Positions 1 through 64,000 of a stretch of 64,000 bases of DNA are shown one piece after another. Below the pieces are notes generated by a model. The model searched no databases, was not told the DNA's origin, and saw only the letters and a list, made by a program, of their open reading frames with translations. Source of the DNA: an uncultured Alphaproteobacteria bacterium (lineage in GTDB: Bacteria; Pseudomonadota; Alphaproteobacteria; Rhodobacterales; Rhodobacteraceae); assembly GCA_902537215.1 (NCBI GenBank), contig CACBAM010000002.1, forward strand, positions 62,001 through 126,000, written 5' to 3'. Positions within the stretch are counted from its first letter, which is position 1; each line of letters starts with the position of its first letter. Both the position numbers and the translations under genes were made by a program.

Positions 1-39
1 CGTAAAATGATATATACTAGAGAAAATATTTGATAAGAA

Positions 40-684
40 ATGCAAAATACTCCGATCCGAAATAAACGAGAACCTTTTTTTAATGATGTGCCACCGGGGG
101 TATTGGCAGTAGGTAGCTTGTTAGTTGTCATAGAAATCTTATTACAAATACTTGGGTTAGAATGGAGAAGTGGAGCATTTCTTCTTTTTGCTTTTTTCCC
201 AATAGAATTAAGTACACCTTACAAAGAGCTTTTCTTTGGACAGAATTTACTTATGTTTTTTTCTTACTCTCTTTTACATGGAAACTTTTTTCATATGATA
301 ATTAACGTCGCTATCTTGTTTGCTTTAGGGAAGCAAATTGAAGATCGAGTAGGTATGATTAATTTCATTTTAATATTTGTGTCAACAGCCATAACAGGAG
401 CTGTTGCTTATCAGATTCTTGCCTCGGGAAATGCAGCGCCGATGGTAGGGGCCAGTGGGGGCGTATTTGGTTTTTTTGGCTTTTTAAAAGGTAAGGAGCT
501 ATTCTTTCGTCTTAAGAACCACTTAACAATTTTACCATTTCTAAATTTGGTTTTTGGATTAGTAGTATTACATATCGTCCTCATTTTACTTCACCCTTCA
601 ATTATCCCATTCCAAATAGGGTGGCATGGCCATCTTGGGGGATTTGTTTTCGGGGTGTTATTAGCAGGCGTCATAAAAGAATGA
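40..684 (+). CDS. Rhomboid-family intramembrane serine protease
   Basis: A 214-residue polytopic membrane protein with the rhomboid catalytic dyad. The GASGG motif at residues 137-141 supplies the nucleophile Ser139, and GHLGG near residue 198 in the last membrane helix supplies His198. An early His/Asn-rich helix (residues 80-89) matches the usual oxyanion-side HxxxN region. Rhomboids cleave transmembrane substrates inside the inner membrane; the substrate here is unknown. The stop overlaps the next start as ATGA, so it is probably translated together with the SDR gene. No strong Shine-Dalgarno is seen before the ATG. Confidence 0.88.
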   Translation: MQNTPIRNKREPFFNDVPPGVLAVGSLLVVIEILLQILGLEWRSGAFLLFAFFPIELSTPYKELFFGQNLLMFFSYSLLHGNFFHMIINVAILFALGKQIEDRVGMINFILIFVSTAITGAVAYQILASGNAAPMVGASGGVFGFFGFLKGKELFFRLKNHLTILPFLNLVFGLVVLHIVLILLHPSIIPFQIGWHGHLGGFVFGVLLAGVIKE

Positions 685-1445
685 ATAAAGATGTTTCAAA
701 GTTTCGACTTGATGGAAAAGCAGCCTTAGTAACAGGTTCAACTCGGGGCATAGGGTGGGCAATAGCGAGAGGAATGGCTGAATCTGGTTCCACAGTATAT
801 GTAAATGGTCGTGATGGAAAGGTCTTAGCAGCTCGATGTAAAAACCTTATTGATTTCGGCTATGATGCTAAACCTGCGTTTTTTGATGCCACAAATATAG
901 AAGCCATAAATAGATTTTTAGACTATACTGAAACTCCAATAGATATTCTTGTAAATAATGCGGCAATTAGGCTTCGAAAACCATTAAATGAAATTTCTCC
1001 AAAGGCTTTTTCTGAAGTTTTAGAGGCTAACTTAACTTCCGTTTATGCAATTTCTAGGAGCTTTGCTGCTAGGTTCGAGGATCAACAAACAAAAGGATCT
1101 TTAATAAATATCACCTCTATTGCTGGTCCGCGAGCGAGGCCAGGTGACCCAGCATATACGGCTGCAAAAGGCGGGTTGGAGGCCTTAACGAGATCATTGA
1201 CTGTAGAGCTAGCACCCAAAGTTAGGTGTAACGCTATAGCACCAGGCTACTTTGCCACTGATGCCAATGCGGCGTATCTCCATAATGAAGAGGTTAATCA
1301 ATTTGTTGAAAATCGGATCCCGTTAAAAAGATGGGGTCAACCCGAAGAGATTGCAGGAGCAGCAGTTTTTCTAGCCTCTAATGCCTCTTCTTATATTACT
1401 GGGCATACACTGGTTATTGATGCGGGTCTGACCATCCTGTTTTAG
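681..1445 (+). CDS. Short-chain dehydrogenase/reductase (SDR)
   Basis: A classical SDR of 254 residues. It shows the cofactor motif TGSTRGIG (residues 18-25), NNAA (92-95), a catalytic Ser near 146 and YxxxK (Tyr159, Lys163), so it is an NAD(P)H-dependent oxidoreductase of unknown substrate, similar to gluconate 5-dehydrogenase or 3-oxoacyl-ACP reductase types. An upstream in-frame ATG exists at 621, but 681 is preferred because it sits in an ATGA overlap with the rhomboid stop and gives the standard SDR N-terminus. Confidence 0.88.
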   Translation: MNKDVSKFRLDGKAALVTGSTRGIGWAIARGMAESGSTVYVNGRDGKVLAARCKNLIDFGYDAKPAFFDATNIEAINRFLDYTETPIDILVNNAAIRLRKPLNEISPKAFSEVLEANLTSVYAISRSFAARFEDQQTKGSLINITSIAGPRARPGDPAYTAAKGGLEALTRSLTVELAPKVRCNAIAPGYFATDANAAYLHNEEVNQFVENRIPLKRWGQPEEIAGAAVFLASNASSYITGHTLVIDAGLTILF

Positions 1446-1452
1446 CTGTTGT

Positions 1453-1474
1453 CTAAGCCTAGCTTTAGTTTTTT
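1453..1474 (+). terminator. Possible rho-independent terminator after the SDR gene
   Basis: A short imperfect hairpin (CTAAGC, loop CTA, then GCTTTAG with a one-base bulge) is followed directly by six T residues, just after the SDR stop codon. The stem is weak, so this is tentative. Confidence 0.35.
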
Positions 1475-1541
1475 ATTGATGAAGTTTAGCTGACTGGCCC
1501 CTGCAAGTGCCAATAATCCTTAAAAGTATTTGGGAATGAGT

Positions 1542-1754
1542 CTAACATTTTTTTCTATTCTCTAGAGCGTTTTCAGCAGTTTGTTCATCTTTAAAGATTG
1601 CAACAGACATCCCAGAGGTTTCTGCGGTTCTAACTAGTATTAAGTTATCTGCTTCCGGAATCGCTTTAGGGGCACCATGAGAATATTTAGGTTCAAAATC
1701 GTCAGCGGCTTCTTTTGATACATATTCAACCATTGATATTCGCGCTACAGTCAT
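1542..1754 (-). CDS. Small conserved-type protein, possible dimeric alpha/beta-barrel (ABM-like)
   Basis: A 70-residue soluble protein preceded by a good Shine-Dalgarno (AAGGAAAGGA) before its ATG, which supports it being real. The pattern of two beta-like stretches (NLILVRTAET, MSVAIFKDEQ) and an Ala/Glu-rich C-terminal helix resembles small antibiotic-biosynthesis-monooxygenase-like folds, but no catalytic residues identify it. It lies between an SDR and a Nudix gene. Function not assignable. Confidence 0.6.
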   Translation of the reverse strand: MTVARISMVEYVSKEAADDFEPKYSHGAPKAIPEADNLILVRTAETSGMSVAIFKDEQTAENALENRKKC

Positions 1755-1819
1755 TAATATCGTTCCTTTCCTTTAGTATAATTGACCTTTTTAAATTCTC
1801 GCCCTAATTAGAATTAAGA

Positions 1820-2464
1820 TCACCAGTTAGAATATTTTTTTCTTAGCCTGTTTCTATTTTTTGACAACCATAATCCGAGTAATATAAGCGGTCCCAGTTT
1901 GGCCTTTCCACTATTAATCATTTCAAAAAATTGCTTATATTCAAAAATGTGAATTCGTATATCTTCGTTTTCACTTGATAAACCAGCAATAAGGTTGGAG
2001 CTTTCGAGTAGTTCTACAATACCTAAATATTGATGGAAAAATTCAGTTGATATTCCAGGAGATGGGTAGCTTCGAGCAACTAATTCTAGTCTCTTTATTT
2101 TTAAGCGTGCTTCTTCTTGAGCTTCACGTATACCGGCACTTTGGGGTGTCTCTTCCTCATCAATCAAACCAGCGATTGGTTCTAAGACCCAAGGGTTCTC
2201 ATCTCCCTTGACATATGGACCGGCCCGAAATTGTTCAATTGATAATATTCGGTCATTAACGGGGTCATAAGGTAAAACAATCACTGCGTCCGATGAAACA
2301 AGTGTACCTCTGGTTACAACATTGCTTTGCTCGTTATTAAACTTTTGATAAGTCAGATCATGTTCTTCAACAGAAAAAAAGCCCTTATAAACTAAGCGCT
2401 TAGCTCTTGATAAAACAAGTGTTCGGTTCATTTCATCTAATTTGGTCAGGTATTTTGACATCAT
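1820..2464 (-). CDS. Nudix hydrolase, ADP-ribose pyrophosphatase type (copy 1)
   Basis: A 214-residue Nudix protein. The Nudix box spans about residues 99-121 (Gly99, Glu105, then REAQEEA at 113-119). It is intact except that the late Gly of the consensus is Arg120. The SPG at about 135-137, some 15 residues after the box, is typical of the NudF/ADP-ribose pyrophosphatase branch, which hydrolyses ADP-ribose or sugar nucleotides. A closely similar paralogue lies at 17147-17788. Both copies have a divergent broken SDR gene upstream, so the pair is a segmental duplication. Confidence 0.85.
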   Translation of the reverse strand: MMSKYLTKLDEMNRTLVLSRAKRLVYKGFFSVEEHDLTYQKFNNEQSNVVTRGTLVSSDAVIVLPYDPVNDRILSIEQFRAGPYVKGDENPWVLEPIAGLIDEEETPQSAGIREAQEEARLKIKRLELVARSYPSPGISTEFFHQYLGIVELLESSNLIAGLSSENEDIRIHIFEYKQFFEMINSGKAKLGPLILLGLWLSKNRNRLRKKYSNW

Positions 2465-2542
2465 CCCATAGTCCTTGTGATTATAGGAATTTCCATTTAC
2501 AAAGGTTTAACATAAGTTGCTAAAAAATTTGAAGGATTAAGT

Positions 2543-2940
2543 ATGACAAATGTTCTTGTTACGGGTGCAAATATAGGGCTCGGGCTTGGGTTCGTTAAAA
2601 ACTATTTAGAAAAAAATGTAAACTTAGTTAGTACTACCCGTGATCCAAAAAGTTCAAAGTAACTTTTGGCTCTTAAAGAAAGATTTCCAAATAATATAGA
2701 AATTTTTGAGTTAGATTTGTTGAAAGAAAGCGTGGGATACACTTTAGCAAGTTTCTAGGAGATAGGTCGATTGATATTTTAATCAATAACGCCGGTGTTG
2801 GTGGTAATAATAATCACTTTCAGGGAGTATCACCTAAGCTTTGGTTAGAAGTGCTTAAAGTTTTCGAATTGATTGATCCTTCTTGACAAAATCAGAAAAT
2901 TCAGCTGCATTTTTTCGCTAAAAGCGTACGCTTTCCCATT
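2543..2940 (+). pseudogene. Short-chain dehydrogenase remnant (frameshifted)
   Basis: Translation from the ATG at 2543 begins MTNVLVTGANIGLGLGFVK, a classical SDR cofactor-binding start, and runs to a stop after about 39 codons. Reading on gives ERFPNNIEIFELDLLKES in the same frame. A different frame, in phase with position 2761, then gives DRSIDILINNAGVGG, the SDR NNAG motif. A third shift near 2865 restores a helix-like stretch. At least one nonsense and two frameshift changes show this is not functional. It fills the otherwise empty 2465-3060 interval; from about 2941 to 3060 I see nothing. Confidence 0.8.
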
Positions 2941-3060
2941 GACAGGAAAGATGAAGGAAATCGATGCGACAGATATCAAAGATAGTAGACGGGCTCTGAG
3001 TTAAGATGGTTAAGATTATTATGAAAACGTTAAAGCAAAAAAGAAGTAATTGACTTTATA

Positions 3061-4065
3061 TTAGTATAAATCTTTGTCAGCCTTCTCAAGGCCATCAAAA
3101 TTATCTCTATACCAATTAATTGTTTTTTTAAGTCCGATATCTAAAGATATTGATGGTTTAAAGCCAAGTTTCTTTATTTTTGAAATATCTGGACAACGCA
3201 GTTGTGTGCCTCCTATATGCTCATCTCTATTAATTATAATATCAAATTTCATCTTCATTAATAAAGATATTTGTTCCAATAATGAATTCATAGATATAGT
3301 GGTTGGATTGCCGATGTTATAGACGTTCACGCCTTCATTAAATTCAGAAATTAAATTTATCCCTTCAATAATATCATCAACATAGCAAAAGGCTCTTACG
3401 GCTTCAAGCTGTCCCTTAACGTTAATGTTAACAAAACTATCCCGGTTTTTCTCACCCTTTAAGAATTCCATTATGAATTGGGGAATTACATGTTTAAGTC
3501 CCATATCAGTGCCATAAACATTGTGAGGACGGAATATACTTATATTCATATTATTCTGCTGTCCGAAGTGATAAGAATAGTATTCCGAGTAAATTTTGCT
3601 AAGTCCGTATGAGTAGCGAGGATTTTGAACATTTGGAACAATCAAAGGCACATCTTCCGGAGTTGGTATAGTTTTACAATCTTGATAAACCTCTGCAGAG
3701 GAGGCGACGATCACCTTTTTTATTGAGTTGTTCTTAGCATATTTAAGAATATTAAAACAACCGAAAACCCCAACATCTAACACCCTCAAGGGAACAGTAT
3801 AAAAATTTTCAGTTCCATTAATTGCGGCTAAGTGAAATAGTTTGTCTATTTTGATATCTTTTAATGCAATCTCAATATCTGCATAGTTAGTAATGTCACA
3901 AGCTTTAACATTGATGCTATTAGCAAGATTGATTAACCTACCAGGATTACCCCTTGAAAAATTATCTAACACAATTACGTCGTGTCTCTCAGATAGACTT
4001 TTTGCCAAGTGGTGACCAATGAAACCACCTCCACCCGTTATCACAACAGTCTCTTTCATTGCCAT
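3061..4065 (-). CDS. NAD-dependent sugar epimerase/dehydratase
   Basis: An extended SDR of 334 residues acting on nucleotide sugars. It has the GxxGxxG cofactor loop (residues 11-17), the catalytic Ser in ASSAEVY (about 122-127) and YGLSK (Tyr153, Lys157). The C-terminal pattern RCPDISKIKKLGF with a WYR end is typical of UDP- or GDP-sugar 4-epimerases and 4,6-dehydratases. It is paralogous to the epimerase at 13989-15035. Its start overlaps the end of the upstream nucleotide-sugar dehydrogenase by 10 nt, so it is the last gene of a four-gene leftward operon. The exact sugar is not deducible. Confidence 0.85.
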   Translation of the reverse strand: MAMKETVVITGGGGFIGHHLAKSLSERHDVIVLDNFSRGNPGRLINLANSINVKACDITNYADIEIALKDIKIDKLFHLAAINGTENFYTVPLRVLDVGVFGCFNILKYAKNNSIKKVIVASSAEVYQDCKTIPTPEDVPLIVPNVQNPRYSYGLSKIYSEYYSYHFGQQNNMNISIFRPHNVYGTDMGLKHVIPQFIMEFLKGEKNRDSFVNINVKGQLEAVRAFCYVDDIIEGINLISEFNEGVNVYNIGNPTTISMNSLLEQISLLMKMKFDIIINRDEHIGGTQLRCPDISKIKKLGFKPSISLDIGLKKTINWYRDNFDGLEKADKDLY

Positions 4066-5357
4066 ACCTCAGTGAATATATTCGTAATTGTTATCTTTTC
4101 TTTGAGTGATAACACACCCCAAACATCTACTATAATGCATTTGTTATTACTTTGCCTTTCTATGAAGTTATTAAATTTTTTTGATTTATATTCAGGATGG
4201 TTGTTCAAAATAACTATCATTTCATAATTTATAGGCTGTTCATTTTGTAATAATTTTGACGTTTCAATTGACTCGTAATTCGTCATATTTTTTAAAGCTT
4301 CAGCACTATTCATAAAGTCATGTATTGTTATTTTTTCTGATATGGACGACAAGTTTTCTAATATATTGATTGATGAAGAGCCTCTAGTGTCGTTTGTAGG
4401 AGGTAAACCTTTAAAAGCTATTCCAGAAATTAATATTTTGTTTATTTGATTATTATCGACAATTTCTTTTAGCTTATTGGTAAACTTTATTTCCAGATCT
4501 CTATTATTTTCTCTTGCAGACAAAAGTGAAATCTTAGCTGGCTCATCTTTTATATTTGTAGCCAATATATAGGCGTCCTTCTCCAAGCATGGGCCTGCTA
4601 CAAAGCCAGGCTTTGAAATATAACTTCTTGGGTAATTATGATTGGCCATATTAATGACATTTTCCCCATCTAATCCAAATGATTGGGCTATAATGTTGAA
4701 TGTATTAGATATTGAAAACATTGAGTCTCGAAATGTATTATTGAAAAGCTTAATTAATTCTGCTTCCTCAAGAGAAGAACTTGACAAAACTTCGTCAGAC
4801 AAAATTTTAAATAGCATTTCAGCCTTTTTAAGCGCGGATGGAGTATTGCCAGAAACAACTTGCGGTAGTTGTTGCAGCTCAGTTAATGCTTGCCCTTCTG
4901 CAGTCCGTTCCGGACAAAAACTTACATCAATTAATTGACCATTTGAGGAATTATTAATTCTTGTGGCGATTTTCCTAGTAGTCCCTACCGGCACAGTTGA
5001 CCTTAAAACAACCAGTGTTTTTTCAGTTAAGTGGGGAATTATAGTTTCAATGCTGCTTTCTAGATGGTCCAGTCTTGGTTCATTTGAGTGTTTGAAATTA
5101 ACCGGAGTTCCTACGGTGATTATAATCGCATCATAATCAATTTTTTCAGGTATTTTTTTATAAATAAAAAGATTTTTATTAAGATGATGATTAAGAGTAT
5201 CTCCGATTCCAGGCTCATAAAAATGAGGCTTTCCCCTTGAAAGGCTATCATATATTTCGTCTGCTATCTCTACACCGTGAACAAAAAGCTTCTTTTTCAC
5301 AGCGTGTATCGCTAAGGTTAGACCTACATAACCAAGTCCAATAATACAGATTTGCAT
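4056..5357 (-). CDS. UDP-glucose/GDP-mannose dehydrogenase family protein
   Basis: A nucleotide-sugar dehydrogenase of 433 residues, oxidising a sugar C6 alcohol to the uronate with two NAD+. It has the Rossmann motif GLGYVG (residues 7-12), CPERTAEG (148-155) and the catalytic Cys257 in GPCLEKD. CPER and GPC resemble the UDP-HexNAc dehydrogenase branch more than classical Ugd. A start at 5390 is also open, but the ATG at 5357 is chosen because it places the Rossmann strand right at the N-terminus and follows an AAGAAG ribosome-binding stretch. Operon partner of the 3-dehydratase upstream and the epimerase downstream. Confidence 0.85.
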   Translation of the reverse strand: MQICIIGLGYVGLTLAIHAVKKKLFVHGVEIADEIYDSLSRGKPHFYEPGIGDTLNHHLNKNLFIYKKIPEKIDYDAIIITVGTPVNFKHSNEPRLDHLESSIETIIPHLTEKTLVVLRSTVPVGTTRKIATRINNSSNGQLIDVSFCPERTAEGQALTELQQLPQVVSGNTPSALKKAEMLFKILSDEVLSSSSLEEAELIKLFNNTFRDSMFSISNTFNIIAQSFGLDGENVINMANHNYPRSYISKPGFVAGPCLEKDAYILATNIKDEPAKISLLSARENNRDLEIKFTNKLKEIVDNNQINKILISGIAFKGLPPTNDTRGSSSINILENLSSISEKITIHDFMNSAEALKNMTNYESIETSKLLQNEQPINYEMIVILNNHPEYKSKKFNNFIERQSNNKCIIVDVWGVLSLKEKITITNIFTEVWQ

Positions 5358-5377
5358 AGCACTTCTTTTTTCCAAAT

Positions 5378-6643
5378 TTACACCTTGCAATAAATGCTCT
5401 TAAGTGCCTTGGCAAAATTCTCAAAATTAGCTTGGTTAAGCCCTGAATGTATTCCAATAAACATTGCGTTTTCCCTTATTAACCGCGAGTTTTTTAGTTT
5501 TCCGCTTACCACGTGCTTCCTATCTTTAAATCCAGGTTGATCTGGCAAGCATCCACCCATGTTTGGTCTGGTTTCAATATTAAATTTTTCAAGATGTTTA
5601 CATAGATCATTTCTATTTAGGGGGCCGTTGGGGTTTACATAAATTGGAAAGCCATAATACCCAGGTATTGTATCTTCGCTAGGATTTATTGTTGAGAGAA
5701 AATCACTATATTCAGATATTATAGATGTTAAAATTTTTGCGTTTGCTCTTCTTGTTTTATTTAATGTCTCTAATTTCTGAAGTTGTACCAGGCCCATCGC
5801 AGCTGCAAAATCAGTCATCCGAACATTGTATCCAAGAGTCTCGAAAATGTACCTTGAGTCATATTCTCCCAAACTCGGAGAAAAATGATATCTATCTTTA
5901 TAATCGATAGCTCTGCCAAACTCACGCACAGATCTCAATTTATTTGTAAGTGTCTTATCTTTACAAAAAATCATTCCTCCTTCACCAGTAGTAATATTGT
6001 GTGCTACGAAAAAACTTAATGTTGCCATGTCTCCAATCGAGCCTACTTGTTTACCTCTGTAGTAGCTACCATGGGCTTCACAACAATCTTCTATTACTAG
6101 TAAATTATTTTTTGATGCAATTTCCATGATTTCGTCCATTTGTGCTGGAATACCTAAGTTATGGACCACCATTATAGCTCTTGTCTTTTTTGATATGGCA
6201 CTTTCTATTGCCTTCGGGTCGAGATTCCAAGTTTCCAATTCAGAGTCAACATACACAGGAACTAATCCGAGTTGGTACAGGATTGAACTTACAGTAGCAA
6301 AAGTTGAAGCAGGTACTATGACCTCATCACCCATTGACAGCTTCTCAAAATCAATTAGAGAGGCAAAAGCGACTAAATTAGCTGAAGACCCTGAGTTTAC
6401 TGCTATTGCTGAACTGTCAGCAGGTAGCTTAAGATATTCCTTATAGGCTTTCTCAAATTTTTTAACATTATCGCCCTGAGATAATCTCAAATCTAACAAA
6501 CAGTCTAAAGCCGAAAAAATTTCGTTTTCGTCATACAATGGCCATCCAACGGTATGTTTAGGGTTTTTTAATGAAAAGTCATGCCTTTCGTTAAACTCCT
6601 CGCTGATTAATGATTTTATTTTTTCAAGTCTGGGTTTCAACAT
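5378..6643 (-). CDS. PLP-dependent sugar 3-dehydratase, DegT/ColD/RfbH-like
   Basis: A DegT/DnrJ/EryC1-fold protein of 421 residues. It has the PLP phosphate-binding NSGSSAN (83-89), the PLP-Asp in IEDCCEAHG (184-192) and the SFFVAHNITTGEGG loop (210-223). In sugar aminotransferases the sixth position of this loop is the Schiff-base Lys; here it is His215. ColD (GDP-4-keto-6-deoxymannose 3-dehydratase) and RfbH/E1 (CDP-sugar 3-dehydrase) carry His there. The Cys cluster that holds the 2Fe-2S of E1 is not visible, so ColD-like chemistry is more likely. It overlaps the upstream epimerase by 7 nt. Predicted role: making a 3-deoxy or 3,6-dideoxy sugar. Confidence 0.85.
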   Translation of the reverse strand: MLKPRLEKIKSLISEEFNERHDFSLKNPKHTVGWPLYDENEIFSALDCLLDLRLSQGDNVKKFEKAYKEYLKLPADSSAIAVNSGSSANLVAFASLIDFEKLSMGDEVIVPASTFATVSSILYQLGLVPVYVDSELETWNLDPKAIESAISKKTRAIMVVHNLGIPAQMDEIMEIASKNNLLVIEDCCEAHGSYYRGKQVGSIGDMATLSFFVAHNITTGEGGMIFCKDKTLTNKLRSVREFGRAIDYKDRYHFSPSLGEYDSRYIFETLGYNVRMTDFAAAMGLVQLQKLETLNKTRRANAKILTSIISEYSDFLSTINPSEDTIPGYYGFPIYVNPNGPLNRNDLCKHLEKFNIETRPNMGGCLPDQPGFKDRKHVVSGKLKNSRLIRENAMFIGIHSGLNQANFENFAKALKSIYCKV

Positions 6644-7542
6644 TTAAATTCCTCTTCTAAAAGCTTTAATAGTCCATCGTGCATATTAAACTTTGGCCTC
6701 CAGCCACTAATTTCTCTAAAACTAGAGTCGTCAAGTTTGCTTGGAGGCAGCTTAAAAGTTTTTCTTTTAATGTTATTTTCGGAATTTTGGAAAATAACAT
6801 GCCTCCCAAATTCGTGTTTCATTAATTTTCCTAACGTATCTATTATTTTCTTTATCTTTATATTTTTCCCAGAAATCATAACATGTTTTTTGGGTTCAGG
6901 CATTTTCAATATGGCTTGGATCGCATCAACAGCGTCGTCGATATATAGATAGTTTCTCGATCCTTGCAAGGAGTTGACTTTGACCACATTCTTTCCTGAT
7001 TTTAATGTTTTAATTATTTTTGGAATTAGTTGTGATGAAGTTTGATATGGCCCATAAATATTTGGAAATGTTATAATAGTTGGTCGATCCCAATTTAAGC
7101 CGGCAGCATAGGATACCAAGATTTCGGCAACAAATTTGCTGGCTGCGTAAGGATCAATATTTAATTCAGCAGTGTTAAAATATTTATTGGCAACATTTTT
7201 CACAAGAGCCCTATCTGATGAAATTAAAAAATATTTACCACCAAATTTAATCTCACTTAGTAATCTCAAATTTTTAATCGGTATTTTTACATTCTCTAAA
7301 AATGATTTTAAAGGACTGTTCAAATAGTGTTCGACAGAAACATTGCTAGCAAAGTCAATAACAAAATCGAATGGTCCACTTTCTAATATTTCTTTTTTGC
7401 AATTGTAGGTAAAATTTTTTTTTGCATGCATTAAGTGTTTACTTTTCCTGTTAACGCAAAATAGCTCATTGTCACTTTCTGCAGCTAAAAAGTGTTTCCC
7501 TAAAAACCCAGAGCCACCAAAAACTAGCATTTTTTTTTTCAT
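6637..7542 (-). CDS. NAD-dependent epimerase/dehydratase
   Basis: An extended SDR of 301 residues with GGSGFLG (9-15), a catalytic Ser in ISSDR (about 107-111) and YAASK (Tyr132, Lys136). A TTG at 7554 is in frame, but the ATG at 7542 gives the usual MKKKMLVFGG start and is chosen. It is the first gene of the leftward operon continuing into the 3-dehydratase (7-nt overlap), so it probably acts on the same nucleotide sugar. It could be a 4-epimerase or a 4-reductase. Confidence 0.82.
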   Translation of the reverse strand: MKKKMLVFGGSGFLGKHFLAAESDNELFCVNRKSKHLMHAKKNFTYNCKKEILESGPFDFVIDFASNVSVEHYLNSPLKSFLENVKIPIKNLRLLSEIKFGGKYFLISSDRALVKNVANKYFNTAELNIDPYAASKFVAEILVSYAAGLNWDRPTIITFPNIYGPYQTSSQLIPKIIKTLKSGKNVVKVNSLQGSRNYLYIDDAVDAIQAILKMPEPKKHVMISGKNIKIKKIIDTLGKLMKHEFGRHVIFQNSENNIKRKTFKLPPSKLDDSSFREISGWRPKFNMHDGLLKLLEEEFKC

Positions 7543-7816
7543 TGTCTGTCTCAAATAACAGGTCTCTTCATTAAAGATTTGAAAGTATCTTCGAGCTACA
7601 CTGGTCGTCGTAAGTTAAAACAATCTGCTTAGTGTTCTGCACCGTAGATATATAAGTTCTCTCTTTTAGTTTCAAGAATTTTTTTCCATATTTCATCTCA
7701 AAACGCAGGGCGAGGAGTGTCGAAAAATAAAAAATATGCAGGAGGAAGTATCTTATTTCTGTGAGCGTCCTGGGCTAACAGCTAACATGAAATCAAATAA
7801 CAAATTTAAAAATTGA

Positions 7817-8164
7817 TGGCTTGATTTTGTATTTCAAATAGACATGCGCAAAGATAAAGAAATTACAAGATTTTGGATTAATGGAGAGCTTGTCGTCGGC
7901 ATCAAGGGTGACCTTAGTTCGAAAGGTAAATTGCTTGGTTTTAAGTTCGGGCCATACCGGAACTCAATTATAAAGCCACCACAAGATGAAGTTATCTACT
8001 GCGCGGGTATTATGCGCGGTAATTCTTGTGAAGATTTACGGATACTAAATTGTGAAAAGCTTAGTAACGCACCCTCTAATAACGGTATTTATGGAGCAAG
8101 AAAGCTGTTGCGCTGTTTCAGAGAACCACAACAAGGATTACCGTGCCCCCTTATCTGTGTTTGA
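7817..8164 (+). pseudogene. Polysaccharide-lyase (heparin-lyase-like) C-terminal remnant
   Basis: The frame opens after a stop at 7814 and reads DFVFQIDM, then RFWINGELV, FKFGPYRNS and VIYCAGIMRG. This succession matches the C-terminal beta-jelly-roll of bacterial polysaccharide lyases (the heparin-lyase-I-like family): a strand with an F.F.I pair, a W.NGxLV strand, FKFGIYR and VYYDxIRxG. No N-terminal part is present, and the last 30 codons look out of frame, so it is a fragment. From 7543 to 7816 nothing else is recognisable. Confidence 0.5.
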
Positions 8165-8484
8165 CATGATTGTGAGAGCTTTTAAATGCATGGCATCGCA
8201 GCAAGTAGACATGTACTATATACTAAATATTCTTTTAATTGAGATTTATATGATTTTGAAAATGCTACCAGCGTATCGTCGCATTGCATAAAGATAACTA
8301 CAGGCTGAGGATAAGTACCTCATGCATGATATTTTTATCTTTTGCCATAGGCCTTAAATCTCGTTTATATTTAAAAACCTCTGACAAGGATTGCAGCTGT
8401 ATTTATTAGTAGAGAAAATTTTTTCAGGTAGCAGTTGTGAAAACCGATTAATTAAACGTGTAAAGTGGTAGAGTCTTTTTTAAA
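8165..8484. other. Stretch without a recognisable gene
   Basis: AT-rich sequence between the lyase remnant and the TPR gene. Short open frames occur but none has a recognisable motif or ribosome-binding site. Probably decayed coding DNA. Confidence 0.5.
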
Positions 8485-8910
8485 ATGCTAGCAAGCCGAG
8501 AAATAAATGAAATTAAGAAAAATCTTAAACAAGGTCAATACAGCGAAGCTGAACAAAGAGCAAAAAATACTATAAAAACTTTTCCAGATGCTTTTATTAG
8601 TTGGGAAATGTTAGGCCTCGTTTATTTAACAACCAAGAAATTTAGAGATGCAGAAAGGATATTCAAGAAGGCTTTACAATTAGCACCAAAAGCACCTAGC
8701 GTTTGGTATAATTTAGCTCAGGCCTTGTATTCTTCAGGTAATTTAAATTCTGCGATAGACGGATATAATAAGTGTATCGAATTAAAACCAGACTTCTTAA
8801 ATGCTTTTTTATTATTTGTTGGCTCAAGATTATTTTTTTTTAAATTCTTACTAAGTTTGCAGAAATTATTGAGCTCTAGATTATTATTACAAAGTAAGAG
8901 GGCATATTGA
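8485..8910 (+). CDS. Tetratricopeptide-repeat protein, probably truncated
   Basis: 141 residues. Two TPR units are clear at about residues 36-69 and 70-103, with the usual W/L/G/Y/A spacing and P at each end. After residue 108 the sequence changes abruptly to Phe/Leu-rich, low-complexity sequence encoded by T-rich runs, as expected if a frameshift in a T tract has cut off further repeats. TPR proteins in glycan loci are often scaffold parts or N-terminal domains of transferases; here only the repeats are seen. Confidence 0.55.
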   Translation: MLASREINEIKKNLKQGQYSEAEQRAKNTIKTFPDAFISWEMLGLVYLTTKKFRDAERIFKKALQLAPKAPSVWYNLAQALYSSGNLNSAIDGYNKCIELKPDFLNAFLLFVGSRLFFFKFLLSLQKLLSSRLLLQSKRAY

Positions 8911-9069
8911 AGTATTGAGTCCATCTTTAAATAGTATCGTGAAAATTATGTTTTTTAAAAAAATTATAATTAGCCCGCACTAATACAAACATATAATACT
9001 AAATAGAAGTTGTATTAATTGTCTTAACTTAATACCCTTAAGTATGAATTTTGAACTTGGAGTTTTTTA

Positions 9070-9128
9070 ATGAGTTTTAATACAAAACCATACGCAAATA
9101 AAAAAAAATAACTATAAATAACAAGATA
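9070..9128 (+). other. Displaced N-terminal segment of the haloalkane dehalogenase-like gene
   Basis: An ATG at 9070 reads [13 protein letters not shown] and then hits a stop right after a run of nine A residues (9100-9108). With one more A the frame continues ITINNKI into the downstream gene, matching the LinB N-terminus residue for residue in spacing. The gene therefore originally began here; a single-base deletion, a sequencing error or slippage at the A9 tract separates the parts. Confidence 0.75.
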
Positions 9129-9968
9129 ATGTCTTACATCGATGAAGGAGAAGGTGATGCAATCATCTTTCAGCATGGAAATCCCACATCCTCCTATCTT
9201 TGGAGAAATGTTATGCCTCATCTTGAGGGGCAGGGACGCTTAATTGCTTGTGACTTAATTGGTATGGGTGACTCAGAAAAACTTACAAATTCAGGTCCTG
9301 ATAGTTATAACTACTTCGAACATCGAGATTTTCTTTTTGCGCTATTGGAAGAATTAAATATAGGTAAACAGGTTGTCTTTGTAATCCATGATTGGGGATC
9401 AGCACTAGGATTTGATTGGTCTTTTCAAAACCAAGATAGGATCCAAGGCATAGCTTATATGGAGGGAATAGTGAGGCCTGTTACTTGGGATGAATGGCCA
9501 GAAAATGCTACAAAGGTCTTTCAAGGTTTTCGCTCCGAAGCCGGTGATAGCATGGTGCTTGATAAAAACATTTTTGTTGAAAGGGTTTTACCTTCGTCAA
9601 TCATGCGTGAGTTGTCAAAGGATGAGATGGATGAGTACCGTCGACCATTTTTAAACCCTGGGGAGGATAGAAGGCCGACCTTGAGTTGGCCAAGACAAAT
9701 ACCTATACAGGGAGAGCCTAAGAATGTTGTCGAAGTTGTTGAAAACTATAGTAAATGGCTATCGTCAAGCGATCTACCAAAGCTCTTTATAAATGCAGAC
9801 CCTGGTTCAATACTAACAGGTAAGCAAAGAGAATTCTGTCGCTCTTGGCCAAATCAGGAAGAAGTAACAGTGAAGGGAACATATTTCATGCAAGAAGATT
9901 CGCCTGATGAAATTGGTAAGGCGGTATCTAGATTTGTTTCAAAGTTAAGAAGCACAAAAACTTTCTAG
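9129..9968 (+). CDS. LinB-like haloalkane dehalogenase homologue, catalytic His replaced by Tyr
   Basis: An alpha/beta hydrolase of 279 residues from this start, or 299 if the N-terminal segment at 9070 is joined. It is strikingly similar to LinB (subfamily HLD-II). In joined numbering, which coincides with LinB, the halide-binding Asn38 (HGNPTSS), nucleophile Asp108 ([11 protein letters not shown]), Trp109 and acid Glu132 (YMEGI) are present. The base expected at His272 in the [11 protein letters not shown] neighbourhood is Tyr (codon TAT, one base from CAT). Loss of this His in the related enzyme DhaA stops hydrolysis of the alkyl-enzyme ester. It is either a decaying gene or a protein that binds covalently without turnover. 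Confidence 0.8.
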
Positions 9969-10182
9969 AGTATAGTTAGAGAAAATTTCTAAAAAATTTT
10001 TTATAAACGAACTAATTGACTTTTTATGGGGTCCGAAAAAAAAGGATAAAAAATTTCGAATATGTAAAAAAATACTTCTAAATTGTCAAAAACGAAACTA
10101 AACTCCCGGCAGTTTGAAATAAAATTGGGAAAGTAGCTCTTTAAATTGTATCTCTTTTGGTACTGCTACCCTACAAATAGCT

Positions 10183-11013
10183 ATGAAAGAAATAATAAAG
10201 AAAACCGAGCTAAAAGATGTGTTTGAATTTTGGAACTCAGAAAGCTGTGGGGAGCGGTATGCAATTGGAGATAATAACAAGGACAAATTTATTTCGGAGT
10301 CAAACGAACGATACAGACTGGAACCTTATATAAAATCATTTGCAAATTTCGAAAATTTTAAAGGTCTCGATGTGCTAGAAATTGGGGTTGGTTTTGGTTC
10401 TGACCATAGTCAAATTGCAATGAACAAGCCAAAATCTTTAAGTGGAATAGACCTAACTGACAGAGCGATAGAGAATACAAAGATACGATTTGAAACTTTA
10501 GACTTAGAAAGCTCTTTGCGAGTGGACAATGCAGAAAATCTGTCCTTTAAATCAGGATCTTTTGACGCTATTTATTGTTGGGGTGTATTACATCATTCTC
10601 CCAACACTAAGAAGTGCTTCGAAGAAGTACACAGAGTGCTAAGGGTAAATGGCTTTGCTAAGATAATGATTTATCATAGAAATGCTCCAACCGGGTGGAT
10701 GCTCTGGGTATTGTATGCGCTTTTCAAAGGACGCCCTTTTCGGAGCTTAAATGAAATATATGCAACTTGGTTAGAGTCGCCAGGTACAAAGGCTTACAGT
10801 GTTAATGAGGGAAAAGATTTAACCAAACTTTTTAGAAAAAGTGACATAAGTGTTCAGCTGTGTTTCTCTGATCTTTTGGAGGGTGAGGTAGGTGCTCGTC
10901 ATAAAGGATTTTTATTAACGGTAGCAAAAGCATTATACCCCAGATCATTGATAAAGATGTTAGCTAAAATTTTTCCTATTGGATTATATTTAATGATAAC
11001 AGTTCATAAATAA
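10183..11013 (+). CDS. SAM-dependent class I methyltransferase
   Basis: 276 residues. Motif I is EIGVGFGSDH (66-75), the acidic end of strand 2 is Asp90, DNAENL follows at 115-120 and FDAIYCWGVLHHSP at about 127-140. All are typical of the Methyltransf_11 type. The C-terminal part has hydrophobic segments, as in methyltransferases acting on lipid-linked or sugar substrates. It lies 5' of asparagine synthetase in the glycan island; the acceptor is unknown. Confidence 0.8.
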   Translation: MKEIIKKTELKDVFEFWNSESCGERYAIGDNNKDKFISESNERYRLEPYIKSFANFENFKGLDVLEIGVGFGSDHSQIAMNKPKSLSGIDLTDRAIENTKIRFETLDLESSLRVDNAENLSFKSGSFDAIYCWGVLHHSPNTKKCFEEVHRVLRVNGFAKIMIYHRNAPTGWMLWVLYALFKGRPFRSLNEIYATWLESPGTKAYSVNEGKDLTKLFRKSDISVQLCFSDLLEGEVGARHKGFLLTVAKALYPRSLIKMLAKIFPIGLYLMITVHK

Positions 11014-11176
11014 GGACATGTTACTGCGAGCAAAAAAGTTAAGTGTAACTCTTTAATGCCATAACAATTCATAAAGATTAAAATATTGAATATTTTTATG
11101 GTAAGATAGTATTATGTGTTTCGGATAAATACGGTTTTACTTTTGAATATTAAGTTTTGTAACCAATGGTGTAAAT

Positions 11177-13117
11177 TTGTGTGGCATAGCTGGTTTATTT
11201 AGCAGTAGCGATAATAACAATAATATAAATATTAATTGGATCAAACATCGAGGACCCGATGATTCTGGCGTGTGGCGATCTATCGATCAAAAAGTTCAAT
11301 TATCACATTCCCGCTTATCCATTTTGGATCTATCATTTGCCGGACATCAACCGATGATAACGAAAGATAAGCGTGTTGTAATGGTATTTAATGGAGAAGT
11401 TTACAATTTTATTGAATTAAGGTCAGAGCTCAAAACCAGAGGTGTTGCTTTTAAAAGTACATCAGACTCTGAAGTGTTTCTAAACCTCTTTGCATTAGAT
11501 GGAATTTCTTGTTTTCGTCGGCTTAAAGGTATATTTTCAGCTGCATTTTGGGAAAGAGATAAACAGATTTTAACTGTTGTTAGAGATCCAGTTGGCGTAA
11601 AGCCACTTTATTATTCAAATATTTCGGGGGTTTTTAATTTTGCTAGTGAAATTAAGGCTCTGATTAGATCTGGATCAATAGAACCAAAATTAAACCCCTC
11701 AGCGTTGTTAACGTATTTAGGTTTTCTCTGGTCACCTGGAAAAGATACTTTATTCAAAAACATTAAAAAAGTGTTGCCGGGACACTTTATTCAAGTGAAG
11801 GACGGAAATATTATTTCGGATCAACCATACAGATCACTAAATTTTAAGAAACCTTTAGTAAATAAGAGCTTAGAAGATACCGTAAGTTCAGTTCAAGGTG
11901 CGGTACAATCTGCAGTAGAAGCTCAGTTGGTATCTGATGCGCCTTTAGGGGCTTTCCTTTCTGGTGGATTAGACTCCTCTGCAGTTGTTTCATTTGCTCA
12001 AAAGTTGAGAAACGAGCCTGGTGCAAAGAATTCAAAAAACCTTCAGTGTTTTAGTATCGAAATTGAAAGTAAATCTCTTGCCTCAGAAGGGTTTGCAGAT
12101 GACTTACCCTACGCTAAAAGGGTTGCTAAACATTTGGGAGTAGATCTTAATATTGTCAGAGCTAAAGAAGACATCATGGATAGGTTACCAGAAATGCTCT
12201 ATTATATGGATGAGCCTTGTCCAGACCCAGCCGCACTGAACACTTTACTTATTACCGAATTAGCACGGAAGGAGGGTATTAAGGTGCTTTTGTCGGGTGC
12301 CGGTGGTGATGATATTTTTACTGGATATAGGCGTCATTATGCACTTATCCAGGAGAGATGGTGGTGTAATTGGCCTATATCCGTTCGTAAAGGTTTAGAA
12401 AAAATATCGCGGGCGCTACCTTCTTATGGACCTGTAATGAGACGACTAAATAAAGCATTCAGATATGCCTCTCATGATGATAATAAGCGTCTAGTGGGTT
12501 ATTTTCTTTGGACTGAACCGAGCACCGCTCTCAATCTTTTGCATCCTGACATTAGAAACAAGGTGGCGCATGAAAATATTTATCAACCGATGCTAGAGAG
12601 TCTTAGCCACTTAAAATCAGATGAGTCACAAATAAATCGAATGTTATATTTAGAATGCAAACACTTTTTAGCAGACCATAACTTAAATTATACAGATAAA
12701 ATGGGTATGGCATCAGGAGTAGAAATAAGAGTTCCACTTTTAGATTTAGATCTCATTGACCTGGTTAATTCTATTCCAATAAATATGAAACAAAATGGTC
12801 GCATTGGTAAATATATATTGAAAAAAGCTATGGAGCCTTATTTGCCTCACGATGTAATTTATAGACCAAAAACCGGTTTTGGAGTTCCTCTAAGGCACTG
12901 GTTATCAAACATACTGGAACCTTTAGTTGAAGATACATTATCTGAAAAAAGTATATCAAAACGTGGCATATTAAATTTCAATGCGGTTAATCTTTTGCGT
13001 CAACAGGACCGAGCTGGAAAAATAGATGCTTCATATACCATTTTTTCTCTTGTATGCTTAGAGTTATGGTGTCGACAATATTTTGATGGGTTTTACCCAA
13101 TTGATTCTGTTGTTTGA
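11177..13117 (+). CDS. asnB: Asparagine synthetase (glutamine-hydrolysing), TTG start
   Basis: 646 residues. The N-terminal glutaminase domain starts with Cys2 (MCGIAGLF), followed by RGPDDSG (25-31), GEVYN (73-77) and Asp97. The synthetase domain has the ATP-binding SGGLDSS loop (262-268). Because Cys2 is the essential nucleophile after Met removal, translation must begin at the TTG at 11177; no ATG, GTG or Shine-Dalgarno fits better. Members of this family inside surface-glycan loci often amidate sugar acids or other carboxylates instead of making free asparagine, and two nucleotide-sugar dehydrogenases that would make uronates are nearby. Confidence 0.9.
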   Translation: MCGIAGLFSSSDNNNNININWIKHRGPDDSGVWRSIDQKVQLSHSRLSILDLSFAGHQPMITKDKRVVMVFNGEVYNFIELRSELKTRGVAFKSTSDSEVFLNLFALDGISCFRRLKGIFSAAFWERDKQILTVVRDPVGVKPLYYSNISGVFNFASEIKALIRSGSIEPKLNPSALLTYLGFLWSPGKDTLFKNIKKVLPGHFIQVKDGNIISDQPYRSLNFKKPLVNKSLEDTVSSVQGAVQSAVEAQLVSDAPLGAFLSGGLDSSAVVSFAQKLRNEPGAKNSKNLQCFSIEIESKSLASEGFADDLPYAKRVAKHLGVDLNIVRAKEDIMDRLPEMLYYMDEPCPDPAALNTLLITELARKEGIKVLLSGAGGDDIFTGYRRHYALIQERWWCNWPISVRKGLEKISRALPSYGPVMRRLNKAFRYASHDDNKRLVGYFLWTEPSTALNLLHPDIRNKVAHENIYQPMLESLSHLKSDESQINRMLYLECKHFLADHNLNYTDKMGMASGVEIRVPLLDLDLIDLVNSIPINMKQNGRIGKYILKKAMEPYLPHDVIYRPKTGFGVPLRHWLSNILEPLVEDTLSEKSISKRGILNFNAVNLLRQQDRAGKIDASYTIFSLVCLELWCRQYFDGFYPIDSVV

Positions 13118-13339
13118 CAATGATAAATTCTTTGGGAATCTAATTTACGACAACAAGGATCATAGAAATAAATCCAAATCGCAGTTGAAACCAAAACTTG
13201 AGTTATTGATCTGGAGCTGTGTTCATTTTTGTAATTTTTCTAAACTGATGAGTCTAAAAGTTATAAAGATCAAATTAGTAGTTAAACTTTAATAGATATG
13301 CGACTATGGTTGTATCCCGAAAAGACTAATAAACAGAAT

Positions 13340-13996
13340 TTAGATCAAACTATCTGGTAGCTTTGGAAGATCTTTAAACGCTTTCTCCACAATTTTACTA
13401 GATGGGATAATTACCACCCAAACCGTAATAACTATAATCTTAATATATACCCATAGTGTGTTGTGCTCTAAAAACCAAAGTTCCAACTGGCTTTTATATG
13501 GTATGATGTTTTCTCTGTAAAATTCCATTGGTCTCGCGCTCTTAGCTAAATAGCTCTCTTCGTCTCGAAAAACAATTGACCCAATACCTGTGAGGCCGGG
13601 ACGAATAGTATCCAATTTTAAACGAACGGACTCTGGATAATATGCGTAAGTGTTTAATACCATAGGTCGAGGTCCAACCACACTCATTTCTCCGATTAAA
13701 ATATTCCATAACTGGGGTAATTCATTTATTTTGGTTTTCCTTAGAAACCTTCCAAAAGGCAGAACTCTTGGGTCATTTTGTACTGTTATTTCACCTGCTC
13801 CGATATTCGGACTATTTTTCAACATAGTTGCAAATTTAATCAAACCGAACGAATTTCCTTTTTTGCCCGCTCTCTTTTGGACATAAAAAATTTCTCCCTC
13901 TCCTGTTACCTTTAAAATAACAACTATGATTATTAATAAGGGTGAAAGTAATGCCAATGCGGAAAGACTGAATATAATATCTAAAAATCTACTCAT
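13340..13996 (-). CDS. Priming undecaprenyl-phosphate sugar-1-phosphate transferase
   Basis: A bacterial sugar transferase of 218 residues. It has an N-terminal membrane hairpin (about 7-30), the KRAGKKG segment (41-47) and the signature LRKTKINELPQLWN...MSVVGPRP (85-111). Enzymes of this WcaJ/RfbP/PglC group start glycan assembly by moving a sugar-1-phosphate onto undecaprenyl phosphate at the inner membrane. The C-terminus carries another hydrophobic segment. It overlaps the upstream epimerase by 8 nt and is the last gene of that leftward set. Confidence 0.88.
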   Translation of the reverse strand: MSRFLDIIFSLSALALLSPLLIIIVVILKVTGEGEIFYVQKRAGKKGNSFGLIKFATMLKNSPNIGAGEITVQNDPRVLPFGRFLRKTKINELPQLWNILIGEMSVVGPRPMVLNTYAYYPESVRLKLDTIRPGLTGIGSIVFRDEESYLAKSARPMEFYRENIIPYKSQLELWFLEHNTLWVYIKIIVITVWVVIIPSSKIVEKAFKDLPKLPDSLI

Positions 13997-15035
13997 TTTT
14001 AATCATATGATTTAAAACTGCCTCTGGGGATTCAAAACCGCCTGATGTTATAGATTTACCAGAGTTAAAGAATTCACGATACCAGTCCACTGTCAAACGA
14101 ACTGCTTTTTTCCAATCAATTGATGGTGAGTAACCGAAGTCTTGCCTTGCTTTGCTAATGTCTGGACATCGTCTCGAAACAGAACCTGGGTAGGTCACCC
14201 CACTTTTATATTCTCCCGTATAATTCATCAGCTCACCAATATATTTTGTAAGAGTTTTTATATTAATTTCTTCTTGATTACCAATATGGTAAATCTCGCC
14301 CGCGGCTTTGTCACTCTCCATACTTCCTACAGTTCCTTCCACCGCATCGTCAATGAAGCAAAATGCTCGTGTCTGATCATGGCCATAAATTAAAAAAGGA
14401 GAATTATTTCCCCTAGCGAAACGTTCAACAATATGCGGAATTGCATGACCAAATCCCATTTCAGGCCCAATTATGTTCTGATAACGCACGATTGTACATT
14501 CGTAATTATATGCTTTCGCAGAGTGAAAAAAAGCAGACTCGCCATGCATTTTCGTAATCGCATATGTCCAACGAGAGTGTTTTATATCTGTAATACACAA
14601 CGGAACATCTTCTGCGGTGGGTATTGCCATGTTATATAAATCGGAGGTGCCCGCATAATTTTCACTGGAAGAAGCAAATAACAATCGTTTTATGGGATTA
14701 CGAGCAAGCCAGTCTAAAGTATTCATAGTTAGCATGGTATTCACTTTAATAACATCTTTAGGGAACTTAAGTGTTCGATTTACACCTACAACTGCTGCTA
14801 ACATGTATACTTCATCAAATCTTTTGCCAAGTTTATTGAATGCACTCATTTGAGTAAAATCATCTAAAATGGGAGTAAAGCGTCGAGATTTTTTTTTATC
14901 GCCTGATATTTTGTTCCAATTTGATCCTGCTTTGATATCCACTCCAGTAACAAAGCAGTCACCTCGATCTACCAGATATTGGATAATGTTTCTGCCAATA
15001 AAACCACCAGCACCTATTACAAGAACTTCTTTCAT
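13989..15035 (-). CDS. NAD-dependent sugar epimerase/dehydratase
   Basis: An extended SDR of 348 residues with GAGGFIG (8-14), catalytic ASSSENY (121-127) and YAITK (Tyr158, Lys162). The C-terminal RRCPDIS...GYSPS segment and the GPEMGFGHAIPH segment are shared with the epimerase at 3061-4065, making them paralogues inside one island. It lies 14 nt downstream of a nucleotide-sugar dehydrogenase and upstream of a priming transferase, so it may supply the first sugar of a glycan repeat. Confidence 0.85.
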   Translation of the reverse strand: MKEVLVIGAGGFIGRNIIQYLVDRGDCFVTGVDIKAGSNWNKISGDKKKSRRFTPILDDFTQMSAFNKLGKRFDEVYMLAAVVGVNRTLKFPKDVIKVNTMLTMNTLDWLARNPIKRLLFASSSENYAGTSDLYNMAIPTAEDVPLCITDIKHSRWTYAITKMHGESAFFHSAKAYNYECTIVRYQNIIGPEMGFGHAIPHIVERFARGNNSPFLIYGHDQTRAFCFIDDAVEGTVGSMESDKAAGEIYHIGNQEEINIKTLTKYIGELMNYTGEYKSGVTYPGSVSRRCPDISKARQDFGYSPSIDWKKAVRLTVDWYREFFNSGKSITSGGFESPEAVLNHMIKNE

Positions 15036-15049
15036 AATTTACTCCAAAT

Positions 15050-16543
15050 TCATTTTAAGTCGCCTCTACCTAAAACTGATATGTAATGTTTTGTTTGTAA
15101 TTTAGATATTTGGCCTTGATCAAGTAAACCGATTGTGTCGTATATTTTACATGCGTCAATTTCCAGAAGTTTTTTTATTGTATGCTCTTCTCTATAGACA
15201 TTGTGCCCAGTTGAAATAATGACCAAGTCTGGATCTGAATTTAAGACTTTAGAAAGATCACTTTCAATTGAACAATTTTGTTCTTCCCAGAATGTAACAA
15301 AAGGATCATGTAATAAAATCTTAGCCCCAGTATTTTTCACCAAAACAAAAAGTAACTCTACAGGTGAAAAACGAGTATCTCCAACATCACCACGATAGGA
15401 AACACCCAAAAAAGTTATTCTTTTATTACCCAAATCACCAAATTCTTGTATGAGCCGATCAAAAGCAAACTTGGGCATTTGGTCGTTAACAGAAACACTA
15501 TTTATGCTCATATCTAAATCAGATGATGATTGAAAAAAGTTTCTACGCGACCAACTTGCTAATAATGGATCTTTGGTAAGACAATAACCACCTACACCAA
15601 TACCTGGATACATCAAATTAGCATGTGTTTTTCTAACTCGAATTGCATTGACAATACTGTAAAGATCAACGCTTGCTTCTTCTGCATAGCGTGACCATTC
15701 AACTGCAAAGGCAATATTCATCGCACGGTACGAATTCTCCAAAACCTTTGCGATTTCAGTAGCATTTGTGTGTTCAAGCCTAGTTAAGTCGCAAAGAGAA
15801 GTATCAATAATAGTTTTCAAAAACATTTCAACTGCATTTGCACTCTCTAAGGTGGTGCCGGAGTAAACCCTCGGATATTCACGTATAGAGTCAATATAAT
15901 TTGGCCCTGGCATGACCCGCTCGTATGAATGGCCCAAGCGATAATATTTTAAAGACAAACCCCTCTGACTTAGCTCATTCTCAATTATGGGTTTGACTAT
16001 TTTTTCGCAAGTACCTGGTGGTACTGTTGTTTCAACTAAAATCAGTACATCTTCTTTGCAGTGAAAAGCTATGGTTTGAATAGCTGATTTAAAACCATTC
16101 AGTTCTACATTAAAACTACCTAGTGCGCCGTTTTCTTTCAACGTCTTCTTAACATCCAGGTTTATATCAACAATGACAACATCGGCATGCTTGTATGCTT
16201 TTGGATCATATGTCGCAAGAAAATTACCAAGCTTTTTTGTTCGATTAAAAAATTCCTCTATCTTTGGATCATCAGCAACCAGAGGAAAAACCCCATCATT
16301 TATAGATTTTATTTTCCAATAAGATTCTTTTTCTGCAAGGTCAACACCAATTACTGCATATTCCTCCGTTAATGAATTTGCGCAGACAAGAGACATAACG
16401 GCTCCAACAAAACCAAGGCCCTGAACGACTACTACTTTTTTTCCTCGATTGTGATTTAAAAAATTATCAATATTCTGATCATCGTTCAGAACACTGGGTA
16501 TTTGACAAACCTCTTGAGTTATTGGGTTAATTGACACTTTCAT
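15050..16543 (-). CDS. Nucleotide-sugar dehydrogenase (UDP-glucose/GDP-mannose dehydrogenase family)
   Basis: 497 residues, longer than the usual 430-450 because of an N-terminal extension of about 35 residues before the GLGFVG Rossmann motif (42-47). The catalytic Cys321 is in GIGVGGYCLTKD, and the domain-swap helix with Lys266 and Asn270 is present. It probably oxidises a UDP- or GDP-sugar to the uronate. First gene of the leftward set 16543-13340. The long N-terminus and the pattern VMPGPNYIDS separate it from classical Ugd, so the substrate is open. Confidence 0.83.
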   Translation of the reverse strand: MKVSINPITQEVCQIPSVLNDDQNIDNFLNHNRGKKVVVVQGLGFVGAVMSLVCANSLTEEYAVIGVDLAEKESYWKIKSINDGVFPLVADDPKIEEFFNRTKKLGNFLATYDPKAYKHADVVIVDINLDVKKTLKENGALGSFNVELNGFKSAIQTIAFHCKEDVLILVETTVPPGTCEKIVKPIIENELSQRGLSLKYYRLGHSYERVMPGPNYIDSIREYPRVYSGTTLESANAVEMFLKTIIDTSLCDLTRLEHTNATEIAKVLENSYRAMNIAFAVEWSRYAEEASVDLYSIVNAIRVRKTHANLMYPGIGVGGYCLTKDPLLASWSRRNFFQSSSDLDMSINSVSVNDQMPKFAFDRLIQEFGDLGNKRITFLGVSYRGDVGDTRFSPVELLFVLVKNTGAKILLHDPFVTFWEEQNCSIESDLSKVLNSDPDLVIISTGHNVYREEHTIKKLLEIDACKIYDTIGLLDQGQISKLQTKHYISVLGRGDLK

Positions 16544-16696
16544 AAAAAATTTCCGTTTAGAGACGCTTGACGTTATAAACGATTAATAGTTTAACTGCAA
16601 ATTAAAGAGACTGTTAAATACTTTCACATCAGAACAATTCTGATTTTATTTTGTTTTTAAATAACCTTTTTTGATATGTTTTTAAATTCTTTTACG

Positions 16697-16792
16697 ATAG
16701 ATGCATTTATCACTGATGTTTCTGTAGGAGCTAAACGAGTAAAAAGTGGCAATATTAAAGGTCTTGCAACTAATTTTATCGAGTTATCGTAA
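16697..16792 (+). pseudogene. Possible TctC/Bug-type solute-binding protein remnant
   Basis: An in-frame stretch reads IDAFITDVSVGAKRVKSG then NIKGLATNF and stops. The spacing of a hydrophobic strand, V.SG.IK.LA resembles the mid-region of tripartite tricarboxylate transporter (TctC/Bug) binding proteins. It is only 31 codons, so the assignment is weak. Confidence 0.25.
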
Positions 16793-16921
16793 GCTCAGCT
16801 TGTTTCAAACGTCTTGATTACTCTACTAGAGACAAATATCTTCCAGCTTATCAGGAAAAGAGTTTATAATAGCAACGAAAAGACTTAACTTGATATACCT
16901 TAACAAATTGTCTCTTTACAC

Positions 16922-17083
16922 TCATGTCCCCTCAACGGATTCTTTTTTAAACTTGTTAAGTTTCATCAGCTCATCTTCAACAAACTCCATTCTTTCTTTC
17001 CCCCAAAACATCTCGTGACCTACGAATATGCTCGGAACTCCAAACACACCTCTTTTAATCCCACTATTCGTGCTTCTGTCATT
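16922..17083 (-). pseudogene. DsbA-family (2-hydroxychromene-2-carboxylate isomerase-like) C-terminal remnant
   Basis: Reverse-strand reading gives GIKRGVFGVPSIFVGHEMF, then WGKERMEFVEDEL and a stop, after an in-frame stop upstream. This is the conserved cis-Pro and C-terminal helix of the HCCA isomerase/DsbA-like family (compare GIFGAPSMLVEDELFFGKE in the intact gene at 40539). The remainder of the gene is missing. The rest of 16544-17146 shows nothing further except the short fragment at 16697. Confidence 0.65.
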
Positions 17084-17146
17084 TTATTCGATCCTTCCAT
17101 TCATATTAATCAATGCTTTAAAATTCTGTGCAAATAAGCATCAAGA

Positions 17147-17788
17147 TTACCAAGTAGAATGCTCTCTTTTTAATCTGTTTCTATTTTTTGATAACCACAG
17201 TCCAAGTAATATAGCCGGTCCCACTTTGATTTTTCCACTTTCGATCATCTTAAAAAATTGTTGATACTCAAAAATGTGACTCCTTATATCTTCGTTCTCA
17301 CTTGATAAGCCGGCAATGAGATTAGTGCTTTTGGGTAGTTTTACGATACCTACATATTGGTGAAAAAATTCAGTTGATATACCGGGAGAGGGGTAACTTC
17401 GAGCAACTAATTCCATTTTTTTTATATTTAAATGTGCTTCTTCTTGAGCCTCTCTTATACCCGCACTTTCAGGTGTCTCGCCTTGTCCTATTAAACCAGC
17501 AATTGGCTCTAAAACCCAAGGATTTTTGTCGCCTTTCACATAAGGACCTGTCCGAAATTGTTCAACTAATAATATTCGCTCGTTAACGGGGTCATAAGGC
17601 AAAACAATGACCGCATCGGATGAAATCAGGGCACTCCTAGTTACCACTGTGCTTCGCTCTTTATTAAACTTTTCATATGAAAGGTCATGTTCTTCAACAG
17701 AAAAAAAACCTGTATAAACAAGGCGCCTAGAATGTGAAGAAGTGTATTTACTACTTATTTCATTCAACTTGGTCTGATATTTTGACAT
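17147..17788 (-). CDS. Nudix hydrolase, ADP-ribose pyrophosphatase type (copy 2)
   Basis: 213 residues, closely similar to the protein at 1820-2464 throughout. The Nudix box (Gly98, Glu104, REAQEEAHL at 112-120) is intact, and the PSPGISTEFF segment after it is conserved. A strong Shine-Dalgarno (GGGAGAG) precedes the ATG. Both copies keep a complete active site, so both may be active while their neighbouring SDR genes decayed. Confidence 0.85.
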   Translation of the reverse strand: MSKYQTKLNEISSKYTSSHSRRLVYTGFFSVEEHDLSYEKFNKERSTVVTRSALISSDAVIVLPYDPVNERILLVEQFRTGPYVKGDKNPWVLEPIAGLIGQGETPESAGIREAQEEAHLNIKKMELVARSYPSPGISTEFFHQYVGIVKLPKSTNLIAGLSSENEDIRSHIFEYQQFFKMIESGKIKVGPAILLGLWLSKNRNRLKREHSTW

Positions 17789-17871
17789 TCTCTCCCTATT
17801 ACTTGTGATTGAAGCAAATTACATGTGCTAAAGATGTATCATAAGATAATAAATAATTAGAAGAATAAATT

Positions 17872-18060
17872 ATGACAAATATTCTAATTACTATTGAAAA
17901 TAGGGACCTCGATCTTGGTTTAGTTAAAAAGTATCTAGAAAAAATGTACACCACGAAACTTATTAGGATTAAAGTATTCACCAAACCTCCAGAAGCTTCT
18001 ATCTTTATTAATCTTCAAAATTATATAAAAAACTTAAAAAGTTATAAAACTTGTAGCTAG
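17872..18060 (+). pseudogene. Short-chain dehydrogenase N-terminal remnant (second copy)
   Basis: The ATG at 17872 opens a 62-codon frame beginning MTNILITIENRDLDLGLVKKYLEK. It aligns with MTNVLVTGANIGLGLGFVKNYLEK of the remnant at 2543, but the Gly residues of the cofactor loop are lost. After about residue 30 the two cannot be matched without shifts. It fills part of the 17789-18196 gap; the rest shows nothing recognisable. Confidence 0.65.
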
Positions 18061-18196
18061 TTAAAATTCTATAGAAAAAATCTAATTTTTAAGTATGCTA
18101 CCTCTCGCAAGCCCTTTTTAATGCTAGTGAAGGACATGTCATGCAATTTGAAAATAATAGTTTATTTAAGAATTTGTTCACTGTTTGCGTGTGTGA

Positions 18197-20128
18197 ATGA
18201 ATTATGGGCTTGACAACTTTGTATCGCAACCTCCTATTGGGGCAATATCATCGCTTTTTATGATTTGTGGTTTAGATGCCTTAGGACTTTTAATTTTAAA
18301 AGTTCTAAGGTTTGATTTAACAGACAAAAAAGATTTTTGGTTACGGTTTCAGTCACCTCTAATTGGAACAGCAGCTTTGCTTTTCATAGCTTCTCCCATT
18401 GTTTTAGTAGGTTTTTTTAAATCAGGGGTTCCAATAATTTTTGCATATTTTCTTGGTTTATTAGGACTTAAACATTTGATCGTTAATTTTTCTAGGTGGA
18501 AGTCTAAAGGTTTAGTAGCAACCTTAAATATAAAACACATTAAATTAATGGACTGGTCTGTTATTATTATATTGTTTGCTTTTACACTATTATCATTGGC
18601 TCCGATAACAGAAGCAGACGCTTTGGATTACCATATTGGAGGGGCCATTGAAATTTTAAATACCGGTGCCTTTCCTTTTCGTCCAGAGTGGTTTCATAGC
18701 CGGCTGGTAGGTAGTGGAGAAATTCTTATAGCGATAGGTCTTTCTGTTGGAGCAGAACAATTTAGTTCTTTGCTTCAGCTACTTGGGCTCGCATGTATTG
18801 TTTCAATATTCTTAGCAAAAGCGGGCACGGATAAAAAAGAAAGAGAGTGGTTGGCTTTAACCATCATCAGTACCCCGTGCCTATTGGCTCTTGTAAGTAC
18901 TGCCAAACCACTAATGCTACCTTGTGCAATGACGACATCTGCATTGATGATACTGCATTCTAATCTTACTGGTGACCTTTCCCACAAAAATAGAAAAAAC
19001 ATAGTTTGGACCTATTTCTTGATTTGTATGCTCGCCATGACAGCTGCAACTATGAAGGCTAACTTTATGTTGAGCGCAGCTATAGTAGCTGGATTGGGGT
19101 TGTTCCCTATTTTAAAAACAAAGGAATGGAAATTAGGAATTAGTCCTATCTTCATTATGTTTCTTGCTATTATATTTCCTTTTCTTTTATGGAAATATAC
19201 ATACTTTAACGGTATCGGTGTTCTTGACCTCTTTAAAGTTTTTCCTGGCGATTGGCCTGGTTATAATCGATTTAAAGATGCACTTCTTGATTATCGTGGA
19301 AACCGACAAATACTTTTTCCTTTTTCGTTAATATTTCCGGCTGGCTTAGGCTCTATAACTTTGATATTAGGTGTTGGAGTATTTTATCTTTTATCGTTTT
19401 TTAATATAAGGAAGTTTCGAGATAGGTATATTGTAATTGCTTCTTTATGTCTAATTACAGGGTATACGCTTTTCGGGCAACTCGACTCCCGGTTCTTTCT
19501 AGAACCATTCATATGGGTCTTACTAGCATACAAATTCAGAGGGATAAACATAAAGCCCAGCTCCTATCTTCAATCAAATCTACTTAAACTCGCTATTTCA
19601 ACTCAAGCACTTGGAACGTTTTTTATGATATTTTTTGGCGTAATATATCTTTTCCCAGGAGCATTATCTATGGAGTGGAGAAAAAGCGTTATGATTAAGT
19701 CAGCGCAAGGCTACGACGTTATGCTTTGGGTAAACAAAGTATTGCCCAAAGACGCCGTTCTTGTTTCAGCCCACAGATCTAATGGGTTGTCTCCTAGAAA
19801 AACTATCCCATTAGATTGGTATCCTTTCGTGAAGGATAACCGAGAGGCTATTGAAACTTACCTCTCACTAATTGCCGCTAGTCGTCCAAAATTTATTCTA
19901 CTTAGGTCAGCAACCGATAAGTTTGAAAAAGGGGAACTCCCAAAGTCTTCATCGCAGATACCTTGTATAGGAAAATTTTATGCTGGGCCTACTCCTGTAA
20001 AAACTGCAACTAGAAATCCGTTTTATCTTAGAGAAAAAGCAATTCCTTTAAATTATTACGTTTGGTTACATCATTTTGATGTAGATTGTTTGAATACAAC
20101 GGTAGATAAAGAAAATATTGATAATTAG
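18197..20128 (+). CDS. Polytopic membrane protein, probable GT-C-type glycosyltransferase
   Basis: 643 residues with about ten or more hydrophobic segments in the first 500, then a soluble tail. Between membrane segments 3 and 4 lies an acidic EADALDYH motif (139-146), the kind of DxD/ED loop that GT-C enzymes place on the periplasmic side. It is followed in the operon by UDP-xylose synthase, a GT2 polyprenyl-phosphate transferase and GtrA. This placement fits the serotype-specific transferase of a Gtr system, which moves a sugar from undecaprenyl phosphate to a surface glycan. The family is not certain. Confidence 0.65.
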   Translation: MNYGLDNFVSQPPIGAISSLFMICGLDALGLLILKVLRFDLTDKKDFWLRFQSPLIGTAALLFIASPIVLVGFFKSGVPIIFAYFLGLLGLKHLIVNFSRWKSKGLVATLNIKHIKLMDWSVIIILFAFTLLSLAPITEADALDYHIGGAIEILNTGAFPFRPEWFHSRLVGSGEILIAIGLSVGAEQFSSLLQLLGLACIVSIFLAKAGTDKKEREWLALTIISTPCLLALVSTAKPLMLPCAMTTSALMILHSNLTGDLSHKNRKNIVWTYFLICMLAMTAATMKANFMLSAAIVAGLGLFPILKTKEWKLGISPIFIMFLAIIFPFLLWKYTYFNGIGVLDLFKVFPGDWPGYNRFKDALLDYRGNRQILFPFSLIFPAGLGSITLILGVGVFYLLSFFNIRKFRDRYIVIASLCLITGYTLFGQLDSRFFLEPFIWVLLAYKFRGINIKPSSYLQSNLLKLAISTQALGTFFMIFFGVIYLFPGALSMEWRKSVMIKSAQGYDVMLWVNKVLPKDAVLVSAHRSNGLSPRKTIPLDWYPFVKDNREAIETYLSLIAASRPKFILLRSATDKFEKGELPKSSSQIPCIGKFYAGPTPVKTATRNPFYLREKAIPLNYYVWLHHFDVDCLNTTVDKENIDN

Positions 20129-20173
20129 CGTTAATTGAATTAGGCATGTTACTATTGAAATATTGGGATAAGG

Positions 20174-21127
20174 ATGTTTCTACATAATAAAAAAAGAGTC
20201 ATCGTTACAGGAGGTGCAGGATTTCTGGGGTCCCATCTTTGTGAGCGATTACTTGGGAATGATTGTGAGGTGCTTTGTGTGGATAACTTATACAGTGGTT
20301 CAAAACAAAATATTTCTCATATGGAAACGCATCCCAATTTTGAATTTATACGTCATGATATTACTTTCCCCCTTTATCTTGAGGCTGATGAAATTTTTAA
20401 CCTAGCTTGTCCAGCTTCCCCACTTCACTATCAAAGAGATCCTGTTCAAACTATTAAAGTGTGTGTAAATGGTAGTGTTAATATGTTAGGATTGGCAAAA
20501 AGACTTAATGCGACTATTTTACAAGCCTCAACTAGTGAAGTCTATGGTGATCCCGAGATCCATCCTCAAAAAGAAGATTATTGGGGCAGAGTAAACCCTA
20601 TTGGGATTAGATCATGCTATGATGAAGGTAAACGTAGCGCAGAAACGCTTTTTTTTGACTATCACCGACAGCACAAACTTAATATAAAAGTTTTACGTAT
20701 TTTTAATACATACGGTCCACGAATGCTTGCAGATGATGGCCGAGTTATAAGCAATTTTATTGTGCAGGCTATGCGAGGCGATGATTTGACCATTTATGGC
20801 GAGGGTACTCAGACCAGAAGCTTTTGTTTTGTAGATGATACCATAGAAGGTTTAATGAAGATGATGGAAACAGATTCAAAAACAACTGGCCCAATCAATC
20901 TAGGTAATCCGTATGAAATTAAGATTATTGAGCTAGCAAAAAAAATACTTGATCGAGTAGGAGGAAAGTCAAAATTAATATTTAAAACTTTACCAGAAAA
21001 TGATCCTAGATGTCGGCAGCCCGATATTTCTAAAGCCCAAAAAGAGTTAAGTTGGTCACCCTCTATTGGTCTTGATGAGGGTTTAGATAAAACAGTTGAA
21101 TATTTTCAGCAAAACTTAATATTATGA
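20174..21127 (+). CDS. UDP-glucuronate decarboxylase (UDP-xylose synthase)
   Basis: 317 residues, matching the UXS family in length and motifs: GGAGFLG (13-19), the diagnostic [10 protein letters not shown] (78-87), STSEVYGDP (119-127), SCYDEGK with Tyr149 and Lys153, and [10 protein letters not shown]. It converts UDP-glucuronate to UDP-xylose and CO2 through a 4-keto intermediate, in the cytosol. The UDP-glucuronate would come from a nucleotide-sugar dehydrogenase in the same island. It overlaps the GT2 gene as ATGA. Confidence 0.93.
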
Positions 21128-22092
21128 GAGAAAAAAAAACGCGTATATTGGTGGTGACGCCCGTTTTCGAAGACTCAAACGCTTGTGAAAAACTTTTTTC
21201 AAAGCTAGTTGATCAGTTTGGTAGCCAACTCTATATAGTTGCTGTAGAAGATGGATCAATTGAAAATCCACTCAATATGGATCATTTTAAAACAACAGGT
21301 GCAAATGGAGTGTTAATCAATCTACGGCGAAATTATGGACACCAAGTAGCCATTGCAGTTGGTATTAACCACGCTAACAAAATTATGAATGAGAATGACA
21401 TACTGGTTGTCATGGATTCTGACGGAGAAGATACTCCAAATACAATTCCCATCCTACTTGATAAGCTTAAATTTCAAAAATTTGAAGTTGCAGTTGCAGC
21501 GCGGAAAAAGAGGCATGAGACTTTTATTTTTAAATTCTTCTATTTTTTTTATAAATATTTATTTCGTGTTATGACAGGAAAAAAAATATTATTTGGAAAT
21601 TTTATGGCACTTAAATATTCAGCAGTACAACGTATAGTATCTTTCAGAGGTTTGCCAACTCATCTAGCAGCAACCATTTTAGCGTCTCGACTGCGAATTG
21701 GGCATTGCCCAATAGACCGTGGTCAGCGTTACAGTGGTAGGTCGAAAATGAACCTAGTTTCTCTTGTGCTTCATGGGTTCAAGGGTTTTATGATTTTCGT
21801 AGAAGATGTATTGGTCAGAGTAGGGATAGCCTGTGCAACGATTGCTTTCTGCTCATTTCTTGGAATTATGATGGCAATAATATTAAAGTTTCTTGGCTTT
21901 AGCACTCCTGGATGGTTTTCGGTTGCCTTAGGTATTTTGGTCTTAATGCTTTTACAAACTGGGAGTTTAGCATTAATGGCACTTCTACTGACCTCTTCTC
22001 GTTTAGGGGGACTCGCCCAGAGTGAACTAAATTATGGTGATTTAATATCATCGGAAATCGAAACTAAAAAGGCAAAAAGCAATATCCTTTGA
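21124..22092 (+). CDS. GT2 glycosyltransferase, polyprenyl-phosphate sugar transferase (GtrB/ArnC/DPM1-like)
   Basis: 322 residues. The GT2 fold shows VTPVFED (11-17), VEDGS (41-45) and the metal-binding DSDGED (98-103). Two C-terminal membrane helices at about 230-255 and 262-290 match GtrB, ArnC and bacterial dolichyl-phosphate-mannose-synthase-like enzymes, which make undecaprenyl-phosphate sugars on the cytoplasmic face. Tight coupling to UDP-xylose synthase before it and GtrA after it suggests the donor is UDP-xylose or a derivative. Confidence 0.88.
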
Positions 22093-22474
22093 TAGAAATA
22101 ACAGGCAGAAATATTGGTATATAGCTAATGGATGTTTTGCCACCCTTGTACATTATGGTTTTCTCGAATTTAATTTGAACGTCCTAATGTTAAGTCCTAT
22201 TGCAATAGCAAATATTATAGCTTGTTGTTTTGGTATATTAGCATCATTTCTGGGTAATAAATATATCGTTTTCAAATCAATATCTAGTAGCTTTTCTTTA
22301 CAATTCTTTCATTTCTTTATTTTATATTGTTTTGTAGCAATGCTCCATGGAGCATTTATTTATTTTTGGGCTGATTTTAGAGGCTATAATTATAGGGTTG
22401 GTTTTTTAATTGCTACGGGACTGCAAGTCTTAATAACATATAACTATAATAAAATTATAATTTTTAAAAAATGA
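22088..22474 (+). CDS. GtrA-family membrane protein (lipid-linked sugar flippase); start unclear
   Basis: GtrA-type proteins have four helices and a first segment of the form YxxxGxxATLxHYG. That segment is here (YWYIANGCFATLVHYG) in the open frame from about 22112, yet the first standard starts in frame are TTG at 22175 and ATG at 22187, which would remove helix 1. The frame is open from about 22054 with no ATG, GTG or TTG. A non-standard start (ATA at 22082), coupling to the GT2 stop, or a one-base error near 22100 are the options. The end overlaps the next gene as ATGA. Predicted role: flipping the undecaprenyl-phosphate sugar. Confidence 0.75.
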   Translation, partial: FDRNNRQKYWYIANGCFATLVHYGFLEFNLNVLMLSPIAIANIIACCFGILASFLGNKYIVFKSISSSFSLQFFHFFILYCFVAMLHGAFIYFWADFRGYNYRVGFLIATGLQVLITYNYNKIIIFKK

Positions 22475-23058
22475 AACTATTTGCTTTTCTACTTTCCAGC
22501 ACGGTTTTTTTGATGGTGTTTTTTATTATTTACACTGTGCATGTTTTTCAGTTTAACGTCGACGTAGTTTTGTACTCCGTGCTGATAGATGACTTTTTAG
22601 CAATCCTTGTTATGTCAGTTTTGTTTTGTTTTACCTTCCATATTTTTACCAAGACAGAAAAAATAATGCTTTTAATTATTTGGTTTTTGGTGGGGTACGC
22701 TTTTGCTATTACTATTCCCACCCTACTAGATCGTTCCCTATCATTCTATCTTTTAGAAAAACTACAACAAAGGGGAGGAGGAATAAAAAAAGAGAGTTTT
22801 GGTAAAGTATTCCGTGAGGAATATATGTTAGAACACAGACTTATTGACATAAGATTAACAGAACAACTTACCTCTGGAACAATAGAAATTAAGGATGGCT
22901 GTGTGCTATTAACCGATAAAGGTAATAGTTTAGCAACATTTAGCAGATACTTCCGAAAAAATTGGCTTCCAAGAAATCGTTTAATCGCCGGAGAATATAC
23001 AGATCAGCTTACTGACCCCTTCCGGGACAGCAAGGAAATATACGACTATCAATGCTGA
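22471..23058 (+). CDS. Unknown membrane protein with winged-helix-like C-terminal tail
   Basis: 195 residues, not recognised. Three hydrophobic helices (about 3-25, 30-55 and 65-85) are followed by a soluble part starting DRSLSFYLLEKLQQRGGGI. The tail contains RLTEQLTSGTIEIKDGCVLLTDKGN, which has the rhythm of a winged-helix strand pair. It is the last gene of the GT-C, UXS, GT2, GtrA operon and overlaps GtrA by 4 nt, so it is probably part of the same machine. Confidence 0.7.
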   Translation: MKLFAFLLSSTVFLMVFFIIYTVHVFQFNVDVVLYSVLIDDFLAILVMSVLFCFTFHIFTKTEKIMLLIIWFLVGYAFAITIPTLLDRSLSFYLLEKLQQRGGGIKKESFGKVFREEYMLEHRLIDIRLTEQLTSGTIEIKDGCVLLTDKGNSLATFSRYFRKNWLPRNRLIAGEYTDQLTDPFRDSKEIYDYQC

Positions 23059-23092
23059 AACAGCTATGTAACTACTTCAATTGAAAAAGATT

Positions 23093-23497
23093 TTAATCCT
23101 CATATTCTTCTCTCTTTATTAAATGCCCAGAACTAAAGTTATACATCTTAGCGTCCCTCCACTTTGAAATGTCACCGTCCCAACCCATTTCCCATAGGTC
23201 TTCAAAAGTAACTTCATCGGGTTTGTACCATTCATCAATCATGTCAGTCACATCGTCCTCTTCACAATTTGCTAGTTCTAGTGAATAGCTTCTGACATCC
23301 CATTCAAAATATTTGCTGTAGGTGATAATCGACCATCTTCTGGTACCATCCTTCCTCCCATGTCGCTTCAGATAGACATCCTGAACTTCCTGCATCAATG
23401 GAGGGCCTCTATACACAAAGCCTAGATAGAAGACTCTCTGTCGTTGAGAACCTATAGGTAGTCTTTCCCTTTCAGGTAACGTGATTACATTGGTCAT
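23093..23497 (-). CDS. Hypothetical acidic protein (copy 1 of a duplicated gene)
   Basis: 134 residues, Trp/Tyr- and Asp/Glu-rich, not recognised. Preceded by a GGAG ribosome-binding site five to eight bases before ATG. It differs from the copy at 33001-33405 at about eight positions, nearly all in the C-terminal two thirds. The duplication next to a tRNA and the small-gene context suggest a mobile-element or phage accessory gene. Confidence 0.7.
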   Translation of the reverse strand: MTNVITLPERERLPIGSQRQRVFYLGFVYRGPPLMQEVQDVYLKRHGRKDGTRRWSIITYSKYFEWDVRSYSLELANCEEDDVTDMIDEWYKPDEVTFEDLWEMGWDGDISKWRDAKMYNFSSGHLIKREEYED

Positions 23498-23574
23498 GTG
23501 TTTCTCCGCTTTAGTGATTTAGCGTTATGCAAGGCTCACAAGTTGAAAATTAAAGTGCCTTTATGTTTGGGTTT

Positions 23575-23665
23575 TTAGAAGCCACCTTCTTTTATCATTT
23601 GAAGGGCTTCTTCCAGGCTTAGCCCAGGATGGTCTTCTATTACTCCTCTCGCAATCGATATCCTA
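23575..23665 (-). pseudogene. C-terminal fragment of the 73-residue gene
   Basis: Identical to the last 30 codons of the intact gene at 33483-33704, then cut at the repeat boundary where the adenylate cyclase gene end begins. No start remains. Confidence 0.8.
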
Positions 23666-23669
23666 TCTT

Positions 23670-25544
23670 TTACAATTTATCTATTTCTCTCAACGTATCC
23701 ACAAGAGTAATTTTGTACCATACATCCCAGGACCAAGGATAACTCTCAATTTCAGTTATTATGTCATCTAATGAAACTTTATTCAATTTTGAGAATTCTT
23801 TATATAGTCGAACGGCATCATCTTTTTCATTGCTCTCGAATTTTAAATATATCAAAAATAAATTTCCCCAATATGAAGAGTATTTGTCTGAACCTTTCAT
23901 TTCTTCAGAAATGCTTTCTGCTTTGCTAAATTTTTTAGAGTCTATAAGGGCTCTTAGATAATTTAACTTTGCGTCTGTTGGTGGTATAGGAACAATATCT
24001 AATGCCTTTTCATAAATCTCAACAGCTCTCAGTGGTTTTCTTCCTAATCTGTAAGCAGTACCAACTCCCATTAAAACATCAAGACTTTCTGGAGCAATCG
24101 AGACTGCTTTCTCTAAAAGCTCATCATCTACGTTAAATGAAGATAAAGAGCTAAATATAGCTCTTAATAATATGGCACGCGCATTTTCTGGATCCAACTC
24201 ATATGCTTTAATCTGCGCTGCTTCTGCTTTGTTGTAAGCATCCATCATCCCTGTATCTTCCAGCACATTAGTTTCCTGCAGTTGTCTTCTTCCATAAAGG
24301 GCATAAGCGGCAGAATTTTTATATTTTTCAACAAATTTTTCATATGGTTGAGCAAGGCCCTTAACTATTGAAACATTTTCCTTGTAAGCGGCAACGTCTA
24401 GCCTTCTAATTTCAAGTAAATCCTCATAATCTGAAAAATTTTTCTCATAGTATGAAATGAAGGACTCTCCCATTGTAAGATTCGATTGGATCGCCCTTCT
24501 TACTATTCTTTCAAACTTGTCCTGAGCAGAAAACGCATCATCTTTTTGAAATTCTTCAGTGGACGACCAGACGATATCTTCATCATATATATTAGATAAC
24601 TCAAGGTTTATGCGGACTCTATTCTTAGACTCTGACATACTTCCACTTAGTATGAAACTTACATCTAAATCTTTCTGCATCCTTTCATTTGAATATGCTT
24701 CTTCAGTTACCAGATAACTTTTTCGCCTTGGTACAACATTAAGTAAAATTGTTGAGGGTAAAGAAGCAATCAGGTGATCAGTTAAACTTTTCGCGATGTT
24801 ACTCAAATCTTCAGAACTGCTTCTTACTTCAAATGGCTTAATTAGCAATGTTTTGCCAACTAATTTATCTTGAGTCACATTGTCAGATATCTGGTCTAAA
24901 GTTTGGGTACTTTGAGGGAAATAGGTGATCGAAAGTCCTAAAATAATTAAAAAGATCACGATAATTGAACCAAATAAAAAATAATTTTTCTCTTTTTTCA
25001 GCTTCAAAATCCTCTTTTCCGCAGTATCAATTAATACATCATAGGCATGAAAACTTTCATTCTTTACCTTTTGCTCTCCCAAATCTTGGAATAGAAACTG
25101 AGTTTTCGAATTTACAAATTCATAAACGCTTTTTGATAAAGAGATCCCTCCTTTTTGGGCTAACGTCTCCAATCTTGCAGCTATATTTACTCCATCTCCA
25201 TAAAGATTAGATCCTTCTTTAATAACGTCTCCCATGTTTATGCCAATTCTAAACTCCAATTTCACCACTGCATCGCCACTTAAGTTTCTCTCCTTAATGA
25301 GCTTTTGAAATTCTGATGCGCATACTACAGCTGAAACAGCACTAGTAAATTCAGCGAGAATTGAGTCGCCAGCGGTATTAAAAATTAAACCCCCATGCTC
25401 TTCAAAGAGACGGTCTAGAATTTTTTTACAAGACTTGAAACTCTTTAAAGTATTATCTTCGTTATTTTTCATATGTTGAGAATAACCAACAACGTCTGCT
25501 GCGAATATGACGGCAATCTTTCTTTCTATTTTCTTTTCTGACAT
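23670..25544 (-). CDS. Class III adenylate/guanylate cyclase with C-terminal TolB-like and TPR region
   Basis: 624 residues. The N-terminal cyclase domain (about 8-170) has metal-binding Asp17 (AADVVGYS) and Asp60 (TAGDSILAEF), GINMGDV (101-107) and GDGVNIAARLE (116-126) with the transition-state Asn120 and Arg124, so it should be catalytically complete. One membrane helix spans about 188-208. The outer part (about 220-345) resembles the TolB-like domain that precedes TPRs in many proteobacterial cyclases, and helical repeats follow to the end. It should make cAMP in response to an extracytoplasmic or assembly signal. Confidence 0.85.
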   Translation of the reverse strand: MSEKKIERKIAVIFAADVVGYSQHMKNNEDNTLKSFKSCKKILDRLFEEHGGLIFNTAGDSILAEFTSAVSAVVCASEFQKLIKERNLSGDAVVKLEFRIGINMGDVIKEGSNLYGDGVNIAARLETLAQKGGISLSKSVYEFVNSKTQFLFQDLGEQKVKNESFHAYDVLIDTAEKRILKLKKEKNYFLFGSIIVIFLIILGLSITYFPQSTQTLDQISDNVTQDKLVGKTLLIKPFEVRSSSEDLSNIAKSLTDHLIASLPSTILLNVVPRRKSYLVTEEAYSNERMQKDLDVSFILSGSMSESKNRVRINLELSNIYDEDIVWSSTEEFQKDDAFSAQDKFERIVRRAIQSNLTMGESFISYYEKNFSDYEDLLEIRRLDVAAYKENVSIVKGLAQPYEKFVEKYKNSAAYALYGRRQLQETNVLEDTGMMDAYNKAEAAQIKAYELDPENARAILLRAIFSSLSSFNVDDELLEKAVSIAPESLDVLMGVGTAYRLGRKPLRAVEIYEKALDIVPIPPTDAKLNYLRALIDSKKFSKAESISEEMKGSDKYSSYWGNLFLIYLKFESNEKDDAVRLYKEFSKLNKVSLDDIITEIESYPWSWDVWYKITLVDTLREIDKL

Positions 25545-25661
25545 CTGATTTCTCTAACTGAAACTAATGGATTATGATATCTCATACGCGTAAATTTACA
25601 AAAAAGTTTTCTTTGTGAACTATTTTGGCTCAGCCATGTTTAGTTTTTCAGAATAACGTAA

Positions 25662-25829
25662 ATGCATGGACATTTGTGGGTAGACAGATTATCTGATAAA
25701 AAATTGGTAAAATATCGAAGACTAAGCATTCTCAAAGAATGGAGAACAGCCAAAGTCAAAACAGCTATTTTAAAGAAATATAAAGTCTATGATTCACAAG
25801 TTCGAAACTGGGACAAGAGATATCCTTAA
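25662..25829 (+). CDS. Small 55-residue protein overlapping dispersed-repeat copy A
   Basis: Starts MHGHLWVDRLSDKK and ends VRNWDKRYP. The middle is Lys/Arg-rich and helical with a helix-turn-helix-like spacing (ILKEWRTAKVKTAILKKY). It begins inside repeat copy A, so HLWVDRLSDK matches YLWV[DE]RLSGK encoded at copies B and C. No clear ribosome-binding site. It may be a small DNA-binding protein or a remnant of a larger mobile-element gene. The rest of 25545-25842 is otherwise empty. Confidence 0.4.
   Translation: MHGHLWVDRLSDKKLVKYRRLSILKEWRTAKVKTAILKKYKVYDSQVRNWDKRYP
25672..25695 (+). repeat. 24-bp dispersed repeat, copy A
   Basis: One of three copies (others at 26853-26876 and 29050-29073, all same orientation). 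The consensus begins ATTTGTGGGTAGA, has one variable base, and ends AGATTATCTG. The second half contains a small palindrome, AGAT-T-ATCT. Confidence 0.85.
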
Positions 25830-25842
25830 TTGGCTATTTGGC

Positions 25843-26100
25843 TTAATTTATCCGCTGCATCGAATAAACATGATCTACACAATTATTTTGTTTGTCCCAC
25901 TCAAGCATTTCTGGTGCAGACATAAATTCCTTCAATTTGTCTAAATCAGTAACATCAGCCAACATTATAGACTTATGATCATTAACTTTAATAAGTTCAG
26001 CTTCTGAGCACCACTCACCTATTACTTGATTTGATAAGTCAAACAATTCTTTAAACTCCTCAAAATCACAGCTGAAAGTAGAAACAATACAAACATTCAT
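25843..26100 (-). CDS. Small protein, dimeric alpha/beta-barrel-like
   Basis: 85 residues, starting MNVCIVSTFSCDFEEFKELF and ending DHVYSMQRI. The strand-helix-strand-strand-helix pattern (with MLADVTDLDKLKEFMSAPEM) resembles small ABM/DUF-type stress proteins common in marine bacteria. An AGAGG ribosome-binding site precedes the ATG. No active-site residue is recognised, so function is open. Confidence 0.65.
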   Translation of the reverse strand: MNVCIVSTFSCDFEEFKELFDLSNQVIGEWCSEAELIKVNDHKSIMLADVTDLDKLKEFMSAPEMLEWDKQNNCVDHVYSMQRIN

Positions 26101-26238
26101 AAAAGTACCTCTTTAATTAATAATCTCAGAATATGACTATGGAAAAAATAGAACAAGTTAATAGATCCATGAAAATATTATTTCATTAATTTTTTTTGGT
26201 ACATTGTAAATACTCAATACTATCTTCATGAGAGATCT

Positions 26239-26835
26239 ATGAACAAAATAACATGTCACTGTGGTAGATGCTGTATAAATCTAAAAATAGAAAAGATTTA
26301 CAGAACATTGATCTGTGCATGCGAAGACTGTCGCCAAGCTCTGGAGTGGACCCATAAAAAAGGAGGGTTAAAGCCCAATGATCTTCCAAAATTAGTTTAT
26401 GTTGATTCTAACATAGAGAGCTTTTCTGGTTTGGAGAATATGAGAGCTTTCCAATTGAGAAAAGGATCTAAATCCACCAGAATATACTGCAAAGAATGTT
26501 TCTCAATACTTGCGGTTGATCATCCTAACTACAATAATGAGCGATTTATGTTTTTCGAAAATCATTGCTCTACAACGCTAGATACATCTTTGAAGCCAAA
26601 TGCCATTACATATTTGGATCACTTACCTGAAGGCTCAAAAGAGATAATCCCAGGTGACCTGCCTCAATATCGTGATCTAGATAAACCAGACCAGTGGGAA
26701 GAATTTGCTGCCTTACTAGAAAAAACTGCTTCTCCTTCCTCAATCAGAGAGGGTAAAGGCATACGGTTGCACAACATACTGGATAAAATTGGTCACATCG
26801 AAGTCCTTAATTTAGAACCAGGAGCCCCTATTTAA
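26239..26835 (+). CDS. GFA/DUF6151-type zinc-binding protein
   Basis: 198 residues. Zinc-ligand cysteines follow the glutathione-dependent formaldehyde-activating (GFA) fold: Cys6/Cys8, Cys26/Cys28/Cys31 and Cys84/Cys87. The family was named after an S-hydroxymethylglutathione synthase, but that activity is disputed and most members are unassigned. A GAGAG ribosome-binding site precedes the ATG. The gene is followed within 17 bases by dispersed-repeat copy B. Neighbouring GST and methyltransferase genes could point to thiol chemistry, though this is only inference. Confidence 0.75.
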   Translation: MNKITCHCGRCCINLKIEKIYRTLICACEDCRQALEWTHKKGGLKPNDLPKLVYVDSNIESFSGLENMRAFQLRKGSKSTRIYCKECFSILAVDHPNYNNERFMFFENHCSTTLDTSLKPNAITYLDHLPEGSKEIIPGDLPQYRDLDKPDQWEEFAALLEKTASPSSIREGKGIRLHNILDKIGHIEVLNLEPGAPI

Positions 26836-26852
26836 AAATAGGTTGTATGACT

Positions 26853-26876
26853 ATTTGTGGGTAGATAGATTATCTG
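26853..26876 (+). repeat. 24-bp dispersed repeat, copy B
   Basis: Same sequence as copies A (25672) and C (29050) except for one variable internal base. It lies 17 nt after the GFA gene stop and just before the GST gene end. Confidence 0.85.
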
Positions 26877-26886
26877 GCAAATATAT

Positions 26887-27534
26887 TCAAGATAAATGAG
26901 CACTTTCTTGAAACGCTGGCCTTTGTTCTAATTTACAAAACCAAACGAAGGCGGATTCGTAGCTTTTAATGTCGATACCAATTCTTTCCGCATACCTTAG
27001 AGTGTGAAACCCAGTAATATCTGCCACTGTCAATTTGTTACTAACCAAAAAATCTAATGATTGTAAGTGGGTATCTAGACGTGTTAAGAGAGTTTTTGCT
27101 GACTCTATTGCCCAATTTGTGACAGCAAGATTTTGCTGAAAATTAGTTCTTGTGCCTGGTATCACAGCACCTTTAAACATTTCAAATTTGTTTCTAGCAC
27201 CATGAAACAATGGTAGGTAACCATCATTTTCCAGTCTGCGATTCCACATTTCAATTAATGCCTTTTCCTTCGCATTTTCTCCAAATAACTTTATTTCTGA
27301 ATTACTTGTTTGCTCAAGGTATTTGCAAATAGCTAGGCTCTCAGAAATCACTGTTCCGTCATCTAGTTCTAGAAATGGAATACAGTTAAAGGGGTTCATG
27401 GTTTTAAAGGGTTCTCTGAGGTGCTCACCTTCCATAATATTTAATTGTATGATCTCAACTTGTATATTTGTCTCCTTCAAAAATTTTTCAACTCTTTTAG
27501 AAGAAGGAGCAGCGTCATATTGATATAACTTCAT
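26887..27534 (-). CDS. Glutathione S-transferase family protein
   Basis: 215 residues with a thioredoxin-like N-terminal domain (about 1-78) containing the cis-Pro motif FNCIPFLELDDG and the ESLAICKYLE glutathione-contact stretch, then an all-helical C-terminal domain with the N-capping Asp (VADITGFHTL). The catalytic position near the N-terminus is SSKRVEKFL, Ser-type. It follows a methyltransferase gene on the same strand. It probably conjugates or isomerises an electrophile; the substrate is unknown. Confidence 0.82.
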   Translation of the reverse strand: MKLYQYDAAPSSKRVEKFLKETNIQVEIIQLNIMEGEHLREPFKTMNPFNCIPFLELDDGTVISESLAICKYLEQTSNSEIKLFGENAKEKALIEMWNRRLENDGYLPLFHGARNKFEMFKGAVIPGTRTNFQQNLAVTNWAIESAKTLLTRLDTHLQSLDFLVSNKLTVADITGFHTLRYAERIGIDIKSYESAFVWFCKLEQRPAFQESAHLS

Positions 27535-27577
27535 TTTCTTTTTTCCCTAGATAGATTTCACAGTTCTACAATTATAA

Positions 27578-28426
27578 TTACTTGGTTGCCGATACATAAT
27601 TAAGGCATGCTTTATAACTAATTTCTTTACCCATTTGTCTTTTTTCACATCGTTGAATAATTTCATTTTTTATCATTGCCATTTTTTCACGTGATAAATT
27701 TTCTTCAGACAAAATTCTTGCTCTTGGTCCAATTCCCATAAGGATTTCTGCATCTTGCTCAGCAGTATCTTTAGTTGAGATAGAAGTATAAACTTCATCT
27801 ATATTTATATTTTTAAATCCAGCAGATTGTAGAACGTCGTTCACATATTTGCGGTCGCTGAAGGCAAAGGGGCCTGGATCTTTTGTTACCTCTGGAAGAA
27901 CTTTTTGAGTGTATTTTGTGATAATATCCATGCCTTCAATTATAAACTCATTCTCCATCAAATTTGTCCAGCATACGAAATTCAGCGAACCATTTGTCCG
28001 CATTGAGTCAAGTATATTTTTGAAGGCTTCATAGGGATTCTCAAAAAACATTACACCAAATCGAGATATGACTTTGTCAAAGTAATTCTTATCAAAAGAA
28101 TAATTTTGCGCATCACAATGCATAAATTTCATTACATCAATATTGGAAAATTTACTTTTTGCATGATCTAACAAGGTATGCGAAATATCCGCCCCCAACA
28201 CTTGACCACCATCAACCAATAATTTTGACACTTTAAAGGTTGTTTCACCACCTCCACAACCAATATCTAGAACTTTATCCGTTGCTTTTATCTTTGCTCT
28301 GGAAAAAAGTTCATTTGTCAATATTGATAATCGTTCATTTAATGCGTCCTCATTTTTTAACCACTTAGGTCCAGATTTCTCGTTCCAGTATTCGGATTGT
28401 TCTACGTTAATAATTTTTTGTCCCAT
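27578..28426 (-). CDS. SAM-dependent class I methyltransferase
   Basis: 282 residues. Motif I is VLDIGCGGGETTFKVS (52-67), with Asp at the end of strand 2 (GADIS) and CDAQNYSF as motif II. The layout matches the UbiE/small-molecule methyltransferase group. Start is supported by AGGAAA before the ATG. It is transcribed just ahead of the GST gene. Acceptor unknown. Confidence 0.8.
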   Translation of the reverse strand: MGQKIINVEQSEYWNEKSGPKWLKNEDALNERLSILTNELFSRAKIKATDKVLDIGCGGGETTFKVSKLLVDGGQVLGADISHTLLDHAKSKFSNIDVMKFMHCDAQNYSFDKNYFDKVISRFGVMFFENPYEAFKNILDSMRTNGSLNFVCWTNLMENEFIIEGMDIITKYTQKVLPEVTKDPGPFAFSDRKYVNDVLQSAGFKNINIDEVYTSISTKDTAEQDAEILMGIGPRARILSEENLSREKMAMIKNEIIQRCEKRQMGKEISYKACLNYVSATK

Positions 28427-28609
28427 ATTATTTCCTAAATAAATTCCAGTTCACCATACTAAGGCTTGCAACGCACATTTGTTTCAACGTTTCAACTATT
28501 TAATTTAATAACTCTAATTATTTCTTTAGCCTTGAATTTAGTTCAATTATAAAACTTTATTTACTTAATCCAAAAGTATAAACTGATACCAAATTTTTAT
28601 TTAAGAACT

Positions 28610-29026
28610 TTGGCTAAAAAATATAAATATAAAATAGATGAATCATTTATTGATTTTAATGGTCACCTAGCAGAATTTGGTTACTACTATTATGGAGTTG
28701 AGGGATTAAGAAAACTTTGTGAAGATAAAGGCTGCACTCCCAGACTTTATGAAGAGTTGAAGATTGGTCCCATTACCTTCCAGACGACTGTATCCTTTAA
28801 AAAAGAAGTTCGAGAAAACTCAGTGATTATTGTAAATCCTAGAATTATTTCGATATCAAAAGATTGCAAAAAATGGTCTAGCCAATCTGATATTCTTAAT
28901 GAAAACCAGGAACTTTGTGCTTCAATAGTAAGTAACGGCGCTTTCATGGACCACACAAGCAGAAAGGTGGTTCCGCCTCCAAAGAAATTACAAGAAAAAT
29001 GGAGCCTATTATTAGAAGTGAGTTAA
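28610..29026 (+). CDS. Hotdog-fold acyl-CoA thioesterase (4HBT-like), TTG start
   Basis: 138 residues with the 4-hydroxybenzoyl-CoA thioesterase-type opening DESFIDFNGHLAEFGYYYYG, where the usual DxxGHMxNxxYxxY motif places the catalytic carboxylate and helix N-terminus. Central strands KKEVRENSVIIVNPRI and ENQELCASIVSNGAFMD complete the hotdog. No ATG fits; translation is placed at TTG 28610. Copy C of the dispersed repeat follows 23 nt after the stop. Confidence 0.7.
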   Translation: MAKKYKYKIDESFIDFNGHLAEFGYYYYGVEGLRKLCEDKGCTPRLYEELKIGPITFQTTVSFKKEVRENSVIIVNPRIISISKDCKKWSSQSDILNENQELCASIVSNGAFMDHTSRKVVPPPKKLQEKWSLLLEVS

Positions 29027-29049
29027 ATAATGGTCAGCTTCGTATGAAT

Positions 29050-29073
29050 ATTTGTGGGTAGAGAGATTATCTG
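29050..29073 (+). repeat. 24-bp dispersed repeat, copy C
   Basis: Third copy of the dispersed repeat (see 25672 and 26853). It sits just upstream of the RepA-like fragment; the codons around it read YEYLWVERLSGK. Confidence 0.85.
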
Positions 29074-29082
29074 GTAAAATAA

Positions 29083-29505
29083 AGTCTAGATAACAGAGGT
29101 GCAAGAGGGTCGTCTGCTCTACATGCAGCCTCAGACACAGTATTAGAGTTAAAAAAGAATAACGACGTTGTGTGTGTTAGGGCGGTTAAACAGAGAGATA
29201 TGGAGGGAGATAAAGAACTTAACTTCAAGATAGAAAAAGTTGTTATTGGAAAGGATGAAGATGGTGATGAAGTAAGCAGTGCGGTCATTGACGAGACAGG
29301 ACCAATGCTGGGCGAGAAACAGGAAGATGTTTTAAGAATAGTAAAATCTTGTAGAGATTTTGGCATATCACAGATAGATATAATCCAGTTACTGCAAAAT
29401 GAAGGAAAATCAGCGCTAGCCCCCAATATAAGTAGGGATTTAAAAAAGTTGGAGGGCAGACAACTAGTGGTAAAGAAAGGAAGTGTGTACTTTCCATTAG
29501 TATAA
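29083..29505 (+). pseudogene. RepA-like replicative helicase (AAA ATPase), C-terminal fragment
   Basis: The frame opens after a stop at 29080 and reads DNRGARGSSALHAASDTVLEL, continuing with RAVKQRDMEGD and VVIGKDEDGDEV. These match the late part of phage and plasmid RecA-like RepA helicase/primase-associated ATPases (…GKxxxRGxRGSSALRAAxD…, KQKDG, LGxDExG). The Walker A and B parts are missing. The C-terminal 65 residues look like a winged-helix domain. A GTG at 29170 could start a shorter product. It is followed directly by iteron-like repeats. Confidence 0.65.
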
Positions 29506-29511
29506 ACTCAC

Positions 29512-29573
29512 TGATAACCTTGATAAGATTGATAACATGTAGGAAAAAGTTATCAGAGTTATCAGACTTATCA
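29512..29573. repeat. Iteron-like array: three TGATAA then three TTATCA, 9-bp period
   Basis: TGATAA occurs at 29512, 29521 and 29530, exactly 9 bp apart. After a 14-bp spacer its inverse TTATCA occurs at 29550, 29559 and 29568, again 9 bp apart. The whole can fold as an imperfect hairpin of about 24 bp. It lies 7 bp after the stop of the RepA-like fragment, where replication origins or initiator-binding sites of mobile elements are often found. Confidence 0.7.
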
Positions 29574-29708
29574 GTACTACCTAAAGAGCCATTGCGAGAA
29601 TAAGTAGCAAACCCAAGTTTCAAATACCTCTCTATAAAACTCTATTCAAAACTTATAAATTATTTACAATGCTACGTTGGTAGCTTTGATAATGGTTGGA
29701 ATAGTGAT

Positions 29709-30431
29709 TTGAGAGAAAAACTTAGAGTTATTATAGAGGAAAGTGACACAAAAGCTGGCAGGAATTTCGACCTGTTTGTTCAGTTGCTTGTTTTAATTTC
29801 GCTTGTAAGCTTTTCAATCGAAACTCTACCCTCTTTAAATCCCGGGTTGCACATTTTTTTAGATTGGGTTGAGACGGTAACAATCTTGATTTTTACTTTA
29901 GAATATTTATTTCGAGTTTGGGTTTCAAAAAAGACTTTTAGATATGTTTTTAGTTTTTATGGAATAATAGACCTAATATCCTTTCTTCCTTACTACTTAA
30001 TGCTTGCTGTAGACCTAAGGTCTCTAAGGACATTACGATTCATTAGATTATTTAGAATTCTAAAATTAGCTAGATTTTCGTCAGCTATGCAAAGGTTTCA
30101 AAAGGCTATTAAATTAGCAAAAGAAGAGATTATCTTGTTCCTTTTCGCAACTTTGATTGTTTTGTATTTGAGTTCAGTAGGAATTTACTACTTTGAAAAT
30201 GATGCCCAGCCTGAGGCATTCGCATCTGTGTTTCATAGTTTGTGGTGGTCTGTTGCAACGTTAACTACAGTAGGGTATGGAGATGTTTACCCAATAACAG
30301 TCGGAGGGAAGATATTTACTTTTATTATTCTAATGGTTGGCTTGGGTATTGTCGGAATACCTGCAGGACTAATAGCGTCGTCGCTGTCTGCTGTTAGAAG
30401 AGAAGAAGAAAAACAAAAGAAGGAGAATTAA
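29709..30431 (+). CDS. Voltage-gated potassium channel (Kv-type, six-helix)
   Basis: 240 residues with six membrane segments. The S4 voltage sensor carries basic residues at every third position (Arg104, 107, 110, 113, 116, Lys119). The pore loop has the K+ selectivity filter TVGYGD (187-192), and S6 includes GIVGIPAG as gating hinge. It lacks a RCK/KTN domain and ends in a charged helix. Translation appears to start at TTG 29709. Its stop is directly followed, without a gap, by the next gene's GTG. Role: K+ efflux or membrane-potential control at the inner membrane. Confidence 0.88.
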   Translation: MREKLRVIIEESDTKAGRNFDLFVQLLVLISLVSFSIETLPSLNPGLHIFLDWVETVTILIFTLEYLFRVWVSKKTFRYVFSFYGIIDLISFLPYYLMLAVDLRSLRTLRFIRLFRILKLARFSSAMQRFQKAIKLAKEEIILFLFATLIVLYLSSVGIYYFENDAQPEAFASVFHSLWWSVATLTTVGYGDVYPITVGGKIFTFIILMVGLGIVGIPAGLIASSLSAVRREEEKQKKEN

Positions 30432-31208
30432 GTGTTTGGTTTTTTTAAGAAGGGAAAACAAAAGAAGGAATTAATTGCACTTATTCAGGACGCACTTAGT
30501 GATGATAAGCTTACAGAGGATGAATATGGAGGCCTATTAGAAAAAGCTAAGGAGTTTAACATCGATAAGTCGATTATCTCAGACCTTAGAGAAAAACATT
30601 TCTTAGAAAAAATAAAACCAATTAAGCAACAAATTTTAGATGAAGCAGCGATGTCACCTGAACAAGAAGAGAGCATTGTAGCCTTGGCTAAAAACCTCCA
30701 TGTCAGTCATCTATTTGATAGTGATTTTATTCTATGCAGGACACTTTGGAAATTTCAAAATGATGAAAACTTTGAGCCTACACCATTTGATGCAAGTCAC
30801 TGGGATATTATTCTCCAGAGTGGAGAAATGGCTTACACGTATACTCATGCGGTGTGGGAGCAATTAAAAAAGAAAAAGATTTCTCACGGTTTTGCAGGGG
30901 GTAGTCTAAGTTTCAGAGTTGCAAAAGGGGTGAGGCTATCTGTTGGTCGAGCAGTTCCTATTTCGCAAGAGTATGAAGAAATGACAGAGATTGCTGGTGG
31001 AATACTAGTCGTTACAAATAAAAGAATTTTGTTGAATGGAGATAGAAGAAATACAAATATTACAAAGGGACGATTAGTTTCTTACGAAGTTTTTGAGGAT
31101 GGCATAGAAATAAGAAAATCTACTGGTCAACCAGACTTCTTCAGAATGGGGAAAATTGATACTTTATTCGTAGCTGCCATGATACAGTCTGTGTTAGTTG
31201 GAAAGTAA
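30432..31208 (+). CDS. PH-like-domain protein with N-terminal helical region
   Basis: 258 residues. The N-terminal part (about 1-100) is charged and helical, starting with FFKKGKQKK. The C-terminal half (about 125-250) has the strand pattern of a bacterial PH-like domain (GGSLSFRVAKGVRLSVGRA, GGILVVTNKRILLNGD, then YEVFEDGIEIRKS). Start is the GTG immediately after the channel stop, with AAGGAG upstream, so the two are translationally coupled. The protein may tether to the membrane or regulate the channel; this is inference. Confidence 0.72.
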   Translation: MFGFFKKGKQKKELIALIQDALSDDKLTEDEYGGLLEKAKEFNIDKSIISDLREKHFLEKIKPIKQQILDEAAMSPEQEESIVALAKNLHVSHLFDSDFILCRTLWKFQNDENFEPTPFDASHWDIILQSGEMAYTYTHAVWEQLKKKKISHGFAGGSLSFRVAKGVRLSVGRAVPISQEYEEMTEIAGGILVVTNKRILLNGDRRNTNITKGRLVSYEVFEDGIEIRKSTGQPDFFRMGKIDTLFVAAMIQSVLVGK

Positions 31209-31305
31209 GTTTTTCAAAGTGAGAAAACAACCAAATAATAAGCAGGGTGCCGCCGGAAAAAATAACGATTTGCAGGACCATCTATTAATAGGGTAGGATT
31301 TTTAA

Positions 31306-31656
31306 ATGAAATTTATTGCTTACATAATTTCCATTACTCTTATATCAGGCAGCGCCGTTGCCATGCCTTCAAAAGACGATTTCTTTTATTCTCTTTATTC
31401 TCAAGCATTTTTTTTGGAACAGTGCGTTTCAAATAATGTAATTAGAGATACTGATATTCAAAATAAATTAATAAGAAAATCTGAACAACTTGGATTTCCG
31501 CTGAGTGAATACTGGGATGCTGCAAAAAATGGAGCTGATAGAATTGTATTTGATATGATAAGACAAAAATGGGTAAAATTGCCTTTAAATAAAAAACATT
31601 GCAATTTTGTAAGTAATGAACAAAAGAAATTTTTTAAAACGTTATCGAGATACTAA
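31306..31656 (+). CDS. Small secreted protein
   Basis: 116 residues. An N-terminal signal peptide (MKFIAYIISITLISGSAVA) ends in an A-x-A site near residue 20. The mature part has two Cys residues (about 39 and 104), which could form a disulfide in the periplasm. No family is recognised. AGGA precedes the ATG. Located between the PH-like protein and the SHOCT protein on the same strand. Confidence 0.65.
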   Translation: MKFIAYIISITLISGSAVAMPSKDDFFYSLYSQAFFLEQCVSNNVIRDTDIQNKLIRKSEQLGFPLSEYWDAAKNGADRIVFDMIRQKWVKLPLNKKHCNFVSNEQKKFFKTLSRY

Positions 31657-31675
31657 CTAAATTACTAGGTACCAG

Positions 31676-32218
31676 ATGCAAAGCCAAATTGATGAAGAAA
31701 TAAAAAAAATTAAGAAAAATAACCTTGGCTGGCTTTTTGCTGGGTGTGGATGGGCTCTTATATTTGGACCTGTTCTAAGTGGCTTTATAAGAGAAAGTGA
31801 TTTTGTTGTTTACGGGGGTGAGGGTGAGGCCTTTGCTGCAGCACTATTACAACTAGTCGTTTATTTTGGTGGCTTTGTTCCTTATTTAAGAGGTTTAAAC
31901 CAAGTTAAGAAACTTAACGATAAAAAAGAAAAATTAAATAAGTCTGTGTCTACAGTACCTGCTTCTGAAAAGACTATTACTCAGCAAAATCAAGGAAATA
32001 CAAATTACGTTAGTGCAAAAGATAATGTTGCAGAGACTTCTAAAAATAAATTGCAAAAAGATACCACCGGTCAAAGCGTTGATGCTGAAGCAGAAAAAAA
32101 ACAAGCTCCAGAAAGTGTTGAAAATAAGTTGAAGGATTTAAAGAAATTATATGAAAAGAAATTAATTTCGAAGTCAGTTTATGACCAAAAGCAAAAAGAC
32201 CTCTTAAGTAAACTCTAA
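31676..32218 (+). CDS. Membrane protein with C-terminal SHOCT-like helix pair
   Basis: 180 residues. Two hydrophobic segments lie at about 17-37 and 54-76, followed by a polar, low-complexity linker (about 90-150). The last 32 residues (LKDLKKLYEKKLISKSVYDQ onward) have the short helical-hairpin form of a SHOCT domain, often found at ends of bacterial membrane and oligomerising proteins. Same strand as the channel cluster, 19 nt after the secreted protein. Function unknown. Confidence 0.68.
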   Translation: MQSQIDEEIKKIKKNNLGWLFAGCGWALIFGPVLSGFIRESDFVVYGGEGEAFAAALLQLVVYFGGFVPYLRGLNQVKKLNDKKEKLNKSVSTVPASEKTITQQNQGNTNYVSAKDNVAETSKNKLQKDTTGQSVDAEAEKKQAPESVENKLKDLKKLYEKKLISKSVYDQKQKDLLSKL

Positions 32219-32245
32219 AATATTAATATTATTTATTTCGTAAAA

Positions 32246-32836
32246 TTAGCTACCCCATCTAAGCCTCTGCCATATCGATGGATTTTTCGATATCTCAACA
32301 CATAATCTTTTTACATTTCCTAGTGCAGACCTGTCTACATTTCTTGATTTTGACACAACGCAGTTGTTGTAAATTGTTCTAGTGGTCTTTCGTTTTTTTG
32401 CTTCCCTAGCTTGCTCTTTTTTCACATTTAAAGCCTCAGCCTCTGTATAATATTCTAAGCATTTTTCTTTCTCCCGAGTCATATATGTGAGATAGAGACG
32501 AGCGCCTTTTTCTTTTCTACAAAAATTTTTAGCAAGAATTATCGTGCTTCCATTGGTATTTCCTTGAATAGATACCGACTCTCCAGCTGTTGTTCCTTTA
32601 GTGCTTCCAACAATTTTTAATTTATGTGCAGTCGCAGAAATTTTGTTATAGACCTCTATGCTTAGAATACCGTTGCTACAGCTCCAAGACCAATCACCAT
32701 TATCAACTGCCTTATCAATAAAATCGTATTTTGTAGGCTGCATTTTTTTACACATCCGTTCTGCATGCACATTCGTTGAAAACACCATAAGTGAGATAGC
32801 TGCTAAAATAGAATTTAAGATGTAGTTGTGTGGCAT
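32246..32836 (-). CDS. Secreted cysteine-containing protein
   Basis: 196 residues with a signal peptide (hydrophobic core about 8-20, cleavage after VHA at residue 25). The mature protein has several Cys residues (in RMCKK, WSCSNG, NFCRKE, EKCLEY, NNCVVS, RLCVEI), consistent with disulfides in the periplasm. No family is recognised. It converges with the SHOCT gene across a 27-nt AT-rich gap. Confidence 0.65.
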   Translation of the reverse strand: MPHNYILNSILAAISLMVFSTNVHAERMCKKMQPTKYDFIDKAVDNGDWSWSCSNGILSIEVYNKISATAHKLKIVGSTKGTTAGESVSIQGNTNGSTIILAKNFCRKEKGARLYLTYMTREKEKCLEYYTEAEALNVKKEQAREAKKRKTTRTIYNNCVVSKSRNVDRSALGNVKRLCVEISKNPSIWQRLRWGS

Positions 32837-33000
32837 CTTATTAATTTTAAATTATTAACTTCCAAGTAATAGATTCTTACTGATAGGATGATATCCGATA
32901 ACTTACTTTTCCACAAAAAAATGTGTGACCACTATCCCTTGCATTAAGAAGGGTAGGAGTTTTGGCCCACCCCCCTTTATCTGAAAGAAGTTAGTAGATT

Positions 33001-33405
33001 TTAATCCTCATATTCTTCTCTCTTTATTAACTGCCCAGAACTAAAGTCATACATCTTTGCATCCCTATATTTCGAAATATCTCCGTCCCAACCCATTTCC
33101 CAAAGGTCTTCAAAAGTAACTTCATCAGGTTTGTACCATTCATCAATCATGTCAGGCACATCATCCTCTTCACAATTTGCTAACTCAAGTGAATAGCTCC
33201 TGACATCCCATTCATCAAATTTGCCATAGGTAATAATCGACCATCGTCTAGTTCCCTCTTTCCTTCCATGTCGTTTCAGATATACATTCTGAACTTCCTG
33301 CATCAATGGAGGGCCTCTATACACAAAGCCTAGATAGAAGACTCTCTGTCGTTGAGAACCTATAGGTAGTCTTTCCCTTTCAGGTAACGTGATTACATTG
33401 GTCAT
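33001..33405 (-). CDS. Hypothetical acidic protein (copy 2 of a duplicated gene)
   Basis: 134 residues, not recognised, nearly the same as the product of 23093-23497. It starts MTNVITLPERERLPIG and is rich in Trp, Tyr, Asp and Glu. It lies downstream of the 73-residue gene on the same strand and shares with it a similar 5' leader. Position near the 3' end of tRNA-Ser suggests element-borne genes. Confidence 0.7.
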   Translation of the reverse strand: MTNVITLPERERLPIGSQRQRVFYLGFVYRGPPLMQEVQNVYLKRHGRKEGTRRWSIITYGKFDEWDVRSYSLELANCEEDDVPDMIDEWYKPDEVTFEDLWEMGWDGDISKYRDAKMYDFSSGQLIKREEYED

Positions 33406-33474
33406 GTGTTTCTCCGCTTTAGTGATTTAGCGTTATGCAAGGCTCACAAGTTGAAAATTAAAGTGCCTTTATGT
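33406..33474 (-). promoter_or_regulatory. Leader with AAGGC/GCCTT inverted repeat, shared by adjacent genes
   Basis: The region before the 134-residue gene has AAGGC (33439-33443) and GCCTT (33465-33469) around a conserved ACAAGTTG segment and ends in CTAAAGCGGAG before the ATG (all read on the appropriate strand). The leader of the 73-residue gene has the same parts in the same order at 33740-33769. The left repeat copy carries it too (23498-23566). Confidence 0.5.
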
Positions 33475-33482
33475 TTGGGTTT

Positions 33483-33704
33483 TTAGAAGCCACCTTCTTT
33501 TATCATTTGAAGGGCTTCTTCCAGGCTTAGCCCAGGATGGTCTTCTATTACTCCTCTCGCAATCGATATCCTAAACTCGCCATATTCTTTGACAAGTCTT
33601 CGGCGTTCTTCCTCCTTTTCCCTTTGCTCTCGATTAATACGAAGTTTTAAAGCCATTGCATCCGCAAAGTCTTGCTCATGTTGTGATAATTTTTTTGAAG
33701 TCAT
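33483..33704 (-). CDS. Small charged helical protein
   Basis: 73 residues. A strongly charged helix (MALKLRINREQREKEEERRR) is followed by ISIARGVIEDHPGLSLEEAL. A GGAGGA ribosome-binding site precedes the ATG. Not recognised; the size and charge fit a phage- or element-type regulator or accessory protein. A fragment of it is duplicated at 23575-23665. Confidence 0.65.
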   Translation of the reverse strand: MTSKKLSQHEQDFADAMALKLRINREQREKEEERRRLVKEYGEFRISIARGVIEDHPGLSLEEALQMIKEGGF

Positions 33705-33774
33705 ATTGTCCTCCGCTTTAGTACTTCTGGCCCAATGCCAAGGCGTACAAGTTGGTAATTAAATGCCTTAATAA
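33705..33774 (-). promoter_or_regulatory. Leader of the 73-residue gene, homologous to the neighbouring leader
   Basis: Contains AAGGC (33740-33744) and GCCTT (33765-33769) around ACAAGTTGG, then the CTAAAGCGGAG-type ribosome-binding region. It matches the leader at 33406-33474 in order and spacing. An inverted repeat of this kind could be an operator or an mRNA hairpin. Confidence 0.45.
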
Positions 33775-33817
33775 ATGGATATAATTTATCATCATCCTGT
33801 GCAAGCAAAATCTTTTT

Positions 33818-33861
33818 GGGGGACCAGCTGGGGGACCAGCGACAGTGATAAATGTTATCAC
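33818..33861. repeat. Tandem GGGGGACCAGC pair and GTGATAA/TTATCAC inverted repeat beside tRNA-Ser
   Basis: Two adjacent copies of GGGGGACCAGC are followed, 4 bp on, by a perfect 7-bp inverted repeat (GTGATAA, ATG, TTATCAC at 33845-33861). This lies about 30 bp beyond the CCA end of tRNA-Ser, where integrase arm sites and attachment cores are normally found. The hairpin could also terminate the tRNA transcript. The remainder of 33705-34104 holds only leaders, the tRNA and its promoter. Confidence 0.5.
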
Positions 33862-33891
33862 ATTGATTTATAATACGTTTTAAGAATTGTA

Positions 33892-33981
33892 TGGCGGAGG
33901 AGGTGGGATTCGAACCCACGGTAGACTTTCACCTACGTCGGTTTTCAAGACCGGTGCATTCAACCACTCTGCCACTCCTCC
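33892..33981 (-). tRNA. tRNA-Ser (anticodon TGA)
   Basis: The reverse strand folds as a class II tRNA. The 7-bp acceptor stem is GGAGGAG with CTCCTCC, discriminator G and an encoded CCA end. The anticodon stem-loop CCGGTCTTGAAAACCG shows TGA. A long variable arm is present and the T-loop is GGTTCGAATCC. About 90 nt including CCA. The 3' end faces the accessory region to the left, the usual side for element integration. Confidence 0.95.
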
Positions 33982-33991
33982 GATAACCGAG

Positions 33992-34019
33992 ATAATATAA
34001 AGATTTTTTTTTTTTTCAA
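33992..34019 (-). promoter_or_regulatory. Probable sigma-70-type promoter of tRNA-Ser
   Basis: On the reverse strand a -35 TTGAAA (34014-34019) and a -10 TATTAT (33992-33997) are 16 bp apart, with the -10 ending about 10 bp before the tRNA 5' end. The -35 is part of a 14-bp palindrome TTTTCAATTGAAAA. Confidence 0.5.
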
Positions 34020-34104
34020 TTGAAAAGATCTTTATTAAATTTAGTGATATATCTATAATTAAGTCGGATTAGGTATCATATCTATATGTATTTGGGAGAG
34101 TGTA

Positions 34105-35112
34105 ATGAAAGTTAAAGCGTATGCCGCAAAAAGTGAAAAAGGACTGTTAGAACCTTATGAATATGAATTGGGAGAAATAGGGCCTGATGATGTTGATATA
34201 GAGATAGAAAACTGCGGACTTTGCTACAGTGATGTTCATTACATAGACAACGATTTTTCAAATAACGAGTATCCCTTTGTCCCTGGCCACGAGGTTATAG
34301 GGAAAATTACGGCAATTGGCAGCCAAGTTAAAGACAGGCATGTTGGGCAAAGAGTAGGAGTTGGCTTTCAGGCTGGGTACTGTAAAACATGTGAATGTTG
34401 CTATAATGGTGATCATAATCTTTGCGATGATAGAGTGGGTGTTTTTTTAGGCCGAAATGGAGGTTTCGCCGATAAAATAAGAGTTCAAGATTTAAGTGCT
34501 ATTCCAATCCCTGACGCACTTGATCCCCGAACTGCCGGTCCACTCATGTGCGGTGGTATTACCGTTTTCAATCCATTTGTCCAATATGCAGTAAAACCGA
34601 CAGATAGCGTATGTATTTTTGGAATAGGCGGGCTTGGACACATGGCTATAAAGTTTGCTAATGCTTGGGGGTGTGAAGTCACTGCTATTACTGGTTCTGA
34701 AAATAAGATAGAAGAAGCTAAGAGTTACGGCGCCCATAATGTGGTTGTTGCTAGTGATATTGATGCAATTAAAAAGCATAAAAAATCTTTCGACTATTTA
34801 TTTTTCACCGGTCATGCATTTCAGGGTAAATGGGGACTATTTATGAATACTCTTAAGCCAAAAGGTAGACTTCATTTCCTTGGTCTATTACCTGAGCCTC
34901 TGAATATAACTATGTTTCATATGTTGAGGGGGCAAAACTCAGTGTCTGCAAGTCCTGTTGGAGGACCAGAGGCAATGAAGAAAATGGTAGAGTTCTGCGC
35001 GAGACACAAAATAATTCCCGAGGTAGAATTTTTTAAAATGTCAGAAATCAATGAAGCCATAGCCCACCTTAAAAGTGGTAAAGCAAGATATAGGATCGTT
35101 CTGGAAAACTAG
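34105..35112 (+). CDS. Zinc-dependent alcohol dehydrogenase (MDR, cinnamyl-alcohol-dehydrogenase-like)
   Basis: 335 residues. Catalytic zinc ligands Cys40 (GLCYSDVH) and His62/Glu63 (GHEVIG) and structural zinc ligands Cys93, Cys96, Cys99 and Cys107 (GYCKTCECCY...C) are all present. The cofactor motif is GIGGLGHMA. This set fits the YahK/CAD branch, which reduces aldehydes with NADPH. GGGAGAG precedes the ATG. First gene to the right of the tRNA; probably core chromosome. Confidence 0.88.
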   Translation: MKVKAYAAKSEKGLLEPYEYELGEIGPDDVDIEIENCGLCYSDVHYIDNDFSNNEYPFVPGHEVIGKITAIGSQVKDRHVGQRVGVGFQAGYCKTCECCYNGDHNLCDDRVGVFLGRNGGFADKIRVQDLSAIPIPDALDPRTAGPLMCGGITVFNPFVQYAVKPTDSVCIFGIGGLGHMAIKFANAWGCEVTAITGSENKIEEAKSYGAHNVVVASDIDAIKKHKKSFDYLFFTGHAFQGKWGLFMNTLKPKGRLHFLGLLPEPLNITMFHMLRGQNSVSASPVGGPEAMKKMVEFCARHKIIPEVEFFKMSEINEAIAHLKSGKARYRIVLEN

Positions 35113-35118
35113 TTAGCT

Positions 35119-35853
35119 TCAGTTCTTGATTTTAATTGATATCATTTCAGCTACTGAGTTTTGATTCTCGTTGACCTTTTCTTGTAAGTCATTGATACGT
35201 TCACGCCTCTCAGAGATCTGAACAGAGTTCTTCATAATATCTATTGCGTTTGTCTGTGTCTTTGATTGAATCTCAATAATTCGTTTCTGATTTTCAGAGG
35301 CCATCTCCTCTATCTTTGTGCACCTTTTTGTGTTTTGGTCTATACGCTTTTTATTGTCTTTTTCAGTAGCCTTTGAGGGGTGAAACTCACCTTTGAGAAA
35401 TTTTTCATTGGTAGCTAAATTTTCTGTATTAAATTGAAGTGTCTCCTCATTTTTTTTCATAATCATTCTGTTTAGCTCGATAAGCTTCTTGTTGATCTCT
35501 GTGAGTTGCTTATTTACTTCAAGGATTGTTTTATTAACTGAAGATTTGTGCTCTAAAAAATCTAACTGGGCTTTGTTATTCATTGACTCTCTGAAGTTTA
35601 TTTCCACATCTTTCTCGGCAATCATATTACTCATTATAGCCAGTCTGTTTCTTAAAATTTCATCTGTTTCTTGATTAGCCAAGTGATGGTTGCCCATATA
35701 AGCCGCATTATAGTTTCTCATAATAGAGGCGTAATTTTGTTCTATAGAGGCTCTACATACTTCCACTTTTGTTTTATTTGAATTTATAAGTATCTCAAGC
35801 TCGAATATTTTTCGGCGATTAGATTGTATTTGGGCCTTATTTTCAGGATTCAT
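35119..35853 (-). CDS. Long coiled-coil protein of unknown function
   Basis: 244 residues, almost entirely predicted helix, with repeated Asn/Lys/Glu/Ile heptads (for example LTEINKKLIELNRMIMKKNE and RRERINDLQEKVNENQNSVA). No signal peptide or membrane segment. AGAGG ribosome-binding site. It converges with the alcohol dehydrogenase (6-nt gap) and is divergent from the crotonase. It could be structural or a scaffold; no family recognised. Confidence 0.7.
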   Translation of the reverse strand: MNPENKAQIQSNRRKIFELEILINSNKTKVEVCRASIEQNYASIMRNYNAAYMGNHHLANQETDEILRNRLAIMSNMIAEKDVEINFRESMNNKAQLDFLEHKSSVNKTILEVNKQLTEINKKLIELNRMIMKKNEETLQFNTENLATNEKFLKGEFHPSKATEKDNKKRIDQNTKRCTKIEEMASENQKRIIEIQSKTQTNAIDIMKNSVQISERRERINDLQEKVNENQNSVAEMISIKIKN

Positions 35854-35985
35854 GCGTTACCTCTTATAAAATGTATTAATGGATAAAACTTTACTAACTT
35901 TGACATTAAACTACTATAGCTTATTAAGCATATAAAATTCAAAAAAATATTAAATTTCGGTGAACCAGTTAAGGATAGGATAAAA

Positions 35986-36834
35986 ATGTATAAAGAATTG
36001 TTAACTTCGCAGCATGGCAGCACTTTCATAATTTCCCTTAACAGACCGGAAAAGTTAAACGCATTTACTAAAACCATGCAAGACGAACTTATTAAAGTTT
36101 TTGATTACACTGATCAGAATGATTATATCAAATCAGTCGTGATTACTGGAGAAGGGCGTGCCTATTGTGCAGGAGCTGATTTGGTTGATGGGCCTAACAC
36201 TTTTAATTACGCAGAAGAGGGAAACAGGCTCTCTAACGATGATCATCGTGATGGAGGTGGGTTAGTGGCGCTAAGAATTTTTAGGTCTAAAAAACCAGTA
36301 ATAGGTGCAATCAATGGAGATGCTGTTGGTGTAGGGGCGACAATGACTTTACCAATGGATATAAGAATTGCTTCGAAATCGGCTCGGTTTGGATTTGTGT
36401 TTTCGAGGAGAGGCGCAGTACCCGAGGCGTGTTCTAGCTGGTTTCTTCCTAGAATAGTAGGTATCTCTAAAGCTCTGGATTGGTGCTATACGGGGAAAGT
36501 ATTTAATTCTCAGGAGGCCTTACAACATGGACTAGTTTCTGATGTAATTTCCGATGATAAATTGATAGAAAGAGCACTTGAGATTGGATCTAGCTATAGT
36601 AGCAAAACTTCTGCAATATCTGTTTCTCTTGCAAGACAAATGATGTGGAATATGCTAGCCGCAACCCACCCAGAGGAAGCACATATTTTGGACTCTATTG
36701 CGATGGAGAGAATGGGAAAGTCCCCAGATATTCAGGAAGGAATAGCTTCGTTTTTAGAAAAGAGAGCTCCCAATTTTTCGATGAAAGTCAGCAAAGATTT
36801 GCCTGACCTATCGGCTGCTATAAAATCCAAGTAG
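35986..36834 (+). CDS. Enoyl-CoA hydratase/isomerase family (crotonase)
   Basis: 282 residues. The first oxyanion loop is YCAGADL (about 57-63), the second GVGATM, with an acidic residue in RRGAVPEACSSWFLPR matching the late catalytic Glu of one crotonase branch. AAGGATAGGA precedes the ATG. It acts on CoA thioesters, hydrating or isomerising an enoyl-CoA; the exact substrate is unknown. Confidence 0.85.
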   Translation: MYKELLTSQHGSTFIISLNRPEKLNAFTKTMQDELIKVFDYTDQNDYIKSVVITGEGRAYCAGADLVDGPNTFNYAEEGNRLSNDDHRDGGGLVALRIFRSKKPVIGAINGDAVGVGATMTLPMDIRIASKSARFGFVFSRRGAVPEACSSWFLPRIVGISKALDWCYTGKVFNSQEALQHGLVSDVISDDKLIERALEIGSSYSSKTSAISVSLARQMMWNMLAATHPEEAHILDSIAMERMGKSPDIQEGIASFLEKRAPNFSMKVSKDLPDLSAAIKSK

Positions 36835-36844
36835 TATAAAAAGT

Positions 36845-38110
36845 TTACATTTTAAAAGACATTAGAGAATTATTCGCCACTGCTGCCATTTCAAAGAAAG
36901 TGCTCTTCTCTCTTGTGAAAGCCTCTCTATATCGTGGTACCGCAGAAATAGGTAGCATAAATAAGTTTTCCGATAATAAAGCTGCTGCACACGTTTTTCC
37001 AAAAAGAGTTCCGGGGGCAATACCCCTCCCTGAATAACCAAAACACGATAGAGCGTTTTCTTCAAAGTTCACAATTTTTGGTATATGATCTTTAGTCATT
37101 GCAATTTTACCCGACCACCGATAATTAAATTCTAGGTCGGGTAAAAAAGGAAATAGGTCCTTAAGCTTTTTGTTTGCCCAATTCGTATGAACATATTTTC
37201 CAAAGCCTTCAGAGTTGCCCATCGTTCCTAGAATGAGACGTCCAGCGTCATCTACTCTAAAGGAAGACATAATTCTAGCTGTATCCCAACAACCCTCTTT
37301 GCCAGGCAAGATCGTACTCATTTCATTAGAGTTTAGAGGTCTCGTTGCAAATTGTGAGTAATAGACGGTAGAAAATTTACCTGTATTGTTTGTCTTATCT
37401 AAATCTTCATAGGCATTCATAGCAAGGAATAAATATTTGCTATTTATTACAATGTCTTGGACAAAGACTTTCCACACACCATTTTGTTTTTTAATTTGAG
37501 ATACTTTTGATTTTTCATATATCTTTGCGCCTAATTCTTTTGCTTTTCGTGCGAGGCCTCTACAATAAGCCAGTGGTTGTATTGTTCCTGCTCTAGAGTC
37601 ATGAAGTGATCCAATAAATTTTGAGCTTCCTAGTTTATTAGAAGTCTCAGTTTTATCGTATAGTGTTAATGGCTCTTCAAATAACTCTCCTTGCTTAAAT
37701 CTTTCAATTAGATATTCCATTCCCTTTTCTGAGTGAGCACAATGCAAAGTTCCATTCCGTTTGGGAGCGCATTTAATTTGGTTTTCTTCAATAATTGAGA
37801 AAACCAAGTCAGGAGCTGATCCAAGAGCGGATATCAGCGTTTCACCTTGCTTTTCTCCTAAAATAGAAATGATTTTTTTTGGTGGTAGCCATAGTCCTGC
37901 ATTTACTAAGCCAACATTTCTACCAGAGCCACCAAAACCAATTGTCTCACTTTCGAGTAACACTACTTTGGCTCCCAGTTTTGCTGCTTCTAATGCAGCA
38001 GAGCAACCAGTAAAGCCTCCTCCAACAATCAATAAGTCGGTAGTTTGGCTTTTCAGGGGTTCACAAAAAGTTTCGTTTTCTTTGGACGTATTTTCCCACA
38101 AATTATTCAT
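36845..38110 (-). CDS. FAD-dependent amine/amino-acid oxidoreductase (DAO family)
   Basis: 421 residues. N-terminal FAD-binding GGGFTGCSAALEAAKLGAKV with acidic LLE ends, the GSGRNVGLVNAG segment, and the C-terminal YSGRGIAPGTLFGK that contacts the flavin. The layout matches gamma-glutamylputrescine oxidase (PuuB-like) and related imino-acid oxidases. No puuA- or puuD-type genes are adjacent, so the substrate is left open. Confidence 0.82.
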   Translation of the reverse strand: MNNLWENTSKENETFCEPLKSQTTDLLIVGGGFTGCSAALEAAKLGAKVVLLESETIGFGGSGRNVGLVNAGLWLPPKKIISILGEKQGETLISALGSAPDLVFSIIEENQIKCAPKRNGTLHCAHSEKGMEYLIERFKQGELFEEPLTLYDKTETSNKLGSSKFIGSLHDSRAGTIQPLAYCRGLARKAKELGAKIYEKSKVSQIKKQNGVWKVFVQDIVINSKYLFLAMNAYEDLDKTNNTGKFSTVYYSQFATRPLNSNEMSTILPGKEGCWDTARIMSSFRVDDAGRLILGTMGNSEGFGKYVHTNWANKKLKDLFPFLPDLEFNYRWSGKIAMTKDHIPKIVNFEENALSCFGYSGRGIAPGTLFGKTCAAALLSENLFMLPISAVPRYREAFTREKSTFFEMAAVANNSLMSFKM

Positions 38111-38160
38111 CAGCGATAATCAATTTTTATTTATAAACTCTCCTATCTTTGGCCAGCTTC

Positions 38161-38949
38161 TCAGTCTAATTTTAATGGCATACCTATCAACAAACCACCA
38201 TCAACTGCCAATAGCTGACCTGTAACATGGTTGCTCAGATCACTTGCAAAAAAAAGGATTGACCCTATGATATCTTCAGCAGTTGGAGCTTCACCAAGTG
38301 GATTTGTTTTTTCGTATGCTATTATAGCCTTTTTAAACTTTTCATCTCCAAGACTATTTTTCCACCAGTCGGTAGCCACAAAGCCGGGGCATACAGCATT
38401 TACTCTTATTCCATCTGGCCCAAGAGAGCGAGACAGTGCCAAAGTCATGGAGTTAAGAGCACCTTTAGACGCAGCATAGGCAACTGATGATCCCAGTCCA
38501 CGCAACCCTGCGACAGATGAGATATTTACGATACTACTTTTTTTATTCCTGGCAAGATGTGGGCGCGCGTGTTTAATTAGCTCATAGTTACTATTTAGAT
38601 TTAAGGCAAAAATATTTTCAAAGTCATCTCTTTGTAATGCATCTAAGTTAGAATGATCAGCAAATTTTGTTCTACCTGCGTTATTGATTAAAATATTAAT
38701 TGCTCCAAATTCGCTAAACGCTCTATCAATTATATGCTTGCACCCTTCATCAGTTGAAATATCAGATTTTATTATGAGTGGAGACTTTCCAAGGTGTGAG
38801 CATTCATGTGCCACTTCTTCTGCAGCTTCTTTGCTCTTAGAATAATTAATTGTGACCCTGCCACCCATGGAGGTTATTTTTTTTGCGGCCTCGGCTCCGA
38901 TTCCTGCCGAAGATCCCGTTATCACAGCGACTTTACCTTCAAAATTCAT
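38161..38949 (-). CDS. Short-chain dehydrogenase/reductase
   Basis: 262 residues, classical SDR: TGSSAGIG (11-18), NNAGRT, catalytic Ser in NISSVAG and YAASK. The C-terminus ends LAVDGGLLIGM, usual for tetrameric SDRs such as FabG and Baeyer-type 3-hydroxyacyl dehydrogenases. GGGAGG precedes the ATG. It shares a divergent intergenic region (38950-39087) with the GST operon, which contains a TATAAT at 39006-39011. Confidence 0.87.
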   Translation of the reverse strand: MNFEGKVAVITGSSAGIGAEAAKKITSMGGRVTINYSKSKEAAEEVAHECSHLGKSPLIIKSDISTDEGCKHIIDRAFSEFGAINILINNAGRTKFADHSNLDALQRDDFENIFALNLNSNYELIKHARPHLARNKKSSIVNISSVAGLRGLGSSVAYAASKGALNSMTLALSRSLGPDGIRVNAVCPGFVATDWWKNSLGDEKFKKAIIAYEKTNPLGEAPTAEDIIGSILFFASDLSNHVTGQLLAVDGGLLIGMPLKLD

Positions 38950-39087
38950 TTATAGCCTCCCAAGATTCTAAACAGCTTAGCAAAGTTTCAATTTTTGGAG
39001 TATCCTATAATAGCTGTTATAAATAAATATTTTTAATTTCTCTAAAGTCGGTTCATAATATAAACTTAGGCTTTTATGGAGATTAGA

Positions 39088-39693
39088 ATGAAACTATATT
39101 TTGCACCTAATTCTAGAGCCGTAAGAATTGCGTGGCTTCTTGAAGAGTTGGGCTTAAAGTATGACGTCGAAAAATACAAAGTTGGGGATAGAGCGCTACG
39201 AACTCCAGAATATTATAAAATTCATCCGATGGGTAGGATTCCAGTTTTAGAGGATGGAGAAACTAGAATTTATGAATCAGGAGCAATAGTGCAGTATCTA
39301 CTTGCTAGACATGGAAATGGAAAATTTGTGCCAGATGTCAATGAGCCGTCTTTCCCTGAATACTTGCAATGGTTGCACTACGCGGAGGGTTCAATTATGG
39401 GACAGGTCAATATCTTAGTTGTTGAGACAATACTTTTGCCGCCTGAAAAAAGAAATGATGTAAACGTAAATAGAGCATTGAAATTATTACGGGTAGCACT
39501 CGGAAATGTAGATAATAGATTGCAAGACAGAGAATACTTAACTGGGACCTTTACAGGGGCTGATATAATGACGGGACATGCGTGCTTTGGTGCAATGAAT
39601 GCAGGAGCACAAATTGATGATTATGAACATTTAAATGCATATATAAATAGACTTTTAAAAAGACCAGCATTGGAGAAAGCGCGATCGCTATGA
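39088..39693 (+). CDS. Glutathione S-transferase
   Basis: 201 residues. Thioredoxin-like N-terminal domain MKLYFAPNSRAVRIAWLLEE with Ser as likely catalytic residue, the cis-Pro motif HPMGRIPVLEDGE and ESGAIVQYL, followed by a helical domain with FTGADIMTGH. An ATG at 39076 is in frame, but 39088 is chosen because GGAG lies six bases before it. First gene of a long rightward operon; overlaps the next start as ATGA. GSTs in such catabolic operons often isomerise or dehalogenate intermediates. Confidence 0.85.
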   Translation: MKLYFAPNSRAVRIAWLLEELGLKYDVEKYKVGDRALRTPEYYKIHPMGRIPVLEDGETRIYESGAIVQYLLARHGNGKFVPDVNEPSFPEYLQWLHYAEGSIMGQVNILVVETILLPPEKRNDVNVNRALKLLRVALGNVDNRLQDREYLTGTFTGADIMTGHACFGAMNAGAQIDDYEHLNAYINRLLKRPALEKARSL

Positions 39694-40520
39694 TAAAAAA
39701 TAATATTATAAAAAATACAGATCATCTTCAGGCTGAGGTGAGAGATGGAATTGGTATTATTGCATTTAATCGTCCAGAGGCAAAAAATGCATTATCAGAT
39801 GAATTAACACCAGAATTGAGAAGAATGTTAATTGAATTTGAAAGTGATCGAGATGTAAGAGTTATAATCATCACGGGTAATGGAGGATCGTTTTGTTCAG
39901 GTGGAGACGTCAAAAGCTTTGCGAGTGATAGTGACTCAGGCCTTTCAAAAGATCTTAGTTTAGAACAACAAATTAGAAAATTGCAAATTGGACAGGAAGG
40001 CGTTTCCTTAAAAATTCATGAGATGCCAAAACCAACCATTGCTGTGTTGCCCGGTGCGGCTGCAGGCGCAGGAATGTCCATTGCGTTAGCCTGTGACATT
40101 AGGATTGCATCAGAGAAAGCCTTTCTTGTGCCAGCTTTTGGTGGCATTGGCCTCTCTGGTGATTACGGAGGCAGTTGGTCATTGAGCCAACTCGTTGGTC
40201 CTTCAAAGGCCAAGGATATTTATTTTTCAAACAGGCGCATTCAAGCCCAGGACGCTCTTGATGAGGGAATTGTAAACTATGTTGTTAGTGAGTCAGATCT
40301 AGTGTCTTTTGCTCTACAGAAGGCATCAGAGATAGCCTATTTTTCTCCTACTGCTCTCCAGTATATGAAAGAAAATCATAATCGAGCTACGTCTACAAAC
40401 TTTAAGGAGAGCTTGGCAATGGAAGCGGATAGAATGATAAGATGTTTTCAAACAGAAGATCACAAAAATGCAGCAAAAGCATTTGTTGAAAAAAAGAAAC
40501 CAAACTTTGTTGGAAAGTAA
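39690..40520 (+). CDS. Enoyl-CoA hydratase/isomerase family (crotonase)
   Basis: 276 residues with oxyanion loops FCSGGDVKSF and AAGAGMSIALACD, and the FGGIGLSGDYGGSWSLSQLVG segment. The usual Glu of hydratases at the last site appears as Asp or Gly, which is common in isomerase and dehydrogenase-like members. Coupled to the GST gene. It acts on an acyl-CoA within this operon. Confidence 0.84.
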   Translation: MIKNNIIKNTDHLQAEVRDGIGIIAFNRPEAKNALSDELTPELRRMLIEFESDRDVRVIIITGNGGSFCSGGDVKSFASDSDSGLSKDLSLEQQIRKLQIGQEGVSLKIHEMPKPTIAVLPGAAAGAGMSIALACDIRIASEKAFLVPAFGGIGLSGDYGGSWSLSQLVGPSKAKDIYFSNRRIQAQDALDEGIVNYVVSESDLVSFALQKASEIAYFSPTALQYMKENHNRATSTNFKESLAMEADRMIRCFQTEDHKNAAKAFVEKKKPNFVGK

Positions 40521-40538
40521 CATTAAAGGAGAAACTTT

Positions 40539-41144
40539 ATGGTTGATTTTAAGTTTATATTTGATTTTGGGAGTCCAAAAACCTACTTGGTCTACAAACT
40601 TTTACCTGGTATAGAAAAGAGAACCAAAACGAAGGCGGAGTATGTCCCAGTTCTTTTAGGAGGTATCTTTAAGTCAACCAACAATGTGTCGCCGATTGAG
40701 TCATTTAAGACAGTGCCCGCAAAGGGAAAATATGATGATTTAGATACCGCAAGATTTGTTAAAAAGCACGATATTCCTTTTAACTTTAATTCAAATTTCC
40801 CCATTAATACTTTAAACTTAATGAGGGGCGCCATATTTGCTCAGGAAAATGGTATTTTTGATAAGTATGTAGAGGTCGTTTTTAAAAGCATGTGGGTTGA
40901 GAATAAAAAAATGGATGATTTGGAAGTTATTCAAACTGTTCTTTTAGAAAATGGACTGCCCGTCAAGGAAATATTCGAGGGCACCCAAGATCAAAAAATA
41001 AAAGACAAGCTTATTAAAAATACTAGCGAAGCAGTTGAAAAGGGAATATTTGGGGCTCCGAGTATGCTTGTAGAGGATGAGTTATTTTTTGGAAAGGAAA
41101 GCTTGCAAGACGTTGAAGAACTTATATTGAGTAAATCGGAGTAA
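40539..41144 (+). CDS. DsbA-family 2-hydroxychromene-2-carboxylate isomerase-like protein
   Basis: 201 residues. Starts with FKFIFDFGSPKTYLVYKLL, where the CxxC of thiol oxidases is replaced by Ser, as in HCCA isomerase and kappa-class GST-like proteins. The cis-Pro region is GIFGAPSMLVEDELFFGKE. AAAGGAG precedes the ATG. These enzymes use glutathione to isomerise substrates of aromatic or polycyclic pathways. A fragment of a relative is at 16922-17083. Confidence 0.85.
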   Translation: MVDFKFIFDFGSPKTYLVYKLLPGIEKRTKTKAEYVPVLLGGIFKSTNNVSPIESFKTVPAKGKYDDLDTARFVKKHDIPFNFNSNFPINTLNLMRGAIFAQENGIFDKYVEVVFKSMWVENKKMDDLEVIQTVLLENGLPVKEIFEGTQDQKIKDKLIKNTSEAVEKGIFGAPSMLVEDELFFGKESLQDVEELILSKSE

Positions 41145-41146
41145 AT

Positions 41147-42142
41147 ATGAGGCAATTTATCGTTAAGGAAATTCCAAAAACCAATTTAGAAATTTCAAAT
41201 TTTGAAATGCAAGAAGTCGATATACCAAAGCCTTCTTCAGATGAAATTTTAGTTAAAAATATTTTACTCTCTATAGATGCAGCAAATAGGACTTGGATGC
41301 AGGGAAGAACTTACAGAGACCAAGTTTTTGCTGGCGATGTGATGCCAAGCTATTCAATTGCTGAGGTTGTTGAAAGTAATCACCCAGATTTTAAAATAGG
41401 GCAAATTGTTACTTCTGAGAGCTACTGGGAAGAGTTTAGCTTAGTCAAAGCTAAGGATGTTAATAAGTGTCCTCAAAATGTCCCACTTTCCTATTTACTA
41501 TCTATCTTCGGTATAGCAGGTCTAACCGCATATCATGGCTTATTTGATGTGGGAAGAATGGAAGCTAGCGATACTGTTGTAATCTCCGCAGCTGCTGGAT
41601 CGGTTGGTATATACGCAGGACAATTAGCTAAGGCTAAGGGATGTAAAGTTATAGGTATCGCCGGAGATGACAAAAAATGTAAAGAGGTTACCGATAGTTT
41701 GGGCTTTGATGGGTGCATAAATTATAAAACTGGTAACTTACTAAAAGACCTTAAAGAACACTGCCCAGAGGGAATAAGTTTATATTTTGACAATGTAGGA
41801 GGACATATCTTAGAGGCTGTTCTGGTAAGAATGCAAAATAGGGGACGGATTGTTTGTTGTGGGGCTATAAGTCAGTATGAAAGCTCTTCTCCTGTAGGGC
41901 CAAGGAATGTTCCTGGTTTTATCATTACAAAACGACTAAAGATGGAAGGCTTTATTGTGATGGATTTTCGGGGGAAGCACTTGGAGGCCATTAATCATAT
42001 GAAAACTTTATTAGACAATGGAAAAATCAAAGTTGTTGAAGACATCGCCGAAGGGTTGGAAAGAGCACCTGAAGCTTTGGTTAACCTTTTAAACGGAAAA
42101 AACTTTGGTAAAAGCATGGTCAGAGTTTTTCCTGATCCATGA
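41147..42142 (+). CDS. NADP-dependent MDR oxidoreductase (CurA/leukotriene B4 dehydrogenase-like)
   Basis: 331 residues, a zinc-free medium-chain dehydrogenase. Cofactor motif AAAGSVGIYAGQLAKAKGC, then DNVGGHILEAVLVRM and GAISQY, all typical of enone/alkenal double-bond reductases. GGAG before the ATG, two bases after the previous stop. It probably reduces an alpha,beta-unsaturated carbonyl intermediate of the pathway. Confidence 0.86.
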   Translation: MRQFIVKEIPKTNLEISNFEMQEVDIPKPSSDEILVKNILLSIDAANRTWMQGRTYRDQVFAGDVMPSYSIAEVVESNHPDFKIGQIVTSESYWEEFSLVKAKDVNKCPQNVPLSYLLSIFGIAGLTAYHGLFDVGRMEASDTVVISAAAGSVGIYAGQLAKAKGCKVIGIAGDDKKCKEVTDSLGFDGCINYKTGNLLKDLKEHCPEGISLYFDNVGGHILEAVLVRMQNRGRIVCCGAISQYESSSPVGPRNVPGFIITKRLKMEGFIVMDFRGKHLEAINHMKTLLDNGKIKVVEDIAEGLERAPEALVNLLNGKNFGKSMVRVFPDP

Positions 42143-42156
42143 GTAAAGGGAGAGAG

Positions 42157-43851
42157 ATGGACTTTAATCAAGCTGTACAGCAAATTTTGAATACTGATGA
42201 ATTATTTCAAACTGAAAATGTTGAGATAAGGGGAATTACATACAAAGCATTTAATAAAGTGCCGCCAGACTTAAAAGAATTACTTGAGTATGGAAAGAAA
42301 GTAAGAGAGTGGGAAGAGTTTATCGTTTATGAAAAAGAAAAAATATCATATTTAGATTTTTGTAATCAAGTTAGTAAGCTTAGTTCATTCCTGCAAAAAG
42401 AGGTAGGCATCAAAAAAGGTGACAAAGTGGCAATTGCGATGCGCAATTACCCCGAGTATTTAACCATATTAATGGCCGTGGCCTCTATTGGGGGTGTCGT
42501 TGTTTTTGTAAATGCCTGGTGGACAACAGAGGAAATGGAATATGGGTTTGATGATAGCACAGCAAGGGTTTGCTTTGCTGATAAAGAGCGTTTAGCAACA
42601 ATAAAACCCTTTGCGAAAAAGAAAAGTATCAAATTATATTCCGTCAGATGTCTAGATGATCCTGAGATTGAAAAATATGACGACATTCTTAATAATTTTG
42701 AACGAGTTGACCTAGTTGATGTGGACTTAAAGCCAGATGATGACTTTGCTATTATGTACACATCGGGTTCTACAGGACATCCAAAAGGGGTTGTTTTAAC
42801 CCACAGAGGTGCCATTACAGCAACTTTTTCATGGCTAATGGCCGAAAGAGTTGGAGGTCTTTTGGCTGATCCTGAAAAGCTTGCGAGAAGAAGAGCTTCG
42901 AGTGTTCTACTTTTATCACCAATGTTTCACGTTAATGGATCTCACCCAAATTTTTTCTATTCTATAGCTAGAGGATCCAAGATTGTTTTAATGTATAAAT
43001 GGGATCCAGCGAAAGCAATAGATATCATTCGTGACGAAATAATAACTAGAATAACCGCTGTACCGACTGTAGTAGCAGACCTTGTCCAACAGGCAAGAGA
43101 CCAAAATGTGTATCTGGATACACTTGAATTTCTAGGAGCAGGTGGAGCTAAAAGACCAGCTGCCCAGGTTGGTGTTGAAAAACAGACTTTGCCACTTGCA
43201 GATATTGCCTCTGGATATGGAATGACTGAAACAAACGCTTTAGGTTTAGGTATATCTGGTGATGAGTATGTTGAAAAGCCAGAGTTAGCTGGAAGACTAT
43301 ACCCTCCACTGCAAGAAATTAAAATAGTAGATGATAATGATGTTCAATTGCCAAATGGACAACTAGGTGAGATCTGTCTAAAAAGCCCAGCAAATATGAG
43401 GTGCTATTTCAATAAGGAAAAGGAGACAGATGCTGTCTTGAAGGATGGATGGATGCACACTGGGGACTTAGGAATTTTAGATAATGAAGGACTTGTAACA
43501 ATAGTTGATCGAAAGAAGAATATAATAATTAGAGGTGGAGAAAACATCTCATGTTTAGAAGTAGAGGGCGCTCTCCAGAAGTTCCCTGGTGTTATCGAGT
43601 CTGTTGTTTTTTCTGTACCTGAAAAAAGATTTGGGGAAGAAGTAGGTGTTTGTATAAATATGTCTGGAGATACGAAAGGTAAAAATGAGAAAATATCTTC
43701 TTTTCTGAAAGATAAATTAGCACATTTCAAGATACCTGTTCATTATTGGTGGGTAAATCGATCTTTGCCGAGGGGCGCAACCGATAAGTTTGATAGGATA
43801 AAGATCAAAGAAATGTGTCTGAATAATAGTTGGAGTGATGAAGATGGATGA
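42157..43851 (+). CDS. Fatty-acyl-CoA synthetase (AMP-binding)
   Basis: 564 residues from ATG 42157. That start has AAAGGGAGAG just before it, whereas the alternative ATG at 42139 merely overlaps the preceding stop. P-loop YTSGSTGHPKGV, YGMTETN, and HTGDLG in the hinge region are present; the end has the K-rich SLPRGATDKFDR with the catalytic Lys. It activates a carboxylic acid to its CoA ester with ATP, feeding the following beta-oxidation genes. No membrane segment. Confidence 0.88.
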   Translation: MDFNQAVQQILNTDELFQTENVEIRGITYKAFNKVPPDLKELLEYGKKVREWEEFIVYEKEKISYLDFCNQVSKLSSFLQKEVGIKKGDKVAIAMRNYPEYLTILMAVASIGGVVVFVNAWWTTEEMEYGFDDSTARVCFADKERLATIKPFAKKKSIKLYSVRCLDDPEIEKYDDILNNFERVDLVDVDLKPDDDFAIMYTSGSTGHPKGVVLTHRGAITATFSWLMAERVGGLLADPEKLARRRASSVLLLSPMFHVNGSHPNFFYSIARGSKIVLMYKWDPAKAIDIIRDEIITRITAVPTVVADLVQQARDQNVYLDTLEFLGAGGAKRPAAQVGVEKQTLPLADIASGYGMTETNALGLGISGDEYVEKPELAGRLYPPLQEIKIVDDNDVQLPNGQLGEICLKSPANMRCYFNKEKETDAVLKDGWMHTGDLGILDNEGLVTIVDRKKNIIIRGGENISCLEVEGALQKFPGVIESVVFSVPEKRFGEEVGVCINMSGDTKGKNEKISSFLKDKLAHFKIPVHYWWVNRSLPRGATDKFDRIKIKEMCLNNSWSDEDG

Positions 43852-45121
43852 ACAGAACTATATTTCGGAAGCAGAGAAAAAAGTTCTGGATATTAAAGGG
43901 TTGCCGGAAAGTTTGCCTAAAAGGGAAATTAATACGGTCGGAATAATAGGCGCTGGTACGATGGGTGGTGGTATAGCCATGAACTTCGCAAATGTGGGAA
44001 TTCCAGCTCATATTGTTGAAATTAGCCATGATCAACTAGACAGCGGGATACGTAACATAAGCAATAATTATGAAAGATCAGTTAAAAGAGGGAAAATTTC
44101 AAAGGAACAGGTAAGTGATCGCTTAAAACTGATTTCCTCATCAACACAATTAACTGATTTAGGACACTGTGATTTGATTATTGAAGCTGTTTATGAGGAT
44201 TTAGATTTAAAAAAAAACATATTTAAAGAGCTGGATAAAATTGCCAGGCCATTCTCAATCTTGGCCACAAACACATCAGCGTTAGATATAAATAAAATTG
44301 CTTTGGCTACACTTAGACCGGATGACGTAATCGGACTTCATTTTTTTTCACCGGCAAATGTTATGAAACTTGTGGAAATTGTACGCGCTAAGTTTACTAG
44401 TGATGTCGTTGTAGCAACTAGTCTATCATTGGTGAAGAAAATTAATAAAATACCAACAATTGTGGGCGTTTGTCCTGGATTTGTTGGTAACAGAATTTTA
44501 TTTGCTCGTCAAAAACAAGCTTTAAATATGGTTTATAATGGCTTAATGCCCTGGGATATTGATAAGGCGTTAAACGAATTTGGTTTTAAAATGGGACCTT
44601 TCCAAATGTCTGACTTGGCTGGGTTAGACATAGGTTGGAAAAAAGGAGAAAAGACAACAAATCCTATCAGAGATGCGCTATGTGGATTAGACAGAAGAGG
44701 TCAGAAAACCGGTGCTGGGTATTATGATTATGATGAGAACAGAGTTCCCAGAATATCCAAAATTACCGAAGAGCTAATAAAAGATATTACTGGAAAAGAA
44801 AAAGCAGAAAATATGGAAAGTACTGATATAATTGAGCAGTGTATTTTCCCAATGGTAAATGAGGCTCTATTAATTTTAGAAGAAGGAATTGCACAAAGAC
44901 CCTCTGATATTGATGTGGTATGGCTGAATGGCTATGGATTTCCAAGAGATAAAGGAGGTCTATTGTTTTGGGCAAGCAAAATTGGTAGTACTCAAATTTT
45001 GGAGGGTCTAAAGAAAATGGAAGATAGTGGCTTAGAGATCAACATATCCGAAATGCTAAAAGATATGGTTAAAAAGAATGAAAACATTTTTGATAAAGAA
45101 GATCAAAAAATCAGAGTGTAA
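43838..45121 (+). CDS. 3-hydroxyacyl-CoA dehydrogenase
   Basis: About 427 residues. NAD-binding GAGTMGGGIAMNFANVG, HFFSPANVMKLVEIV with the catalytic His, then the duplicated C-terminal domain with GFVGNRI and a second one ending GYGFPRDKGG. This is the middle and end of a FadB-type protein without its hydratase half, which is encoded by the next gene. ATG at 43838 or 43844 are both open; GGAG precedes them. It oxidises 3-hydroxyacyl-CoA to 3-ketoacyl-CoA. Overlaps the synthetase gene by 14 nt. Confidence 0.87.
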   Translation: MKMDEQNYISEAEKKVLDIKGLPESLPKREINTVGIIGAGTMGGGIAMNFANVGIPAHIVEISHDQLDSGIRNISNNYERSVKRGKISKEQVSDRLKLISSSTQLTDLGHCDLIIEAVYEDLDLKKNIFKELDKIARPFSILATNTSALDINKIALATLRPDDVIGLHFFSPANVMKLVEIVRAKFTSDVVVATSLSLVKKINKIPTIVGVCPGFVGNRILFARQKQALNMVYNGLMPWDIDKALNEFGFKMGPFQMSDLAGLDIGWKKGEKTTNPIRDALCGLDRRGQKTGAGYYDYDENRVPRISKITEELIKDITGKEKAENMESTDIIEQCIFPMVNEALLILEEGIAQRPSDIDVVWLNGYGFPRDKGGLLFWASKIGSTQILEGLKKMEDSGLEINISEMLKDMVKKNENIFDKEDQKIRV

Positions 45122-45133
45122 GGAGGTGCTTAA

Positions 45134-45916
45134 ATGGAGTATGAATTTGTAAAAGTTGAGAAAAAAGACCACATCTCAATAGTAACAATAAATAGACCTG
45201 AGGTGTATAATGCCGTCCATCCTCCGTTAAGTTTAGAACTGGATCAAGTCTGGAATGAATTTATTGAAGACAGTGAGCAATGGGTTGCTGTTTTAACTGG
45301 AGCTGGGGACAAAGCTTTTTCTGCTGGAAATGATCTGAAATATTCAGCGCAACCAGGAAAATATAAGGTTCAGCAACCTAAAAGTGGGTTTGCGGGGCTG
45401 ACAAATAGATTTGATCGCACCAAACCTATCATAGCAGCTGTAAATGGGTTTGCTATGGGTGGCGGAATGGAAACAGCTCTCTCGTGTGATATTATATTGG
45501 CATCAGAGAACGCTAAATTTGCCCTTCCTGAAGTAAAAGTAGGTTTTTTCGCAGCAGCTGGCGGTGTTCAACGACTTAGTAGACAAATAGGCAAAAAGGC
45601 GGCACTCGAAATGATACTAACAGGGCGTAGTGTGGATGCTAAAGAAGCACTGAAGCTCGGTATCGTAAACGAGGTTTTTTCTCAGCCAGAATTATTAGAT
45701 AAAGCAATTGAAAAGGCTAATGTAATAGCTGGCAATTGTCCATCGTCTATAAAGTATTCTCTGGAAGCTTTAAATCACATGGATCAGTTAGAAGAAATGT
45801 CATCTGCGCTCGAAAAAAGTTATGAGTTAATAGACTTATTGAGGCAAACAGAGGATCACAAAGAGGGAGTGTCCGCATTTGTTGAAAAGCGCGCTCCACA
45901 ATGGAAGAATAAGTAA
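45134..45916 (+). CDS. Enoyl-CoA hydratase
   Basis: 260 residues, crotonase family. FSAGNDLK and AVNGFAMGGGMETALSCD form the oxyanion hole; PEVKVGFFAAAGGVQRL holds the first catalytic Glu. TAAGGAGGT precedes the ATG, the best Shine-Dalgarno in the operon. With the upstream 3-hydroxyacyl-CoA dehydrogenase it would perform hydration and oxidation steps of a beta-oxidation round. Confidence 0.88.
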   Translation: MEYEFVKVEKKDHISIVTINRPEVYNAVHPPLSLELDQVWNEFIEDSEQWVAVLTGAGDKAFSAGNDLKYSAQPGKYKVQQPKSGFAGLTNRFDRTKPIIAAVNGFAMGGGMETALSCDIILASENAKFALPEVKVGFFAAAGGVQRLSRQIGKKAALEMILTGRSVDAKEALKLGIVNEVFSQPELLDKAIEKANVIAGNCPSSIKYSLEALNHMDQLEEMSSALEKSYELIDLLRQTEDHKEGVSAFVEKRAPQWKNK

Positions 45917-45940
45917 TCGTATTTAAAGAAAGGAAATTTA

Positions 45941-46714
45941 ATGTCTTCACTGTTTAATCTTGAAGGAAAAAACTGCTTAGTTACAGGGGCTTCAAAGGGT
46001 ATGGGTAAAGCTATGGCCTTAGCCTTAGCTGAACATGGAGCAAATGTTGTGATATCAAGCCGGAAGCAAGATCAGTTGGAGGAAACAGCTAATGAAATAA
46101 ATAAGCAAGTTGGAGTTCAAAATATTGTGCCTGTAGCTGCAAATGCTGGGCGTAAAGAAGACCTGAATCAACTTGTTCAAGAGACGAATAGGGCCATTGG
46201 CAAGATAGATGTCTTAATAGGAAACGCTGGAGTTAATCCACACTATGGACCTATGTCGGACATATCCGATGAAGCATATGACAAAACAATGGCAACGAAC
46301 GTAAAGTCAAATCATTGGCTGTGCCAAATGGTTGCACCAGATATGATTTCAAGGGGAGGGGGTTCAATTATGATTACCTCAAGCGTTGGGGCGTTCGAGC
46401 CTTCTTTACATCTTGGCGCGTACGCAATTTCAAAGTTAGCTGTAATAGGGCTAGTAAGAAATCTAGCTGCAGAATATGGGCCTCAAAATATTAGAGTCAA
46501 TGCAATATGTCCTGCAATAATTAAAACGGATTTTGCCAAGGCATTATGGGACGATGATACAAAGGCTAAGGAAGCAATTTCTAAAATACCGCTTGGTCGT
46601 TTGGGAGAACCAGAGGATCTACAAGGTCTTGCGGTATTTCTGGCATCTAATGCGAGTAGTTATATCACAGGTCAAGCGATGACTGTATGTGGCGGTGGCT
46701 ATATGTGGCGTTAA
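45941..46714 (+). CDS. Short-chain dehydrogenase/reductase
   Basis: 257 residues. TGASKGMG (18-25), NAGVNPHYG, ITSSVGAF and YAISK; ends ITGQAMTVCGGGYMWR. It has the form of FabG-like or 3-hydroxyacyl-CoA dehydrogenases. AAAGGAAA before the ATG. Same operon; 16 nt to the next start. Confidence 0.86.
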   Translation: MSSLFNLEGKNCLVTGASKGMGKAMALALAEHGANVVISSRKQDQLEETANEINKQVGVQNIVPVAANAGRKEDLNQLVQETNRAIGKIDVLIGNAGVNPHYGPMSDISDEAYDKTMATNVKSNHWLCQMVAPDMISRGGGSIMITSSVGAFEPSLHLGAYAISKLAVIGLVRNLAAEYGPQNIRVNAICPAIIKTDFAKALWDDDTKAKEAISKIPLGRLGEPEDLQGLAVFLASNASSYITGQAMTVCGGGYMWR

Positions 46715-46730
46715 TAAAAGGGAGAAAGAT

Positions 46731-47501
46731 ATGGACATAAAAGATAGAGTAATAGTGGTAACTGGAGCAGCCAGTGGAATAGGTAGATCTCTCGTCAAAA
46801 TTTTTTATAAACATGGTGCAAAGCATGTTGTTAGTGCAGACGTAAATATGGACGGAATAAGCAAGGTCGCAAAGGAATATGGTGGCACCGCGATGAAATG
46901 TGATGTTAGTCGAGAAGGGGATATTGCAAAAGTTATAAGAACAACAGAGAGAGAAATTGGTCCAATATCAATTTTTTGTTCGAATGCAGGCATTGGTCAT
47001 CTAGGTGGGATCGAGGTTCCGAATGATGATTGGCAAAAAATTTGGGAAATTAATCTAATGTCACATGTATGGGCAGCCAGACACTTGGTCACTTTAATGG
47101 AAAAACGAGGGGAAGGATACTTGCTAAATACGGCATCCGCTGCTGGGCTTTTGTCACAAGTTGGTGATGCCTCCTATTCAACTACCAAACATGCTGCAAT
47201 TGGTTTAGGAGAATGGCTTGCTTTTTCATACGCGAAAAAGGGGATAAAGGTTTCTATGTTGTGTCCCCAGGGGGTACGAACTGCAATGACGGATGGATTG
47301 GATCCAGAGCTCGCTGTCGCTATGAAAGATGGAATGCTTGAACCTGATGATGTTGCCGAGGAATGTGTTAAAACCATTAATGAAGAGCGTTTCTTAGTAC
47401 TGCCACACCCTGTAGTTGAAAAATATATTCAATATAAGACGTCCGATTATGACGGATGGCTCGCTGGCATGGCGAAATTAAATGAGAGATTTAGGTATTA
47501 G
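46731..47501 (+). CDS. Short-chain dehydrogenase/reductase
   Basis: 256 residues. TGAASGIG, SNAGIGHLGG, TASAAGL and YSTTK motifs. The ATG at 46731 is chosen over an in-frame one at 46689 because AAAGGGAGAAAG directly precedes it and the Rossmann fold begins there. Last gene of the rightward operon. Its 3' end overlaps the convergent TesB gene by 11 nt. Confidence 0.86.
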   Translation: MDIKDRVIVVTGAASGIGRSLVKIFYKHGAKHVVSADVNMDGISKVAKEYGGTAMKCDVSREGDIAKVIRTTEREIGPISIFCSNAGIGHLGGIEVPNDDWQKIWEINLMSHVWAARHLVTLMEKRGEGYLLNTASAAGLLSQVGDASYSTTKHAAIGLGEWLAFSYAKKGIKVSMLCPQGVRTAMTDGLDPELAVAMKDGMLEPDDVAEECVKTINEERFLVLPHPVVEKYIQYKTSDYDGWLAGMAKLNERFRY

Positions 47502-48360
47502 GCTTTCGTTTTAAAGGACGCATAAGTCCTTCTTGAGCCACACTGGCAACAAGAGTTCCATCCTGTGAAAAAACTTTTCCTCTGTTTAGGCTTCTTGCAG
47601 CTCCAGAGAATGGACTATCCATTTCATATAAGTACCAATTGTTAAAATCTATTTTTTCATGAAACCACATTGCGTGATCCAAACTTGCTAGCATAACATC
47701 TCCTGAATAAGCTGATACACCGTGAGGACGATTACCAGAGCCCAACAACGATACGTCAGAGGCGTATGCAAGAAAGCAATGATGTACCCATTGATCTTTG
47801 GCATCAAGGGTCCCATCCACTTTAAACCACAAAAAATTTTTGTCTGAAGTCGGTTCAGGGTTAAATAAATCGGGCGGATCAACATCTCTTATTTCAATCG
47901 GCTTGGGGTTCAAAAAATTTGCGCGCCTTTTCTCAGGAACTTTTTCCGCAATTAGTTTTCTCTGTTCATTCCTATTAAGAACTCCCGAAGGCCCTTTTAC
48001 TTCTTTCATTTTATGCTGATGAGACCAACCCTCTTCTTCAATATGAAATGACGCAGCCATATTGAATATTTGTTTGCCATTTTGTATAGCAACCACTCTT
48101 CTCGTTGTGAAGCTTCCACCATCTCGTGCTCTATCAACCTCGTAAATAATGGGTGTTGATGGATCTCCAGGTCGGATAAAATAAGCATGAAGAGAATGGC
48201 AAAGCCGTTCCTCAACGGTTTTGTAGGCCGCCGCTAGTGCCTGAGCAATAACATGACCGCCAAACACTCGTGATGCGACCTCGCCACCTTCGCCTTGCCC
48301 TCGAAAAAGATTGCGGTCCAAAGTTTCAATATCAAGAAGCTTTTCTATTTTTTTCTTCAT
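47491..48360 (-). CDS. tesB: Acyl-CoA thioesterase II
   Basis: 289 residues, double-hotdog TesB. The N-terminal half has GGHVIAQALAAA and HSLHAYFIRPGD. The C-terminal half has LASLDHAMWFHE with the catalytic Asp, and SGAARSLNRGKVF...GTLVASVAQEGLMR with the Gln. It hydrolyses medium- and long-chain acyl-CoA. Its ATG overlaps the APH gene's stop (ATGA), making an operon with it. Confidence 0.9.
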   Translation of the reverse strand: MKKKIEKLLDIETLDRNLFRGQGEGGEVASRVFGGHVIAQALAAAYKTVEERLCHSLHAYFIRPGDPSTPIIYEVDRARDGGSFTTRRVVAIQNGKQIFNMAASFHIEEEGWSHQHKMKEVKGPSGVLNRNEQRKLIAEKVPEKRRANFLNPKPIEIRDVDPPDLFNPEPTSDKNFLWFKVDGTLDAKDQWVHHCFLAYASDVSLLGSGNRPHGVSAYSGDVMLASLDHAMWFHEKIDFNNWYLYEMDSPFSGAARSLNRGKVFSQDGTLVASVAQEGLMRPLKRKPNT

Positions 48361-49382
48361 AGTGCCTTCATTAGTTCATACGCACGCTCAGCTAGCTTTG
48401 GAACAGATAATGTTTCCCTATTTGAGCGTTCTGGATTAGCGGCAATTCCAGACAAAGCCCTTTTTTTCACGCCCTGTATAACACATGCCATTCGAAAAAA
48501 ACAGAACGCGAGATAAAAATTAAAATCTTTTATGTAGTCGATGTTTCTTAGCTCGCAATATTCTTTAATAAAGTTTTCATCACTTGGTATTCCGAGAGGT
48601 TCTCTTTCAACACCTTGTAGCCCCCTGCTAATTTTTCCTGCTGTTTGTTCCCACTGCATGATTAAAGATGCGAGATCAGCAATGGGATGTCCAGTTGTAC
48701 AAATCTCCCAGTCTATAATTGCAAGTAGTTTTGGCTCATTTTTATCAAATATCATATTATCAAGTCGAAAATCACCATGAACTAGTGAACGAGGAGAGTT
48801 GTCCATAGGTATTCTTTTCGGAAGCTCATCCATCATTTCGTTCATTTCACCAATTTTTTCCGTTTCCGATGACAAGTATTGTTTTGCCCACCTACTTATC
48901 TGCCTTTCATAGTAGTTTCCGTCCGCACCAAAATCTGTTAAACCCACCGCATCAATATTTACTTCATGTAACGAGGACAATCCTCTATTTATTTCGCTAA
49001 AAACCTTTGCTCTATCGTCATTAGCTAAACTTGGTAAAGCAGGGTCTTCATAAACTACTCCATCAACGAATTCCATTATATAAAAATCAACGCCTAAAAT
49101 AGATTTATCATCACAATAATGAAGCATTTTCGCAACCGGTACGGGTGTGTCATACAAAGCCTTTTGCACTCTATATTCTCGGTCTATGGCGTGTGCCGAT
49201 TTTAATAAGGGCCCATCTGGTTTTCGCCTTATAACATAGCTAGCTGTATCTGTCTCCAGTAAAAAGGTCGGGTTCGATTGGCCAATAGAAAACTTTTTTA
49301 CATTCTTTAAATGTGAAAACCCGTCAATGTTGTTTGCTAAATAAGGGAGAAGGTTTTCTTTGTTTAATGGATCTTTAGACAT
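48357..49382 (-). CDS. Aminoglycoside-phosphotransferase-fold protein of the ACAD10/ACAD11-associated type
   Basis: 341 residues. The kinase-like fold shows LVHGDFRLDNMIFD (catalytic loop HGDxxxxN) and AIIDWEICTTGHPIADLA (DxE metal loop). Proteins of this kind form the N-terminal half of mammalian ACAD10/ACAD11, which phosphorylate 4-hydroxyacyl-CoAs before dehydration, and in bacteria sit next to acyl-CoA dehydrogenases, as here. AGGAAG precedes the ATG. This suggests 4-hydroxy acids among the substrates. Confidence 0.82.
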   Translation of the reverse strand: MSKDPLNKENLLPYLANNIDGFSHLKNVKKFSIGQSNPTFLLETDTASYVIRRKPDGPLLKSAHAIDREYRVQKALYDTPVPVAKMLHYCDDKSILGVDFYIMEFVDGVVYEDPALPSLANDDRAKVFSEINRGLSSLHEVNIDAVGLTDFGADGNYYERQISRWAKQYLSSETEKIGEMNEMMDELPKRIPMDNSPRSLVHGDFRLDNMIFDKNEPKLLAIIDWEICTTGHPIADLASLIMQWEQTAGKISRGLQGVEREPLGIPSDENFIKEYCELRNIDYIKDFNFYLAFCFFRMACVIQGVKKRALSGIAANPERSNRETLSVPKLAERAYELMKAL

Positions 49383-49386
49383 CTTC

Positions 49387-50034
49387 CTAACTATAGGTCA
49401 GCAAATGAGCGTTGTCTCCATCGAATTGTGGTGCGCAATTAAAGCTGTGAAGGTAAAAGGCTTTGGGAGTGTAAATGAACTTTGAGATTGATGTATTTTT
49501 TATTTGTAAGTTTAATGTCATCATTTCTTCTTTAGGAGCCTTGAGGGTTGTTGCTACCACTCTACTTATTGGTCCTCCTGATGTGACAACGACAACTTGT
49601 TTACAGTCAAGATCACAACTAAACTCGAGCGCACTACTAATTCTTGAAGAAAAGTCTTCCCAGCTTTCGGTTGCATTTGGTAGTTTTGCATTCATCCAGT
49701 TGGTTACCGTTGATCGAAGAGTTTTAAAGTGTGTCTTTCTGTCAGTAAAAATCTCTTCTGGGACATTTGGGCCAAACTCTGCTAATAATAAGTCTCTAAA
49801 GTCATATTCGTTCCAGCCAGGGTGCATATCGACTTGGCATTTCAAATTAAAATTTTCCAGTGTTTGATGATGTCTCTTTTGGGTACCTATAACAACTCTG
49901 TCAGGGGCTATATTTAGTTTGTCAAACAAGGAACCCAAAAGAGTTGCTTGGTCATGACCTAACTTTGATAAGTTATCGTAATTTTCATTACCAAAAGATG
50001 CCTGAGCATGTCTAATTAGGATTAGCTCACTCAT
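49387..50034 (-). CDS. Histidine phosphatase family protein with altered second His
   Basis: 215 residues. N-terminal LIRHAQASFG (RHG-type motif, phospho-accepting His) and KRHHQTL. The second conserved His, expected in VVSHGG, is Ser here (VVTSGGPISRVV). Such variants occur in phosphoglycerate-mutase-like proteins next to ACAD/APH genes. It lies 5 nt upstream of the APH gene, so it may handle a phosphorylated intermediate made by it. Confidence 0.78.
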   Translation of the reverse strand: MSELILIRHAQASFGNENYDNLSKLGHDQATLLGSLFDKLNIAPDRVVIGTQKRHHQTLENFNLKCQVDMHPGWNEYDFRDLLLAEFGPNVPEEIFTDRKTHFKTLRSTVTNWMNAKLPNATESWEDFSSRISSALEFSCDLDCKQVVVVTSGGPISRVVATTLKAPKEEMMTLNLQIKNTSISKFIYTPKAFYLHSFNCAPQFDGDNAHLLTYS

Positions 50035-50049
50035 TAAGATTTAAAACAC

Positions 50050-51276
50050 TCAGTTTGAGTATCGTCTTAGTTCAGCTCTAGCGACCTGCCTTCTGTGAAC
50101 GGCGTCTGGGCCATCAGCAAGACGTAATGTCCTAACGTGTGTCCACATATGAGCAAGAGGAGTGTCTTGACTAATTCCCATCCCACCGTGCATTTGTATT
50201 GCCTCATCGATAACCTTTAATGCCATAAGAGGTGCTACAACTTTTATCTGACTAATCCATGGTTGTGCTGCTTTCACACCTGCAGTATCCATCATCCAAG
50301 CGGCTTTCAAGCAAAGTAACCTGCTCTGTTCTATTTCCATCCGGCAGTTCGCAATAATATCGTAGTTTGCACCGAGTTCTGTTAATTCCTTTCCGAAGGC
50401 TGTTCGTGTTTTAGAGCGCCTTATCATCAACTCAAGGGCTTTCTCTGCTTGCCCAATAGCTCTCATACAGTGATGAATTCTTCCAGGCCCTAACCTTCCT
50501 TGTGATACCTCGAAACCACGGCCCTCTCCAAGAATAAGATTTTCAGCTGGAACTTTCACATTTGTAAATTTACAGTGCCCGTGCCCATGCGGAGCGTCGT
50601 CTGCACCGAAGACATTCATATATCTGAGTACTTCAAATCCTTCAGAGTCGGCGTCTACAAAAAACATTGAATGCCTCGAATGCTTTGCAGCATCTGGGTC
50701 AGTTAGCGCCATAACAATAAAAACTTTACATCTAGGGTCTCCAACACCAGAAGACCACCATTTTTGACCATTCAATACCCAATGATCTCCGTCTTTTTTT
50801 GCTTCGAGCGATATATTTGTAGCATCTGAAGAAGCAACGTCAGGCTCCGTCATTAAATAAGCAGACCGTATCTCTCCTTCTAGTAATTTTGATAACCATT
50901 TCTTTTTGTGGTTTTCATTGCCATAGCGTTCAATTACTTCCATATTTCCCGTATCCGGTGCGGAACAATTAAATACTTCGGCTGCGATACCAACTTTTCC
51001 CATCTCTTCTGCGAGATAAGCATACTCAACAGTTGATAAACCGTAGCCTTTCTCTGAATCAGTAAGCCAGAAGTTCCAGAGGCCTCTTTCTTTAGCGAGA
51101 GACTTCAGATGGGTTAATATTTCCATTTGTCTTTCGGTAAACTGCCATCTGCTTCCGGATGGATGCTTTCCAACTTCCTCATGAAACTCGTGGTCGAGGG
51201 GTTCTATGTCATCTGAAACCATCTGTCTTACTTTATCAATTAACGGTTTTACTTTGTCGGTAACGCCTAAATCCAT
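50050..51276 (-). CDS. Acyl-CoA dehydrogenase
   Basis: 408 residues. FAD/substrate motifs YLMTEPDVASSDATNI, the QKWWSSG strand and the late IQMHGGMGISQDTPLAH region, with an ADGPDAVHRRQVAR end, place it in the ACAD10/11-like or DUF-type long-branch group, not in short-chain ACADs. AGGAGA before the ATG. It introduces the C2-C3 double bond and passes electrons to ETF. Confidence 0.88.
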   Translation of the reverse strand: MDLGVTDKVKPLIDKVRQMVSDDIEPLDHEFHEEVGKHPSGSRWQFTERQMEILTHLKSLAKERGLWNFWLTDSEKGYGLSTVEYAYLAEEMGKVGIAAEVFNCSAPDTGNMEVIERYGNENHKKKWLSKLLEGEIRSAYLMTEPDVASSDATNISLEAKKDGDHWVLNGQKWWSSGVGDPRCKVFIVMALTDPDAAKHSRHSMFFVDADSEGFEVLRYMNVFGADDAPHGHGHCKFTNVKVPAENLILGEGRGFEVSQGRLGPGRIHHCMRAIGQAEKALELMIRRSKTRTAFGKELTELGANYDIIANCRMEIEQSRLLCLKAAWMMDTAGVKAAQPWISQIKVVAPLMALKVIDEAIQMHGGMGISQDTPLAHMWTHVRTLRLADGPDAVHRRQVARAELRRYSN

Positions 51277-51289
51277 GTCTTTCTCCTAA

Positions 51290-52285
51290 CTAACTAAATT
51301 TTAATTTAAATTCTGAAACAGCTGCCTTAAATTCCGAATCTAAATTATTAACAAACTCCGAAACAGTTTCAATTGCTTTAATTGACGCAATGCCTTGCCC
51401 ACATCCAAAAATTTGTGACCACGCCTTTGGCTTTTCGGATGAAGGGTCAAAATTCATATCTTTGACCGATCCCTCCTGAAGATTGTCTGGGTCCATGCCA
51501 GCATTGATAACGGATGGTTTTAAGTAATTTCCAGAAACTCCAGTAAAAAGCGATGAAAGAAGTATATCTTCGGCAGAGGAATCGACGATCATATTTTTAT
51601 ATGCATCAGTAGCATTAGCCTCTTTTGTTGCAATGAATGGTGAACCGATATATCCCATGTCTGCTCCCATCATGAGTGAAGCGAGCAAAGCTCGTCCTGT
51701 TGCGATGGAGCCTGAAAGCAGTAAGGGTCCGTTAAACCATTCTCTAATTTCTTGAATAAGAGCAAACGGTGATTGAGGTCCTGCATGCCCGCCGGCACCG
51801 GCCGCCACCGCTATAAGCCCGTCGGCTCCCTTTTCGATAGCTTTTCTAGCGAAAGTATTATTGATAATATCATGTAAAACAACGCCACCGCATGAATGAG
51901 CCGCTTCATTAACTTCTGGTCGAGCTCCAAGTGATGTAATCCAAACAGGTACATTCCATTTCACACATATTTCAATATCTCGCATCAATCGTGGATTTGA
52001 TCTATGCACTATTTGATTTACGGCAAAAGGGGCCGCAGGATTATCTGGGTTTTCTTGATTATGTCGATCAAGTTCCTCTGTTATGCGTTTGAGCCATCTC
52101 TCTAGCTCGATGGGTTCACCCTCTTTTTCGCGGGCATTTAATGCTGGGAAGCTACCAATAACTCCGGCTTTACACTGTGCAATTACCAAATCTGGTACTG
52201 ATATAATAAATAGTGGGGCTGCTACCACTGGAAGCTTTCCCGCTGTTAATACTGCCGGAATATTTTTACTACTATGTATATTCAT
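51290..52285 (-). CDS. Nitronate monooxygenase / 2-nitropropane dioxygenase-like FMN protein
   Basis: 331 residues, TIM-barrel. GVIGSFPALNAR near the N-terminus, WITSLGARPEV, then GAGGHAGPQSPFALIQEI and LLSGSIATGRALLASLMMGADMGYIGS at the FMN phosphate site. Its start overlaps the thiolase stop as TGATG, so the two are coupled. Members near beta-oxidation genes may act on nitronates or on unsaturated CoA-like substrates. Confidence 0.83.
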   Translation of the reverse strand: MNIHSSKNIPAVLTAGKLPVVAAPLFIISVPDLVIAQCKAGVIGSFPALNAREKEGEPIELERWLKRITEELDRHNQENPDNPAAPFAVNQIVHRSNPRLMRDIEICVKWNVPVWITSLGARPEVNEAAHSCGGVVLHDIINNTFARKAIEKGADGLIAVAAGAGGHAGPQSPFALIQEIREWFNGPLLLSGSIATGRALLASLMMGADMGYIGSPFIATKEANATDAYKNMIVDSSAEDILLSSLFTGVSGNYLKPSVINAGMDPDNLQEGSVKDMNFDPSSEKPKAWSQIFGCGQGIASIKAIETVSEFVNNLDSEFKAAVSEFKLKFS

Positions 52286-53487
52286 CAGAGAACCTCAAAA
52301 AGGCCCGCGCCTCCCATTCCTCCTCCAATGCACATGGTGCATACGACATATTTCGCACCTCTTCGCTTTCCTTCAATTAGAGCGTGACCAACCATACGAG
52401 CTCCAGACATTCCATAAGGATGGCCGATAGAGATTGCACCTCCATTTACATTAAGATTTTCATCTGGAATACCTAGCTTGTCTTTACAATACAGAACTTG
52501 TACAGCGAAGGCTTCATTCAACTCCCAAAGATCAATATCATCCATTTTTAAATTATGTTTTTCAAGTAGTTTTGGAACAGCAAAAACAGGCCCAATACCC
52601 ATTTCATCAGGAGCACAACCAGCTGCCATCATTCCTACATATCGTCCTAACGGCTCTAACCCCTTCTTTTCTGCAATTTTGGCTTCCATCAGCACAGATG
52701 CAGACGCGCCATCCGACAGCTGACTTGCATTGCCTGCTGTTATGTACCCACCTTCAGACATAGTCAGTCCATTTTTAAACACTGGTGACAACGAAGACAG
52801 CCCTTCGATGTTTGTGCTTGGTCTATTTCCTTCATCTTTCTCGAGGGTTACTTCTTTATCACTTATTTCACCTGTTTCTTTATCTTGAACTTTCATGATC
52901 GTTTTGAGGGGCACAATTTCATCATCGAATGCTCCTCTTTGTTGCCCAGATGCAGTTCTCTGTTGAGATTGAAGAGAATATTCATCCTGATACTCTCGAC
53001 TAACATTATAACGAGATGCAACGGTCTCTGCAGTCTCGATCATAGTCATATACATATCTGGTTGATGATCCTTAAACCATGGATCATATGCTCTGTATCC
53101 ATTCATTTTATCGTTTTGAACAAGGCTTATGGATTCTACTCCTCCACCCACCGTGATATCCATGCCGTCGTTAATAATTTGTTTAGCTGCTGTCGCAATT
53201 GCCATCATTCCGCTTGCACATTGACGATCTATAGACATTCCGGGAACTGTAACGGGTAACCCAGCTCGTATGGCCGCTTGTCGTGCAATATTACCCCCAC
53301 TTGATCCTTGCTGTAAGGCAGCTCCCATGACAACATCACCTACCTCACTAGTCTCTATTCCGGCCCTTTCAACTGCTTTTTCAATTGCATGTCCGGCCAA
53401 CTCTTGGGCGGATGTGTCGTTAAAAGCTCCTCGGTAAGCTTTTCCTATAGGTGTTCTCGCAGTTGATACTATTACGGCTTCTCGCAT
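52285..53487 (-). CDS. Acetyl-CoA acyltransferase (thiolase)
   Basis: 400 residues. Acylated Cys in [11 protein letters not shown] (about residue 89), [20 protein letters not shown] with the active His, and the second Cys in [13 protein letters not shown]. Family length is about 390-400. GGAGAA before the ATG. It cleaves a 3-ketoacyl-CoA with CoA in the last step of beta-oxidation, or makes acetoacetyl-CoA. Confidence 0.92.
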
Positions 53488-53581
53488 TTCTTTTCTCCGA
53501 TAATTAAATGAAAACTTTTGTATTAAGCGTACTCAATCTTATCACACAAATTTTTTCGTACAATCTTTAAACTTAAGACTT

Positions 53582-54073
53582 TTATGGTTTAACAAAGGCT
53601 TTTGTGACCCACTCTGCAGCCAGAGCAGGTTTTTCTTGATCTTCAAGTTCTACAATAACATCGTAAATCATTGTTATTTCCCCGGTATCTTTCTTCTCCA
53701 TATCCTTTAAAGTGAAATGCCCCCTTACTCTCGAGTTAACTGGTACAGGCGATACAAACCGTAGCTTATTAAATCCATAGTTAAGGCCAAAATGTGCTCC
53801 TTCTATCCCCGGGACACAATCATAAGACATTGCAGAAAGTAGCGACACGGTCAGAAACCCATGCGCGATAGTCGAGTTCAAGGGTGTCTCTTTCTTTACT
53901 CTTGCTGGATCCACGTGAATAAAGAAGTGGTCTTTCGTAAGATCCGCAAAGCTATCAATCATGTCTTGATCGATTGAATACCACTCTGATTTTCCTACTA
54001 CTTGCCCTAATTTGTCAGATACCTCGTCAAAGCTTAGCTTTGTAAGTGCTCCATCATTATTTACCTTTTGCAT
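53582..54073 (-). CDS. MaoC-like (R)-specific enoyl-CoA hydratase
   Basis: 163 residues, hotdog fold. DLTKDHFFIHVDPARVKK holds the Asp/His dyad of MaoC hydratases, followed by STIAHGFLTVSLLS. GGGGAGA before the ATG. Divergent from the ABC transporter operon; a 244-bp region between them carries operator-like repeats. It hydrates trans-2-enoyl-CoA or a related substrate. Confidence 0.86.
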   Translation of the reverse strand: MQKVNNDGALTKLSFDEVSDKLGQVVGKSEWYSIDQDMIDSFADLTKDHFFIHVDPARVKKETPLNSTIAHGFLTVSLLSAMSYDCVPGIEGAHFGLNYGFNKLRFVSPVPVNSRVRGHFTLKDMEKKDTGEITMIYDVIVELEDQEKPALAAEWVTKAFVKP

Positions 54074-54176
54074 CTTTTAGTCTCCCCGAATCGAATTGGC
54101 TATATCTTAATGGGATTTATGACGGTTTACTCTTTTTTTTGGCCAGAAGGAGGTTTTTTTTGAACATATTGCATTA

Positions 54177-54222
54177 TTGACGCTACGTTATGTGATTAAT
54201 TGACGCTATGTTATACCGTGGC
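54177..54222. promoter_or_regulatory. Tandem 23-bp operator-like repeat
   Basis: TTGACGCTAYGTTAT occurs twice, starting at 54177 and 54200, exactly 23 bp apart (about two helical turns). The second copy extends into an imperfect inverted repeat with GCGTTA. It lies between the divergent MaoC and ABC-transporter genes, just upstream of the promoter at 54235. No regulator gene is present in the window. Confidence 0.6.
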
Positions 54223-54234
54223 GTTATTTTAGGG

Positions 54235-54264
54235 TTGACCTCTTAAAAAAATTTAAACTATCAT
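54235..54264 (+). promoter_or_regulatory. Sigma-70-like promoter of the ABC transporter operon
   Basis: -35 TTGACC (54235-54240), 18-bp spacer, -10 TATCAT (54259-54264), 54 bp before the solute-binding protein ATG. A GGGAGGA ribosome-binding site follows at 54302-54308. Confidence 0.6.
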
Positions 54265-54317
54265 TTATTTATTGAACGATTGTTGAAAATTAATTTACTT
54301 TTGGGAGGAAAGTATTC

Positions 54318-55556
54318 ATGAAACTTTTTAAAAAGATCGCGAGTTTCGTATTAGCTTCTGGGTTGTTTTTTAGCTCCTCAGTTTTTGCTGACACGGTGAA
54401 AATCGCATTTATCGATCCATTATCTGGGCCATTTGCTACAACTGGAACAATAGGTTTAGCAGAATGGAAATATGCTGTTGAGAAGCTCGTCAACGAAAAA
54501 GGCGGTGTTCTTGGCGGAAAAAAAATGGAAGTTGTAGCACTAGATAATAAGATGGACGGAAAAGAGTCGCTTGTTCAAGTGCAGGTTGCCATTGATCAGG
54601 GTATTCGATTTATAGCGCAAGGTAACTCATCAGGTATTGCAAACGCGATAACTGATATGGTTAAAAAGCACAACAAAAGGAACCCTGATAAGCAGGTTAT
54701 CTTTTTAAACTATTCAGCTGTTGACCCAGCGTTGACAAACGACAAGTGCCAATTCTGGCATTTTCGTTTTGATGCCAACGCTGACATAAAGATGGATGTT
54801 ATAACAGATGTTATTGCCGGCGAGTCAGGTATAAAGAAAATGTATCTAATCGGCCAAGATTACTCATTTGGTAAAGCTGTTGCAGCGGCTGCAGAAAAAT
54901 ATTTAGCGCAAAAAACGTCTATAGAAATCGTAGGTAATGAGCTACACCCAATCGGTAGGGTAAAAGATTTCACTCCATATGCTAGAAAGATTATCGCATC
55001 AGGAGCTAATGCTGTTATCACAGGAAACTGGGGAGCCGACATGGTGAATTTGGGACGTTCTCTCAAAGAATCCGGCTTTGACGGTCCTGTTTATTGCTAT
55101 TACTGCGCGACCGCAGGTATCACCAGAACTTTCGGTGAAACCGGAAAAGGAATGCTAAATATAGTTGGTGAAGGGAAACTCAATCCTATGAACCCTGCAT
55201 TAGAAGCATATAATAAGGGTTTAAAGGCAAAATACCCTGAAGCCGATATGTCTCAGCCAAGAATTACTAATGCGGTTCAAATGGTAGCAAAGGCAATAAA
55301 CGAAGCAGGGTCTGCGACTGATATGAAAGCTATCGCATATGCACTTGAAGGTATGGAGTTCGAAAATGAACTTCTCCAGACTAAAGTCGTAATGCGAACT
55401 TCTGATCACCAGGCTATTCAAGATGTTCACGTTGGTATGCATACTGATGACGTAGACATTGACTTTGATAACTCTGGTTACGGCATCAAGATGTATAAAA
55501 CTGTGAAAATGGCGTCAATGGACAGTCCTACAACTTGTAAGATGAAGAGACCGTAA
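54318..55556 (+). CDS. ABC transporter solute-binding protein (branched-chain amino acid/amide type)
   Basis: 412 residues. Signal peptide MKLFKKIASFVLASGLFFSS ending at SVFA, then the LivJ/LivK-type opening VKIAFIDPLSGPFATTG and the two-lobe pattern (KKMYLIGQDYSFGKAVAAAA; ADMVNLGRSLKESGF). It delivers a ligand to the LivHM permease. The ligand cannot be read from the sequence; location beside acyl-CoA genes makes an organic acid likelier than an amino acid. Confidence 0.88.
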   Translation: MKLFKKIASFVLASGLFFSSSVFADTVKIAFIDPLSGPFATTGTIGLAEWKYAVEKLVNEKGGVLGGKKMEVVALDNKMDGKESLVQVQVAIDQGIRFIAQGNSSGIANAITDMVKKHNKRNPDKQVIFLNYSAVDPALTNDKCQFWHFRFDANADIKMDVITDVIAGESGIKKMYLIGQDYSFGKAVAAAAEKYLAQKTSIEIVGNELHPIGRVKDFTPYARKIIASGANAVITGNWGADMVNLGRSLKESGFDGPVYCYYCATAGITRTFGETGKGMLNIVGEGKLNPMNPALEAYNKGLKAKYPEADMSQPRITNAVQMVAKAINEAGSATDMKAIAYALEGMEFENELLQTKVVMRTSDHQAIQDVHVGMHTDDVDIDFDNSGYGIKMYKTVKMASMDSPTTCKMKRP

Positions 55557-55568
55557 AATTAAACTATT

Positions 55569-55608
55569 AATTAAATGCTCTGCTTATTAATAGGCAGGGC
55601 ATTTAATT
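55569..55608 (+). terminator. Strong hairpin between binding-protein and permease genes
   Basis: A 15-bp stem (AATTAAATGCTCTGC with GCAGGGCATTTAATT, one G-T wobble) has a 10-base loop. It is followed by only a short T stretch (TTTC). Such hairpins between a highly expressed binding protein and its permease genes usually act as partial terminators or stabilise the upstream mRNA. Confidence 0.65.
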
Positions 55609-55626
55609 TCATTTGAGGCTCAAAAA

Positions 55627-56583
55627 ATGGATCTATTTATAATCAATGTGATAGACGGCTTAATCTACGGATTACTTTTGTTTATGTTATCGAGTGGGTT
55701 GACTCTTATCTTTTCAATGATGGGAGTTCTTAACTTATCACATGCTGCTTTTTACATGCTCGGTGCTTACCTAGCTTACCAGATCAGTGTTTACACTGGT
55801 TTTTGGGTTGGATTGATTGTTGCTCCGTTATTGGTCACAATTCTCGGTGCTGCTGTGGAAAGATATGGCTTAAGGAGGGTGCATCAGTACGGGCACGTAC
55901 CGGAGCTTATTTTCACATTTGGTCTGTTTTTTGTTATAGAGGAGTTAGTGCAATATATATGGGGACGAAGTATGGTTAATTACAATAGTCCTGAATCTTT
56001 AGATTTTATCGCTTTCAATTTAGCAGGAGGGTCAATTCCCGCCTATAAGGTATTTATGTTGTTGGTGTCTGTAGGTATATTCCTAGCCTTGTATTACGTA
56101 TTGGCTAGGACACGCGTCGGAATGATAATTCAGGCTGCTCTCAGTTATCCCAAAACTGTTGAGGCTCTTGGTCATAATGTACCGTTGGTGTTTATGGGAG
56201 TTTTTGGAGTAGGAACTGGTTTGGCTGGCTTAGCAGGAGTGATAGCAGGTCCATCACTTACAACTTTTCCAGGCATGGCATTTCTCCTAGGCTCAATAGT
56301 ATTTGTGTGTGTTGTGGTAGGTGGACTTGGGTCATTATTCGGAGCATTTGTCGCGTCACTATTGATTGGATGGCTGCAAACTTTTGCCGCCTCATACAAT
56401 ATAGGTGCAGCAGACATACTAATTGCTTTTGGCTACGAGTATCCAAAAGATGTGTACTATCACCCATGGAGAGATTTATGGACACTAACTCTCCCTCAAA
56501 TTGGACCTATATTGCCATATATTTTATTGATACTAGTATTGGTTTTCAGGCCCAATGGCTTATTCGGTAAACGAGAGACTTAG
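55627..56583 (+). CDS. livH: Branched-chain-type ABC transporter permease LivH
   Basis: 318 residues with eight or so membrane helices and the family motif GLTLIFSMMGVLNLSHAAFYMLGAY near the N-terminus, and GGLGSLFGAFVASLLIG in the coupling region. The protein forms the channel with LivM. Second gene of the SBP-H-M-G-F operon. Confidence 0.9.
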   Translation: MDLFIINVIDGLIYGLLLFMLSSGLTLIFSMMGVLNLSHAAFYMLGAYLAYQISVYTGFWVGLIVAPLLVTILGAAVERYGLRRVHQYGHVPELIFTFGLFFVIEELVQYIWGRSMVNYNSPESLDFIAFNLAGGSIPAYKVFMLLVSVGIFLALYYVLARTRVGMIIQAALSYPKTVEALGHNVPLVFMGVFGVGTGLAGLAGVIAGPSLTTFPGMAFLLGSIVFVCVVVGGLGSLFGAFVASLLIGWLQTFAASYNIGAADILIAFGYEYPKDVYYHPWRDLWTLTLPQIGPILPYILLILVLVFRPNGLFGKRET

Positions 56584-56594
56584 GGAATAAAAAA

Positions 56595-57860
56595 ATGAGT
56601 AGTACGTCTATGCAAAAAAGTGTTTTTTCCTCCGCTTTGCCCTGGATATTTGCTGCGGCCATTTTAATTGTCCTGCCTTTTATATTTACAGGGGGCGGTT
56701 CGATTACAATTATGAACCAGATAGGCATAACAATAGTCTTGGCTATGAGTTATAATATGCTTCTAGGTCAGGGTGGCATGTTAAGTTTTGGACATGCTGT
56801 ATATATGGGGATCGGTGGATTTGTCGCTGTTCACGTTATGAATATTGTAGAAAATGAATATTTGTGGCTACCATTGCCGTTCTTGCCACTAGTTGGAGGT
56901 CTCGTAGGGCTTGGGTTCGCTACTATTGTTGGTAGTTTTTCAACGAGAAAAGCAGGAACTGTTTTTGCAATGATAAGTTTAGGTATCGGTGAGCTAATAG
57001 CAGCCTGTTGTATCATTATAACCGTTTTTTTTGGTGGTGAGGAAGGAATTTCGGGAGACAGAACCATGGCGCCTTCGACATTCGGCATCGAGTTCATATC
57101 TCAGAAGGAAGTTTATTTTTTGATAGCGTTTTGGGTTCTACTATCAATTTTTGTGATGTATCTCTTTACGCAAACACCTGTTGGAAAGATGGCAAATGCT
57201 GTTAGAGATAATCCTGAAAGAGCGGAGTTTGTAGGATATTCACAGCGCTGGGTACGCTATGTGTCTTTTTGTGGTGCAGGTTTTTTTGCTGGGGTTGCCG
57301 GAGCACTTTTTGCGATAAATTATGAGATACTTACGGAACAAAATTTAAATACAGTAATGTCATTTCAAGTTCTACTAGCGACCTACATTGGAGGAGTCGG
57401 GTTTTTCTTGGGACCTGTTTTTGGTGCTGTTTTGTTCACTATATTACAAACTGTAATAGGCCTACAAACGGATTTATGGGCATTATATACGGGTATTGTG
57501 TTTGTACTTATGGTTATGTTTCTTCCTACAGGGTTAACTGGTCTATTCGCAATGCATTTGATACCGTTACAGTTAGGGAGGTTGGGTATGTTAATAAAAC
57601 CCTATGCAAAAATTTTTGTTCCTGGCCTAGCTTTCGTTGTTGGTTCAATTGCTTTAATTGAGTTGATCAACCATGTTCGGCACCATGGAGAAGAACAATT
57701 TATGACGTTGTTCTGGATTGAATTTGATACCACCTCTTTCCTGCCATGGGCTTTATTTTTAATAATGCTGGGTGTTGGTTTTTATGTTTCACGAGTATTT
57801 GCTAAAGAGGTTGCTGAGGCATGGGGAGAAGCAACTTTCGTTGAGGGCGAGAGGAGATAA
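56595..57860 (+). CDS. livM: Branched-chain-type ABC transporter permease LivM
   Basis: 421 residues. LGQGGMLSFGHAVYMGIGGF is the LivM signature, with VRDNPERAEFVGYSQRWVRY in the coupling helix. It is longer than usual because of a C-terminal extension of about 80 residues with two more membrane segments. 11 nt after LivH; GGGAATAA before the ATG. Confidence 0.9.
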   Translation: MSSTSMQKSVFSSALPWIFAAAILIVLPFIFTGGGSITIMNQIGITIVLAMSYNMLLGQGGMLSFGHAVYMGIGGFVAVHVMNIVENEYLWLPLPFLPLVGGLVGLGFATIVGSFSTRKAGTVFAMISLGIGELIAACCIIITVFFGGEEGISGDRTMAPSTFGIEFISQKEVYFLIAFWVLLSIFVMYLFTQTPVGKMANAVRDNPERAEFVGYSQRWVRYVSFCGAGFFAGVAGALFAINYEILTEQNLNTVMSFQVLLATYIGGVGFFLGPVFGAVLFTILQTVIGLQTDLWALYTGIVFVLMVMFLPTGLTGLFAMHLIPLQLGRLGMLIKPYAKIFVPGLAFVVGSIALIELINHVRHHGEEQFMTLFWIEFDTTSFLPWALFLIMLGVGFYVSRVFAKEVAEAWGEATFVEGERR

Positions 57861-57862
57861 AT

Positions 57863-58621
57863 ATGGCGACTGAGGCACTTAAACTAGACAATGTTAAAAA
57901 GAACTTTGCCGGTACTGAAATAATAAGGGGGCTTAATCTGTCTGTTACGAAAAATGAAAGGCACGCTGTAATTGGCCCAAATGGAGCTGGCAAGTCTACC
58001 GCCTATAATCTTATAACAGGAAGGTATCAGGTTTCGTCTGGAAGAGTTTTTTTAAATGGAGAAGATATTACCAACCTCGAACCCTATGAGGTAAAAAGAA
58101 AAGGTCTTAGCCGTTCGTTTCAAATAACAAATATATTTCCTAAGATGTCTGTTTTTGAGAACGTTCGGTGTTCGTTACTTTGGGCAATGGGGTACAAATA
58201 TTCTTTTTGGAAGATGGTTGGAAATCAAACGGCACTTAATGAGGATGCAGAAAAAATTATCGAGGAACTCAACCTAAAGGATAGAAGGAATACTTTAGCG
58301 GGAGTACTTAGTTACGCGGAACAGCGGGCTTTGGAAATTGGTATTACAATTGCTGGCGGTTCCGAGGTAATATTATTAGATGAACCTACCGCAGGAATGA
58401 GTGTATCTGAGACAGAATATATAGTGGGGCTTATTCGGAAGGTAACGGAAGGAAAGACCTTATTAGTAGTGGAGCACGACATGGGTGTTGTTTTTGATCT
58501 AGCTGATAGGATCTCTGTTCTTGTATACGGAGAGATCATAGCCACGGGCACACCAACGGAAGTTAAAGAGAACCAAGCGGTTCAAGAGGCCTATTTAGGC
58601 GCAGCAATGGAAGAACACTAA
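57863..58621 (+). CDS. livG: ABC transporter ATPase LivG, variant signature motif
   Basis: 252 residues. Walker A GPNGAGKST (38-46), Walker B ILLDEPTAGM and switch His in VEHDMGVV are canonical. The signature is LSYAEQR (149-155), with Ala in place of the second Gly of LSGGQ (LSYGQQ in classical LivG). GAGGAGAT before the ATG, three nt after LivM. Confidence 0.9.
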   Translation: MATEALKLDNVKKNFAGTEIIRGLNLSVTKNERHAVIGPNGAGKSTAYNLITGRYQVSSGRVFLNGEDITNLEPYEVKRKGLSRSFQITNIFPKMSVFENVRCSLLWAMGYKYSFWKMVGNQTALNEDAEKIIEELNLKDRRNTLAGVLSYAEQRALEIGITIAGGSEVILLDEPTAGMSVSETEYIVGLIRKVTEGKTLLVVEHDMGVVFDLADRISVLVYGEIIATGTPTEVKENQAVQEAYLGAAMEEH

Positions 58622-59322
58622 TGTTAGAAGTAACTGATCTAAATGCATATTATGGAAAAAGCCATATTCTTAGGGGTGTAAACTTAAAAATAGAAAATGG
58701 CGAAATTGTTTCTTTGCTTGGAAGAAATGGTGTGGGGCGATCAACGACATGCAAAGCCATAATGGGTGAAGTTGAGCCCATAGGTTCAATCAAGTTCAAT
58801 GGCGCCGAATTGGCTGGCAAAAAGGCTTTTGAAGTTGCCAACGCGGGGCTTGGGTATGTCCCTGAAAACAGAGATATTTTTCCTGGCTTAACAACGCGGC
58901 AAAATTTAGAGTTAGGAATAAAATCAGGGCAAGATATGGCAAACTCTAGGTGGTCAATAGATGATATGTTTAATCTTTTTGAAAACCTTAAAAATCGCGC
59001 TGATGTTGAGGCATCGTTCCTATCCGGAGGTGAGCAACAAATGCTTACTATGTGTAGAACATTGATGGGTGACCCAGAAGTTATAATGATCGATGAACCT
59101 ACTGAGGGTTTAAGTCCCCAAATGACAACAAGAGTAGCAGATTTACTAAACGAAATAAGTAGCAGGGGCGTGTCAATACTATTGGTCGAACAAAAACTCG
59201 CTATTGCGATGAAAATCAGTCATCGCGTGTATGTGATGGGTCATGGGCAGATTGTTTTTGAAGGGACTCCAAAGGAGCTAGACAAAAGAGAAGATATTAG
59301 AAAAGAGTGGCTTGAAGTATAA
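58621..59322 (+). CDS. livF: ABC transporter ATPase LivF, variant Walker A
   Basis: 233 residues. Walker A reads GRNGVGRST (34-42): the ATP-binding Lys is Arg40. The signature LSGGEQQ and Walker B VIMIDEPTEGLS are normal. The start overlaps the LivG stop (TAATG). Paired with LivG, one composite ATP site would use both non-standard motifs and the other both standard ones. Confidence 0.9.
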   Translation: MLEVTDLNAYYGKSHILRGVNLKIENGEIVSLLGRNGVGRSTTCKAIMGEVEPIGSIKFNGAELAGKKAFEVANAGLGYVPENRDIFPGLTTRQNLELGIKSGQDMANSRWSIDDMFNLFENLKNRADVEASFLSGGEQQMLTMCRTLMGDPEVIMIDEPTEGLSPQMTTRVADLLNEISSRGVSILLVEQKLAIAMKISHRVYVMGHGQIVFEGTPKELDKREDIRKEWLEV

Positions 59323-59325
59323 CTA

Positions 59326-60486
59326 TTAAATTAACGAGTAAGATGTTGCCCTAAAATCTTCTGCGATTGTTACATAACCACCTATATATTGGGTCATGAT
59401 AATACCAGTTAGATGGTTTTCTCTGTCGACCCAAAAATAAGTACTGGCCGCTCCGGACCAACCAAACTCTCCATTTTCAGTAAGGCTCATAGCGAGTCCT
59501 TTATCATTCATAACTCTACCGATCAGGTTCCATCCGTACCCAGATAATGCTATTGGCCCGAGTCTTAAAGGTAACATCTGGTCAGAAATTCTATTTGTTA
59601 ACATGAAATCGTGCATGGTTTTTGAGATCAATTGTGTGCCGTTTTTATCTTTTCCGCTTAACAGGAAATTACAAAAAAGTTGATAATCGTCAATTGTTGA
59701 AAAAAGACCAGTTCCTCCTCTTAGGTTTATAAATTCACCATTTGAAGGATGGCTTTTTTCTGCATCAACCAACTTTAAAGGGGCTTGTTGAAATGATATC
59801 AGTTTGTTTGCATCTGTGGCACCATGCATAGGCATGATCTTTGTAGCATTTGCCTTGCTTACGTTGAACGCTGTATCTTTCATTTCCAAAGGAGCTAAAA
59901 TTTGTTCACGCAAAATGTCATTGAGTTTTTTATTCTCAACAACTTCTAAGAGCCTTCCAATGACATCTGTGGCGACCGAGTATCTCCACGCCTCTCCTGG
60001 CTGGAACGCTAAGGGTAAAGTTGCAATTTTATCTACCATTTCTTCTAAAGAAATATCTGAATCATTTAAAATATTTTCTTGTTGATAAAACTGAGCCACT
60101 GAACAACCCAGATTAAAATTATAAGAAAGGCCAGCCGTATGGGTCAGGAGATCCGCTAAGGTAATTGGTCTTTTTAACCTTTCTAATTGTCCGTCGGATC
60201 TCAAAACTTTTAAATATTTGAAAGATGGAATAAATTCTTGAACAGTTGAGTATAGGCTTAGTTTACAAGCCTCGATAAGTCGTATTGCTGCGACGGATAC
60301 TATCGGTTTGGTCATAGAATATATACGATATATCTGACCTGGCTTCAAAGTGGTTTTATTTTCAATATCACTGTATCCATGTACATCCTTTGATACAACT
60401 TTATTGAAATGCCTTATTTCCCATTCAAGACCTGCTATAAGACCCTTATCTACATATCTTTTTGCCACTCGAGAAAATTGATCCAC
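59326..60486 (-). CDS. Serine hydrolase of the beta-lactamase/esterase family
   Basis: 386 residues. SxxK motif YSMTKPIVSVAA with the nucleophile Ser, Tyr in WRYSVATDVIGRLLE, and a late GWSGAASTYFWVD. These are class C-like esterase/transesterase features (EstB type); no signal peptide is seen, arguing against a periplasmic beta-lactamase. Starts with GTG, preceded by AAGGA. Likely hydrolyses a carboxylic ester, perhaps providing acids for the CoA ligases. Converges with LivF across three bases. Confidence 0.85.
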   Translation of the reverse strand: MDQFSRVAKRYVDKGLIAGLEWEIRHFNKVVSKDVHGYSDIENKTTLKPGQIYRIYSMTKPIVSVAAIRLIEACKLSLYSTVQEFIPSFKYLKVLRSDGQLERLKRPITLADLLTHTAGLSYNFNLGCSVAQFYQQENILNDSDISLEEMVDKIATLPLAFQPGEAWRYSVATDVIGRLLEVVENKKLNDILREQILAPLEMKDTAFNVSKANATKIMPMHGATDANKLISFQQAPLKLVDAEKSHPSNGEFINLRGGTGLFSTIDDYQLFCNFLLSGKDKNGTQLISKTMHDFMLTNRISDQMLPLRLGPIALSGYGWNLIGRVMNDKGLAMSLTENGEFGWSGAASTYFWVDRENHLTGIIMTQYIGGYVTIAEDFRATSYSLI

Positions 60487-60559
60487 TAAATATTTCCTTG
60501 TCTTTATTTTTTAATTAATTAAATAATAGCATCGTATTCTGGAGTGAAATAGAGAAATT

Positions 60560-60970
60560 ATGAATGTGAAAAAACTTCGTAATAATCCCTTTCAACATTT
60601 TGTTGGTATCAAGGTCTTGAAATTGGGAGGAGGTAAGTCATTATTGCAATTGGAACTTAAAGAGCATCATTTTAATTTGTACGGAATTCCGCACGGAGGG
60701 GTTCATGCTACCCTGTTAGACATAGCTATGGGAACGGCGGCAAGCTTTCCCGATAGTTCGGGTAGAGAGGTAGACTCAGTCACTTTAAATTTGTCCGTTG
60801 ATTATATTGCGCCCCCGTCATCGAGAATTCTTATAGCAAAAGGGAAAGTTACAAAGAAGGGTAAGTCAATTGCTTATTGTACAGCAGAAATTTTTGGTGA
60901 AGATAAGACACTAATTGCCTCAGGTAGAAGTATTTTCAAATTATATGACCGTGAAAATAAAAGGAATTAA
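60560..60970 (+). CDS. PaaI-type hotdog thioesterase
   Basis: 136 residues. The HGGVHATLLDIAMGTAA segment has the catalytic Asp and the HGG turn of PaaI thioesterases; SVDYIAPPSSRILIAKGKV follows. It removes CoA from stalled or dead-end acyl-CoA intermediates. It sits between divergent and convergent genes of the catabolic cluster. Confidence 0.86.
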   Translation: MNVKKLRNNPFQHFVGIKVLKLGGGKSLLQLELKEHHFNLYGIPHGGVHATLLDIAMGTAASFPDSSGREVDSVTLNLSVDYIAPPSSRILIAKGKVTKKGKSIAYCTAEIFGEDKTLIASGRSIFKLYDRENKRN

Positions 60971-60977
60971 GGTATTA

Positions 60978-62393
60978 TTAACCCCGTTCAAATAATTTTT
61001 CTGCCATAATTCCCACTCTCTTTTCTATTTCTTCACAAGCATTCAAAATAATATCTTCACGAAATCTAGTAGAAATTATTTGAACACCCACAGGAAGTCC
61101 ATCATTGTAGTTCGCACTTACAACTCCCGCGGGAATTCCCATGTAGTTCATTGTATGTGCATAAAACATCCCTGCTAGAACCTCCTTAGTGCCTTCAATC
61201 CCCTGAGTATCTCGATTCCACTCATAGGTTGGGTAGAGAAGAAAAGGTGTCAGTACGAGTGGATATTTTCTAAAAAAGAGGTTCCACTCTCGGAAGAAAT
61301 ATGACCTTTTTGCCATCCCAAGTAGTAAATCCTCTCCCTCGAACGGGGAGATTATTTTGAAATAATTTTCTGCTACTAAGTTAAAGTTTTCACTTCCTAG
61401 GTTTTTGTAATCTTTTTCATGCAGAGCTTTAATCTCTCCAAAAAGAGTTTTAGCAGAAAAGTTTGCTGCATCTTCAAATTCGGGTAATTCAATTTCTTCA
61501 AGAATATAACCAGCATCCTTTAAAGCATCAATTGCATTTTCTAGAGCTTTATTAATTGCCGGATCAAGCGTTTCACCTAATGTTTCCTTTGTAAAGCCAA
61601 CTTTTATTGGGTCCTTTATTTCCTTACTTTGGAAAGGCATATCTACCATCCAAGGATCGCGAGGATCATAATTGATTAGTGACTGCATTCCTAGACGGAC
61701 ATCTTTTATTTCCCTTGCTATTACTCCTTGAACAGACATTAGCTGAGCGATAAGCCCTCTCTCTTGCGTTTGGCTAGGATTGTAGGCAGGGACGCGCCCT
61801 AAACCTGGCTTAACAGTACAGGCACCTGTTGCCGTCGAAGGAATTCTTAGTGAGCCTGCGATATCATTTCCATGGGCTAAACTTCCCATGCCACTCATAA
61901 CTGCTGCTGACGCTCCCCCTGATGAGCCTCCTGGACTTGCCCAATCATTCCATGGGTTATAGGTTCTTCCATGTATTAAATTATCGGTTGTCCCTCTCAT
62001 AGAAAATTCTGGAGTATTTGTTCTTCCAATAACAATTGCTCCATCTTTTTCTAAATTATCAACCACTGGAGCATTACCCGGTGCAATTAAGTTTTTTAGA
62101 GCTTCCAATCCATTGGGCGTTGCATATCCCTTCTGATCTATATTTTCTTTGATGGTAATTGGAACCCCATGTAATGGTCCTTTAAACTTTCCTTTTTTTG
62201 AAAGCTTGTCCAATTCGTGTGCTTTTTTTAGAGCAGACGCACTTAAATCATCAACTATCGCATTTATTTTATTGTTAGTTTGATTAACTCTTTCAACACA
62301 GCTGGAAACAAGATCTTCCGCTAATATGCTGCCATCCTTTATTAGCTTAGCGCTGTCATAAGCACTAAGTTTCCAATAGTCATTCTTTGGCAT
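60978..62393 (-). CDS. Amidase signature family enzyme
   Basis: 471 residues. Catalytic Lys in VPITIKENID, cis-Ser in SPGGSSGGASAAV and the nucleophile Ser in IAGSLRIPSTATGACTVKPGLGR form the Ser-cisSer-Lys triad. The GGS before the nucleophile is AGS. It hydrolyses a linear amide and could supply a carboxylic acid to the acyl-CoA ligase encoded 9 nt upstream, with which it forms an operon. Confidence 0.87.
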   Translation of the reverse strand: MPKNDYWKLSAYDSAKLIKDGSILAEDLVSSCVERVNQTNNKINAIVDDLSASALKKAHELDKLSKKGKFKGPLHGVPITIKENIDQKGYATPNGLEALKNLIAPGNAPVVDNLEKDGAIVIGRTNTPEFSMRGTTDNLIHGRTYNPWNDWASPGGSSGGASAAVMSGMGSLAHGNDIAGSLRIPSTATGACTVKPGLGRVPAYNPSQTQERGLIAQLMSVQGVIAREIKDVRLGMQSLINYDPRDPWMVDMPFQSKEIKDPIKVGFTKETLGETLDPAINKALENAIDALKDAGYILEEIELPEFEDAANFSAKTLFGEIKALHEKDYKNLGSENFNLVAENYFKIISPFEGEDLLLGMAKRSYFFREWNLFFRKYPLVLTPFLLYPTYEWNRDTQGIEGTKEVLAGMFYAHTMNYMGIPAGVVSANYNDGLPVGVQIISTRFREDIILNACEEIEKRVGIMAEKLFERG

Positions 62394-62402
62394 TGCTTTA
62401 TC

Positions 62403-64000
62403 CTATGAAGCTAGAGTGTAATTTTCGTATTTTTGTCTAAGTGTAAGCTTTGATACTTTACCTGTAGCTGTTAGAGGTAGCTCATCTTCATACACCACAT
62501 CGTCAGGCATTTGCCACTTTGCAAAATGCCCTTCCAAGTGTTTAATTAATTCTTCTTTTGACGGTTTTTTGCCCTCTGCGGGAACGACAACTAATAATGG
62601 TCTTTCATCCCATTTTTCATGAGGAATGGCAATCACAGCACAATTTTCTACATCTGGATGTGACATAGCTCTGTTTTCTAAATCAATTGAACTAATCCAC
62701 TCTCCACCTGATTTGATCAAATCTTTTGCGCGGTCAGTTAATCTCAAAAAGCCTTGTTCATCAATTGAGGCAACGTCTCCCGTACCAAAATAACCTTCAT
62801 CGTCTATAGCAGCTTTACTGGCTTCTTCATTATTGTAATAACCGCCTGCGATCGTGTTCCCTCGAATGTACAAATTACCTATATTGTTCCCATCTTCTGG
62901 TAATCTTTTACCATTATCATCGACAATTTTAAGGTCAACCATAAAAATCTTTCGCCCTTGTGACGTCTGAAGATGCCTTTGTTCTTCAACAGGCAACTCA
63001 GAAAACGGTGATATAAGCCTACCCGAAGTGCCTAAAGGACTTGTTTCGGTCATACCCCATGCGTGGATCACTCTAACGCCCATATTTTCGAATGCTTCAA
63101 TGAGCGATTTGGCAGCAGCCGAACCACCAACAAGCATTTCTTCCAATCCATCTGGCTTTTTTCCCCCTCGTTGCGAAATTTCCTCGAGTAAACCCATCCA
63201 AACTGTTGGAACACCCCAAGCCGAATTAACAGAGTACTTTTCCAGCAAATCGTAGACACTTTTACCATCGAGGTTTGCTCCCGGAAAAACGAGCGACGTA
63301 CCACTTATTGGAGCACTGTAAGGTATTCCCCAAGCGTTAGCGTGGAAAAGAGGTACTATTGGTAAAATTTTCTTTTTTGGTGAAAAAGAACCTGCGTTGT
63401 AAAAGCACTGAATTAAAGCATGTAAAACAGTTGATCTATGGGAATATAGTACGCCTTTTGGGTTTCCGGTTGTGCCGGATGTGTAACAAAGGCCGGACGC
63501 GGTGTTTTCGTCAAATTCAGGCCATTCAAAGTCTGAACTTTCTTTTTCAATTAAATCTTCATAGCAAATAACATTCGGAATTTTACATTCAGGCATATGC
63601 TCTTTCTCAGCCATCAAAACATATTTTGTTGAGGATGGAAATTTATCCAAATGCGCCTCAATTATTGGAATAAATGTTAAATCTAGGAAAATTAGTTTGT
63701 CCTCTGCGTGATTGACTACATAAGTCATTTGTTCGCTTGAGAGGCGTGGATTAATAGTATGACAAATAGCACCAATTCCGGAGATAGCAAAATACAATTC
63801 TAAATGTCTAAAACCATTCCAGGCCAACGTAGCAATTCTGTCACCCATTTTTACACCTAGTGATATGAGTGCCTTAGACATTTGCCTCGATCTAAGCGCG
63901 ATCTCCGCATAATTGGTGGTATGGAGAGTTCCTTGAAGCGTTTTGGAAATTATTTCTTCATTTGGATGAATTTTTTCGGCTAGTGTTATTATGTCGGCAA
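62403..64000 (-). CDS. Long-chain fatty-acyl-CoA ligase (5' end outside the window)
   Basis: The frame is open to the right edge (532 codons visible), and the residues before an internal ATG at 63881 (TNYAEIALRSRQ) fit the normal N-terminal part of AMP-binding ligases, so the true start is beyond 64000. P-loop YTSGTTGNPKGV, HAWGMTETSP, GTGDVASID and the C-terminal LPLTATGKVSK with the catalytic Lys are present. It activates a medium- or long-chain acid; coupled to the amidase. Confidence 0.9.
   Translation of the reverse strand, partial: ADIITLAEKIHPNEEIISKTLQGTLHTTNYAEIALRSRQMSKALISLGVKMGDRIATLAWNGFRHLELYFAISGIGAICHTINPRLSSEQMTYVVNHAEDKLIFLDLTFIPIIEAHLDKFPSSTKYVLMAEKEHMPECKIPNVICYEDLIEKESSDFEWPEFDENTASGLCYTSGTTGNPKGVLYSHRSTVLHALIQCFYNAGSFSPKKKILPIVPLFHANAWGIPYSAPISGTSLVFPGANLDGKSVYDLLEKYSVNSAWGVPTVWMGLLEEISQRGGKKPDGLEEMLVGGSAAAKSLIEAFENMGVRVIHAWGMTETSPLGTSGRLISPFSELPVEEQRHLQTSQGRKIFMVDLKIVDDNGKRLPEDGNNIGNLYIRGNTIAGGYYNNEEASKAAIDDEGYFGTGDVASIDEQGFLRLTDRAKDLIKSGGEWISSIDLENRAMSHPDVENCAVIAIPHEKWDERPLLVVVPAEGKKPSKEELIKHLEGHFAKWQMPDDVVYEDELPLTATGKVSKLTLRQKYENYTLAS

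Follow-up and report, generated by a model that had tools for sequence, protein, structure and literature searches.

Reading Frames and Catalytic Residues

A haloalkane dehalogenase gene that keeps its nucleophile but carries Tyr in place of the catalytic His, in a frame broken at a run of nine A, raises the question of whether it encodes a natural counterpart of HaloTag, possibly made by slippage on the A tract, or is simply a gene in decay. This gene lies in a stretch of 64,000 nucleotides (G000:C2:62001-126000, hereafter the window; 37% G+C) belonging to the 2.11 Mb genome (44 contigs, 91.9% complete) of an uncultured bacterium, probably marine. The features discussed below are listed in Table 1.

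Table 1. Position, strand and supporting evidence of the features at the dehalogenase locus (numbering of the window).
Feature	Position	Strand	Evidence
Polysaccharide lyase 3' remnant with two in-frame stops	7691..8185	+	350-aa G002 homologue, PF14099
TPR-methyltransferase 5' fragment, 109 codons	8485..8811	+	494 aa in G002
Ectopic segment: divergent-neighbour stub, upstream region, dehalogenase body without native stop	8811..9951	+	blastn, alignment
5' stub of the divergent DMSP-lyase-like cupin gene	8811..8924	-	alignment over gene start; homologues match PF16867
First frame, 13 codons and TAA	9070..9111	+	sequence
Nine-A tract, frame break; length differs in open-frame copies	9100..9108	+	sequence, alignment
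279-aa open frame, LinB-like from residue 21	9129..9968	+	phmmer, NF002938
21-bp stretch identical in both own copies, mosaic switch point	9189..9209	+	alignment
TAT (Tyr) replacing the His272 codon	9882..9884	+	sequence; His in 60/60 other homologues

The frame opened by the ATG at 9070 breaks at the A tract, which lies 30 bases past the start codon, and is closed by the TAA at 9109-9111; the second frame is closed upstream by another TAA (9099-9101) and remains open from the ATG at 9129 up to its stop. The sequence and the phmmer search agree on this arrangement, which had been proposed in the original prediction. The match of the 279-aa product to the NCBIfam equivalog NF002938 ("haloalkane dehalogenase"; 417.8 bits, cut-off 241) is far beyond chance, and among solved structures the highest phmmer score was that of 7pw1 (482 bits), followed by 2o2h (446) and LinB, 1mj5 (418); these solved structures establish the fold of the protein. 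Query residues 1-275 align to residues 21-295 of 1mj5, the two lengths being equal, and the LinB numbering was taken from this alignment. The residues predicted at LinB positions are all in place, that is, Asn38 (halide-binding, AAT at 9180), Asp108 (nucleophile, GAT at 9390), Trp109 (halide-binding, TGG at 9393) and Glu132 (acid, GAG at 9462), and the predicted replacement of the base His272 by Tyr was confirmed as well.

The window copy thus belongs to the sequence family of the LinB/DmbA-type dehalogenases (7pw1, 2o2h and 1mj5), presumably subfamily HLD-II, with which it shares full-length homology from residue 21, the nucleophile, the acid and both halide-binding residues. It differs from them in the Tyr at the base position, in the loss of the native stop and in the start of the frame, which is cut off, so that a working enzyme's His base and single open frame from the N-terminus are absent. 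The window has five further runs of nine to ten A or T, which lie within four other long listed open frames, one run being close to the listed start of its frame; because such runs sit in other open frames, the tract at 9100-9108 is not special in itself, and the idea of a special A tract was rejected.

Homologues and the Residue at Position 272

A dehalogenase homologue was retrieved in 10 of the 22 genomes of the genus, the own genome included, for a total of 11 copies; the other 12 gave no match, many of them being only 58-90% complete. The ten copies besides that of the window have open frames with no inner stops. Their start regions were all aligned to the window, six of them being also read in frame, and the length of the A tract in the open-frame copies differs from that of the window copy. 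The check that had been suggested for the gene, i.e., its inspection in related genomes, gave a uniform answer, with ten open copies, one of them in the own genome, all carrying His.

A total of 62 loci were compared, i.e., the window copy and 61 others, 60 of which span position 272. They came from the 20 matches listed for a first set, the 30 listed for the matches of 78 genomes and all those of a third set (13/13), weaker homologues falling outside this sample; L029-L037 were dropped from the residue count since they lie on the same contigs as L010-L018, and L043, which ends before position 272, is one of the 61 and was excluded from the analysis of invariant columns. Among the matches listed, position 272 is His in all 60 other homologues covering it, and Tyr was found in none of them (0/60), the other genomes compared belonging to other species. 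The 60 long homologues share 33 invariant columns, and the window copy deviates from them at a single one, the base.

The search of plasmid records returned 414 matches, LinB genes included, with a best identity of 63%, none of them close to the window copy. Carriage on a virus found no support: no relative was found in viral_contigs, and one phage match was partial, covering 43% of the query at 26.2% identity.

A Second Copy at the Genus-Wide Site

The own genome harbors a second copy of the gene (G000:C2:59329-60216) about 12 kb upstream of the window copy, just outside the window. It encodes 295 aa in an open frame, has His at position 272 and retains all five catalytic residues. Moreover, it is located at the site where all the relatives compared (9/9) carry theirs, adjoined by a divergent gene in 9/9 of them and followed by a 201-aa gene in 8/9. 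The window copy is therefore an extra, ectopic copy. The existence of the second His-bearing copy, as well as the end of the locus homology at ~9951 (see below), lay outside the view of the original prediction.

At this genus-wide site, the dehalogenase gene and a cupin gene resembling DMSP lyases are arranged head to head, both in the own genome (G000:C2:58613-60216) and in nine relatives (L045, L047 and L049-L055). In the four copies tested, the own one included, the cupin gene is full-length and matches the DMSP-lyase family PF16867. The literature search found no paper combining DMSP lyase and haloalkane dehalogenase.

The Ectopic Segment and Its Surroundings

As revealed by blastn and alignment, the homology of the window to the dehalogenase locus is limited to about 8811-9951 (1.14 kb), with an identity of 86.5% to G014 (8816-9950), 83.0% to G003 (8813-9951) and 75.5% to the own second copy (8816-9951). 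Within this segment lie the beginning of the cupin gene, as a 5' stub, then the upstream region of the dehalogenase gene and this gene itself as far as its last codons; since the homology ends at ~9951, the last codons and the stop of the window copy are not native.

On its left side, the segment abuts a TPR-methyltransferase gene that is truncated. The adjacent stretch (7691-8811) is 92.7% identical to G002, where a 350-aa polysaccharide-lyase-like gene is present together with a 494-aa TPR-methyltransferase gene. In the window, the lyase remnant has lost its 5' part, and its two in-frame stops precede the natural end; the TPR gene can be followed for 109 codons, to the point where the dehalogenase segment begins, and its remainder was not found within the 74 kb compared. 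Genes for sugar biosynthesis flank both sides (3061-7554 and 10183-16543), and no match above 34% identity to them was found in the stretches of the relatives compared. The surroundings of the window copy are, then, a row of broken genes within a variable region.

Two copies of a NUDIX gene, both on the minus strand (1820-2464 and 17147-17788) and 76.4% identical in DNA over ~870 bp, flank the sugar-biosynthesis region, as though this region had been brought in by an event that also duplicated its edge.

Reciprocal Mosaic of the Two Copies

The two own copies were scored at the sites where G003 and G002 agree with each other and differ from G014. In the first part of the segment (8811-9188), the window copy is of the G003/G002 type at 86 of 92 sites (one of the G014 type, five of neither), and in the second part (9210-9951) it is of the G014 type at 138 of 168 (17 of the G003 type, 13 of neither). 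The own second copy shows the opposite pattern, being of the G014 type at 74/92 sites in the part matching 8811-9188 (nine G003-type, nine neither) and of the G003 type at 164/168 in the part matching 9210-9951 (two G014-type, two neither). The 21-bp stretch at the switch point holds two letters absent from both reference types. At the own syntenic locus, with positions counted from the start of the window, the G014-type patch extends from about -3300 to about -2550; it contains some G003-type sites and is flanked on either side by predominantly G003-type sequence. Hence, window positions 8811-9951 and G000:C2 ~58700-60216 combine two allele types in opposite order, as reciprocal mosaics.

The simplest reading of this pattern is an exchange between the two own copies; alternatively, each copy may have exchanged sequence independently with an outside donor at this position. 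It is unlikely that a mis-join in the assembly swapped the two copies' halves, because the longest exact run common to both is 23 bp. An amplification chimera of the own second copy was rejected, the identity being only 75.5%. On the simplest reading, the mosaic is a small but clear example of gene copies exchanging sequence within an uncultured alphaproteobacterium.

Selection on the Window Copy

In the comparison between the window copy and its nearest homologue, that of G014, the 253 codons of the body gave a dS of 0.281 and a dN of 0.0246, that is, a ratio of 0.088. The ratios of the open-copy pairs were 0.082, 0.081, 0.129, 0.109, 0.054, 0.049, 0.047 and 0.040, dS being high in several cases; pairs with saturated dS, one open-copy pair among them, gave no ratio. 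The window value is not raised above those of the open-copy pairs (0.040-0.129 where computable), and the neutral dN/dS that had been expected to mark a simple pseudogene is not what these codons exhibit.

When the changes were polarised with the nine other copies, 14 silent and 6 replacing ones fell on the window branch, 12 and 4 on the G014 branch, and 11 and 5 were ambiguous; the silent-to-replacing proportion does not differ between the two branches (Fisher p = 1.0). Neutrality along the whole window branch would predict ~52 replacing changes beside the 14 silent ones, which rejects a long-dead pseudogene, given the 6 counted. The neutral share of this branch was estimated at 3% (upper bound 18%), or at 4% (upper bound 14%) if all the ambiguous changes are assigned to the window copy. 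The neighbouring remnants, compared with G002, have dN/dS values of 0.277 (lyase) and 0.201 (TPR fragment), both above that of the dehalogenase body; on raw counts, only the lyase can be told apart from the body (p = 0.010; TPR fragment, p = 0.14).

These data indicate that the window copy was constrained until recently, and they are compatible with a recent inactivation as well as with a continued constraint. Any decay must be recent, because the ratio to the nearest homologue is as low as 0.088.

Decay or Function

The body of evidence argues for the window copy being a recently inactivated spare copy of the haloalkane dehalogenase gene, to which a probability of about 0.9 can be assigned. 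The lesions, i.e., the broken frame, the lost base and the lost native end, are found where the homologues are open, and the ectopic site, the truncated neighbours, the open His-bearing copy elsewhere in the genome and the reciprocal mosaic point in the same direction. On the opposite side stand the low dN/dS, the Fisher test and the single change among the 33 invariant columns, which concerns the base only. The ectopic copy would have been freed from selection because the other copy does the work, and would then have lost its N-terminal frame at the A tract and its catalytic base through the His-to-Tyr change, no order of the two events being implied. As it stands, the locus would yield a 13-residue peptide; reinitiation at 9129 might give, at most, a protein lacking both the first 20 residues and the base needed to release the alkyl-enzyme, and the copy probably has no function. 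Since the own genome keeps an open, His-bearing copy and the spare one has lost frame and base, the case resembles ordinary gene decay rather than a HaloTag that arose in nature.

Among the other explanations, the length of the A tract might be an error of amplification, sequencing or assembly, in which case the frame would be open and Tyr would still replace the base. It is generally known that long A tracts are error-prone, and the homologous copies are open through the same tract; however, the five other runs of this kind in the window sit in long open frames, and a tract error cannot account for the Tyr at 272, the lost native end and the broken neighbours, which makes such an error improbable. 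Even less credit can be given to a phase-variable dehalogenase switched by the tract. The position of the tract near the start and its length, different from that of the open-frame copies, would suit such a switch, but the ten other genus copies are all open and, without the base, no turnover is expected even of a copy in the "on" state.

The original prediction had left the choice between decay and a slippage-made protein that binds haloalkanes covalently in nature, and it is the former that is supported. According to the binder reading, slippage of the RNA polymerase on the A tract would produce some putative full-length protein, forming an alkyl-enzyme at Asp108 with no hydrolysis; in its most elaborate form, the copy of this one lineage would have become a single-turnover covalent trap or sensor of alkyl halides, made at low level beside the normal enzyme. 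The nucleophile is indeed kept together with Asn38, Trp109 and Glu132, the base is replaced, and the body shows no relaxed constraint. HaloTag, an engineered DhaA, is built on a replacement at 272, as stated in a passage of PMC9119580 that prints the change the wrong way round; the window copy shares with it the replaced residue and the retained nucleophile, but it has Tyr and not the engineered residue, its frame is broken and its product is putative. As for slippage, in bacteria it is reported in PMC5009743 for runs of nine A or T, with 12-50% corrected transcripts in some endosymbiont genes, and the abstract of PMC5574713 states that transcription insertions prevail in A and T runs. The slippage-rescued genes of insect endosymbionts (PMC5009743) likewise belong to AT-rich genomes and have their frame interrupted at a long run of A; unlike them, the window copy resides in a 2.1-Mb genome with a second open copy and has also lost a catalytic residue. 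Against the binder, its Tyr is not common to the relatives, it is placed amid broken genes and its native end is lost; because none of the 60 homologues has Tyr and the A tract is not special, this reading is left with no positive support and must be regarded as very improbable, and the trap or sensor beside the normal enzyme is equally improbable. The literature search, most subscription papers being outside its reach, found no natural dehalogenase without the base; were the binder real, it would provide a natural precedent for a dehalogenase serving as a covalent trap.

The window copy is best regarded as a pseudogene in a family already known, and its reading as a natural HaloTag is not supported. 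As a pseudogene it is of little consequence, except that it removes an apparent case of a HaloTag in nature and carries a lesson: when a catalytic residue is lost in one genome, a second copy should be looked for before inferring a function.

Other Features of the Window

Two SAM-V riboswitch matches are located on the minus strand at 23501-23569 and 33409-33477, each scoring 41.4 bits (gathering score 41). Three bases separate the end of each match from an ORF of 134 aa (23093-23497 and 33001-33405, both on the minus strand); these two ORFs are near-identical and have no Pfam match.
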